Source of the DNA: an uncultured Spartobacteria bacterium | GTDB taxonomy: Bacteria > Verrucomicrobiota > Verrucomicrobiia > Chthoniobacterales > Chthoniobacteraceae | Assembly (NCBI GenBank): GCA_903929475.1 | Contig: CAIYUV010000201.1 | Coordinates: 1-43,372 of the forward strand | Reading direction: 5' to 3' | DNA: 43,372 bases | Part shown: one piece after another, positions 1-43,372 of the stretch | How positions within the stretch are numbered: position 1 is the stretch's first letter | Layout of the letters: each line of letters opens with the position of its first letter | Translations under genes and position numbers: made by a program | The notes under the pieces: model-generated | What the model was told of the DNA's origin: nothing | Seen by the model: only the letters and a program-made list of their open reading frames with translations | Database searches by the model: none

Positions 1-26
1 ATGCCTGCCCCGTTCAAGTAAATTTG

Positions 27-55
27 GTGCTCGCGAGAGGAATCGAACCTCCATG
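27..55. repeat. Left attachment site: displaced tRNA-Leu 3' end
   Basis: This 29-bp segment is identical to 8328-8356 and corresponds to the T-arm, 3' acceptor strand and discriminator of the tRNA-Leu on the minus strand. Identity stops after base 55, where the rest of the tRNA body is missing, so it is not a gene. Bases 25-28 read TGGT, which on the minus strand gives the discriminator A followed by an encoded CCA. The right copy lacks this CCA. The left copy is therefore probably the original chromosomal 3' end pushed aside by integration. Confidence 0.88.
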
Positions 56-115
56 ACCAGTCCGCACCGTTTTGAAATGCTTCCACGTAGGTAAAACGAA
101 CACCGAGAAACGCGC

Positions 116-154
116 TTGACCCCCGTGACGTTATCCCATAGTGTTATCCCGCTA
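116..154 (+). promoter_or_regulatory. Putative integrase promoter with paired arm-type sites
   Basis: TTGACC (116-121) is a good -35 match. TAGTGT (139-144), 17 bp downstream, is a weak -10 candidate. Transcription from it would begin within a few bases of the integrase ATG at 154, giving a nearly leaderless mRNA, which fits the absence of a Shine-Dalgarno sequence. Two copies of GTTATCCC (130-137 and 143-150) overlap the spacer and -10. The same pair with the same spacing is found at the other end of the element. Integrase binding here could repress its own gene; this is inference. Confidence 0.45.
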
Positions 155-1338
155 TGGCATCCATTCACAAGGCACCCGGAAAACCTTTCTTCTTTTGCGC
201 GTTCTCGACTTGGGAGGCGGAGAGCAACCGCTGGAAACGGCGTTTCAAGTCCACCGGCACGGCGAGCAAAAAGGAGGCGGATGAAATTTGCCGGACGTGG
301 GACAAAGCCGCGAAAGCCGCCCGCACTGGCAGGCTGACGCCGGACAATGCGCGGGAGATTATCGCTCGCGGTGTGGCGGACGTGTTCACCGCTGCAAACC
401 GTGAACATCTGCCAAGCCGCTCGGTGCGCGATTGGAGCGCGGCATGGCTGGAATCAAAGCGGCTGGAAAGCGCGGAGACGACCGCCAGCCGTTACGAAGG
501 CATCATTGCGAGGTTCATGGAGCATCTTGGCCGGAAGGCGGATCGCGACGTTGCCAGCCTCACAGCGGCGGACGTGGGTAGTTTTCGGGATTCGCTAGCA
601 CGCGACCTTTCGCGCAATTCCGCGAACCTCGCCGTCAAGACGCTCCGTGTGTGCCTTGGCTCCGCGTTCAAACAGGGACTCGTGACCAGCAACGCGGCGA
701 GCAAGGTGGACAAGCTCAAGGCACGCGGGGAAAACCAGCGTCGGCCATTTACCCTCAAGGAAATTGCACGGGTGCTCACAGCGGCGGAAGGCTCAGAGTG
801 GCACGGTTTGACGCTCCTTGGCCTCTATCTCGGCGCACGGCTCTCAGACTGCGCGAAGCTCACATGGCGCTCGGTGAACCTCGAAACGGAGACGATTTCA
901 TTCGTGGCGAAAAAGACGGGCGGACGGCTTGCAATCCCGATGGCAAAGCCGCTTGTGGATTTCTTCACGACACTCTCGGCGGGGGATTCGCCGGACGCGC
1001 CCATTTTCCCCAAGCTCTCGAAAAAGAGCGCCAGCAAACTCTCAGAGGGTTTCCGCTCGGTGCTCGCGGACGCCGGCCTTGCGGAGCCGTATAGCAAGCG
1101 GAGCACCGGCAAGGGGCGCAATTCAGCGCGAGAACTTTCGGCATTGTCCTTTCACTCTTTGCGCCATTCGTTCGTTTCCATCCTCAAGGCGACGGGCGCG
1201 AATGAAGCCGTGGCGATGGCACTCGCCGGCCATGAGACAAAGGCAATCTCTCAGCAATACACCCACATGGACGACGCCACGCTCCGCGCTGCCATGAACA
1301 AAATGCCGGACGTAACCGCGAGGGGAGTGACGCGGTGA
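154..1338 (+). CDS. Tyrosine recombinase / integrase
   Basis: A 394-residue site-specific recombinase expected to integrate and excise the element at the tRNA-Leu site. It has an N-terminal arm-binding-like part (about 1-80), a SAM-like core-binding domain (about 90-185) and a C-terminal catalytic domain. The catalytic set is visible: Arg229 in GARLSD, a Lys at 253/254, His334-x-x-Arg337 in FHSLRH, His360 in AGHET, and the nucleophile Tyr369 in QQYTH. No Shine-Dalgarno sequence precedes ATG 154; GTTATCCC ends four bases before it. The gene lies immediately inside the left attachment repeat and its stop overlaps the GTG start of the next gene. All active-site residues are intact, so the protein is probably functional. 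Confidence 0.95.
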   Translation: MASIHKAPGKPFFFCAFSTWEAESNRWKRRFKSTGTASKKEADEICRTWDKAAKAARTGRLTPDNAREIIARGVADVFTAANREHLPSRSVRDWSAAWLESKRLESAETTASRYEGIIARFMEHLGRKADRDVASLTAADVGSFRDSLARDLSRNSANLAVKTLRVCLGSAFKQGLVTSNAASKVDKLKARGENQRRPFTLKEIARVLTAAEGSEWHGLTLLGLYLGARLSDCAKLTWRSVNLETETISFVAKKTGGRLAIPMAKPLVDFFTTLSAGDSPDAPIFPKLSKKSASKLSEGFRSVLADAGLAEPYSKRSTGKGRNSARELSALSFHSLRHSFVSILKATGANEAVAMALAGHETKAISQQYTHMDDATLRAAMNKMPDVTARGVTR

Positions 1339-2144
1339 GCACTCAATACGCTCGAAAGTTTGCGTGGTGGTGGAAAGAGCCGGGGAAGGCGAAAGCGATG
1401 GTGCGACTCTACAAGGCACGTCCGCAGTATGATTTGGATCAAGGATTTCGGAAAGCGAAACCAATGGCGGGACAGGGCAAAACACCTCTGCTTAAAAAGT
1501 GGCTGAAGTGGCAAAAAACAGCCCCGAAAATTACGCGAGGGCAACTAGAAGAATTTGCTCTGAAATGGTATGTGGAGCGATACAGCGAGAGCGCGTTTTT
1601 GTATGAGCTACACGCACGGCGCGAGTTTGGCCTTGGAGTAAAACCGGGACAGATTCGCTATTTCTTTGGAAAGCCTTTTCACAAACTCACGTTGGATCAA
1701 ATCGAGGAATGGCGGCAGAAACGATTGAAGCAAGTGACAAATGGAAAGGACACAGCAGAGCGCAAAAGCAAAGAGCGATTCCCCTACCTATGCTGCCACC
1801 TTTCTAAATTATCAGACAGTAAGACCCTCCAAAGTTTGAACGAAAAAGCGGAGGCCGGCCATAGCGCACCGTGGGTGATTACGTTCAATTTGAGAGAGTG
1901 TAGGGACACCGAAATCACAAAGCATCTCATAAAGAACTTGTTGAAATACGAGCGCACTAAACGGGGGATTCCTGAGCCAAAAATGCATCCAACTAGCAAC
2001 CGCAACAAGAAAGAGGGGAAAGCTTTCACAGAAATCGAGGCGTTGGACATTTTCACTCGATTAAAGCCAGCAAAGGCGAAAATGACCTCTTACGACGAGG
2101 CGGTTTCATGGCGTGCAAAGGGGCTGATTAAAGAGGTATTTTAA
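1335..2144 (+). CDS. Hypothetical protein of the integrative element
   Basis: A 269-residue basic protein that I do not recognise. The GTG start overlaps the integrase stop (GTGA), which suggests coupled translation. The sequence is rich in Lys, Arg and Trp, with an amphipathic helical stretch around KLTLDQIEEWRQKRLKQ and a basic linker near residue 225. No signal peptide or membrane segment is visible. Base composition is clearly more AT-rich than the integrase and primase genes, suggesting a separate origin. It contains one copy of a 15-bp sequence that recurs in the gene at 2483. Position next to the integrase would fit a DNA-binding accessory or control role, but nothing in the sequence proves it. 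Confidence 0.7.
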   Translation: MSTQYARKFAWWWKEPGKAKAMVRLYKARPQYDLDQGFRKAKPMAGQGKTPLLKKWLKWQKTAPKITRGQLEEFALKWYVERYSESAFLYELHARREFGLGVKPGQIRYFFGKPFHKLTLDQIEEWRQKRLKQVTNGKDTAERKSKERFPYLCCHLSKLSDSKTLQSLNEKAEAGHSAPWVITFNLRECRDTEITKHLIKNLLKYERTKRGIPEPKMHPTSNRNKKEGKAFTEIEALDIFTRLKPAKAKMTSYDEAVSWRAKGLIKEVF

Positions 2145-2165
2145 GATTTATAGATGCAATCTTAA
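2141..2165. promoter_or_regulatory. Inverted repeat TTAAGATT-N9-AATCTTAA
   Basis: A perfect 8-bp inverted repeat with a 9-nt centre overlaps the stop codon of the preceding gene and lies 46 bp before the excisionase-like gene. It is AT-rich and lacks a following T-tract, so it looks more like a protein-binding operator than an intrinsic terminator. One of the element's small DNA-binding proteins could act here; that link is inference. Confidence 0.4.
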
Positions 2166-2210
2166 GCTCCTTTCGCGGACAGGGCGTGGAAATAGGAGTC
2201 TGCGCGAGTC

Positions 2211-2486
2211 ATGCACATTCCATTGCCCGCAACCGTTGACGCGAAACTGACAACGGCACCTATCGAACCCGGTGCGAGCGGTTTTATTGATCCAGAGTTT
2301 ATCCGCATCCCCGATGTGGAAAGATTCAGTGGAGTGAAGCGCGGTCACGCATACGCCCTCATCAAAGAGGGCAAGATCAAGAGCGTGTGTCTGCGGAAAC
2401 CGGGAGCAAAAACAGGTGTGCGTTTAGTGCATCTACAAAGCCTCCGCGACTACCTCGCCAAACACATGGAGGGAGGAAAGCAATGA
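2211..2486 (+). CDS. AlpA/excisionase-like HTH protein
   Basis: A 91-residue protein with a MerR-like winged helix-turn-helix of the excisionase/AlpA type at about residues 30-85. FIRIPDVERFSGVKRGHAY forms the helix-turn-helix, followed by IKEGKIKSVCLRKPG, a wing and a C-terminal helix (SLRDYLAKH). Such proteins act as excisionases or as regulators of integrase in P4-like and satellite elements. Its stop overlaps the start of the next gene (ATGA at 2483-2486). The ATG at 2211 has only a poor ribosome site, with AGGAG (2197-2201) as the nearest candidate. The role in excision is inferred from fold and position. Confidence 0.72.
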   Translation: MHIPLPATVDAKLTTAPIEPGASGFIDPEFIRIPDVERFSGVKRGHAYALIKEGKIKSVCLRKPGAKTGVRLVHLQSLRDYLAKHMEGGKQ

Positions 2487-2749
2487 ACCCCTCAACCCTC
2501 CGTAAATTATCAGACAGCGCCGTTGCCTTACACTACACCCTGCGCCTGCTCGGCGGGAAACCAACGGTGCATGACCTTGCATTTGCTCGCGGGAAATCCG
2601 TTGCCGCTATTTATAGGGCGTGCGCTGAGCTGCATGACGCCGGACTTCCTCCCGCGCTATCGGCGAAAGGGGAAACTAATCCAGCCAAACCCAAACGTGT
2701 GCAACGTATCTATTGCCAGCGCGCGAAATCGCAGGAGGGCGGGATATGA
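2483..2749 (+). CDS. Small winged-helix-like protein
   Basis: An 88-residue protein. The start is set by a strong ribosome site (GGGAGGAAAG at 2471-2480) and an ATGA overlap with the preceding gene. Its stop again overlaps the start of the next gene. Residues about 27-58 (GKPTVHDLAFARGKS followed by AAIYRACAELHDAGL) read as a helix-turn-helix or winged helix, and a basic tail follows. It may regulate the element or assist replication. I cannot assign a named family. Confidence 0.6.
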   Translation: MNPSTLRKLSDSAVALHYTLRLLGGKPTVHDLAFARGKSVAAIYRACAELHDAGLPPALSAKGETNPAKPKRVQRIYCQRAKSQEGGI

Positions 2750-3087
2750 ACAGCAACACCAAAGGCAAGCGCGGTGAGCGCGCATGGCGCGACGAACTGC
2801 GTGCGGCGGGCTACACGAGCGCACGGCGCGGCCAGCAATACGCGGGAGGCACAGACAGCCCCGACGTGATCTGTGCGGAGCTTTCCGCCTTCTCATTCGA
2901 GGTGAAGCACCGGGAGCGCGGCAACGTCTTCGCTTACATGGCGCAAGCGGAGCGCGATGCGGGCGCGGCGAAAATGCCCATCGTCGCCATGCGTCGCAAT
3001 CTTCACCCGTTCCTCATCGTCATTCGCGCGCAGGATTTCTTCACCCTCCTACGCAACTGCGACCTTTCCGCACTCACCACCCACTAA
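2746..3087 (+). CDS. PD-(D/E)XK nuclease, Holliday-junction-resolvase-like
   Basis: A 113-residue protein with the core of the PD-(D/E)XK nuclease fold: KGKRGERAWRDEL (residues 6-18, with Glu11), RRGQQYAGG, then SPDVICAEL (Asp40) and FEVKHRE (Glu52-x-Lys54). This order matches small archaeal Hjc-like and phage resolvase-type nucleases. The true start is ATG 2746, with GGAGGG (2735-2740) five bases upstream, and it overlaps the stop of the previous gene by four bases. It probably cuts branched or replicating DNA of the element. The exact substrate cannot be read from the sequence. Confidence 0.75.
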   Translation: MNSNTKGKRGERAWRDELRAAGYTSARRGQQYAGGTDSPDVICAELSAFSFEVKHRERGNVFAYMAQAERDAGAAKMPIVAMRRNLHPFLIVIRAQDFFTLLRNCDLSALTTH

Positions 3088-3091
3088 AAAC

Positions 3092-3126
3092 AAAAAGCCC
3101 CACCCCTTGCGGAGCGGAGCCTTTTT
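3092..3126 (+). terminator. Imperfect intrinsic terminator after the nuclease gene
   Basis: An A5 tract, a GC-rich imperfect hairpin (AAAAAGCCCC on the left, GGAGCC on the right, loop around TTG) and a T5 tract follow the nuclease stop by four bases. Several mismatches interrupt the stem. It could partly separate transcription of the small-gene block from the primase. Confidence 0.4.
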
Positions 3127-3188
3127 GCGACTTGGAAGTTGCGGAAAAGAATACGCCACGCGAGGCGGACGGGCAAGACACAAACATC

Positions 3189-4418
3189 ATGCTCAACATT
3201 TCAGAAATCAAAGCCGCAGTCGCACGCGATCCGCTGCCACTGCTCACGAAAATCTACGGTGACACCGTTCGCTCGGCTGGCGAAAATCAATGGCGCGTCG
3301 GCACCAAGGGCGGAAAGAAACTCGACACCCTGAGCGGGGAATTGCTCGCCTGTGACTTCGCTGGCGACGGACACAACGGCGATTGCTTTGCACTTTGGCA
3401 AAAGCACTACCCCTGCACATTCGCGGAAGCGGCAAACGGCATTGCCACGCTCTACGGCGTGAGCGCAAACGCCAGTAATGGCACGCCATTCATTGCCCCG
3501 CCCGCGCATCGCGTAAAGAAAGACACCGCGCTCGATACACGCCCGCCGCAATGGCCCGTGCTTGGCCCGCAGTGCGATGCGTTTTGGCGGGCAAGCGGCA
3601 CACAGCTTATCGAGGACACGGACACCCGCGAGCGCATCGCCGCATGGCGGGGATGGACACCATTCACATTGATCCCGCTCGCACGGGCGGGATTGATCGG
3701 CGCGGCTGACTTCGATTTGTGGCCGGCCTCCATCCGCCCGCAACTGTGCGCGAACTTCCGCGTGCTACACCCGCAACTCACGCGGGAGGAAGAAACGGGC
3801 AAAGAGTTTTGGAGCTGGCAGCCCGTGCAACTCCACGCCCGCTTTGCTTGCAGTGGCGCGGCTTGGAAGGACGGACGCCCGCTCACCTGGCTCTATGTGC
3901 CGACGATGAAAAACATCGGCATGGAAGAGGGCGGCAACGCCCCGCTCGTCATCGCACGCGACGGGCGAGATCCTGAGCAACCCGGCTACGGCACCCACTG
4001 CGAGTGTGTCATCTTTTGCGCTGGCGAATGGGATGCGCTCACCGTGCTGCTCGCCGCGTGGTGGATTGACGACAACGGCACGCTCACGCTTCCGCAGGGC
4101 TTGGCAATCGTCGGCATCCGTGGCGAAGGACGCGGCGGCACCGATGCTTACTTGCGCCACTACGGGCACTGGCGACCGCGATCCGTCATCATGCTCGCCG
4201 ATGCCGATAAAACGGGACTGGCGTGGTTTGAATCCAAAGACGGGCAACCCTGCTTTGCGGAGCAACTGGAACGGCGCGGGGCCAAGGTGCTCTCGCGTGT
4301 GCCAGACGGCGCGAAGGACGTGAATGACCTATATCGCACTGGCAACCTTGGCGGGCATCACATCACGGAAATGCTCACCGCCGCCGGATTCCATCGGAAG
4401 GGAGGGCCGTCCAAATGA
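3189..4418 (+). CDS. Toprim-domain DNA primase
   Basis: A 409-residue primase-like protein. The C-terminal Toprim fold is clear: CVIFCAGEWDAL (Glu280), then VIMLADADKTG (Asp338 and Asp340), then AKDVNDLY (residues 375-382), the order of catalytic acids in DnaG/phage primases. The N-terminal part (GENQWRVGTKGG, then LLACDFAGDGHNGDCFALW) resembles the fold of primase zinc-binding domains but lacks the usual Cys/His zinc ligands. It probably makes primers for element replication together with the next gene, with which it overlaps by ATGA. The reading frame is open upstream to 2784, but that part is antiparallel filler over the nuclease gene. ATG 3189 is the first sensible start, although it has no good ribosome site. 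Confidence 0.85.
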   Translation: MLNISEIKAAVARDPLPLLTKIYGDTVRSAGENQWRVGTKGGKKLDTLSGELLACDFAGDGHNGDCFALWQKHYPCTFAEAANGIATLYGVSANASNGTPFIAPPAHRVKKDTALDTRPPQWPVLGPQCDAFWRASGTQLIEDTDTRERIAAWRGWTPFTLIPLARAGLIGAADFDLWPASIRPQLCANFRVLHPQLTREEETGKEFWSWQPVQLHARFACSGAAWKDGRPLTWLYVPTMKNIGMEEGGNAPLVIARDGRDPEQPGYGTHCECVIFCAGEWDALTVLLAAWWIDDNGTLTLPQGLAIVGIRGEGRGGTDAYLRHYGHWRPRSVIMLADADKTGLAWFESKDGQPCFAEQLERRGAKVLSRVPDGAKDVNDLYRTGNLGGHHITEMLTAAGFHRKGGPSK

Positions 4419-5800
4419 GCGATCAACTTTTCAAGGAAGTGCCGATCAAGCGGACAACGGACAGCCGCGAGGGGAGTCCTGTTGAAATTGCAGAAGTTGT
4501 GGAATCGCCCGCCGATGTTTCGGCAACTTCCACAATTTCAACACCACCCCCCGCCCGTGCAGTCTATCCAGAAGATTCCGCGCTCGACGACTTCATGGCC
4601 TTTGCCCGTGAGTATTCAGAAAGCGAAGATTCCATGCTCATCGGTGCAGTGCTCCCCGTGGTGGGGCGTCTGCTCGCACGGCGCGTTTTTATCCGCTTCG
4701 CTGGCCGTAAATACGCGAATCTTTACAGCCTGCTCGTGACTAAGCCCGGCCTGCGAAAATCCACAAACATCCGCCTCGTGGAAAAGGTGGGGCGGGCCTT
4801 GCTTCCGACCAACGCTTTCATTGGCGGAGCCACGAGCGAGCAAGCCCTGTTTAAACAATACCAAGGCAACCCCGATAGACTGCTCATCGAGGAAGAGGGC
4901 AACACCGTGCTCTCGAATTGGGCAAGCGATGCGGCGGGCAAGATTGTGGCGAAGCGGTTTCTTCGCCTCTACGATTGCGCCTCATGGCAGCAAGACTACA
5001 TCAAGCAAAAGGAAGAGGACGGGGCGGAATTGCAGCGCATCGAGGAAACAAGCACGTCCCTGCTTATCGGCACCACATTCAACAACTGCCGCTTTCACGG
5101 GCTGGAAACACGGGACGGGATGCGGCGGCGCGTCTGCTATTATGTGAGCGAGGACTTCGCCCGCACGATCTATTGGCCGCCCGATCTCGACGGCGATGAG
5201 TTTGCCCGTGTTGCCGACGCCTTTCGCCCACTGACGGAACTGAGTGGGGAAATGACCCTCGCGGGGGATGCGCAGAGTTTGTGGAATCAACTCCAAGATC
5301 AAAACCGCGCGGAAATCCGTGGCATCCACGAGATCAATAATGCGGCAGAGGCTTACGGCTCCGCACTGGCTGAGGAACAATCGAAAACGCTGAAACTCGC
5401 CATGATTTTTGAGGCGTGCCGATGGACGAAAGACAACTCGCGAAACTGGCGGGAGATTCAGCGGGACACTCTCGCGCTGGCGGCGGAGCACGGGCGTTAT
5501 TGCCTCGCGGCGGGACGTTCGCTCGACGCCATCGGCAAACGCGGAGAAATCCGCGATGAAGCGGACGCCATACTCGCCAATATCCGCACGGACTTCGCGA
5601 CCCAAGCAAAAGACGGGAAGATCGAACTTACCCGCACCCAGCTCACAAGCCGCTTCGCGCCCAACCCCGGACGCAACGGGGCAATGACTCCCGCACGTCT
5701 TTACAGCGAGATCATCCCCGACATTATCAAACGCGGCCACGCACGCGAACTGCCGCGAGACGGCAAGGCGCACGTCTATCAATTCAGAGCGGCGGAATGA
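4415..5800 (+). CDS. DUF3987-type helicase-like replication protein
   Basis: A 461-residue protein resembling the DUF3987/YfjI group, which usually accompanies Toprim primases in mobile elements. A low-complexity N-terminus (about 1-50) leads into an AAA-like core. PGLRKST (111-117) stands where Walker A should be and LLIEEEGN (156-163) where Walker B should be. The Walker A is degenerate: the first glycine is missing and Arg replaces the usual Gly before Lys. The C-terminal part (about 385-455) looks winged-helix-like. The start overlaps the primase stop, so the two are translationally coupled. Helicase or loader activity is inferred from family and context. Confidence 0.75.
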   Translation: MSDQLFKEVPIKRTTDSREGSPVEIAEVVESPADVSATSTISTPPPARAVYPEDSALDDFMAFAREYSESEDSMLIGAVLPVVGRLLARRVFIRFAGRKYANLYSLLVTKPGLRKSTNIRLVEKVGRALLPTNAFIGGATSEQALFKQYQGNPDRLLIEEEGNTVLSNWASDAAGKIVAKRFLRLYDCASWQQDYIKQKEEDGAELQRIEETSTSLLIGTTFNNCRFHGLETRDGMRRRVCYYVSEDFARTIYWPPDLDGDEFARVADAFRPLTELSGEMTLAGDAQSLWNQLQDQNRAEIRGIHEINNAAEAYGSALAEEQSKTLKLAMIFEACRWTKDNSRNWREIQRDTLALAAEHGRYCLAAGRSLDAIGKRGEIRDEADAILANIRTDFATQAKDGKIELTRTQLTSRFAPNPGRNGAMTPARLYSEIIPDIIKRGHARELPRDGKAHVYQFRAAE

Positions 5801-6073
5801 CAGCACCCCCCGCCACGCAAGGGAGTCTCCTAGCCAAAGGTTTTTGACCCACGCTCCGAAGACAAAGCACGCCCCCCTACATGAGCCAAAAAACGGTTTT
5901 TCACATTCAACTGCTAAAAAAACAGCATAAGAACTTGCATCGTTTTTGCCTTCGTGTTAGTGCGTAAAATCGTGAGTGTTTTTCGGCGGCCATTGGCACC
6001 GAAAAATCACTCAGCCTCCAAGGGAGTGAGGGGCTTGCGTTCCTGTTCACTGCCCCGCATCGCTTTCGCCTTC

Positions 6074-7417
6074 CTAGAGACCTTTCAACACCCCAGCTTT
6101 TATTGCTTCGTGAAATTCACGAGCTTGGATCGTGACTGTATCCATAATTTCCATCCCTAATGATGAGGCCGTAATCTTGAGCCTGAAATGTTCAGCGTTA
6201 GCACCCTCATCCTTTCTCAAGAACATCTCTACTACATCGAAATTCGGTGATTGCTCTAGGGCGGTCTTGCTGGCGTCGAGTTCCCAACGTGAACCCGCCG
6301 CACTAAGTTCGAGTAATTTCTGCACTTCCTCAGCCAGAAAATACTGTTTCTTGTAGGTGATTTGTTGTGCCTTTCCGTCAACAAAGGTGACAGTTATTTG
6401 GACTTTGTCTTTTTGAAAAACGAACTGTGGAAATTTGGAAACCGTAAGTTTTTGTGTGACCGGGCCGTAGCGCGCCACACATTGCGGGAGCGTCTCGCCG
6501 AGCCGCGACTTCGATTTATCAAGGGAAGCAGCTACATCGGGATCTATCGGTGCCACCTCGGGCGGTTTAGGAGCGATTGCGGGCTGTCGCTCTTTGGCAA
6601 TTTGATCGGATACCTTATCGGCCAGAATCATCGGCCAGTTGGGGTCGTCAAGAAGTGGCTCTTTGGCATCTTTCGCTTGCTTTAAAAGATCCAAGAATTG
6701 CGTGTGCAATGCACTGCCTTGTTTAGCGAGTTCAGGATACTTGGCGACGGCTTGTTTTTGGGACTCTGCAACTGTTTGCGCTGGCTTTACTGCGGGTATT
6801 TCTTTGGCGAAACCAGCTAAAGGCGTTTGCGGCAGCGCTGGCTTTACTGCGGGTATTTCTTTGGCGGTTTTTGAAAGGCGAAGGGCGCGGAAATCATCTG
6901 TTTCAATAACTAGGGAAATCGATTTGAAGTCTTGAATATCAAAAGTGACGATAAATCCTTTGGCCTTGTAAAAAGCTCTATATTCACGCAGGTGGGTAAT
7001 CCCCGACCACAAGAGACCATGCTGCTTGATGTCGTATTTTGCCGTTTCAAGGGCACCGTCCGTTTCTGGTATTTTTGTAAACTCCAAAACCCAAGGATCC
7101 CCATTGTTATGTAACTCCAAGACTTTATCTTCAATTTCCTTCAGCGCCGACAATTTTGTTCCATCTTTGTTGAAAACATATTTCTCAAACACGCTGCGAT
7201 TGTTTAAAAAATGAACAACAATAGGGGTTTCTTCAAACACGTAGGAGATAGCCGCGTCTTTTGTTGTAAGTTTGTAGCCTGGTAATAGCCTTTGCATCTC
7301 CAACCAGCCCAAATTGTGATCTGGCTTGCCGAAGCGTTTTTGAATTTCGTCTGGGGTTTCGCCGATGCGGGCGTAAGCGGCGATTGTGAATACACAAAAC
7401 AAAAAAAGGATTTTCAT
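6074..7417 (-). CDS. Secreted protein of unknown function with two similar domains
   Basis: A 447-residue protein. The ATG at 7417 is chosen because it gives a clean signal peptide (MKILFLFCVFTIAAYA); the frame is open further upstream. Two segments look alike: one begins RIGETPDEIQKRFGKP just after the signal peptide, the other RLGETLPQCVARYGPV near the middle, and both end in a similar LEL...W(V/E)L block. They are joined by a Pro/Ala/Lys-rich linker holding the in-frame repeat KEIPAVKPA. I recognise no known family. It is the only gene of the element on the minus strand in this part, is AT-rich compared with its neighbours, and faces the helicase-like gene. It looks like cargo acquired separately. 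Confidence 0.8.
   Translation of the reverse strand: MKILFLFCVFTIAAYARIGETPDEIQKRFGKPDHNLGWLEMQRLLPGYKLTTKDAAISYVFEETPIVVHFLNNRSVFEKYVFNKDGTKLSALKEIEDKVLELHNNGDPWVLEFTKIPETDGALETAKYDIKQHGLLWSGITHLREYRAFYKAKGFIVTFDIQDFKSISLVIETDDFRALRLSKTAKEIPAVKPALPQTPLAGFAKEIPAVKPAQTVAESQKQAVAKYPELAKQGSALHTQFLDLLKQAKDAKEPLLDDPNWPMILADKVSDQIAKERQPAIAPKPPEVAPIDPDVAASLDKSKSRLGETLPQCVARYGPVTQKLTVSKFPQFVFQKDKVQITVTFVDGKAQQITYKKQYFLAEEVQKLLELSAAGSRWELDASKTALEQSPNFDVVEMFLRKDEGANAEHFRLKITASSLGMEIMDTVTIQAREFHEAIKAGVLKGL
6778..6866. repeat. In-frame direct repeat, 32 bp, period 57 bp
   Basis: The 32-bp sequence at 6778-6809 recurs exactly at 6835-6866. The period of 57 bp equals 19 codons, so the reading frame of the secreted protein is kept. 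It duplicates the KEIPAVKPA segment of the linker and looks like a recent tandem duplication. Confidence 0.85.
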
Positions 7418-7618
7418 GGCGGGAGATTGATTGCCTCGAATGAAACGCGCCCGACGATAAGCAGCGAGGAAAAAGCGCCCCAGTTCAGAAATTTGATCGA
7501 GTAAGGGGAACGCCCAGCAAACTGCCACCCACTTCGTTTTCCGGCGTCAAAGAGATGCCTTTGCCGTGGCGGGGGAGATTGACAAAGGGCCGCGTGCATC
7601 GTATGACAAACGCACAAT

Positions 7619-7876
7619 ATGAAAACCGTCAAAAAGCCCCTACCAGCCACCACAGCCACAGCCGAAAGAATCAGCCTCACCCTTTTCACGAAGGACACGG
7701 AAGCAATCAAACGCCTGCGAGGGGGCCTGTTCGCAGACACGGAAACCATCGCCAGCACAAGCGAGTTGATCCGCTTCCTCCTACGCTCCGCACCCGAAAA
7801 GCTAAACGCCGCCCGCTTCCTCGCCTGCCGTGAAGAAATGCAGACAGAGGACGGGAGAGCGAAGAAGGGTAAATGA
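7619..7876 (+). CDS. Ribbon-helix-helix-like small protein
   Basis: An 85-residue protein with a possible ribbon-helix-helix core: ERISLTLFTKDTEAIKRLR provides a strand and first helix, and IASTSELIRFLLRSA a second helix (about residues 16-57). Such CopG/Arc-like proteins bind DNA and often control copy number or toxin genes. There is no strong ribosome site before ATG 7619. It lies next to the noncoding segment 7877-8327, whose inverted repeat could be its target. The assignment rests on pattern only. Confidence 0.55.
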   Translation: MKTVKKPLPATTATAERISLTLFTKDTEAIKRLRGGLFADTETIASTSELIRFLLRSAPEKLNAARFLACREEMQTEDGRAKKGK

Positions 7877-8327
7877 GACTGAGCCAATGTTCCACGCGGT
7901 TGCCAAAAACGGGCAAAAGCGAAAAAGTGCATGAGCATCACAAAGCGCACTATTGCAGTGAGTTGCAAAGCGGTCATTGTCATAACGTCATACAACGTAA
8001 CACATATAAAATAGGAATATGTAAGTATTACGATATGACGGAACGGGTAAAGACGCACTATTTCGTTCAATCGTGAGCTTGCCCTTTCGCGCTCGCGGCG
8101 GACAGCTCTTCGCGCTGAATCTTTTCAGAGCGGCAAAGAAAAGCGGACAAGGTGATCGCTAAAATGGCGCAACTGGCGCAAATGGCACCGCTTGCCAGAT
8201 GACCGGGGAGAGGAAGAAAAGAGGAAAGCCACGCCGCACAAAAACACCCCTGACGCGGGTGAAGTGTTATCCCAAACTGTTATCCCTTGCGCTTAAAAAT
8301 CCTTTCTTCGTAGGTATATCAGAGAAA
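7877..8327. other. Noncoding right end with inverted repeat and iteron-like repeats
   Basis: No convincing gene lies in this 451-bp stretch. It contains an AT-rich imperfect inverted repeat at 7986-8040 with outer arms CGTCATA and TATGACG. That repeat is flanked by two copies of CGCACTATT (7946-7954 and 8054-8062). Two and a half tandem 9-bp units beginning TGGCGCAA lie at 8165-8188. The paired GTTATCCC sites at 8266-8286 follow. The layout would suit a replication origin or operator for the element, together with the integrase-binding right arm. Function is inference. Confidence 0.45.
8266..8286 (+). promoter_or_regulatory. Right-end paired arm-type sites GTTATCCC
   Basis: Two GTTATCCC octamers (8266-8273 and 8279-8286) are separated start to start by 13 bp, exactly as at 130-150 on the left end and in the same orientation. 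They lie 42 bp inside the right attachment repeat. Short direct repeats near both ends are typical of arm-type sites bound by the N-terminal domain of tyrosine integrases. Confidence 0.6.
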
Positions 8328-8356
8328 GTGCTCGCGAGAGGAATCGAACCTCCATG
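8328..8356. repeat. Right attachment site, part of tRNA-Leu
   Basis: This is the second copy of the 29-bp direct repeat. It covers the T-arm, the 3' acceptor strand and the discriminator of the tRNA-Leu gene, so the element restores a full-length tRNA on integration. The sequence past the discriminator reads CTT in the tRNA sense rather than CCA, unlike the displaced left copy. Confidence 0.88.
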
Positions 8357-8410
8357 GGTCACCCCATATGATCCTGAATCATACGCGTCTGCCAGTTTCG
8401 CCACGCGAGC
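8329..8410 (-). tRNA. tRNA-Leu (anticodon CAG)
   Basis: Read on the minus strand, the acceptor GCTCGCG pairs with CGCGAGC. The D-arm is GCGAAACTGGCAGACGC, the anticodon loop is TTCAGGA with CAG in the centre, there is a long class II variable arm (TGGGGTGACCCA), and the T-arm is GGAGGTTCGATTCCTC. The long variable arm and anticodon identify leucine. CCA is not encoded. The gene is the integration target of the element to its right-hand side as read in tRNA sense, and lies 62 bp downstream of dnaN on the same strand. Confidence 0.96.
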
Positions 8411-8472
8411 AATTAAAGGGACGCGGATAGAAGCCGCGACGTCTTGGGGAGGCAAGTGATTTGTCGCCGCAC

Positions 8473-9567
8473 CTACGAGATGCGCATCGGCATCAGCACA
8501 TACAGAAACGGGGTGCCGATTTTGATCACGCCGGGGCTCATTTCATCAATCAGATCAATATGGACTTCGTCGTCTGTGAGATTGCGGAGCGGATCCTGAA
8601 GGAAGCCGGGGTTGAACGCGATGGACATTTCCTTGCCCTTGAAATTGACGGCGAGCGATTCGCGGGCTTCGCCGACTTCGGGGGTGTTTGCGGTGATTTC
8701 GAGGTTGTTCTTCGTGAAAATCAATTTTACGGAGTTGGATTTCTCGCTCGAAAGCAGCGACACGCGGCGGACTGCGGTGAGCAGCAATTCGCGCTCGATA
8801 GTCACGCGTTCCTTGGCCTCGGGCGGGATGACTTGTTTGTAGTTCGGGTAGTTGCCCTCGATGAGTTTGGAGACGAGCACTTTTCCGTTCACGTCGAAGC
8901 CGACCTGGTTTTCGCCGACGTTCATCTTCAGTTCGCCTTCGTCGCCGAGCAGGCGCTGGAGTTCGGTCACGCATTTGGAGGGGACGATCACGTCCACTTC
9001 CTGCCCACGCGGGAATTCCAGTTCGAGATCCACAAGTGCGAGGCGGCGGCCGTCGGTGGCCACCATCGTCAGTTTGCCTTCTTTGAAGGAAAACAGAATG
9101 CCGTTCAACACGTAACGAGTTTCGTCCGTCGAGATCGCGAAGGCGGTTTTGCGCAGCGCGTCCTTCAGCTCTTTTTGGCGGATGGTGAAGACTTTTGCAT
9201 CGGCCAGCTTCGGCAGTGCGGGGAACTCCTCCTCGGCGAGGCCCATCATTTTGAAAAAGCTCTGGCCGCAGCGGATCGATGCGGTGTTCTTGCCGTCCAC
9301 CTCGACCTCCACCTCGGCGGCAGGCAGTTCTTTCACGATGCTCGCGAGGCGACGGGCGGGTAGCGTGGTGCCGCCGCCCTTCTCGACTTTTGCCTCGATG
9401 CTGCAACTCATGCCGACATCGAGGTCGTTCGTGGTGAAGCGTAGCACGCCGTCTTCGGCGCGGATAAGGACGTTGGAAAGTATCGGCAGCGTTGTGCGTG
9501 TGCTGACGACGTTTTGGACGGTTTGCAGACCATCGAGCAGTTTGTCTTTTGAGACGTTGAATTTCAT
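8473..9567 (-). CDS. dnaN: DNA polymerase III sliding clamp (beta subunit)
   Basis: A 364-residue protein of normal DnaN length. It forms the ring clamp that tethers the replicative polymerase to DNA. Recognisable parts are the start MKFNVSKDKLLDGLQTVQNV, the RTTLPILSNVLI segment, the middle-domain ETRYVLNGILF and ATDGRRLALVDL, and the typical C-terminus YVLMPMRIS. ATG 9567 fits the family start; the frame is open 19 codons further. dnaA and recF are not next to it in this window, so it is not in the classical dnaA-dnaN arrangement here. Confidence 0.97.
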   Translation of the reverse strand: MKFNVSKDKLLDGLQTVQNVVSTRTTLPILSNVLIRAEDGVLRFTTNDLDVGMSCSIEAKVEKGGGTTLPARRLASIVKELPAAEVEVEVDGKNTASIRCGQSFFKMMGLAEEEFPALPKLADAKVFTIRQKELKDALRKTAFAISTDETRYVLNGILFSFKEGKLTMVATDGRRLALVDLELEFPRGQEVDVIVPSKCVTELQRLLGDEGELKMNVGENQVGFDVNGKVLVSKLIEGNYPNYKQVIPPEAKERVTIERELLLTAVRRVSLLSSEKSNSVKLIFTKNNLEITANTPEVGEARESLAVNFKGKEMSIAFNPGFLQDPLRNLTDDEVHIDLIDEMSPGVIKIGTPFLYVLMPMRIS

Positions 9568-9661
9568 GGCGTAGACGGGTGGGTAAGTCCCGCGCGTTTT
9601 GACCGAACATCTTGTGGGGTGCAAACTTTTTCAGCCCAAGATGTGGTGATTGCCGGCTGGG

Positions 9662-11149
9662 TCATTCTACTTTCACACCGTGAACCCGCAGCGTTGTCCC
9701 TGTCTGCTGCTGAAAATCTGCGACTGCTTTGTTGTAGTCAGCATTTGCGCGAAGCTCGGCGGTTTCGGCTTCGGAAAGTGTCTTTTGCAGTTGGAGCACT
9801 TCAAAAACAGTGCTGGTGCCTGCGACGAGGCGTTTTTCACCGGCATCCAGACTTTCTTTGGCGAGTCGGTGAGATTCGCGGTTGGCTTCGATGCGCTGCT
9901 TCGCCGTGACAACTGCGCCGTTTGCATTGTCCACGCGCACGATGATGTCCTGTTCGAGCTGCTGGAGGCGCACGAGCGCCTGAGCGGATTCGAGCTGCGC
10001 GGAATTATAGCGCCCGCGCGCCGCCCGGTTGCCGAGCGGAATGCTGAAAGTCGCACCCGCACTCCATGATGATTGATCGCGATTGGCGACACGCTGTGCG
10101 CTGGTTCCAAAATCATCATCAATTCCAAGCAGGCTCAGGCTTGCGGTGAGGTCGAGGCGCGGGAGCGTCTGGTTTTTCTCAAACGCCATATTGATATGGC
10201 GGTTTTCGAGATCCAGCTTTGCCTGCCGGTAATCGGGTCGAAGCTCCAGCGCCTCGCGCACCCCGGTGATCACGCTAGAAGCGAAATCCGGTGTTGTTGG
10301 CGGAGCGATTTTCACACGAGTTCCGAGCAGCGGAAGCAGGTCAGCGGTAATGAGCTGCTTGAGGAAATTTTCCTGATCTTTCACCACGCGTTGCGTGGTG
10401 ATCACAGCTTCCTCACGTGCAGCGACCTCGGCCTGGGCGGTCGTCACATCGAGCGCCTTCATCACGCCGACCTCCACGCGCTTGATGTTGTCTTGCAAAA
10501 GTTGCTGCGCCAGCCCGCGCGAACGGCGGGCCACTTCGAGATTTTCGCGCGCGAAGTGGAGTTCGTTATACACATCAATCACGTCCGTGATGACCGCGAT
10601 GATGCGCGCTTTCAGCCCCCACTCTGAGATGACTGCATTATTCTTCGCAACGCGCACACCCGCGAGTTGCGCTGTCGGACCTGCGTTGCGCAATAGTGGC
10701 TGGCTCACGCTAAACGACGCCTCGCTTGTGTAGTCCGCCGCGAAGCGATTGGCCGTCCCGCTCTGCCGCAGTGAACTGAGACCCAAATCGTAGCCGAGGC
10801 CCCACACGGTCACCCCGCTCACGCCCGTGCTCCACGTGCCGCTTTGGGCGACGGTGTCGAAAGAAAAATGTCTGCCTGTGCCAGACGCGTCACGGAGGAA
10901 TTGATCGCGCACCGTTTCCTCCCCGCGCAGGTAGCTGATGTCGAAATTCGGATCAAATTTCCCCTTCGCCGTCCGCACCTGCTCCTTCGCTATCTTCGGA
11001 TCGTAGCGGGAGGCTTCGATGGAGAAATTTTTTGCCAGCGCGAAGCGGATTGCCTTTCCAAGATCGAGTTCCAGCACACGATGGCCGGGCGCATCGTCGC
11101 CGGCCATCAAAGTCGTTGCGTAGAGTAATGGGATTATTTTTCGGAACAT
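9662..11149 (-). CDS. TolC-family outer membrane efflux protein
   Basis: A 495-residue outer-membrane channel protein of the OEP family. ATG 11149 starts a signal peptide (MFRKIIPLLYATTLMAG). Two copies of the TolC-type pattern are visible: long helical hairpins (for example LEVARRSRGLAQQLLQDNIKRVEVG and the C-terminal DAGEKRLVAGTSTVFEVLQ) with the characteristic G(T/V)STVFEVLQLQ, and LELRPDYRQAKLDLE. Members act as the exit duct of tripartite efflux or type I secretion systems. No inner-membrane pump or adaptor is adjacent, so the partner is unknown. Confidence 0.9.
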   Translation of the reverse strand: MFRKIIPLLYATTLMAGDDAPGHRVLELDLGKAIRFALAKNFSIEASRYDPKIAKEQVRTAKGKFDPNFDISYLRGEETVRDQFLRDASGTGRHFSFDTVAQSGTWSTGVSGVTVWGLGYDLGLSSLRQSGTANRFAADYTSEASFSVSQPLLRNAGPTAQLAGVRVAKNNAVISEWGLKARIIAVITDVIDVYNELHFARENLEVARRSRGLAQQLLQDNIKRVEVGVMKALDVTTAQAEVAAREEAVITTQRVVKDQENFLKQLITADLLPLLGTRVKIAPPTTPDFASSVITGVREALELRPDYRQAKLDLENRHINMAFEKNQTLPRLDLTASLSLLGIDDDFGTSAQRVANRDQSSWSAGATFSIPLGNRAARGRYNSAQLESAQALVRLQQLEQDIIVRVDNANGAVVTAKQRIEANRESHRLAKESLDAGEKRLVAGTSTVFEVLQLQKTLSEAETAELRANADYNKAVADFQQQTGTTLRVHGVKVE

Positions 11150-11236
11150 GTGAACAAACAACCCGCGAGCGTCGTGCTTGCTAGTGCTGCCGCAAGTTGA
11201 ACAAATTTTTCCGCCCGCAGTCGAACCTTGTCGCCG

Positions 11237-11557
11237 ATGAAACGTCCTGCCAGATTCCACGCCGTGAAATTCCTGCCGCTCCTCGCTTTCATCCTTCTCA
11301 CCGGTTGCCAGACCTACACCAAACTCAGCGTTACCGACTATCATGGAGATCGTGTCTCCGACTGGATCGCCGAGGGCAGCGTGGAAAAAGCGGAGCAGGG
11401 CTATGCCATTAATGCCGTCGAACGCCGCAGCGGCCCGCCGGACGAAGTGGTGAACAGATACCCCAACGGCTGGCGCACGACGGTCGTCGGCTCAAACATC
11501 ATCAAACAGCGCGTGGATAAACCGCAGTGGCTCGTCGAACTCGACGCGGAAAAGTAG
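11237..11557 (+). CDS. Small putative lipoprotein
   Basis: A 106-residue protein with a lipoprotein signal (FLPLLAFILLTGC, lipobox LTGC) and a short mature part of about 80 residues. ATG 11237 is preferred over an upstream TTG. The mature part contains DYHGDRVSDWIAEG and WRTTVVGSNIIKQRVDKPQW. I recognise no family. It is divergent from the TolC-family gene and ends just before the convergent mtnP. Confidence 0.78.
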   Translation: MKRPARFHAVKFLPLLAFILLTGCQTYTKLSVTDYHGDRVSDWIAEGSVEKAEQGYAINAVERRSGPPDEVVNRYPNGWRTTVVGSNIIKQRVDKPQWLVELDAEK

Positions 11558-11569
11558 TAGGTTCTTCTT

Positions 11570-12424
11570 TTACAAAAAGCGCCCGAGAATGGGGCGGAGT
11601 TTTTCTGCAGTTTTTGTGGGCCAGTGTTTTCGATCTGTGACCAGCGCTGTGTCGAGCGCACGATGTTCTGGCCATTCTGCCATCGCGGGGATGCGCGGGA
11701 CTACACGGGAGAGAATGCGTTTGGCGGCATCGGCATTGGCGAGCAGATGGGAGATGACAGCCTCCGCCGTCACCGGCTCCTCCTCGACCTTCCAGCAATC
11801 GTAGTCGGTAATCATCGCCAGAGTCGCCATCGCGATTTCCGCTTCGCGACAGAGCTTCGCTTCGGCGAGATTCGTCATGCCGATCACGTCGAAGCCAAGT
11901 TTGCGATTGGCTTCACTTTCCGCGCGCGTGCTGAACTGCGGGCCGTCCATGTTCACATAGGTGCCGCCCTTGTGCATCGTGCAGCCCAATGCCAGTCCCT
12001 CCTCGAAAATGATCTGCTGTAGCGTCTGCGAGATCGGCTCGGCAAACGAAGCGTGTGCAACGATCCCTCCACCGAAAAACGTGTGGATCTGCGATGTGCG
12101 ATCGAAAAACTGCGACGGCAGCACGATGTGCCGGGGCGCATATTTTTCCTGCAACGAACCCACAGCCGTCACGCACACCACGAATCTCACGCCGAGTGAG
12201 CGCAGCGCCCAGATGTTTGCCCGGTGCGGAAGTTCGTGCGGCAGGATGCGGTGGCCGCGTGCATGCCTCGGCAGGAAAAATACCTGCCGCCCGCAAAGCT
12301 GTCCGCCGATGATTGCATCCGACGGTCTTCCAAACGGTGTCTCCAACTGGTGTTCGGTGACGTCGGTCAGGCCCTCGATTTGGTAAAGTCCGCTGCCGCC
12401 GATGATGCCGATGTTTGCTTCCAT
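11570..12424 (-). CDS. mtnP: S-methyl-5'-thioadenosine phosphorylase
   Basis: A 284-residue protein of the PNP/MTAP family. It splits methylthioadenosine with phosphate to adenine and methylthioribose-1-phosphate in methionine salvage. Motifs are IGIIGGSGLY at the N-terminus, LPRHARGHRILPHELPHRANI, VTAVGSL, MDGPQFSTRAES and MTNLAEAKLCREAEI. TDYDCWK is the MTAP-type substrate loop that separates it from purine nucleoside phosphorylases. Length is normal. The ATG at 12424 matches the family start. Confidence 0.95.
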   Translation of the reverse strand: MEANIGIIGGSGLYQIEGLTDVTEHQLETPFGRPSDAIIGGQLCGRQVFFLPRHARGHRILPHELPHRANIWALRSLGVRFVVCVTAVGSLQEKYAPRHIVLPSQFFDRTSQIHTFFGGGIVAHASFAEPISQTLQQIIFEEGLALGCTMHKGGTYVNMDGPQFSTRAESEANRKLGFDVIGMTNLAEAKLCREAEIAMATLAMITDYDCWKVEEEPVTAEAVISHLLANADAAKRILSRVVPRIPAMAEWPEHRALDTALVTDRKHWPTKTAEKLRPILGRFL

Positions 12425-12469
12425 GCGGTGGAGAAAAGCAGACGCCGGCCTCGAATGAAAAGGCCGGAG

Positions 12470-13354
12470 TTACTTCGCGCTTTCCTTGAGCGAAGCGATC
12501 AGTTCCTTCAGCCCCGCAGGACGGGGGCGCGTGCGGCTGTAAACAAGCCCCAGCGGACGCGTGAGTTTCTGACCCTCGATTTCCACCGCGACGAGCCGTC
12601 CGGCTTTCACCTCCTGCGTTACCGAGTGCAAAGGCACGATGGAGACGCCGCTTTCGTTTTCGACTGAGCGTTTCACTGTTTCGATATTGTCGAATTCCCC
12701 AGCGTTCAGCACTTTCACTTGGGCATCGCGCAAGCAGCGGTCAATGGCCTTGCGAGTGGGGGCTTCGGGATCAAATGACAGGAATTTCTCGCCCTTGAGC
12801 GCACTCAGCGAGACCTTCTTCTTCGCTGACAACGAGTGCTTCGGGTGGCAAATCAGCACGAGTTGATCTTCGTCGAAAACTTCAAACAGGACGCCCGACT
12901 TTTTCGTAGGATAAGCCACGATGCCAAGATCGGCTTTGCCGGACTCAATCAATTCATACACCTGCTGTGAGCGGCAGTATTCCAGACGCACATGCACGTC
13001 CTTGTTTTTTTCGCCAAATGTTTTCAATCGCGCCGGCAATTCGTGCAGACCGATGCTGTAGATCGAAGCAACGCGCACCTCGCCTGCAACCACATTTTTA
13101 ATTTCTTTGAGACGCGCTTCGAAATCATTCCAGATGGAGATGATTTTTTCGCACGTCTTATGGAAGGCGAGGCCTTCGGGAGTGAGCGAAAGATTGCGGC
13201 GGCCCCGCTCCACGAGTGTGCAGTCGAATTTAATTTCCAAGCTGCGCACTTGCTGGCTGACCGCACTTTGGGTGATGTTGTTGAGCACTGCGGACTTTGA
13301 GAAACTGCTGGTTTTCACTAGGTCGCAGAAGACTTTGAATGAATCGATATACAT
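12470..13354 (-). CDS. LysR-family transcriptional regulator
   Basis: A 294-residue LysR-type regulator. An N-terminal winged helix-turn-helix (residues about 1-60: FCDLVKTSSFSKSAVLNNIT, QSAVSQQVRSLE, LVERGRRNLSLTPEG) is followed by a periplasmic-binding-like effector domain. It is divergent from the yggS-like gene with a 117-bp shared intergenic region, the usual arrangement in which LysR proteins control themselves and the neighbour. The ligand is not deducible. Confidence 0.93.
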   Translation of the reverse strand: MYIDSFKVFCDLVKTSSFSKSAVLNNITQSAVSQQVRSLEIKFDCTLVERGRRNLSLTPEGLAFHKTCEKIISIWNDFEARLKEIKNVVAGEVRVASIYSIGLHELPARLKTFGEKNKDVHVRLEYCRSQQVYELIESGKADLGIVAYPTKKSGVLFEVFDEDQLVLICHPKHSLSAKKKVSLSALKGEKFLSFDPEAPTRKAIDRCLRDAQVKVLNAGEFDNIETVKRSVENESGVSIVPLHSVTQEVKAGRLVAVEIEGQKLTRPLGLVYSRTRPRPAGLKELIASLKESAK

Positions 13355-13471
13355 GGTATTTGAAGGATTTTTTGGTGATGAAGGTTTTTACTACGCAATA
13401 ATTTTTACGTAATACTACGAACGACTATGCAGTTCTTTAGTCGCTGGAAAGGGAATTTTTTATAAATCATC
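13355..13471. promoter_or_regulatory. Divergent intergenic region with repeated TACTACG
   Basis: This AT-rich region between the LysR gene and the yggS-like gene holds TACTACG at 13389-13395 and 13413-13419 around a TTTTTACGTAA stretch. Repeats of this sort fit a LysR-type recognition and activation site. GGAAAGGG lies about 20 bp before the yggS start, rather far for a ribosome site. Confidence 0.35.
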
Positions 13472-14200
13472 ATGAATAATAGATCATTAACGGATCGTTT
13501 AGCGGCTGTGCGCGTCCTTATCGCAGAGGCCGCGACTCGTTCCAAGCGGAACGTCGAGGAGATCACTCTCATAGCAGTATCGAAAACGCATCCGCCCGAA
13601 GCGGTGATTGACGTACTGGATGCAGGGCAGTTCATTTTCGGCGAAAGCCGTGTGCAGGAAGCGCGTGCAAAGGTGCCGCTCGTTCCGGCGCGGGCGCGAT
13701 GGCATTTCGTCGGGCATTTGCAGAAAAACAAAATCCGCCATGCGCTGCCATTATTCGAGATGTTGCATGGCGTGGATTCGCTGGAGTTGGCTCGCGATAT
13801 GGATCGCATCGCTGGCGAAGTCGGTGCTTTTCCACGCGTGTTGCTGGAAGTGAATGTGGCGGGTGAAGGGACGAAATTTGGTTTCACGCCGGATCTTTTG
13901 CGAGCGCAGATGGAGGATCTACTGGCATTGGGTCGTCTAAATATAGATGGCTTGATGTGTATCCCGCCTCCTCAACCCAAGGCGGAAATGGCACGCGGTT
14001 TTTTCACCACGCTCCGCGAGATCCGGGATCGTTTGCAGACGGAATTTCGCGTGCCGCTGCCACAGCTCTCGATGGGGATGAGCGGGGATTTCGGCGTGGC
14101 GATTGAAGAAGGGGCGACGCTCGTGCGCGTGGGGACGGCTATTTTTGGAGAACGGAGCGGTAAGACTTGGAAGCCGGAGGCAACCGGCTTTGATGACTGA
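13472..14200 (+). CDS. yggS: YggS/PROSC-type PLP homeostasis protein
   Basis: A 242-residue single-domain PLP-binding protein related to the N-terminal barrel of alanine racemase. Family members buffer pyridoxal phosphate in the cytoplasm and have no known catalysis. The PLP lysine is in LIAVSKTHP (about residue 36). Other signatures are FGESRVQEA, WHFVGHLQKNK, LEVNVAGEGTKFGF, GLMCIPPP, LSMGMSGDFGVAIEEGATLVRVGTAIFG. Its stop codon directly abuts the ATG of the DUF971 gene. Confidence 0.94.
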   Translation: MNNRSLTDRLAAVRVLIAEAATRSKRNVEEITLIAVSKTHPPEAVIDVLDAGQFIFGESRVQEARAKVPLVPARARWHFVGHLQKNKIRHALPLFEMLHGVDSLELARDMDRIAGEVGAFPRVLLEVNVAGEGTKFGFTPDLLRAQMEDLLALGRLNIDGLMCIPPPQPKAEMARGFFTTLREIRDRLQTEFRVPLPQLSMGMSGDFGVAIEEGATLVRVGTAIFGERSGKTWKPEATGFDD

Positions 14201-14506
14201 ATGAACGAGCGCCTTACTCCAAACAACATTGCCGCCATCGGCAACGAACTCGCCATCGCGTGGAGTGATGGGCGTGAGACCTACATTTCTTTTGAATCGC
14301 TCCGCCGTTCCTGCCCGTGCGCCGCGTGCTGCGGCGAGCCGGATGCGCTCGGCAATGTGCTCGCGCCTGAAGTGCAATATCAACCAGCGAGTTTCGAGCT
14401 GCGCAGCTGGAATCTGATCGGCGGCTACGCAATCCAGCCGATGTGGGGCGATGGACACGCCACCGGGCTCTACAATTTCACGTATCTCCGCAAACTCGCC
14501 CCGTAG
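14201..14506 (+). CDS. DUF971 (GBBH-like N-terminal) protein
   Basis: A 101-residue protein consisting only of a DUF971 domain, the small metal-binding domain also found at the N-terminus of gamma-butyrobetaine hydroxylases. The pattern is LAIAWSDGRETYISFESLRRSCPCAACCG, with a Cys cluster, followed by YAIQPMWGDGHATGLYNFTYLRKL. ATG follows the previous stop without a gap, so the two genes are co-translated. Free-standing members are linked in other bacteria to iron-sulfur protein assembly, but a role here is not shown. Confidence 0.88.
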   Translation: MNERLTPNNIAAIGNELAIAWSDGRETYISFESLRRSCPCAACCGEPDALGNVLAPEVQYQPASFELRSWNLIGGYAIQPMWGDGHATGLYNFTYLRKLAP

Positions 14507-14510
14507 CCGA

Positions 14511-15443
14511 CTAAAGCGTCGTTCGCAGCACGCTCGTTGACGACTGCACTGGCGTGAGCGTGCGGTTCGTCGTCGTGGCGGGCAGCAGGAAAAAATCACC
14601 GACTTTGAAAGTGAGTCCGCCGCATATGAGCGCCCCGCTCAGCACGGTGAAAATCGCGCAACCCGTGCTGGTGTCGGTTCGAGCGAGATCGAGCGCCCAG
14701 TGTTCGACTTTGAAATAGGCGCACTTCACAACGCTCTCGCCTTCACGCTGCGCGAGAGTTGGCTCGTGGTCTGTGAAATCAATCGAGAGCAGCGACTCGC
14801 GCAGATGAAGCGGGCGCGGCTTGCTGTCGAAGCCGACGCGGTTCCAATCAAAAACGCGGTAGGTCGTGTCGCTGTTTTGCTGCATCTCCACGATGAAACA
14901 ACCCGCGCCGATGGCGTGGCAGCGACCACTCGGGATGAAAATCGCATCTCCCGCGCGCACGGGCAGCCGGTGCAGCAAGTCCGCCGCGCGTCCTTCTTTA
15001 AGAGCCAGTTCAAATTCCGCACGTGTCGTCCCGCGCCGGAATCCCGCGAACAACTCCGCACCGGGTTCCGAGTCGAGCAGAAACCACATTTCCGTTTTCG
15101 GCTCGCCATTCAATTTCGCTGCCATATTTGCAGGCGGATGCACCTGCACGCTGAGCGTCTCGCGGGCGTCGAGGATTTTTGCCAGCAACGGAAATCGCGG
15201 CGAATCCGCCACGCGCCCGAACACGGGCTCGCGCAACATCGTCCAAAGTTCGTGCAGCGTCTTCCCGGCAAGCGGGCCATTTTCCACCACACTTTGCGCG
15301 TCATCGCGATCCACCAACTCCCAGCTTTCCCCGATGGGCGCGCCTGCGGGAAGCGCCCTGCCGAATTTCTCCGCGAGGCGACGCCCGCCCCAAACGCGCT
15401 CCATGTAGAGCGGGCGGAAAGTGAGCGGTTGTTCGACACGCAT
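14511..15443 (-). CDS. manA: Mannose-6-phosphate isomerase, class I type
   Basis: A 310-residue cupin-fold isomerase interconverting fructose-6-phosphate and mannose-6-phosphate, which feeds GDP-mannose and polysaccharide synthesis. The zinc-site motifs are QVHPPANMA (Gln, His), KTEMWFLLD (Glu) and IPSGRCHAIGAG (His). The start RVEQPLTFRPLYMERVWGGRRLAEKFG is the usual N-terminus. The short length agrees with Bacillus-type ManA enzymes. It converges with the DUF971 gene with four bases between the stops. Confidence 0.9.
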   Translation of the reverse strand: MRVEQPLTFRPLYMERVWGGRRLAEKFGRALPAGAPIGESWELVDRDDAQSVVENGPLAGKTLHELWTMLREPVFGRVADSPRFPLLAKILDARETLSVQVHPPANMAAKLNGEPKTEMWFLLDSEPGAELFAGFRRGTTRAEFELALKEGRAADLLHRLPVRAGDAIFIPSGRCHAIGAGCFIVEMQQNSDTTYRVFDWNRVGFDSKPRPLHLRESLLSIDFTDHEPTLAQREGESVVKCAYFKVEHWALDLARTDTSTGCAIFTVLSGALICGGLTFKVGDFFLLPATTTNRTLTPVQSSTSVLRTTL

Positions 15444-15469
15444 CGGGATTTCAGCGCGCCCGGCTAGGG

Positions 15470-16858
15470 TTATCTGGCCTTGGCCGTCTTGGCCGGTTTT
15501 GCCGCCTTTACTTCGATTTTGCGATAGAGCGTCGCCATGCTCACTCCAAGCATCTTCGCAGCCTTCTCGCGATTGCCAGCGTTGGCTTTGATCGTTTCGT
15601 CAATGAACCGTCGCTCCTGTTCATGGATGAAATCATCAAGTTTTCTGCCAATCGGCATCGCACTGCTGCTGTCACTGATTCCAGAACCGGACATTTTGAT
15701 GACTTGAGGCGGGAGGTCGCTGATGCGGATGACACTTTCATCGCACAGCGCACACGCGCGCTCGATGGCGTTTTCGAGTTCGCGCACATTTCCAGGCCAT
15801 GAATAAGTTTGCAGTGCTTCGACGGCTTTCGGCTCGATTTTTACTCCCGGCGCGCCGCCGGCCGTGGTCTTTTTCAAAAAGTGTTGCACCAGTAATGGGA
15901 TGTCCTCCGTGCGCTCGCGCAACGAGGGCATCTCGATCGGGATCACCGCGAGGCGGTAGTAAAGATCTTCGCGGAATTTCCCTTCCTTCACCAATTGCAG
16001 CAAAGAACTGTTGGTCGCCGCAAGCACACGCACATTGATAGGCACCGTCTTATTGTCGCCCACGCGGCGGAGCTGGCGCTCTTGCAAAACGCGCAGCAGC
16101 TTTGTCTGCAACGAAAGCGCCATCGAGTTCACTTCATCGAGAAAAATGGTGCCGCGCTCGGCTTCTTCAAATAGCCCCGCCTTGTCCGCAACCGATCCGG
16201 TGAACGCGCCCTTCTTGTGACCGAACAATTCCGACTCCAGCAAATTTTCTGGCAGAGCGGAGCAGTTGATCGCGACGAATGGCTGATGCTGGCGACTGCT
16301 GTTGAAATGAAGCGCGCGCGCGACCAGCTCTTTGCCCGTGCCGCTTTCGCCCTGGATCAAAATCGTCGAGTCCGTGTCGGCTACCTTGCGAATGAGGTGA
16401 TACACCCCGTCCATTTTCGCCGAGGTGCCGATGATGTTTTCCGGATTCGTCGAGCGCTTCACCACTTTCTTGAGCGTGTCGCGCTCCTTGGCGGTGTCGG
16501 TGAATTCGATCGTGTGCTTCACCCGAGTCTGCATTTCGGCGATCTTGAACGGCTTGCGGATGTAATAGCGCGCGCCTTCACCGATGGCCTTCTCCGCGAT
16601 CTCTTCGTTGCCGAAACCGGTCATCAAAATGACCTGACAATTATCTACGGAACTCTTGATCCGCCGGAGAATTTCAAAGCCGTCCACCTTGCCCATCTTG
16701 ATGTCCGAGATGACGAGTTGAGGCGCGATGTTTTCCAATTGTTCCAGCGCTTTGGCGCTGTTGACGAAAGGAAATGTTTCGTGACCGAGTTCCTTGCAGG
16801 CGGTGACGACGAGTTCGACGATGTTCGGTTCGTCGTCAATGATGACGATTTTTGCCAT
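15470..16858 (-). CDS. NtrC-family sigma-54 response regulator
   Basis: A 462-residue regulator with a receiver domain (1-120; acidic pocket DDE at 8-10, phospho-acceptor Asp52, Lys102), an AAA+ sigma-54 activation domain and a C-terminal Fis-type helix-turn-helix (REKAAKMLGVSMATLYRKI). Walker A is GESGTGKE (170-177) and Walker B is GTIFLDEV. The sigma-54 contact loop reads GAFTGS (217-222) instead of the nearly invariant GAFTGA. The C-terminus is an Ala/Lys-rich tail. No histidine kinase is adjacent, so the partner is unknown. Confidence 0.95.
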   Translation of the reverse strand: MAKIVIIDDEPNIVELVVTACKELGHETFPFVNSAKALEQLENIAPQLVISDIKMGKVDGFEILRRIKSSVDNCQVILMTGFGNEEIAEKAIGEGARYYIRKPFKIAEMQTRVKHTIEFTDTAKERDTLKKVVKRSTNPENIIGTSAKMDGVYHLIRKVADTDSTILIQGESGTGKELVARALHFNSSRQHQPFVAINCSALPENLLESELFGHKKGAFTGSVADKAGLFEEAERGTIFLDEVNSMALSLQTKLLRVLQERQLRRVGDNKTVPINVRVLAATNSSLLQLVKEGKFREDLYYRLAVIPIEMPSLRERTEDIPLLVQHFLKKTTAGGAPGVKIEPKAVEALQTYSWPGNVRELENAIERACALCDESVIRISDLPPQVIKMSGSGISDSSSAMPIGRKLDDFIHEQERRFIDETIKANAGNREKAAKMLGVSMATLYRKIEVKAAKPAKTAKAR

Positions 16859-17059
16859 GGCTGAAATGGTTGGTTGGGCTGATTGCGATGGGGGCTTCGC
16901 GGAAATGAGACTATTTCAAGTCTGAGAAATGGAAAGGCAAATTTGCAGCGACTTCATTCTCACTTTGGAAACTCGGGCATTTCCGTCCATGGAGTCCATC
17001 GCGTCCATCTGCTTGCTCAATAGGCGGATGGACTCGATGGCGGGCTGGATATTGGCACG

Positions 17060-18049
17060 CTACTTCGGATCCGCGGTTTCGTTCGTCGGCTTTGGCGGAG
17101 CCGTATCACTGGGTGCGCCGAGCTTTTCCAATCCGTCTGCTAGCAAAAGTTTCGAGTCCTTCCAGATTCCGGGATGGTTGGTGTGCATCACAACGGAGAT
17201 CACCTCCCGCCCCTCGCGCATCGCCCCGCTGACGAGAACCTGCTGCGCCTGCCGCGTGAAGCCGGTCTTGATGCCCGTGCATCCAGGAAGTCTGGTGAGC
17301 AACTTATTGTGATTGCGCAGCAAAACCTCCTCCTCGCCGCGCATCATCCGCTTTTCCAAAGTGCCCACGATTTCGCGGAAGATCGGATTTTGCATCGCCG
17401 TCCGCGCGATGATGGCGAGGTCGCGCGCCGTCGTGAAATGATGCGGGTCGTGCAGGCCGTGGGGATTCACGAAGTGTGAGGAATCCGCGCCGAGTTCGTG
17501 CGCGCGCTTGTTCATTTTTTCAGCGAAAGCCTCGACGACGCCAGCGTTGTCGCGAGCCAGCGCGAGAGCCACATCGTTCGCGCTTTTGAGCAGCAGCGCG
17601 TAAAGCAGATCACACCGCGCGTAGCTTTCGCCGGGCTTAAATTCGAGCGCGCTCGGCTCCACTTTAGTGTCCTCGATCTGAATTTCAACCAGCCTGTCGA
17701 GATCGCCGGCTTCAATCACGAGAAGGGCGGTGAGAATTTTTGTGGCGCTTGCGGGATACTCCATCTCGTCCGCTTCTTTTTCGTAAAGCACGTTGCCGGT
17801 TTTCATATCGAGGCAAAGCGCGGAGCGTGCTGCGAGCGGTAGTTCGCCCGGTGCGAGCGGGGCAGATGGCGGTGGTGGAGGCTCTGCTTTTTTAACGACA
17901 GGCTTTTTTGTCGTGGAATCTGCGGGCGACTTTTTATGTGCGGTTTTAGAGGCAGCAGTCTTCGATGACTTGGAAGATTTTGAGGATTTCTTCGTCGCGC
18001 CAAAGCACACACCGCCGAGCAGGAGCAGGGCGATGAGGATGCGGAACAT
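17060..18049 (-). CDS. D-alanyl-D-alanine carboxypeptidase (peptidase S11, PBP5-type)
   Basis: A 329-residue exported serine peptidase that trims D-Ala from peptidoglycan stem peptides. It has a signal peptide (MFRILIALLLLGGVCFG), a Lys/Ser/Pro-rich linker (about 20-65) and the catalytic domain with all three motifs: SATK (101-104), SAN (156-158) and KTG (261-263). An upstream ATG at 18073 is possible, but 18049 gives a clean signal peptide and lies one base after the stop of the upstream gene. The C-terminal domain that anchors PBP5 is absent or very short. Confidence 0.93.
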   Translation of the reverse strand: MFRILIALLLLGGVCFGATKKSSKSSKSSKTAASKTAHKKSPADSTTKKPVVKKAEPPPPPSAPLAPGELPLAARSALCLDMKTGNVLYEKEADEMEYPASATKILTALLVIEAGDLDRLVEIQIEDTKVEPSALEFKPGESYARCDLLYALLLKSANDVALALARDNAGVVEAFAEKMNKRAHELGADSSHFVNPHGLHDPHHFTTARDLAIIARTAMQNPIFREIVGTLEKRMMRGEEEVLLRNHNKLLTRLPGCTGIKTGFTRQAQQVLVSGAMREGREVISVVMHTNHPGIWKDSKLLLADGLEKLGAPSDTAPPKPTNETADPK

Positions 18050-18050
18050 A

Positions 18051-19268
18051 TTATTGGGAAAGGATTTTTCCATCGAGCATCATCCACGCGACAGGTTCTC
18101 GGTTTTCGATCACGGCGGCGTGGACTTCGCGTGCATTATCAGCGTGCGGCAACGCGATCAAGTCGGCCAGCGAACCAGGCGCGATTTTTCCCGCCTCGAT
18201 TCCGAGTGCCTTCGCGCCGTTCAGCGTCGCCATTTTCAAAATCTCGGATGGATCGAGCTGTGGTTCCTGTCGGGCGAGGATGCGCATTTCATCGAACATC
18301 GAAAGCGTGAGCGTGCTCGCGAGGCTGTCGGTGCCGAGACAGACGTTCACGCCGATCTCGCGCAGCCTCTTGAGTGGAAACGGACTGTGGCGGAAATAGC
18401 GGTGGCTGCCGGGGCAGTGCACTACGCTGGGCGGCTGCGGCATCGCGGCCAGCAGCGCGAAATCCGGCTCATCCAGTTCGTTCATGTGTGCGAGCAGCCA
18501 GCGCGGGCCGAGGCGCGCGTGGGCGGCGATGTGCGCGAGCGGCGTGCGCCGTTCCTGATTATCGAACATCCAGCGCCCGAGTTTTTCCATGAAGTCATGC
18601 AGTTCGCCGCGCCCGTGCCGGAACATTTCCCACTCCTCGCGCGACTCCGCGACGTGCGTAGTTACGGGCATCGCCAGTTGCTCCGATGCATCCGCCGTGA
18701 GTTCGTAAAGTTTTCCGCTGGCCGTGTAGGGCGCATGCGGGCTGAGGCCGAAGCCGCCGATCCAGTCCGGCCGCTGGTCGAAAAATGAGAGCGTTCCCGC
18801 AATCGTCTCCTCGCCTGCGAGGCGATGGCGCACGTCAATCATTTCAAAAAACCACCACGTGCGGATGGGCGGCGGCGTCATGTCCGGCAGCAATTCGGGG
18901 AACGACTCGATGTTCGCCACCGTCGTCGTGCCCCATTGCTTCAACTCGGCGAAACCCTTCGCGATGGCTGCGCGGTAGTCGTCGTTGTCGAGGCTGCGCT
19001 TGAGCGCATTGATGCGGAGGATCCACTCCGTGAAACTGCGCTGCGGATTGATGGCGCGGCGCATCATCGTGTAGTCGAGATGGCAGTGCGCGTTCACGAG
19101 GCCGGGCATGAGCACCTGTTCACCAAGGTCGATCACTTCGCCTGTGTGCATCGCGCGGATTTCGTCAAAGCCGCCCGCCGCCACGAAGCGATTTTTCGCG
19201 ACGGCAACTGCACCATTCTCGATGGGTGTGCCGGTGTTGGTAATGACGGTGCGTGCGCGGAGAATCAT
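18051..19268 (-). CDS. Amidohydrolase, MTA/SAH deaminase-like
   Basis: A 405-residue metal-dependent hydrolase of the amidohydrolase superfamily, in the group with methylthioadenosine/adenosylhomocysteine deaminases, SsnA and aminodeoxyfutalosine deaminase. Metal-site motifs are NAHCHLDY, THVAES, LLAHMNELD and GTDSLAS, with PGLVNAHCH as the classical start of the barrel. ATG 19268 gives the usual MILRARTVITN start. The substrate cannot be fixed: MTA deamination would link it to mtnP elsewhere in the window, and a menaquinone (futalosine) role is an alternative. It is followed one base later by the carboxypeptidase gene. Confidence 0.82.
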   Translation of the reverse strand: MILRARTVITNTGTPIENGAVAVAKNRFVAAGGFDEIRAMHTGEVIDLGEQVLMPGLVNAHCHLDYTMMRRAINPQRSFTEWILRINALKRSLDNDDYRAAIAKGFAELKQWGTTTVANIESFPELLPDMTPPPIRTWWFFEMIDVRHRLAGEETIAGTLSFFDQRPDWIGGFGLSPHAPYTASGKLYELTADASEQLAMPVTTHVAESREEWEMFRHGRGELHDFMEKLGRWMFDNQERRTPLAHIAAHARLGPRWLLAHMNELDEPDFALLAAMPQPPSVVHCPGSHRYFRHSPFPLKRLREIGVNVCLGTDSLASTLTLSMFDEMRILARQEPQLDPSEILKMATLNGAKALGIEAGKIAPGSLADLIALPHADNAREVHAAVIENREPVAWMMLDGKILSQ

Positions 19269-19891
19269 CCTTCCTTCGTATCCCCCTTCACCACTTTCCT
19301 CGCCGCCGCCACCAAAATGTTGCACGCCTCGTGGCAAAGAAGCGGCCATTCATCGCCTCCGCGCGCCGTGAATTTTTCCGCGGGCAGTGAATTCACCGGC
19401 AGCTCGGGCGAGATGCGCCAGAGGATCGTTTTCAAACACCCGCCGTCGGAACAGCATGATCTGGCGATGAGCACCTGTGCCTCCGCGTCCGTGAGCCGCT
19501 GCGTCACGCGATACATCCCGGTCTGCCGTGCGAGCGTGTCGCGCAAATTGACGGGAACGAGTTCGCCGCGTTCGCGCGCGAGCTGCACGCCGATCATTGC
19601 GGGATAAAAGGCATCCAGCGCGCTGCGCACAGACGCCACATCCGGCAGCACGAGGCGCCAGCCATGCCGGAGATTCGGCGCGGTTTTCAGCGCGCGGTAG
19701 GCACCGGCGTCGTCGAGGTTCGCGAGCGGACGGGCGTCTGCGGATTTTGTAAAAAGGTGCAGATCCTCGCGCGCTGCATCGTCCGCGTGGCGCAATTCCC
19801 ATCCATCGTTTTTTTTTGCGATGACGATTTGCCCGATGCGTCGTCCGCCCTTGTCGAGCCAGTCGGCAAGTGCTGCGTTGGTATCCATCAT
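19265..19891 (-). CDS. DR2241-like iron-sulfur protein, CbiX partner
   Basis: A 208-residue protein with a cysteine cluster at its C-terminal half: ARSCCSDGGCLK (Cys146, 147, 152) and LLCHEACNIL (Cys186, 190). This resembles the 4Fe-4S part of the Deinococcus protein DR2241, where it is fused to a CbiX chelatase. Here it is a separate gene whose ATG overlaps the stop of the CbiX gene by one base (TGATG), so the two are translationally coupled. Its stop overlaps the start of the amidohydrolase gene. A role in tetrapyrrole metalation is inferred from this context. Confidence 0.7.
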   Translation of the reverse strand: MMDTNAALADWLDKGGRRIGQIVIAKKNDGWELRHADDAAREDLHLFTKSADARPLANLDDAGAYRALKTAPNLRHGWRLVLPDVASVRSALDAFYPAMIGVQLARERGELVPVNLRDTLARQTGMYRVTQRLTDAEAQVLIARSCCSDGGCLKTILWRISPELPVNSLPAEKFTARGGDEWPLLCHEACNILVAAARKVVKGDTKEG

Positions 19892-20700
19892 CACGCCGCC
19901 GCAGCATCGAATGCCGCCACCTGATCGAGAATGACCTCCGCAAACCCGGCCTCGGTTCCAATCGAGTTTGCGTAAAAAAGCATCCGTCCGCGCAGGCGAT
20001 ACGGATTTTGAGCGAAGACACCCGCGGCGTTCGCGCTCGCCGCGCCGGGCGATGAGTCGGCGATGCCGAGCAGCACGGGGATGTCCTCGTAGCTGTGAAG
20101 CCCGTCGGCGATGAAGAACGGAACAACGACCACGTTGGGCTGAGTGGAAAGCTCGTCCCATTTTGCGATGAGCGGATCCTCCTCCATATACGCGGCAATC
20201 ACCTCGCCAAAAATTCCGAGCGCGCGGATGCGTTCGACTTCGCGCTTCGCGGCGACGGCGGAGTTGTCGTTCAGTCCCGTGCCGTGGCCGACGATGAAAA
20301 GGCTCGTCTCCTTCGGTGGCACGCCGGGCGCGACAGCCGCCGCTCTTTTCAAAAGCAGATCCGTCATGCGCGCGTGGCTGCCGACCGGCGCGCAGTATTT
20401 CACCGTGCGTCCGGCCACATTCGTCTGCGGGCCATCGAGGCCGAGTTCGCGCGGGATCACCGTCTGCGTGAAATATCCTTCGCTGATGAAATTCGGAACC
20501 ACATAGACCTCGCGCTTTGTCACGCAGTGGAGGACCTGCCGCAGACTCGGCTCCTCTTTCCAAAATGCGCAATGCACTTCGCCGAACGCGCCGGATTGCG
20601 CGATGGCGTCGGCGTGCTCCCACGTCGGCCCGCTGCTGTCGGGATTCAGTGTGGAGCCGTGGCCAACGATGACGAGTGTGCTGTCCGGTTTGGAAAACAT
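19891..20700 (-). CDS. CbiX-type sirohydrochlorin chelatase
   Basis: A 269-residue protein with two CbiX-like halves. Each has the metal-handling motif: VIVGHGSTLNPDS (His14) and FIVGHGTGLNDNS (His139), with VVPNFISEGYFT and VVPFFIADGLHSYEDIP as the matching second motifs. Such chelatases insert cobalt, nickel or iron into sirohydrochlorin-type rings in cobalamin, F430 or siroheme synthesis. No other cobalamin or siroheme gene is in the window. It is divergent from the giant Gly-rich protein gene. Confidence 0.87.
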   Translation of the reverse strand: MFSKPDSTLVIVGHGSTLNPDSSGPTWEHADAIAQSGAFGEVHCAFWKEEPSLRQVLHCVTKREVYVVPNFISEGYFTQTVIPRELGLDGPQTNVAGRTVKYCAPVGSHARMTDLLLKRAAAVAPGVPPKETSLFIVGHGTGLNDNSAVAAKREVERIRALGIFGEVIAAYMEEDPLIAKWDELSTQPNVVVVPFFIADGLHSYEDIPVLLGIADSSPGAASANAAGVFAQNPYRLRGRMLFYANSIGTEAGFAEVILDQVAAFDAAAA

Positions 20701-20840
20701 GGCGACGGATCGCTACGCGCAGAGCTGCGGGCTGTCGAACGGTTTTCCGTGAGGCGGCATCGGCGATGTCGGACACAGCGGGCATCGCCCCTGCTTTAGC
20801 CCCAGCTTCGAAATATCCAAATTCAGCCCAATTACCTGCC

Positions 20841-23800
20841 ATGAAACGCCCATTCCGCTCTTCCATCGAACCACTCGAATGCCGCATCGCACCGGCTATC
20901 CTCGTCAACGGCCCGAATCTTCTCGGCTCCGGAAATCCCGCCACTGGTGAAATGTCACTGGGTGACAACAGCGTCACTCTCGTTAAGGTTTTGGCCGGTC
21001 AGATCATCGTCTGGTATCAGGATGGAAACATTGCCAGCGTCTCTTTTGGGCCGGGTGCAAATTTTCAGATCACCGGCGATGTTCTGGGCGACATCGTGGG
21101 TAATCTTGGGGCCGATGGGCGGCTGAGCGATTCGGACGGTGATCCCGTCAATGGCGAAGATGGAAACGTCCTACTTCCCAATGATCTCGCTGGTTTGAAA
21201 ACCACGCAGTTTGCCACGCAGAAGGGCGGCTTCCGCTATTTGATTACCGGTGGAGCAGCGGCAAATTTGAACATCAGCGGTCAAATCGAGGGCATCTACA
21301 CGGGCGATGGTGTTTTTGATACGGACTCCGACGCGCTCGTCGCCGGGAGCGTTGTGAGCAGCATCGGCTTTGACGTAAATCCTCTCACAGCCGGCCCGCA
21401 GGATGATTTTACATTCACAAAAGCTACCTCGCAGATGAAGGCTGGCGCGGGCTTGAAAAACGCAGTGATTGGGATTGGCAAGGAGCTGGAAGTTTTCACC
21501 GGCAGCGGAAACCCGGGCGGCGTCGTGCCGGATCCACTCAAGCCCGGAGCGCCCGGCGGCGACATTGTGAACATCATGATCAAGAGCGCATTTCTTGACG
21601 CCAACAGCAACGGCAGCACGCCGAGCTACCAACTCAAGGCGGGAAGTGGCGGCGATGGCAAGACGGGCGGCAAGGGCGGCGACATCGCAACCGTGATCGA
21701 GGAAAGCTCGGTTGGCAGTGTATTTTTCACAGCGGGGAATGGCGGCGCAGGAAGTGGCGGAAAAGGCGGTGATGGCGGTTCATTGCGGCTGCTCGAAATG
21801 CGCAGTGACAGCACGCGCTACGAATTTCACGCGGGCAACGGCGGCGACGGCGCGCCGGCTGGCGCGGGCGGCAGCCTTGTCACAAGCAATTTTACGAATC
21901 TCACCACAACCGGCGGCATTATCCGCACGGCGGATTTCACGGGTGATGGAGTGGATGATTTGCTCATCGTGGACACGGCCACGGGCAACATGGTGATCAT
22001 GAAGAACGACGGCACCGGAACGAATTTCACGCCGGTCATTCAGCATGACAATGAAGTCTTCATTCCGCCGGCAGGCGCGACGCCGTCCGATGTGGCAATC
22101 GCCGACATGGATCACGACGGGAAGCTCGACATCTACGTCTCCTACAAAAACGACAACAGTGTCGGCATCTTCACCAATCAAGGCGGGGGAAGTTTTTGGA
22201 ACGTCTTCAACGGAGTCTACAGCGTGCAAAAATTCAATTATTTATTCACGCCATCCTTTATTGTTCCTGCGGAATTTGGCGGCAGCAGCGGTCTGGATTA
22301 TATACTCGTCGAAGTGCGGACCGGGCAGACGATCGTGCATCAGGTTGTTTCGATTTTGTCTCAGGATCTCAGTCATGAGATATGGGAGGTCGGCGCAGAT
22401 CTCGGTGTCTACCCTTCAGAGGCGACAACGGTCGCCTATGGAAGCGATCCTCAAAACCTCAACGTATTCATCGGCTTTAAGAACGGCCACGTTGGAAGCA
22501 TTCGTGGCGGCGCGCTCGCGTTGCACGATGCCGGGATTGGAGTCCCCGGCGGAGTGGGCCAGCTCGATCTGGACAGCAGCGAACAGGTGCTGGCCGCCCT
22601 TGGTTCGAGCGGAAGCGACCTGCGTGTTTTTAACGTCTCCGGAACCGATCTGCTGGCGCTCAATGCCCCCGCTTTCCCCGCCGCCGGCAAGGCGCTCATC
22701 GCACACTTTACCCACGACAATGACCAGAACACCCCCGACGATCTCGCCGTGTTGTTCAGCAGCGGTGGAAACTCGCGCATTGATCAATTCAAAGTAACGA
22801 GTGGTCCGGATCCGCTGAATCCCGCGCTCACTTGGAGCGCACCGATCAGTCTTGATTCGCTGAACCCGTTGAAAAATTTTGAGACGGTGAATGCAGCGGG
22901 CTCATTCCAAGGCTACGCAGCACTCGGAGCCGCGCTGAATCAAATTTCCTTCAGCCTGAACGGTGCGGATTTCATTGATTTCTCGCTGCCTTTCACCGGC
23001 AAGCGCGTGTTTCTCTTCGGTGGTGACGGCGGGACGGGAATTGATGTGGGAACTTTCGCGGGCAAGGGCGGCGCGGGTGGCAGTGTCATCGGCCTGAATG
23101 CAGTCGCGACCGATGTGAAAGTCACCGCCGGCAAGGGCGGCGACGCGCTCGATGGCGGCGGCGGCGCAGGCGGCATGGTGCAGAACGGAGCGACGCTTGT
23201 TACGCCCACGGGTCTGACTGTTGTTCCGAAAATCGAGGCGGAGACCACGCTCATCTTTGTCGCCGGTGACGGAGGCTCCCCGCTCGGTGTCGGCAGCAAG
23301 ACTGCGTCGGGCGGGGCCGGTGGTGGAATCATCGGGATCACTGGCACGCTCAAGACGGGTCAACTCACTGTCACTGCGGGCAGTGGCGGCATCGGCAAGG
23401 GCGCGGCTGGCGGTGCGGGCGGAAGTGTGAACGGCTGCACGCTGACTGACAAAGGCGGCAACCTGATTGTCACCGCAGGCAACGGCGGCGATGCGTCAGT
23501 TGGCAAATTTGCGGGCGGCGCGGGCGGCGGCATCAGCATTTTCAGATACATGCTTTTGAGCGATGTTGACGCCGAGCAGATCGAATCCAATTACTTCGCC
23601 ACACTCACCACGGGAAATGCCGGTGATTCGGCGCAGGGCACTGGCGGCGCGGGTGGCGTGGCGCAAAATATCACCATCAGCGTGGATCCGCCAAACCGCA
23701 CCTACAATAATCCGACCGCCGCGCCGCCGAAGACAGACGCGCATGTGGACAGCACATTCCGGTTTTCGTTAACGACCGGCGACGGCGGGAACGGCGGCAT

Positions 23801-25106
23801 CGGAGGAAAAGGCGGTCTTGCCGCCAATCTCAACATGACCGTGGTGCATGATCAAAGCCATGAGGATGGTTCGATTCTTCCGGCCTATGCTGTTGCGGAT
23901 GTGTTCCTCGGCGACGGCGGCAGTGGCGCGGCGGGCAATGGTGGCGACGGCGGATCATTTGCCAGCGGACGATTCACCGGGCTTTCAAAATTTGATCCCG
24001 ATGCCCCGACACCCTTGGACAATGTTTCACGCACGCCACTGCGCATCACGAGCGGAAAAGGCGGCGCCGGCTCGCTCAAAGGCGGCGCAGGCGGCGGAGT
24101 CACGGGTGTCTCCGCACACAACGCGCAATTTGGCGAGCTTGGATCGAACCCAGATGGCAGTGTCATTTTGATCGGGACGACGCTGCTCGAAGGTGCGGAG
24201 TTTTACGGAGGTGCGGGCGGTGCCGGAGGGACGGCCGATGGTGGAAAGGGCGGCGACGTCGCGGGATTGAATCTTGGCGTGCAATTCGGCCTGCTCTACG
24301 CAATCGCGGGTGATGGTGGCACCGGGGCCAAGGGCGGCGTGGGTGGTGCAGTGAAATCGAGCACGCTGGCGACGGTTTCGACCATATTCGATAATGCAAT
24401 CATTGTTGCCGCAGGCAGCGGCGGTGATGGTGTCGCGTCCGGCGGCATCGGTGGTGCATTGATGGGGCTCAATTTCAACGCACCCACGGGCAAGCTGAAT
24501 TTGTCCGGCATGCAGACTACACTTGGAGCGCCGATCGTCCTTTTTGCAGGAAAAGGCGGTTCAGCCAGCGGTGCGGGCGGCAAGGGTGGCGCAGGCGGCG
24601 ACGTGAACGGCATCAGTCATACGAAGGATATTTTCAGTTCCATCAGCACGATTATCGCCGGCAACGGTGGTGCGGCCACGGGCACTGGCGGCCTGGGCGG
24701 CAAGGGTGGCGGTGTGTTGAATGTGCATACAGTCGGCTTCATCGGCAAACCGACTGACGGCACCACGAAGCTGGGGGCTTTTGATGAACTGGGCAATGCG
24801 CAGGGTCTCTTCGTGGGCCGCGGCGGCGCAGGAGCAACGGCGGGCGTGAACGGCAGCGTGACTGGCGTGGTCGCCCGGCAGATTGCGGCGATTGGCGCGG
24901 CAGCCGATGCTTCGGGTGTATTCGCAGCCGCCGAAAAAGTAAGCAACGTGAAGGCTGACCTCATCGGCTACGATGTGGATAGCGACGGTTCATTCGACGG
25001 TGCAAGTGCGAGCCCCGGCAGCGGCAAACCGGTGGATGGATTCCTGCTCGCTAAAGTGCTCAGTTCCGTTTCAGGCAACCGCGCGGCATTCACATTCATC
25101 GCATAA
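20841..25106 (+). CDS. Giant Gly-rich repeat surface protein with FG-GAP insert
   Basis: A 1421-residue protein. ATG 20841 is chosen because the sequence then opens with MKRPFRSSIEPLECRIAPA, a basic N-terminus plus the EPLExRIAPA signature common on secreted proteins of Verrucomicrobiota (related to LEPR-type starts in Planctomycetota). About 18 degenerate units of the form strand-(A/T)G-x-GG-x-G...GG-x-GG-strand follow. Three occur at about 21620-21890 and the rest from about 22990 to 24870. Between them lies a region with FG-GAP/VCBS-type calcium motifs (ADFTGDGVDDLLIVD, ADMDHDGKLDIYVS), probably a beta-propeller. Near the C-terminus is DVDSDGSFDG, another Ca-binding-like loop. It is probably an exported adhesin or surface-layer-like protein; function unknown. 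Confidence 0.87.
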   Translation: MKRPFRSSIEPLECRIAPAILVNGPNLLGSGNPATGEMSLGDNSVTLVKVLAGQIIVWYQDGNIASVSFGPGANFQITGDVLGDIVGNLGADGRLSDSDGDPVNGEDGNVLLPNDLAGLKTTQFATQKGGFRYLITGGAAANLNISGQIEGIYTGDGVFDTDSDALVAGSVVSSIGFDVNPLTAGPQDDFTFTKATSQMKAGAGLKNAVIGIGKELEVFTGSGNPGGVVPDPLKPGAPGGDIVNIMIKSAFLDANSNGSTPSYQLKAGSGGDGKTGGKGGDIATVIEESSVGSVFFTAGNGGAGSGGKGGDGGSLRLLEMRSDSTRYEFHAGNGGDGAPAGAGGSLVTSNFTNLTTTGGIIRTADFTGDGVDDLLIVDTATGNMVIMKNDGTGTNFTPVIQHDNEVFIPPAGATPSDVAIADMDHDGKLDIYVSYKNDNSVGIFTNQGGGSFWNVFNGVYSVQKFNYLFTPSFIVPAEFGGSSGLDYILVEVRTGQTIVHQVVSILSQDLSHEIWEVGADLGVYPSEATTVAYGSDPQNLNVFIGFKNGHVGSIRGGALALHDAGIGVPGGVGQLDLDSSEQVLAALGSSGSDLRVFNVSGTDLLALNAPAFPAAGKALIAHFTHDNDQNTPDDLAVLFSSGGNSRIDQFKVTSGPDPLNPALTWSAPISLDSLNPLKNFETVNAAGSFQGYAALGAALNQISFSLNGADFIDFSLPFTGKRVFLFGGDGGTGIDVGTFAGKGGAGGSVIGLNAVATDVKVTAGKGGDALDGGGGAGGMVQNGATLVTPTGLTVVPKIEAETTLIFVAGDGGSPLGVGSKTASGGAGGGIIGITGTLKTGQLTVTAGSGGIGKGAAGGAGGSVNGCTLTDKGGNLIVTAGNGGDASVGKFAGGAGGGISIFRYMLLSDVDAEQIESNYFATLTTGNAGDSAQGTGGAGGVAQNITISVDPPNRTYNNPTAAPPKTDAHVDSTFRFSLTTGDGGNGGIGGKGGLAANLNMTVVHDQSHEDGSILPAYAVADVFLGDGGSGAAGNGGDGGSFASGRFTGLSKFDPDAPTPLDNVSRTPLRITSGKGGAGSLKGGAGGGVTGVSAHNAQFGELGSNPDGSVILIGTTLLEGAEFYGGAGGAGGTADGGKGGDVAGLNLGVQFGLLYAIAGDGGTGAKGGVGGAVKSSTLATVSTIFDNAIIVAAGSGGDGVASGGIGGALMGLNFNAPTGKLNLSGMQTTLGAPIVLFAGKGGSASGAGGKGGAGGDVNGISHTKDIFSSISTIIAGNGGAATGTGGLGGKGGGVLNVHTVGFIGKPTDGTTKLGAFDELGNAQGLFVGRGGAGATAGVNGSVTGVVARQIAAIGAAADASGVFAAAEKVSNVKADLIGYDVDSDGSFDGASASPGSGKPVDGFLLAKVLSSVSGNRAAFTFIA

Positions 25107-25121
25107 GCGCGAAAAAATCCG

Positions 25122-26165
25122 CTATCGATTTGACGCAGCAGGCGCCGGGAAGTGCCCCAGTGGATGCACTTCGTTGCCGGGCAGCGGCCACACTTTTTCC
25201 TGGATGCGCGCTGCGAGCGGTTTGGCGTTTGCGTAGGCGGCGGCAAACATTTCCAGCTTCGCGTCAAGATTGTCCACGTAGTGCAGGGCGATGGCCTCGG
25301 GTGTCTTCGGCACGACGGGGCTGCCAAATTGCAGTTCGCCGTGGTGCGATGCGATAAGGTGGAGCAGGTGCAGGCGCACGTCCTCGCTGGCCGGGTCGAG
25401 CGGGAGCCATGTCTTCCACTCGTCGCATGTTGTGAGTTTGCGCCAGAGGGTGTTCACGAGTTCGATGCCGATGGTGATGTGGCCGAGCAGTTCGCCGGTT
25501 TCATTATACGGCATCGTGAAGCCCTCGGGCGGGAGTTGGTTTTCCCACATCTTTCCGCAGTCATGGAAAAGCACGCCCGCCACGAGCAGTTCGCGGTTCA
25601 ACTGCGGATAGACCCCCGCGATGGCCATGGCGGATCGCATCATCTGCGCGACGTGCTCTGCGAGGCCGCCGCGCCGCGCGTGATGATTATTGCGCGCCGC
25701 GGCCGCACGGCGAAAACGGTCGCCAAATTCCACGAGAAACGCCCGACTCAACGCGGCAAGCCGTGGATCGATGAGTGAGGCCACGCATTGTTCGATGAAG
25801 GCAAAGTCAGCAGCCTGTTTTTCGCGCAACGAAGGCGAACCGGCGAGCAGCGTATCGCGCTCATCGGTTTTTAGCTCTCGCACAGTCCAGCGGTTTGATT
25901 CGATTCCGAATTTGCTGCTGGAAAAATCGCCCGCAATTTCCACGAAAACGCCCACGTTCGCCCGCTCGCAAAAAGAAAACGCTGGTGAATCATTCCACGC
26001 TTTGAGCGAAAATTTTGCCTCTGAATCCGCCAGCGTCACCTCAAAATAGGGTTTGCCGTTGCTCGCGTCTTTGCGCGTCAGCGCCTCGATCTGGGCATTG
26101 ATGCGGGCCTCGATGCGCCCTTCGGCCGCGGCGCGCTTCAGTTGGGAGATGGGGAGTATTTCCAT
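25122..26165 (-). CDS. OB-fold plus HD-domain phosphohydrolase, YhaM-like
   Basis: A 347-residue protein with an N-terminal OB-fold nucleic-acid-binding domain (about 15-100, KPYFEVTLADSEAKFSLKAW) and a C-terminal HD domain: NNHHARRGGLAEHVAQM, GVLFHDCGKMWE (His201-Asp202) and IASHHGELQFGSPVVPKTPEAIALHYVDNLDAK. This is the architecture of YhaM 3'-5' exoribonucleases, and the spacing of HD residues is intact. It converges with the giant repeat gene (15 bp between stops). RNA turnover is the likely role by family. Confidence 0.86.
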   Translation of the reverse strand: MEILPISQLKRAAAEGRIEARINAQIEALTRKDASNGKPYFEVTLADSEAKFSLKAWNDSPAFSFCERANVGVFVEIAGDFSSSKFGIESNRWTVRELKTDERDTLLAGSPSLREKQAADFAFIEQCVASLIDPRLAALSRAFLVEFGDRFRRAAAARNNHHARRGGLAEHVAQMMRSAMAIAGVYPQLNRELLVAGVLFHDCGKMWENQLPPEGFTMPYNETGELLGHITIGIELVNTLWRKLTTCDEWKTWLPLDPASEDVRLHLLHLIASHHGELQFGSPVVPKTPEAIALHYVDNLDAKLEMFAAAYANAKPLAARIQEKVWPLPGNEVHPLGHFPAPAASNR

Positions 26166-26351
26166 GTATGCGTCTTTTCCGTGAGAGGCTGGCGGTGTCG
26201 AGACAGAAATGCTAACGACGAAATCACTTTCAAAATTTCATTTGCTGCACATCAATGCAGTTACATAGTAAATGCAATTCCTGACCACATTTCTCGACTT
26301 TCACTAAAAACCCGCATCCTTTGTCCGAAAACGCAACCCCTCAAAATCGCC

Positions 26352-27077
26352 ATGAACCCACATAAACGCTCCGCTTTCTCCCTCGTCGAACTGCTCGTTG
26401 TCATCACAGTCATCGGCATCATCGGTGCCTTTGCGGTGCCCGCCGTAAGGAGCATGCTCAAAGGTTCGGGCCTGTCCAACGGTGCGAATATGCTGATGGA
26501 TGAGGTGGCTCTTGCACGCCAGCATGCGCTCACGAAGAGTCGCATCGTCGAGTTTCGTATTTACCGTTTTGCAGATCCTGAGGCACCGGGTGAAACACTC
26601 GCCACTCCTTCCACCGGTCAATTTCGGGGGTTCCAATTTTTCGAGGTTTCAGACAGCGGAGCGATTATGCCCGTGGGAAAATTTAAGCGGTTGCCCGATG
26701 GCATCATGATGAACAGCGGGGTCGGGAACTTTAACTCATATACGACGGCCACGCTTTCCTCGTTGCTGGGTGAATCTATAAAGTTTAACACAAATTACGT
26801 CCTGAATACTGCCCTCACGGAGCCCGATCCCGAGCTGCCTCGCGGCGTAAAGAAGAAGTATGATTACGTTTCTTTCCGCTTCATGCCCGATGGAACAACG
26901 AGCCTTTCGCCGACGGGAAGAGCAGCAACTGCGTCGGAGGGTGGCAAGTGGTTCATCACACTCCATCACATCGCGGATATATCGAAGGCCACGACCCCTA
27001 ATCAGTTGAATTTCGTAACATGGATGATCGATCCCGTAGGCGGCACTTCCAAGTTGCTTCGCCCAGGGTTGAAATAA
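26352..27077 (+). CDS. Type II pseudopilin, Verru_Chthon cassette protein D-like
   Basis: A 241-residue protein with a prepilin N-terminal methylation signal (KRSAFSLVELLVVITVIGI): the cleavage and methylation site precedes Phe, Glu follows at +5, and a hydrophobic helix comes next. Behind it, MLMDEVALARQHALTKSRIVEFRIY resembles the GspH-like and Verrucomicrobia 'cassette protein D' families. The long beta-rich C-terminal part ends in MIDPVGGTSKLLRPG. In Chthoniobacter-type genomes this family usually sits with cassette proteins A, B and C. None of those is next to this gene here. It is expected to be part of a type II secretion or pilus-like machine. Confidence 0.82.
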   Translation: MNPHKRSAFSLVELLVVITVIGIIGAFAVPAVRSMLKGSGLSNGANMLMDEVALARQHALTKSRIVEFRIYRFADPEAPGETLATPSTGQFRGFQFFEVSDSGAIMPVGKFKRLPDGIMMNSGVGNFNSYTTATLSSLLGESIKFNTNYVLNTALTEPDPELPRGVKKKYDYVSFRFMPDGTTSLSPTGRAATASEGGKWFITLHHIADISKATTPNQLNFVTWMIDPVGGTSKLLRPGLK

Positions 27078-27099
27078 CACGGCCCGGCAAGGTATGCGG

Positions 27100-29466
27100 T
27101 TATTTTTTTTCTACTGCGACTTTTAGTGGGGACGAGGCTTTTTCCACACGCAAAATGCCGCCGGTGGCAATGGTGGTGCTCATCGGCTCGCCGTCGCGCA
27201 GCAGAGTGAAGGACGCGAAGAGCGTTTTGTGCTGGCCGGTTTGTGCATTCGCGTCCGCTTTGATCACAAATTTCACCTCCTTGTCGTCCTTGGTAATCTC
27301 GTGCTCATCGGCGGTGATGCCCTGTGGCAGGCCGACGAGGGCGACCTTTGCCTTTCCGTCGAAGGCGATTTTCTGATCGAGTTTCAACGTCATGCTGCCG
27401 GTGCTGTTTTGCTCCACACTGGTTCGCACCAGCGTGCCGATGACAAACGGCGCGGAGACTTCGAGGTCGAACAGTTCACTGCTGATCCAAACCGCGCCCT
27501 TGCTCATGGCTGCACTGCCGATGACGCAGGTTTTCCACTTCGCAGGCGCAGCATTACCGTTGGCACTGAGCGTGATGGTGCCCTCGTTTTGTCCCTCGGG
27601 AATCGTGACGGTTCCCGGCGTGCCGATTCCGTTCGGTGCGTAGAGCAGTTGGATTTGAACCGGGCCCTTGTAGATCGGCTTTCCGTCGGCGTCGTTTTTG
27701 CGCTCGGCGATGACTTTCAAATTCATCGAACCATTTTGAAAGACCGGCATTTTGGGCTGCACAACGGCGAGCGTCACGGGCACTTCGTCCGTTACTGCGA
27801 TGGCCAGCGTGTCCTCGGTGATTCCGTAGTAAGCCCGCTGGTTGCCGTTCTCCACGACCTCGACGCGGTGTTCGACTTTGGAAACGACTTTTGCGCTATC
27901 AACCGGCGTGGCAAGTTTTGGCAAAAGCGCGAACGTTCGTTGAGCCGGCTGCGCATCGGCGGATGCGCTGAAGACCACGGGAACGGCGTCCACTGCCTTG
28001 TCCATTTTCACCGTGCTCATCGTGACGCCTGCGGGCAAATCTTGCGGCTCGATGATCACATCGCCGCCGACATCCGCACGCTTCACACGCAAAAGCGTGG
28101 CGTAGCGATTACCCCTCGGCACCGGCACCGCACGTCGCTCCTGCGAACTGTTTTGCACCGTCTCCGGGATGTAGCTGAGCAACTTCGGTTGCACCGTCTG
28201 AGCCTCGATCCGGTAGATAAAAAGCGGCCCGCCGCGCTTGCGCTGGTCTTGCACGGATAGAAAAAAGTCGCCGTCCTCCGGCGCCGTCCAGCGAAGGTAA
28301 CTGTCCGGCCCGCCCAGATCGTCATTGCCGGCGATGCTTGCACCCTTGGAATTGTGGATGTTGATGACTGTATCAACCGGCGATCGCATCGCGCGCGACT
28401 GGCTGGTGAAATCAAACACCTGCCCCTTCTTCGCGCTGAACTTGAAAAAATCCACGTCGCCTTTCGTCTGAAGGATGCCGTTGAAAGCCAGCGGCAGCGG
28501 ACCTGACGCGACAGTGGCCGTGGCGATGTCGTTGTTCGGCTCGGCGGCTTCGAGCACGTTTGGATAATCCACCACGCGCAAAAAATTCGGCTGCGGCGCG
28601 ATGAGTCCGTCCTTTTGCGCAAGCAGATCGAAGCGCGAGTCCGGCGTCGCGGGCAGCATCACCGTCTGCTCAAAAGATCCGCCCGCATCGCCGAGCATGG
28701 TCACTTTCAACTCCGTGCCCGCCTGCCCGCCTGCCGGGTAAGCGACCAGTGGTCGCGGGTGCCCGCCGATGTGCAGGAGATAATTGCACGCCAACTGTGA
28801 ACCATTCGTCGCCTCGCGCACCGTGATGCGAAACTTCCCATCTTCCGGCGCGATGATGCTCACCGCAGGATCCTGACGCGAGAATGAACAGTCGTCCACC
28901 GTCACGAGCAGCGTGCCGTCCGGTTTTGCGATGCTCAACAGCGGATCGAAAATCTGTTGCTGCGACGACGAGAGCCGCACGCCTACCATCTCCGCGCTGA
29001 GCCGCTGTCCTTTTTTGAGTTCCACCTCGAAGCGATCCTGATCCTCGCCAGGCACGCTGCCATAAACCGTCACGCCCAAAGGGACGGTTTGCACTTTGCC
29101 GTTGTCTCCCTTTTCCTCGTCCTCCTCCTTCAGCAGCGGGTAAGGCGTCACGTAGAAAAGGCGCACATCCGAAATGCCGGAGGCTGTCACGGCGCGAAAA
29201 GCGTATTCGCCGATGCGGGCATCGGGGGCGACTTTGAGTTTCGCGGTGAACTTTTCTTTTTCCGCAACACTCACGCCGACGACCTCGATGCCCGGCTGAT
29301 CAAACAGCAGCGTTCGCGCATCTTCGAGCCGCGCGCCTTTCACGACGACTTCAATTTCAGTCCCGCGCTGCGCTGCGGCGGGAACGATGGAGACGACGCC
29401 CGGCGACCCGGCACGGACTAGTGATGAAGAAAAAATAATCGCTGCGATGATGGCTGGGATTTTCAC
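27100..29466 (-). CDS. Exported protein with PPC-like domains
   Basis: About 788 residues. GTG 29466 is chosen because it gives a signal peptide (VKIPAIIAAIIFSSSLVRA); no ATG is available, and the frame is open back to a TTG at 29523. After an Ig/IPT-like N-terminal domain (PAAAQRGTEIEVVVKGARL) come two bacterial pre-peptidase C-terminal (PPC)-like domains: one around GEDQDRFEVELKKGQRLSAE, the other around GDVDFFKFSAKKGQVFDF and APEDGDFFLSVQDQ. Further beta-sandwich-like domains follow. Such proteins are common in Planctomycetota and Verrucomicrobiota and bind carbohydrate or act as envelope-associated accessories. No catalytic motif is seen. Confidence 0.82.
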   Translation of the reverse strand: MKIPAIIAAIIFSSSLVRAGSPGVVSIVPAAAQRGTEIEVVVKGARLEDARTLLFDQPGIEVVGVSVAEKEKFTAKLKVAPDARIGEYAFRAVTASGISDVRLFYVTPYPLLKEEDEEKGDNGKVQTVPLGVTVYGSVPGEDQDRFEVELKKGQRLSAEMVGVRLSSSQQQIFDPLLSIAKPDGTLLVTVDDCSFSRQDPAVSIIAPEDGKFRITVREATNGSQLACNYLLHIGGHPRPLVAYPAGGQAGTELKVTMLGDAGGSFEQTVMLPATPDSRFDLLAQKDGLIAPQPNFLRVVDYPNVLEAAEPNNDIATATVASGPLPLAFNGILQTKGDVDFFKFSAKKGQVFDFTSQSRAMRSPVDTVINIHNSKGASIAGNDDLGGPDSYLRWTAPEDGDFFLSVQDQRKRGGPLFIYRIEAQTVQPKLLSYIPETVQNSSQERRAVPVPRGNRYATLLRVKRADVGGDVIIEPQDLPAGVTMSTVKMDKAVDAVPVVFSASADAQPAQRTFALLPKLATPVDSAKVVSKVEHRVEVVENGNQRAYYGITEDTLAIAVTDEVPVTLAVVQPKMPVFQNGSMNLKVIAERKNDADGKPIYKGPVQIQLLYAPNGIGTPGTVTIPEGQNEGTITLSANGNAAPAKWKTCVIGSAAMSKGAVWISSELFDLEVSAPFVIGTLVRTSVEQNSTGSMTLKLDQKIAFDGKAKVALVGLPQGITADEHEITKDDKEVKFVIKADANAQTGQHKTLFASFTLLRDGEPMSTTIATGGILRVEKASSPLKVAVEKK

Positions 29467-29635
29467 GGGCGGAAAGATGGTGGCTATGTAGTAATGCGAG
29501 CGGAGGAGCGTTCTTAGCCGCAACGATGCTGATGACGGAACTGGCGGACGCGATGGAAGAAAATGACATGCGCCCCGGCATCAACTCGTCTTTCTCCTTT
29601 CCAGCAATGCTTACATTCCCGCAACCTCCGCAGTC

Positions 29636-30877
29636 ATGCTCCGCCGTGGCGTGTTGCTCTTCCCGCTTCTTGTCCTGATTGCCGGTGCCTCGCTGATTCG
29701 CGAGGCGGCAGTCGGGCTGCTCGTGCAGGCGGAGGAAGCGTGGGGCGGAATGCTCGCGAAGAGACTCGGCAGCGCCAGCGTGACTTCATCGGTGACGCTC
29801 GTGGAAATCAACGCCGACACGCTCACCAAACATTCGTGGCCATGGGGCGCGGAGGATTTCGCGGTTTTTTTTAATGCAGCGCTGCCCTTCGAACCATCGG
29901 TGGTCGGCGTGGAGCCCGTGCTCGCGTTCGAGCGCGGCGTGCTCGCTGGCGGCGACCGTGACGAGGTGAAAGAGCAGATGCTCCACGATGGAATTCTCCG
30001 CGCGCCGAAGCTCGTGCTCGGCGGGCGACTGGGCTGGTCGCAGGAGTCGGACGCGATTCAGGCGATACAGCCCATGCCCGTGCTCCGTCATGTGCGCGGT
30101 GATCTGCGCAGGGTGCCGGAGTTCACCGTCGTCGAGGCTTGGGCCGAGGAGGACTACCGCCTCTCGACGCAGCCCGGATGGATCAATCTCCCGGAAATTC
30201 CCGGCCCGCGCGGGAAATGCCCGCTCTTTTTCCGCTATCGCGGGCAGCCCGTCCCGTCCATCGTCCTCCAGCTCGCGATGCTGTGGGAAAAAGTCACGCT
30301 CGACGAAATCGAAGTCGTCCTCGGTTCCCACATTTCCATCGGCGCACGACTCCGAGTGCCGATTGATGACACCGGCCGGATGCTTGTGAATTTTGGCGTT
30401 CCCTTCACACGAACCTCCTTCGACAACCTTGTGCTCACACGCGAACAGACTGAGAAAGGAGAGCCCACAGCCAGCCCTGCGGATCACTTCAAATCCAGAC
30501 TCCTCTACCTCGCCCGCACCGACCCTTCTGCCCGCATACTCATCACGCCTGTCGGGGAAAAAATCTCGACCGGCGAATTCACCGCAGCAGCACTTGCGAC
30601 CATCCAGACAGGCGCGCATGCACACCGCGTCGGCGAATGGTTCGACTGGCTGCTCGTGCTCCTCGTCACCTCTGTCTCGCCATGGCTCTCTCGCGGAAAA
30701 ACTACGCGTCTAGCGTTGATCGTCGTCGCCACCGAAGCCGCATACCTTGCCATTGCGCTCTACATTTTCAAAGCGAAGCTCCTCACGCTCCCCGCAGTCC
30801 TGCCACTGGGCCTTGCGCTATGGCTGCTCTTGCTCCGCATGATGGCCAAGCGAGCCCAGCGCGTGATTGCTTTCTGA
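29636..30877 (+). CDS. CHASE2-domain membrane protein
   Basis: A 413-residue protein with an N-terminal membrane segment (VLLFPLLVLIAGASLI), a long extracytoplasmic CHASE2-like sensor domain (VTLVEINADTLTKHSWPWG, then FEPSVVGVEPVL and later GRMLVNFG) and two or three C-terminal membrane helices (WLLVLLVTSVSPWL, LIVVATEAAYLAIALYIF, LPAVLPLGLALWLLLL). CHASE2 usually precedes a kinase or cyclase. Here the protein ends shortly after the membrane helices, so no output domain is present. It may pair with another protein. The ligand is unknown. Confidence 0.8.
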   Translation: MLRRGVLLFPLLVLIAGASLIREAAVGLLVQAEEAWGGMLAKRLGSASVTSSVTLVEINADTLTKHSWPWGAEDFAVFFNAALPFEPSVVGVEPVLAFERGVLAGGDRDEVKEQMLHDGILRAPKLVLGGRLGWSQESDAIQAIQPMPVLRHVRGDLRRVPEFTVVEAWAEEDYRLSTQPGWINLPEIPGPRGKCPLFFRYRGQPVPSIVLQLAMLWEKVTLDEIEVVLGSHISIGARLRVPIDDTGRMLVNFGVPFTRTSFDNLVLTREQTEKGEPTASPADHFKSRLLYLARTDPSARILITPVGEKISTGEFTAAALATIQTGAHAHRVGEWFDWLLVLLVTSVSPWLSRGKTTRLALIVVATEAAYLAIALYIFKAKLLTLPAVLPLGLALWLLLLRMMAKRAQRVIAF

Positions 30878-30916
30878 TCACGAAAACAAGACTGTCGGCG
30901 CGTTGCGCGCAAGCAG

Positions 30917-31201
30917 TCAGCGTTGCTTCTTCACGAGCGAGCCGGTCTGCCTGACATTTTTTAGACGATAGGGCCGCTTGATGTTCGATTTTCCAAGTTG
31001 GGCACGTTTGGGCTGCTTAGCTTCGAGGCGCTTTGGATATAACGAAGATGATTTTTTCAAGACGTGCTTGTTGAGCTTCGCACTCCTGGGGGTATACGCT
31101 TGAACGGCCGAAGCATCAGAAACGCCTAAGCTGAGGAACAAAATAGATGTAAAAAATATCGTCCAAAGGCGGTTTGATAAGATGGAAAAAGCAGACGTCA
31201 T
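30917..31201 (-). CDS. Small, very basic secreted protein
   Basis: A 94-residue protein. ATG 31201 gives a signal peptide (about residues 1-31, LWTIFFTSILFLSLGVSDASA). The mature part of about 62 residues has roughly 19 Lys/Arg, a single Glu and no Asp, and no cysteines. I recognise no family. It lies 44 bp downstream of the GH75-like lipoprotein gene on the same strand and could be transcribed with it. A longer frame to 31249 exists. Coding status is probable because of the clear signal peptide, not proven. Confidence 0.6.
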   Translation of the reverse strand: MTSAFSILSNRLWTIFFTSILFLSLGVSDASAVQAYTPRSAKLNKHVLKKSSSLYPKRLEAKQPKRAQLGKSNIKRPYRLKNVRQTGSLVKKQR

Positions 31202-31245
31202 TGAGTGCAACCGTAGGTGAGGAGTCATCGAAAGCAATATGAACT

Positions 31246-32622
31246 TCAATGTGCTGGATTTGCCGGTGCCGCCGCGGGAGTGGTTGTCGGTGCGCTGCCG
31301 GGCGGTGTCGGAGGCGCTGGCGGAACTGGCGGTTGTGGCTGAACGGGTGGAGCCGGCGGAACCAGCGGTGGCGCGGGCGGCGGCACTGAGGACTGGGTGA
31401 TGTCCTGCCAGTTGAAAATTTCCGCTCCCGCTCCGCCGAATTCATTCAGCAGCGCCTCGCAGCGCGCGTGCCACTGGGCAAGGTTGGGTGTCGCAGGTTT
31501 TTCCGCTGTGCCGGGGAAGATGAGATAGGTCGCCTTTAGTTCGTTCACCGGGCGGTTTTCGCCGTTCGCTTTGGCGCTGATCTGTTTGCAAATGCGCAGC
31601 GAAGATTCGCCGATCTTCATATGCGGGCCTTTGTCGCCGATGATTGCAGGATACAGCGCGCCCTCCACAATCACCACGCAGTAATCGCCGATACCCGGCG
31701 TGTAGCCGTCGCGGTTTTTTCCAAACATCGAGGTCGGCAGTACGATGAACGGATCCGCCGCACCGACGAGATAGCTGAACGATTGCATGTCCTTAATCTC
31801 CGAGCGCAACCGTGCGATGTCGGCCCTTAGTCTCGGTGCTTCCGCCGCGTTTTTCGGCTCCTTTGCCTTCGCCTCGTTCTCGGTGATTTTTTTCTCCCAA
31901 ATCGCAACGCACGGATTCGGAACCGGCGTCATTTTTCCCCAATGATAATTGGTGAAGGGCTGGAATGTCCGCGAGCTTACGTCCGCCGGCACGATGCGGT
32001 CGCCGTCGGAGCCGTCCGTGTCCACATCCATGTCCGCTTGAATGAGCACGGCTTTGCGTTTCGTGACGGGATGCTGGAGGTCGAGGATTGTTTCGCAGTC
32101 GTAGAAATTGTGCCGCGAGAGAAGTTGGTCGAGCCGGTTCAAATTCGACCGTAGCGAGGTGATTTTATTGCGATACAATTCCTCAAATTCCGGCGACACC
32201 TTCGCGGTCGGCAGCATCTCCGCGAGTCCCGGCAGCACTGTCCCTAGTTTGTCGTTCAGCTTTTGCAACTCATCCATTTGCTGATGCGCCTTGGGCACTT
32301 TCACCTTCACGTTCACTTCCACGGTGTAGGCATCGGTCGTGTTGCGCTCCGTCGTCGCGGTCGTGCCGATGCTTGTTTCGAGGTTCGCCTTGTAATGAAT
32401 CCCGTTGAAAATATTTCCCGTCAGCAAGCTCTTCATCGGCACAAACGGCGTCGGCGTCGGTGTCGGTGTGGGCACCGGAGTAGGTGTTGGCTTTGGCGTT
32501 GGCGCAGGGGTTGGAGTGGGAGCCGGTGTCGGCGTGGGCGTCGTGGGAGCGGAGGCGGGTTTGCGGTCACACGCTGTGAACGCAAAAATACACGCAAATA
32601 AAATGGCCCGGCGGCGCAGCAT
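31246..32622 (-). CDS. Lipoprotein with GH75-like chitosanase domain
   Basis: A 458-residue protein. A lipoprotein signal (lipobox FTAC, Cys18) is followed by a Pro/Thr repeat linker (about 25-60), a helical region (about 110-175), the main domain and a Pro-rich C-terminal tail. The main domain shows the pattern of family 75 chitosanases: AVLIQADMDVDTDGSDGDR (about 191-209), FIVLPTSMFG, GIGDYCVVIVEGALYPAIIGDKGP and KIGESSLRI. The Asp of the DMDVDTDG block and the Glu of IGESSL match the expected acid pair. It would cut chitosan-like glucosamine polymers at the cell surface. Assignment is by motif and moderately sure. Pro-rich segments at both ends are unusual. Confidence 0.72.
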   Translation of the reverse strand: MLRRRAILFACIFAFTACDRKPASAPTTPTPTPAPTPTPAPTPKPTPTPVPTPTPTPTPFVPMKSLLTGNIFNGIHYKANLETSIGTTATTERNTTDAYTVEVNVKVKVPKAHQQMDELQKLNDKLGTVLPGLAEMLPTAKVSPEFEELYRNKITSLRSNLNRLDQLLSRHNFYDCETILDLQHPVTKRKAVLIQADMDVDTDGSDGDRIVPADVSSRTFQPFTNYHWGKMTPVPNPCVAIWEKKITENEAKAKEPKNAAEAPRLRADIARLRSEIKDMQSFSYLVGAADPFIVLPTSMFGKNRDGYTPGIGDYCVVIVEGALYPAIIGDKGPHMKIGESSLRICKQISAKANGENRPVNELKATYLIFPGTAEKPATPNLAQWHARCEALLNEFGGAGAEIFNWQDITQSSVPPPAPPLVPPAPPVQPQPPVPPAPPTPPGSAPTTTPAAAPANPAH

Positions 32623-32672
32623 GGAGGCGAGAGAATGCAGGATGCGTGCTTCGCGATGCAAGTGCGGCGGTT

Positions 32673-34568
32673 TTATGCCGACTCGATCCACTTGCCGTGT
32701 TCTTTGATCAAATCCACCAGGCGCGCGACGGCTTCGGCTTGCGGGATGTTGAACTTCACCGGCTTCTTTCCGACGTAGAGATTGATCTTCGCAGGCGCGC
32801 CGCCGACGTAGCCGAAATCCGCGTCGGCCATTTCGCCGGGACCGTTCACGATGCAGCCCATGATTGCGATTTTCACACCCTTGAGATGCGAAGTGGTGGC
32901 TTTGATAAGCGCGGTTGTTTCCTGAAGATTGAACAGAGTGCGGCCGCAGCTCGGGCAGGCGACGTAGTCGGTTTTGAAGATGCGCGCTCCAGCGGCTTGC
33001 AGCAGATTGAAGGAGACGCGCATGAGCTGGCCGGGGCCGTCCCAGCCGGTGAGCAGGATGGCGTCGCCGATGCCGTCGCAGATGAGGCTGCCGAGCGTGG
33101 CGGAGGTTTCGAGGAGGTAATCGAGGAAGTCCGGTTGCGGGCCGCGCTCGTCGCGCGGGCAGAGATCGTCAGTGAGGAGGATCGGGTGCCGTTCGTCGAG
33201 CTTCGCCGCGAGGGTGCGGAAGGCGACGGTCGGATGAATGAGCCGCGCGAGCGGTCGCACGGTGACGAGTTGCGGTTCGGGCGAGCGATTGATGGCCGCG
33301 ATGGCCTCGTCGTCCTCGGGATCGACGTCAACAATGCCGGTGCCGAAGCGCGGCTGATCGAGCACGCCGTCCGGCTTGTATTCGCCGAGCTGCGCGATCT
33401 TGTGGGCGAGCGCGCCGTAAATGTCGGGCGGGGTGAGGACTTTCATGACCTGCTCGCCGCCGATCTGCGTGCCGGCGACGGTCACCGTCCCGGTGGCACG
33501 GCGACGATAGGAGAAGGGGTCGTGCTTCGGCACCGGCGGGTTTTTCGGCGCGTTGGGCATGATGCCGGAGGTCGCGGCGATAAGTTTTTTTGCGACGGGG
33601 ATTTCATGGATGCTGTCCTCGGTGAGCGAAACACGAATCGTGTCTCCGATGCCATCAAGCAGCAGCGAGCCGATGCCGATGGCGCTTTTGATGCGTGCGT
33701 CCTCGCCATCGCCGGCCTCGGTGACGCCGAGGTGGATAGGGTAGGCCCAGGAGGAATTTAAGATTTCAGATTTAGGATTTAAGATTTTCGAGTCAGGCGC
33801 TTCGCGCGTGGCATTTTCATTTCCTTCCGGCGCAGCCGCATTTTTTCCAAATCTTAAATCTGAATTCTTAAATCTTAAATCCTCTTCCCCGAGCCTCGCC
33901 ACGAGCAGCCGATACGCTTCGATCATCACCTTCGGGTTGCTCGATTTCATCGAAAAGACGAATTCGTGATAGTCGAGTTCGCGGGCGATGCGGGCGAACT
34001 CCAGCGCGCTCTCGACCATGCCGAGCGGTGTGTCGCCGTAGCGGTTCATGATGCGATCCGAAAGCGAGCCGTGATTTGTGCCGATGCGCATCGCGCGTCC
34101 GTGCTCCTTGCAAAATTTCACCAGCGGCGAGAATCGCTCGCGGATGCGCTCCAACTCGGCGGCATACTGCTCGTCGGTGTATTCGAGCACCTTGAATTTT
34201 TTCGAGTCGGCGTAGTTGCCGGGGTTGATGCGGACTTTTTCCACCCACTTCGCGGCCTCCATCGCGGCTTCGGGTTTGAAATGAATGTCGGCGACGATGG
34301 GAACGTTGCAGCCGCGCTCGCGGAGTCCGGCGACGATGTGCTGGAGATTCGCGGCATCTTTGACGGTGGGTGCGGTGATTCGGACGATTTCACAGCCGAC
34401 GGCAACGAGGTCGAGTGTCTGCTGGATGGACGCGGCGGTGTCCATCGTATCGCACGTGATCATGCTCTGCACGCGCACGGGATTTTCGCCGCCGATGGCG
34501 ACTTCGCCGACGCGGACGACGCGCGATTTCCGCCGCTGGTAGCTGTAGGGCGAAGGGCAGTATTCCAT
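32673..34568 (-). CDS. ispG: 4-hydroxy-3-methylbut-2-enyl diphosphate synthase (long IspG)
   Basis: A 631-residue enzyme of the MEP isoprenoid pathway that converts methylerythritol cyclodiphosphate to HMBPP using a 4Fe-4S cluster. It is the long plant/chlamydia form with an extra domain. Motifs are GGENPVRVQSMITCDTMDT, ADIHFKP, VRINPGNYAD, GTNHGSLSDR, HLGVTEAGDGED and DTIRVSLTED. The cluster part at the C-terminus is CPSCGRTLFNLQE and MGCIVNGPGEMADADFGYVGG. A 43-codon segment (about residues 229-271), encoded by a palindromic 129-bp repeat, is inserted in frame just before WAYPIHLG. ATG 34568 follows the rseP stop by four bases. Confidence 0.97.
   Translation of the reverse strand: MEYCPSPYSYQRRKSRVVRVGEVAIGGENPVRVQSMITCDTMDTAASIQQTLDLVAVGCEIVRITAPTVKDAANLQHIVAGLRERGCNVPIVADIHFKPEAAMEAAKWVEKVRINPGNYADSKKFKVLEYTDEQYAAELERIRERFSPLVKFCKEHGRAMRIGTNHGSLSDRIMNRYGDTPLGMVESALEFARIARELDYHEFVFSMKSSNPKVMIEAYRLLVARLGEEDLRFKNSDLRFGKNAAAPEGNENATREAPDSKILNPKSEILNSSWAYPIHLGVTEAGDGEDARIKSAIGIGSLLLDGIGDTIRVSLTEDSIHEIPVAKKLIAATSGIMPNAPKNPPVPKHDPFSYRRRATGTVTVAGTQIGGEQVMKVLTPPDIYGALAHKIAQLGEYKPDGVLDQPRFGTGIVDVDPEDDEAIAAINRSPEPQLVTVRPLARLIHPTVAFRTLAAKLDERHPILLTDDLCPRDERGPQPDFLDYLLETSATLGSLICDGIGDAILLTGWDGPGQLMRVSFNLLQAAGARIFKTDYVACPSCGRTLFNLQETTALIKATTSHLKGVKIAIMGCIVNGPGEMADADFGYVGGAPAKINLYVGKKPVKFNIPQAEAVARLVDLIKEHGKWIESA
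33755..33883. repeat. 129-bp palindromic repeat inserted in frame in ispG
   Basis: Each arm consists of tandem 7-bp units of the type AAATCTT/AAATCCT/AAATCTG. The right arm (33849-33883) holds five units on the plus strand and the left arm (33755-33788) the same kind of units on the minus strand, so the arms are inverted repeats. A GC-richer centre of about 60 bp separates them. The arms are far more AT-rich than ispG. The length, 129 bp, is exactly 43 codons with no stop in frame. It resembles a small non-autonomous mobile or intergenic repeat captured inside a gene. Confidence 0.82.
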
Positions 34569-34572
34569 CGCG

Positions 34573-36258
34573 CTACTTGGCCGGGGCCTCGGCCTGGGCT
34601 TTGTCGGCATATGGGAATTTGTCCGACTTTCGTCCGCCGAAAACGTCCTGCAAATCGAAGAAAGTCACGTAGAGCATGAAGCCGAGAATGAGCATCGTTC
34701 CGGCGGTGACGAACCATTGCACGGGTTTGCTGTTCGCAAGTTCGTCGGCGGCCTCGGGCCGGCCTTTTAGCGCGGCGATGGTCGCAAAGGTAATGTGGCT
34801 GCCGTCGAGCGGAGGAATCGGCAGCAGGTTCATTAGAGCGAGGTTGACGTTGAGCACGACCGAGAACCACAGCGCGAGCTTCCAGCCATCTGTCTGCTCA
34901 AACAAAAGATAATAGACGCGCATCATCATCACCGGCCCGCCGAGATGCTGTATGCTCAAGTCGCTCTTGCTGCTCGTGACTGCGCCGAACGTGTTGAAAA
35001 TCGCGGTCGCGCTCGCACGGATTTGCTCCTCCGGCCCCGGGTGGCGCGTATCGCCTTTTCCGTAGGGGTCGTAGGTGATTCCGAATTTGTCATCGAATGC
35101 GATCCCAATACGGGGACGTGTTCCGCCTTCATCCTGCTTCGCCTCGGCGGGAGTCACAGTGATTTCCGGCAATGCTTTTCCATCACGTTCGACGATAAAT
35201 TTCATCGGCTCCTTTTTCTGCCCCTGCACGTATTTCAAAAGTGCTGTCGAGGATTTGAGTGGCTTGCCGTCTATGCTCAGCACGACATCATTTTTCTTAA
35301 GGCCCACGCGCTCTGCCGGGCTGTCAGGCACGATGTGGCCGATGATCGGGAGGTTTGGGCGGAAGGGGACTTTGAGTATCTTGGTGTTGTTCTTCGTGCC
35401 GCGCTCGATTGTCAGTTCCAATTCCTCGGATGGATGTTCTTCAAGATAGTTGGAAATTCCAAGCGGGGTGACGAGTTCCTGTCCGTTCACATGGGTGATA
35501 AAATCGCGGGGCAAAAGTCCAGCGTCTGCTGCGGGACTCTTCGGATCCACTTTGCTGATGAACGGCGTCGTCGCCGGAGCGATTCCAAGTTCACGCGTTT
35601 TTCGCCGCGTTAAAATTGTCTTCTCCGGTCGGGTTGGAGCGGTGTCCAGTTTCAGTTCTTTTCCGTCACGGATCACCACCACCGGCACCGTGTCGCCTTC
35701 GCTGCGGACGACGCGCCACATGATCGCGTCATTGCCCTGGCCAATCCAGCGCTTCACGGGGATGCCATCAATCGAGACGATTTTGTCACGCGCCTTTATT
35801 CCCGCTTTTTCCGCAGGCGAATCTGGAACTACGAAACCGACCACGGTCGTGCTCGCTTCTTCGCGCATCGGGTAGCCGATTTGCCAGACGATCACTGCGA
35901 AAATGCACGCCAGTAAAAAAGAGAACAGTGGCCCGGCTGCAGCGACGATGATTTTGTCCAATGGCTTCGCGGTGGGGACAGTCCCCGCTGGATATTCTGT
36001 TGAACCTTCGATGTCGCCATTCGCGAGCTGCGGCAACTTCACGTAGCCGCCGAACGGAATCGAATTCAGCGCAAACCAGACACCGCCGATTTTTTTCCGC
36101 CAGATGGGTTTTCCAAACCAAATCGCGAACTCCTCCACAATGAGTCCGCGCCATTTTGCAGCGAGGAAGTGGCCGAGTTCGTGGAAGAAGATGACGAAGT
36201 TGAACAACATCACCACTTCGAGGAAGATGCCGAGGAATTTGAGGATGCTGAAAAACAT
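34573..36258 (-). CDS. rseP: RseP-type site-2 membrane metalloprotease
   Basis: A 561-residue M50 family intramembrane protease that cleaves membrane-bound regulators and signal-peptide remnants. The zinc motif HELGH is at residues 26-30 in the first membrane helix, and the second metal motif is in NLLPIPPLDGSH near the C-terminus. Three PDZ-like domains can be read between them: PDSPAEKAGIKARDKIVSIDG, PKSPAADAGLLPRDFITHVNG and PDSPAERVGLKKNDVVLSIDG. E. coli RseP has two and is about 450 residues long. It lies between dxr and ispG in one tight gene row. Confidence 0.94.
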   Translation of the reverse strand: MFFSILKFLGIFLEVVMLFNFVIFFHELGHFLAAKWRGLIVEEFAIWFGKPIWRKKIGGVWFALNSIPFGGYVKLPQLANGDIEGSTEYPAGTVPTAKPLDKIIVAAAGPLFSFLLACIFAVIVWQIGYPMREEASTTVVGFVVPDSPAEKAGIKARDKIVSIDGIPVKRWIGQGNDAIMWRVVRSEGDTVPVVVIRDGKELKLDTAPTRPEKTILTRRKTRELGIAPATTPFISKVDPKSPAADAGLLPRDFITHVNGQELVTPLGISNYLEEHPSEELELTIERGTKNNTKILKVPFRPNLPIIGHIVPDSPAERVGLKKNDVVLSIDGKPLKSSTALLKYVQGQKKEPMKFIVERDGKALPEITVTPAEAKQDEGGTRPRIGIAFDDKFGITYDPYGKGDTRHPGPEEQIRASATAIFNTFGAVTSSKSDLSIQHLGGPVMMMRVYYLLFEQTDGWKLALWFSVVLNVNLALMNLLPIPPLDGSHITFATIAALKGRPEAADELANSKPVQWFVTAGTMLILGFMLYVTFFDLQDVFGGRKSDKFPYADKAQAEAPAK

Positions 36259-36270
36259 GTGGATGGTTAC

Positions 36271-37446
36271 TTACGCAGTTGTGGACAGAGTTTCACGCGG
36301 TTTGTTCATTAGTTCGCTCGCGAAGGTGCGTGCCCATTGGTCGGCGGCGAGGATTTCTTCGAGTGTGGCGTGCGCGATGACGGTGTGTGCTTTCATCACG
36401 CGCTCGACGGTTTGCCAGATGGCAGTGAAGGAGCAGCGGCGGTCGAGGAAGGCTGCGACGGCGATTTCGTTGGCGGCGTTGAGGACGGCGGGGAGTGTGC
36501 CGCCGGTTTCGCCAGCCCAACGGGCGAGGTCGAGCGCAGGGAAATCTGCGCGGCGCGGCGGCTCGAAGCTGAGTGCGCCGAGCGCGGCGAAATCGAGCGG
36601 CGGCAGGCGGTTCGGCAGGCGCTCGGGCCACGTCACGGCGTATTGGATGGGAAAGCACATGTCGGTCGCGCTGAGCTGGGCGAGGATGGAGTTGTCCACA
36701 AACTCGACCATCGAATGGACGATGCTCTGCGGATGCACGACGACATCCACGCGCGCCATTTCCACATCGAAAAGCCAGCGTGCCTCGATCATCTCCAGTC
36801 CTTTGTTGAAGAGCGTCGCGGAGTCCACGGTGATCTTCGCGCCCATGTTCCATGTGGGATGTTTCAGCGCCTGCTCGGGTGTCACGCGTTCGAGTTCGGC
36901 GGCGGGCGTCTGGCGAAAAGGGCCGCCGCTCGCGGTGAGGATGATGCGGCGCACTTGATCGCTGCTGCGGCCTTCGAGGCATTGGAAAATGGCGTTGTGC
37001 TCGCTGTCCACTGGCAGCACTTTCACTCCGCGTTTGCGGGCCGCAGTCATGATGGTCTCGCCGGCCATGACGAGGATTTCTTTGCTCGCGACGGCGATGT
37101 CTTTTCCGGCCTCGATGGCTGCGAGCGCGGGGCGAAGTCCGGCGGTGCCGACGATGGCGATGAGGACGAGATCGGCTTCGGGGAGCGTGGCGAGTTCGAT
37201 GAGACCGGCTTCGCCAAAATGGAGAGGGCAGGGGAATGGCGGATGACGAATTTCGGTTGACGAAGGATATCCGAGTGCGACGGCCTTCGGGGAAAATTCG
37301 CGCACTTGTTCGGCGAGGCGGGTGGCGTTTTTTCCGGCGGCGAGGCCGACGATTTCCATGCGCTCGGGGATGTCGCGCGCGACTTTCAGCGCGCTTTCTC
37401 CGATGCTGCCCGTGCTTCCGAGGATGACGACGCGGCGCTTGCTCAT
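36271..37446 (-). CDS. dxr: 1-deoxy-D-xylulose-5-phosphate reductoisomerase
   Basis: A 391-residue enzyme for the second step of the MEP pathway, making methylerythritol phosphate with NADPH. NADPH-binding VVILGSTGSIGESALKVARD is at the start. IALASKE-type motif VASKEILVMAGE, the metal and substrate site LPVDSEHNAIFQCLEG, LTASGGPFR, HPTWNMGAKITVDSATLFNKGLEMIEA and the PIQYAVTWPERLP segment are all present. The start overlaps the cdsA stop by four bases, and the gene is followed 12 bp later by rseP. Confidence 0.97.
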   Translation of the reverse strand: MSKRRVVILGSTGSIGESALKVARDIPERMEIVGLAAGKNATRLAEQVREFSPKAVALGYPSSTEIRHPPFPCPLHFGEAGLIELATLPEADLVLIAIVGTAGLRPALAAIEAGKDIAVASKEILVMAGETIMTAARKRGVKVLPVDSEHNAIFQCLEGRSSDQVRRIILTASGGPFRQTPAAELERVTPEQALKHPTWNMGAKITVDSATLFNKGLEMIEARWLFDVEMARVDVVVHPQSIVHSMVEFVDNSILAQLSATDMCFPIQYAVTWPERLPNRLPPLDFAALGALSFEPPRRADFPALDLARWAGETGGTLPAVLNAANEIAVAAFLDRRCSFTAIWQTVERVMKAHTVIAHATLEEILAADQWARTFASELMNKPRETLSTTA

Positions 37447-38321
37447 CTCACTATGAAACGCATGTAGAAATACATCATAGGGGCTGTGAAAAGGATGCTA
37501 TCAATGAGGTCGAGCGCGCCGCCGATTCCGGGAAGGAAGCGTCCGCTGTCTTTCACGGAGCAGCTTCGTTTGATGAGCGACTCGGCAAGATCGCCGATGA
37601 CAGCCGCAAGACCGAGCACGAGGCCCAGCACAATGGCATTGGGGTAACCGATGAGCGCGAGTTTTTGCGGCATCAGCGCGACAAGTCCGCAGCCGCCGCC
37701 GACGCTGAATGCGAGCGCACCAAAGAAACCCTCCCACGTTTTCTTCGGCGAAATGTGTGGGACGAGCTGGTGTTTGCCGATGAGAGAGCCGGTGAGATAC
37801 GCGCCCATGTCGCTGAATTTCGTGACGAGCACAAGGAACAGCACATACCAATGGCCGGTGACATGGCCGTCCACCGCCGGAGTAAGATAGACGATTTTTG
37901 CGACGTAGCTGAATGGCCACGGCACGTAGAAAAGCCCGAACAGCGTGAAGGCCATCGTCTCCAGCGGGACGAGATCGGGGCGTTTGAGAAACATCTGCCT
38001 GCCAAAAACAACGAGGAGGAAAAGCAGCAGCGTGCCGACTTCAAAATCGTAAAGCCCTTCGGGTTTTTGTTTCGCCCAAGCGAGCCAGTAGAATGAACCA
38101 CCGAGCATCAGCGCTCCGCAAAACATCCCGAATATTTTGAAGGACGGACGCTTTCCCGCATCGAGCATCGAGTAATATTCCCACAGACCGACCAGCCCCA
38201 GCCCTGCGATGAGCAGGACAAAGCCGGGCTCCCAGCCGGTGAAAATTGTCCAGAGCAACGCAGTCCACAGCACGGCTGTGCTGCTGAAACGGCGTATGAA
38301 AGTGCGCTGTGCGTCGGTCAT
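37443..38321 (-). CDS. cdsA: Phosphatidate cytidylyltransferase
   Basis: About 292 residues from ATG 38321. An in-frame ATG at 38399 would add 26 residues, but MTDAQRTFIRRFSSTAVLW fits the usual family start. The enzyme makes CDP-diacylglycerol for phospholipid synthesis in the inner membrane. It shows multiple membrane helices and the C-terminal CdsA signature: KKTWEGFFGAL, GDLAESLIKRSCSVKDSGRFLPGIGGALDLIDS. The stop overlaps the dxr start (ATGA). uppS, which often precedes cdsA, is not on its upstream side, where lptD diverges instead. Confidence 0.93.
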   Translation of the reverse strand: MTDAQRTFIRRFSSTAVLWTALLWTIFTGWEPGFVLLIAGLGLVGLWEYYSMLDAGKRPSFKIFGMFCGALMLGGSFYWLAWAKQKPEGLYDFEVGTLLLFLLVVFGRQMFLKRPDLVPLETMAFTLFGLFYVPWPFSYVAKIVYLTPAVDGHVTGHWYVLFLVLVTKFSDMGAYLTGSLIGKHQLVPHISPKKTWEGFFGALAFSVGGGCGLVALMPQKLALIGYPNAIVLGLVLGLAAVIGDLAESLIKRSCSVKDSGRFLPGIGGALDLIDSILFTAPMMYFYMRFIVR

Positions 38322-38429
38322 CGGGCTGCGGAAAGTGGCTGCGGACACGCCGGGTGTCGAGCGTCGAGACGGGCGGTTATTCTCGATTGCCTTGCGCATT
38401 GAGTCACCGCTAGCCTCCGCGCCTTGTTC

Positions 38430-40730
38430 ATGAAAAACACCGCCCTCGTCCTCGCCACATTCGGCCTTGCAGGTGCCGCGTTCGCGCAGCAGCCAGCAGG
38501 GGATGATGATCTTTTCGGGAAGTTTTCAGACATCCCGATTGATATCGCCGCCGAGCGGATGGGCGCCTCCGGGCAACTCTCGACGGCATCGGGGAATGTT
38601 CAAATCACCTACGGCTCGACGACGATTTACAGCGACGAGGCGCAATACGATCCGAACTCGCGCGACGTGATCGTGACGGGCAACGTGCGCATTTACCGCG
38701 AGGGCCAGCTCGTTACAGCGGAACGTGCAGTCTATAATCTGGAGACGAAGGACATCATCGCCGCTTCGTCGCGAGGCGAATCGCTACCCTTCAAATTTTC
38801 CGGGACGAGCTTCCAAAACATCCCCGGCGGGACGGGTTACCTGGTCAAAGAGGGAATTTTCACCACGAGTGACTCGGCGAATCCGGACTGGTCCATGAGG
38901 GCGAAGCGCGCGCGCATCTACCCGAAGGATCACGTCGTTTTTCAGGACATGAAGTTCTATATCGGCAACACGCCGGTGTTCTGGTTCCCGTATCTCTACC
39001 AGTCGCTGAACAAGGCAAACGCCTTCACGATCACGCCGGGCTACAGTTCGGCATGGGGGGCCTATATGCTCACCAATTATACCTTCCCGATTTCAGATAC
39101 GATGGGCGGCACATTGAGGCTGGATTTGCGCAGCACCCGCGGTGCAGCGGTTGGCTTCGATACGAATTGGGAGGAAGGAGAAAGCAAACAGAGTTGGGGG
39201 CGATTCAGTAGTTACTTGCTGGACGACGCCGCGCCGGGCACCAATCAAACTTCACTTGCTCGCGAGGCGATTGATTCCACTCGTTACCGGGTGAGTTTTC
39301 AGGCGCGCCAGTATATCACCGATGACATTTACGCGACGGTGAACATCAACAAACTGAGCGACACCCGTATATTGCAGGATTTTTACCCGGGTGATTTCCG
39401 TGAAAATCCGCAGCCGGACAATTCGATTGCTGTCGCGAAACTTGGCGATGACTACGAGTTGACCTTTTTGATACGGAGCCAGTTGAATGATTTTTTTGAC
39501 GGCACGGATAGGCTTCCAGAACTAGCACTCGACATCACCCGTCAGCCGCTCTTCGGCTCGAAAATTTTTTATGAAGGCGAAACGAGTGTGGGCCATTACA
39601 ATCGTAATTTTGCATCAGGATCCACCTCGCAGGATTACAACGCCACGCGCGTCGATACTTTTCACCATTTCCTGCTCCCTCGCACAATTGACGGATGGCT
39701 GAGCGTGGTGCCTCGTGTGGGCGTCCGCGGCACATGGTATTCACAGAGCGGCGCAGTGCTTCCGTTTGAAGAAGATAGCACAGTCAAGCTTGCGGACGGA
39801 ACGACCCAGGTCGTCAAGCGTGTCACGGACAGGCTTGTCAAAGAGGGGTCGCTTTTCCGCCCTGTATTCAATGCAGGTTTCGAGATGTCTTTCAAAGCAT
39901 CAAGGGCCTTTGAACAGGTGCAAAATCGCACGCTGGGCCTTGACGGTCTTCGGCATGTCATGCAGCCCTATCTGGATTTTAGTTTTGTGCGATCCGGCGT
40001 GGACTCACAGGATATTTTGAAGTTTGACCGTATTGAGCGTTCGACACAACCACCACCGATTAGCTTCCCCGCATTCAACGCGATTGATTCAATTCAGGAT
40101 TGGAACATCCTCCGTCTCGGCATACGCAACCGTCTCCAAACCCGCCGCGATAATTCCACAATCAACTGGCTCGAAATGGACACGTATTTCGATGTCCGTT
40201 TTGATCGCCCTGATTTCGGTATTGAACCGGACTTGGGAACTTTCAGCAACATTGTGAACCATATCCGCTGGACACCTCTCTCATGGGTGTCGTTGACGCT
40301 CGACAGCCAGTTTCCGCTGCTTGACCAAGGGTTCACTGAGGTAAATTCGCGTGCGGTCTTCTTTGTGAACGACAAAGTGCAGTTCAACATAGGCCACCGC
40401 TATCTTGATGGGAACGTGCTCTTTCAAAACAGCTCGCTGATGGATTTTGGCGGCTATTTCCGTTTGAATGACAAATGGGGCTTCAGCTTCCGTGAGACCT
40501 ACGAGTTTCGCGACAGTCTTCTTGAAAACCAGCGCTACGAACTGCATCGCGATCTTTCGAGCTGGATTGCCAGCCTCGGAGTGGTGGCCACGAATAACAG
40601 TTCCGGCGGAAAAAATGTCAACGAATACGGCGTTATCCTGACTTTTACACTCAAGGATCTTCCAGATATAAAACTGCCCATAAGTCTTGATCCCAGCAGC
40701 CTTGGCGGCGGCACTGGCAAGAACCGCTAG
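38430..40730 (+). CDS. lptD: LPS-assembly outer membrane protein LptD
   Basis: A 766-residue outer-membrane beta-barrel that inserts lipopolysaccharide in the outer leaflet. It has a signal peptide (MKNTALVLATFGLAGAAFAQ), an N-terminal OstA/LptA-like beta-jellyroll (about 35-150: ASGNVQITYGSTTIYSDEAQYDP, VIVTGNVRIYREGQLVTAERAVYN) and a long barrel (PVFWFPYLYQS onward). The cysteine pairs that form disulfides in E. coli LptD are not evident. It diverges from cdsA and converges with waaA, whose stop codon shares the palindrome CTAG (40727-40730). Confidence 0.93.
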   Translation: MKNTALVLATFGLAGAAFAQQPAGDDDLFGKFSDIPIDIAAERMGASGQLSTASGNVQITYGSTTIYSDEAQYDPNSRDVIVTGNVRIYREGQLVTAERAVYNLETKDIIAASSRGESLPFKFSGTSFQNIPGGTGYLVKEGIFTTSDSANPDWSMRAKRARIYPKDHVVFQDMKFYIGNTPVFWFPYLYQSLNKANAFTITPGYSSAWGAYMLTNYTFPISDTMGGTLRLDLRSTRGAAVGFDTNWEEGESKQSWGRFSSYLLDDAAPGTNQTSLAREAIDSTRYRVSFQARQYITDDIYATVNINKLSDTRILQDFYPGDFRENPQPDNSIAVAKLGDDYELTFLIRSQLNDFFDGTDRLPELALDITRQPLFGSKIFYEGETSVGHYNRNFASGSTSQDYNATRVDTFHHFLLPRTIDGWLSVVPRVGVRGTWYSQSGAVLPFEEDSTVKLADGTTQVVKRVTDRLVKEGSLFRPVFNAGFEMSFKASRAFEQVQNRTLGLDGLRHVMQPYLDFSFVRSGVDSQDILKFDRIERSTQPPPISFPAFNAIDSIQDWNILRLGIRNRLQTRRDNSTINWLEMDTYFDVRFDRPDFGIEPDLGTFSNIVNHIRWTPLSWVSLTLDSQFPLLDQGFTEVNSRAVFFVNDKVQFNIGHRYLDGNVLFQNSSLMDFGGYFRLNDKWGFSFRETYEFRDSLLENQRYELHRDLSSWIASLGVVATNNSSGGKNVNEYGVILTFTLKDLPDIKLPISLDPSSLGGGTGKNR

Positions 40731-42031
40731 TTTAAAAGCGCGACCGTGCGTGTTGTAGCTCCTTGGTGCGGAGCGAGAGTTTCCCTGGCGCGCTGCCCCA
40801 TTGCTGTTTGGCGTTTTGAATCCGAAAGCATGGCGCGCAAAACGTGAGTGAGCGCCGGAGCTTCGCCCACCTGCACTGCTGCGCCGTTCGCGAGGAGTTG
40901 TGTGGTGAGTTCGTGGAAATTTTCCATATGCGGGCCAAAAACAACCGGCAGACCGAGCGCGGCGGGTTCGCCGACATTTTGCCCGCCAACCTCGGCGACG
41001 CCGGGGAGGCTCTTGCCGATAAAGACGATCGTTGCGAAACGATACCAGTCGCGCAGTTCTCCGGTGGTATCCACGAGCAGAATATCGGCTTCGCCAGTGA
41101 ATGGCTGGCTGCGGCGTGCGACTCGGAGCGGGGCGAGCGAGCGAGCGACTTCATCCGCGCGTTCGACGTGACGCGGGACAATGATGAGACGTAAATCGGG
41201 CCACTCACTGCGTAACTCGCCAAGCACAGCGGCGAGCGCCTTTTCCTCCGGCGCCCACGTGCTTCCGGCCACGATGATTTCGCCATGGAAACCCAGCGGC
41301 TCGATGAGTGTGCGAAATTCCGCCTCGCGCGAAGGAGCATCGCTGCCTGCGTTGTCGAATTTGATGTTGCCGGTCTGCTTCATGCGATCCGCAGGCACGC
41401 CGATGCTCGCGAAGCGCGCTGCGTCCTCGTTCGTTGGAATGCAGACAAGATCAAAGAGCCGCCACACAGGCGCAGCGAGCCAGCGAAATATCCGCCAGCG
41501 TTGCTCGCTGCGCGGGGAAAGTCGTGCGCTAGCGAGCACCGTGCGCACTCCGCGCGAACGGGCGAGCGTGAGGAGATTCGGCCAGATTCCGCCTTCGATG
41601 AGCACCAGCGATTTTGGTCGCACCACATTCAACGCCGCACGCGCGGCGAAGCGAAAATCGAGCGGGTTGTAGATCGCGATGAGCCAGTCGGCTTTTTCGC
41701 GCAGAAGCAATTCGTATCCCGTGCTGGTCGTGACGCTGATGACGATCCGCGCTGCTGGATTTTGCTGCCGCAAAGCACGTGCGAGTTTCAGTGCGACAAT
41801 CGTTTCGCCCACGCTGATCGAGCACAGCCAGACGGGCGCCGGTCCATTTGCGAGCTGCGCGCGAAATTCAGAGCCATAGCGCCCGAACCGCTGCGCGATC
41901 CCGAGATGATAGCCCGCCGGTTTTGCCTGTGCGCTTCGCCCGCGTTCACGCCGCAGCAGTCGCGCCACGTAAAAAGGCGCGGCCAGCAGAAAAGCCAGCG
42001 GGTAGAGCAAGCGGTAGAGGAGCAAGGCCAT
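40727..42031 (-). CDS. waaA: 3-deoxy-D-manno-octulosonic acid (Kdo) transferase
   Basis: A 434-residue GT-B glycosyltransferase that attaches Kdo to lipid A precursor. An N-terminal membrane anchor (ALLLYRLLYPLAFLLAAPFYVARLL) is followed by WLCSISVGETIVALKLARAL (WaaA-type HAVSVGE motif), VISVTTSTGY, IEGGIWPNLL, ARLSPRS, GNIKFDN, VAGSTWAPEE, IIVPRHVERADEVARSL and LLVDTTGELRDWY. The canonical His of VHAxSVGE is replaced here by CSISVGE. ATG 42031 is the likely start. With lptD this shows an LPS-bearing outer membrane. Confidence 0.92.
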   Translation of the reverse strand: MALLLYRLLYPLAFLLAAPFYVARLLRRERGRSAQAKPAGYHLGIAQRFGRYGSEFRAQLANGPAPVWLCSISVGETIVALKLARALRQQNPAARIVISVTTSTGYELLLREKADWLIAIYNPLDFRFAARAALNVVRPKSLVLIEGGIWPNLLTLARSRGVRTVLASARLSPRSEQRWRIFRWLAAPVWRLFDLVCIPTNEDAARFASIGVPADRMKQTGNIKFDNAGSDAPSREAEFRTLIEPLGFHGEIIVAGSTWAPEEKALAAVLGELRSEWPDLRLIIVPRHVERADEVARSLAPLRVARRSQPFTGEADILLVDTTGELRDWYRFATIVFIGKSLPGVAEVGGQNVGEPAALGLPVVFGPHMENFHELTTQLLANGAAVQVGEAPALTHVLRAMLSDSKRQTAMGQRARETLAPHQGATTRTVALLN

Positions 42032-42094
42032 CACGAAGCAAATCCGTATTGAGGAAGTTGCCAGCAAAGTCCACTTGGGAATTTGCGCGCAGAA

Positions 42095-43372
42095 TTACGG
42101 AAGCGCCGCGACGGTGAGCGAGACGCTCGCGGAGCGCCCTGCGTCATCCAGCGCCTGGATCGTCCAATTTCCAACTTCCGGCTGCCACAGAAGCGGATGC
42201 GGCGGAGTGCTCGCGCCGAGGTAGCGCGAACCGGCAAACCAGTGCAGCCGCGTCACACCCGGTGCCGTTTCCGCTTCGAGTGCGATGGGATTTTTTTCCC
42301 CAACGCCCGGACGCAGCACGTAGGTGATTGCGTGTTGCGGTGAAACAATGCGCGGGGCCGGCGTGGATACCGATGCGGTTTCGACGGGCGCAGCGGAGCG
42401 AGGAAGTCCGGCGCGGCGAAATTGCTCCAGACGATGCGCGGGCCAAAATTCGCGCACAACGCGGCTGCCGTCTGCGAGCGTGATTTCGCGATGCACGGTG
42501 CATGTCGCGATGGGCGACACGCCCGCGATGAACTTTCCAGTCGTGCAATGCGCGCAATGCGGCCCGGCAAGTTCGCCGGTGATCGCGCACAGTCTTACAT
42601 CCACGATTTCCGACGGGCGCGGTGCAGTTTTCGCACGCAGTCCGAGTCGCGTGACTGTTTGAATAAGCAGCGGTGCAGCGGTGTCGCGCGCAAAGAGCCC
42701 CGGCATCGGTTTGCCGTCGAAATTTCCCACCCACACGCAAAGCACCCAATCGCCCATCACGCCACATGCCCACGCATCGCGAAAGCCGTGCGAAGTCCCC
42801 GTCTTCCATGCAAGCCCCGACGGTCCCTCGCTCCCGTGCAACGCATCGAGAGTGAGCCAGCAAGCAGAGTGGGACAGGCGTCCCGCCTGTCGTGGTCGGG
42901 CAGGCGTCCCCGCTTGCCCATCCGCCAGCCCCGCATAAAGCATCGCCACTTCCTCCAATGAAACCTCCGCACCACCAAGCGCGAGCGACAGTCCGTATTC
43001 ACCACGCGGCTTCGCAAGCTGCACACCTGCGTCGCGCAAAAAACTATCCAGCCCCCCGCCTGGCAGCCGCGCGAGCAATTCCACCGCCGGAACATTCCTG
43101 CTCCTTCGCAGCGCCTCCGCCGCAGGGATGGGCCCGAGGAAACCACGGTCGGAATTTTCCGGATTGTAGCCCGCGAAACGCCGCGGCGCATCGTCGAGCA
43201 GTGTGCGCGGCTGAATCAGCCCCGCATCAAACGCCAGCCCGTAGATGAACGGCTTCAGCGCCGATCCCGGCGAGCGCCGCGCAGTCACGCCATCCACCTG
43301 TCCCTGAATCGCATCATTCAAAAATCCCGCCGATCCCACGTAGGCGCGCACCTCCCGCGTTGGCGCGTGAAC
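42095..43372 (-). CDS. pbpC: Penicillin-binding protein 1C, 5' end outside the window
   Basis: The C-terminal 425 or so residues of a bifunctional class A PBP. The frame remains open to the window edge at 43372, where it reads VHAPTRE before VRAYVGSAGF, so the glycosyltransferase domain and start are missing. The transpeptidase motifs are present: SALK in RSPGSALKPFIYGLAFD, SRN in RRSRNVPAVELL, and KTG in LAWKTGTSHGFRDAWACG. After it comes the PBP1C-specific C-terminal beta domain (BiPBP_C), ending with WFAGSRYLG and GNWTIQALDDAGRSASVSLTV. It polymerises and cross-links peptidoglycan. Confidence 0.94.
   Translation of the reverse strand, partial: VHAPTREVRAYVGSAGFLNDAIQGQVDGVTARRSPGSALKPFIYGLAFDAGLIQPRTLLDDAPRRFAGYNPENSDRGFLGPIPAAEALRRSRNVPAVELLARLPGGGLDSFLRDAGVQLAKPRGEYGLSLALGGAEVSLEEVAMLYAGLADGQAGTPARPRQAGRLSHSACWLTLDALHGSEGPSGLAWKTGTSHGFRDAWACGVMGDWVLCVWVGNFDGKPMPGLFARDTAAPLLIQTVTRLGLRAKTAPRPSEIVDVRLCAITGELAGPHCAHCTTGKFIAGVSPIATCTVHREITLADGSRVVREFWPAHRLEQFRRAGLPRSAAPVETASVSTPAPRIVSPQHAITYVLRPGVGEKNPIALEAETAPGVTRLHWFAGSRYLGASTPPHPLLWQPEVGNWTIQALDDAGRSASVSLTVAALP

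Follow-up and report, generated by a model that had tools for sequence, protein, structure and literature searches.

A gene in the window, the whole 43,372-nucleotide stretch of an uncultured Spartobacteria bacterium that was analysed here, encodes a protein in which three glycine-rich units, a beta-propeller and fifteen further glycine-rich units follow one another, and the fifteen are predicted to form a right-handed parallel beta-helix. To the reading, based on structural models, that this is an exported beta-helix rod displaying the propeller as a binding head, adhesin- or matrix-like and with roles for its N-terminal tag and C-terminal tail, we give a probability of roughly 60%. Computation established the architecture, the conservation, the family, the genome-wide occurrence of the tag and, as predictions, order and fold class.

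The analysis defines an uncatalogued protein family in a little-cultured bacterial group, and with it a predicted fold combination, a glycine-rich beta-helix with a looped-out propeller, that has no sequence relative in the PDB. The tag marks some dozen proteins that look exported but show no evident hydrophobic signal peptide, and how they leave the cell becomes a directly testable question.

Glycine-rich units and the inserted propeller

The gene forms a single transcription unit between a divergent and a convergent neighbour (Table 1), its ATG start lying at MKRPFRSSIEPLECRIAPA, and the encoded protein is large, acidic and probably exported. It is found in freshwater and soil Verrucomicrobiota. 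Beyond the HD-domain gene lies a gene for a pseudopilin-like Verru_Chthon cassette protein D (TIGR02596, 102.5 bits; 26142-27077, + strand). Elsewhere in the window, at 33756-33881, two arrays of a 7-base motif (ATTTAAG and AAATCTT) lie inverted to one another within the GcpE/IspG frame (32673-34610, - strand), with no other copy in the genome when up to 3 mismatches are allowed.

Table 1. Features of the gene and its neighbours, in positions of the window
Feature	Position	Strand	Residues	Remarks
CbiX-type gene, divergent	19891-20700	-		
Whole gene	20841..25106	+	1421 aa	intact single frame; ATG at 20841, stop ends at 25106; 139 kDa, pI 4.5, 2 Cys
N-terminal tag MKRPFRSS-IEPLECRIAPA	20841..20897	+		without hydrophobic signal peptide
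Conserved N-terminal domain	20898..21455	+	about 20-205	common to paralogues B and C (alignment, tree, region identity)
Gly-rich units 1-3	21606..21896	+	256-352	
Inserted FG-GAP-type 7-bladed beta-propeller	21900..22967	+	about 354-709	Pfam PF13517 and VIA
Gly-rich units 4-18	22986..24860	+	716-1340	predicted right-handed parallel beta-helix, GGx-rich loops
Invariant acidic and polar residues	about 23685-24122		949-1094	in loops of consecutive units 10-13
Conserved C-terminal tail	24861..25103	+		contains DVDSDGSFD and DGFLLAKVLS
HD-domain gene, convergent	25122-26165	-		

An earlier note on this DNA had described three glycine-rich units before a propeller-like region and about fifteen after it, and counting in the translation gave 3 and 15. 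The clusters begin at residues 268, 299 and 332 before the propeller and at residues 728, 764, 809, 847, 880, 925, 980, 1024, 1072, 1124, 1157, 1192, 1237, 1274 and 1326 after it, with an additional weak cluster near residue 221. The consensus of the unit is strand-(A/T)GxGGxG...GGxGGxV-strand, and residues 719-1340 contain 13 copies of the strict pattern GxGG...GGxGG, whereas 2000 shuffles that preserved composition gave 0.63 on average and never more than 3. Glycine makes up 27% of this region, which has a period-3 autocorrelation of 0.26. TRF found no DNA-level tandem array in the gene, ruling out tandem expansion at that level; since the units are not tandem repeats in the DNA, they are old and diverged.

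The units are ordered in the AF2 models. Residues 222-1421, modelled with 7 orthologues, reached pLDDT 72 and pTM 0.68, while residues 716-1421 reached pLDDT 80 and pTM 0.85, with the glycine-rich units mostly at 85-97 and the last 35 or so residues disordered. The structure prediction proposed in the earlier note, which had named disorder of these units as the result that would count against it, thus came out in its favour, and a low-complexity or disordered glycine spacer was rejected in view of these confident models. In a second look with VIA, the solenoid aligned to the adhesin EtpA (8vbb; Z 14.2, 3.0 Å, 379 residues aligned) and, at Z 11-14, to tailspikes, lyases and Ag43, all of them right-handed parallel beta-helices, with the reservation that, in repeats, Z values below about 13 may indicate no more than a common arrangement. 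Foldseek with the solenoid alone returned nothing below E 1e-3 (the best match, the P22 tailspike, was at 8.5e-3), which leaves the AF2 model of 7 sequences and VIA as the basis for assigning the fold; from these, residues 716-1380 are predicted to be a right-handed parallel beta-helix. At E 0.23 Foldseek further listed the springtail polyproline-II antifreeze protein 7jjv, a weak match which hints that the GGx loops may be extended, PGII-like chains.

If one unit makes one coil of 4.8 Å, the 15 units together would give a short rod of about 7-10 nm, and for this reason the new type of surface fibre suggested in the earlier note is not established. The fibre reading is also made doubtful by the nearly fixed unit number of the orthologues, unlike that of expandable fibre or stalk repeats.

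The propeller had likewise been read from the sequence, as an FG-GAP region with Ca-binding motifs, and this was borne out. FG-GAP_3 (PF13517) matches residues 365-433 with 41 bits against a cut-off of 26.9 (E 3e-10), and two intact, canonical DxDxDG-type loops, ADFTGDGVDD and ADMDHDGKLD, can be read in the first blades. With VIA, model residues 133-488 aligned to seven-bladed propellers at Z 22-24, and the structural neighbours include BBS proteins, WD domains and the Photorhabdus lectins PLL and PHL; the propeller was modelled with a pLDDT of only some 45-75 and is therefore not reliable in detail. It is inserted between units 3 and 4, interrupting the series as had been proposed. A search of a viral structure library gave mostly generic propeller matches. 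The mixture of glycine repeats with FG-GAP repeats is indeed unusual, the combination being absent by sequence from Pfam, NCBIfam and the PDB. In Pfam and NCBIfam the protein has no match except FG-GAP_3, and the units, the N-terminal domain and the tail are all unmodelled there; the full protein, the solenoid profile and the unit profile found no PDB relative by sequence.

Orthologues, paralogues and the N-terminal tag

Full-length orthologues, 41-82% identical, were found in six further genomes, and one more is split over contigs; the named records are metagenome-assembled genomes that carry the labels Chthoniobacteraceae, Spartobacteria, Prosthecobacter debontii, Verrucomicrobiaceae or Verrucomicrobia. 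Apart from a few losses, each unit has its counterpart in the alignment, the glycine positions are largely invariant and the site of the propeller is kept. In distant orthologues the propeller is the least conserved part (22-34% identity, versus 42-57% in its flanks and 51-59% in the C-terminal tail). The dN/dS values against the two nearest orthologues are 0.085 and 0.132, rough figures with dS at 0.9-1.4, near saturation, and they suggest, as a rough estimate, that the gene is under purifying selection. The solenoid profile, used as a repeat-profile search, had no match at 1e-10 in 144 further genomes from the phylum.

The same genome holds two paralogues, adjacent on contig C295, which we call B (1593 aa, with a propeller) and C (2340 aa, without one), the window protein being A. 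In the regions fetched from nine further genomes, B, C or both are present, mostly side by side, and several genomes with B and C lack A. The alignment of B shows one large gap, the propeller, which follows the first few units and so matches the propeller of A in its relative position. In a tree built from the N-terminal domain, A (support 100/99), B (93/90) and, with weaker support, C (81/97) form separate groups. The C-terminal signature DGx[IVL]xA[KQR], common to all three, occurs in 16 of 26 family proteins versus 0.5 expected from shuffles, mostly 20-34 residues before the protein end; the other tagged proteins lack it. Judged by sequence, A, B and C are a three-member family that is uncatalogued in Pfam and NCBIfam. 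Paralogue C (L053:10853-17875, - strand) carries in addition a long C-terminal array of repeats of about 50 residues (..ALNALPSI..AGGVTV..), for which no convincing Pfam family was found.

The EPLECRIAPA start, which had also been called unusual, turned out to be shared, as 12 frames of this genome begin with E-x-L-E-x-R-I-A-P-A. A degenerate pattern for ExLExRx[..]PA, run on the DNA, matched 12 places and its reverse none; all 12 lie in the N-terminal part of an open frame, and they include the window gene and both C295 frames (examples are on L053, L101, L103, L104, L105 and L106). The bodies that Pfam recognises in these frames are Calx-beta repeats, SBBP propeller, DUF5649, He_PIG and cyclophilin, and several of the frames thus have domains typical of extracellular proteins. 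ExLExRIAPA looks like a general N-terminal tag of large, otherwise unrelated, exported-looking proteins. It presumably directs export. No orthologue of the window protein has a hydrophobic signal peptide, the highest 15-residue Kyte-Doolittle mean being 1.1-1.4. Within the bacterial family the number of tags per genome is distributed bimodally: 12 genomes have 9-28, and the others, among which are three well-completed genomes of the same genus, have 0-2. Outside the family, a sample drawn from the whole phylum contained no genome with more than 2. The counts look as if a dedicated machinery had been gained or lost.

A search of the literature on the tag returned nothing relevant. ExLExRIAPA looks like a relative of the LEPR-XLL tag. 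A metzincin-like protein with a choice-of-anchor L domain (L107:1468-3057, contig C236 of genome G000) begins FIEALESRIVLSA and matches the LEPR-XLL model NF012209 exactly at its cut-off, being the genome's only above-cut-off scorer; its start is a possible intermediate between the two tags. Perhaps, and we put this forward tentatively, this Verrucomicrobiota family has a dedicated export or surface-sorting system, so far undescribed, that is gained or lost as a unit and for which ExLExRIAPA serves as the address; A, B and C would be its largest conserved clients and would form a new surface structure of propeller-bearing rods.

Proposed role and rival explanations

As we picture it, the protein would be exported beyond the cytoplasm and built as a rigid right-handed parallel beta-helix, each glycine-rich unit giving about one coil, in which two strands flank a turn or face made of stacked, extended (GGx)n chain. 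The propeller, looped out between units 3 and 4, would be a side-mounted and fast-evolving binding module, and its DxDxDG loops probably bind Ca2+. The tag would serve export or envelope sorting, and the conserved, unstructured DGFxLAK tail might cap or anchor the rod. The likeliest role would be that of an adhesin or matrix-like structural protein presenting the propeller to a glycan or protein ligand. For the window protein, our searches identified no adhesive domain family, anchor or export system, and the fixed unit number fits a defined particle or an enzyme equally well as an adhesin.

That A, B and C instead co-assemble into a coat, sheath or fibre, with glycine faces packing between molecules, seems unlikely to us. 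Such a surface or matrix component would agree with the nearly fixed unit numbers, with the adjacency of B and C in several genomes, with three paralogues that have the same units and a common C-terminal signature, and with period-3 GGx faces like those packed together in PGII assemblies (PMC10216338); however, A is absent from several genomes holding B and C, and an inserted propeller would hinder lateral packing. It is quite improbable that the protein is a secreted polysaccharide-active enzyme, a beta-helix like those of pectate lyases, alginate epimerases or tailspikes, with its active site in units 10-13 and the propeller as a carbohydrate-binding accessory. Polysaccharide lyases, epimerases and glycosidases are numerous among the neighbours given by VIA and Foldseek, the seven-bladed PLL and PHL lectins are among the neighbours of the propeller, and the invariant residues D949, D970, D1004, D1052 and D1054 lie in loops of consecutive units 10-13; together with the invariant T972 and N1094 of the same loops they could possibly form a binding or catalytic patch. 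However, the beta-helix fold is shared by non-enzymes, no carbohydrate-enzyme family of Pfam or NCBIfam matches, and the residues invariant among orthologues are mostly glycines.

The glycine content and its period of 3, together with the 7jjv match, would also suit a polyglycine II sandwich of the PE_PGRS kind, as which PGRS domains have been modelled (PMC9436101, PMC10216338), or a low-complexity spacer without defined coils. We regard this as very improbable: GGx triplets are present, but the AF2 model has beta strands between the glycine blocks and aligns to parallel beta-helices, the PE domain is absent, and the orthologues keep the number and spacing of their units whereas PGRS domains vary widely in size (PMC9436101).

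Comparison with known systems

The likeness to PE-PGRS proteins seen in the earlier note did not extend beyond GGx composition, as Pfam gave no match to a PE family and beta strands come between the units. The window protein resembles PE_PGRS proteins (PMC9436101, PMC10216338) in its GGx triplets, its glycine content and in being predicted ordered instead of disordered, and differs from them in the strands between its glycine blocks, its near-fixed unit number and its predicted beta-helix. The GRPLI motif is absent from the translation, and membership of PE_PGRS was ruled out for lack of an HMM match, as was that of the RTX or hemolysin-type proteins (GGxGxDxUx), with no Pfam match at E <= 1. 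Fibrillar adhesins are defined by a known stalk domain together with a known adhesive domain (PMC9210967), and in the window protein FG-GAP_3 is the only Pfam family.

With FG-GAP or VCBS-like propellers (PF13517) the protein shares an above-cut-off sequence match and seven-bladed fold neighbours, but here only two canonical Ca loops are present and the propeller is inserted in a solenoid, neither tandem nor terminal. Its tag is comparable to LEPR-XLL (NF012209, LEPR-8K) as a short N-terminal L-E-x-R tag of large exported proteins; it differs in having RIAPA in place of R-x-L-L-(S)A, and the window protein has no match to NF012209 at E <= 10. The closest parallel in predicted fold is with EtpA (a TpsA adhesin), phage tailspikes and Ag43, which share the right-handed beta-helix, although at 13% identity; the window protein differs in having a GGx-rich loop in every unit and the inserted propeller. 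No autotransporter or TPS secretion domain of Pfam matches the window protein, and the models suggest a protein that would work like the secreted beta-helix adhesins while standing, by sequence, outside the autotransporter and TPS families.
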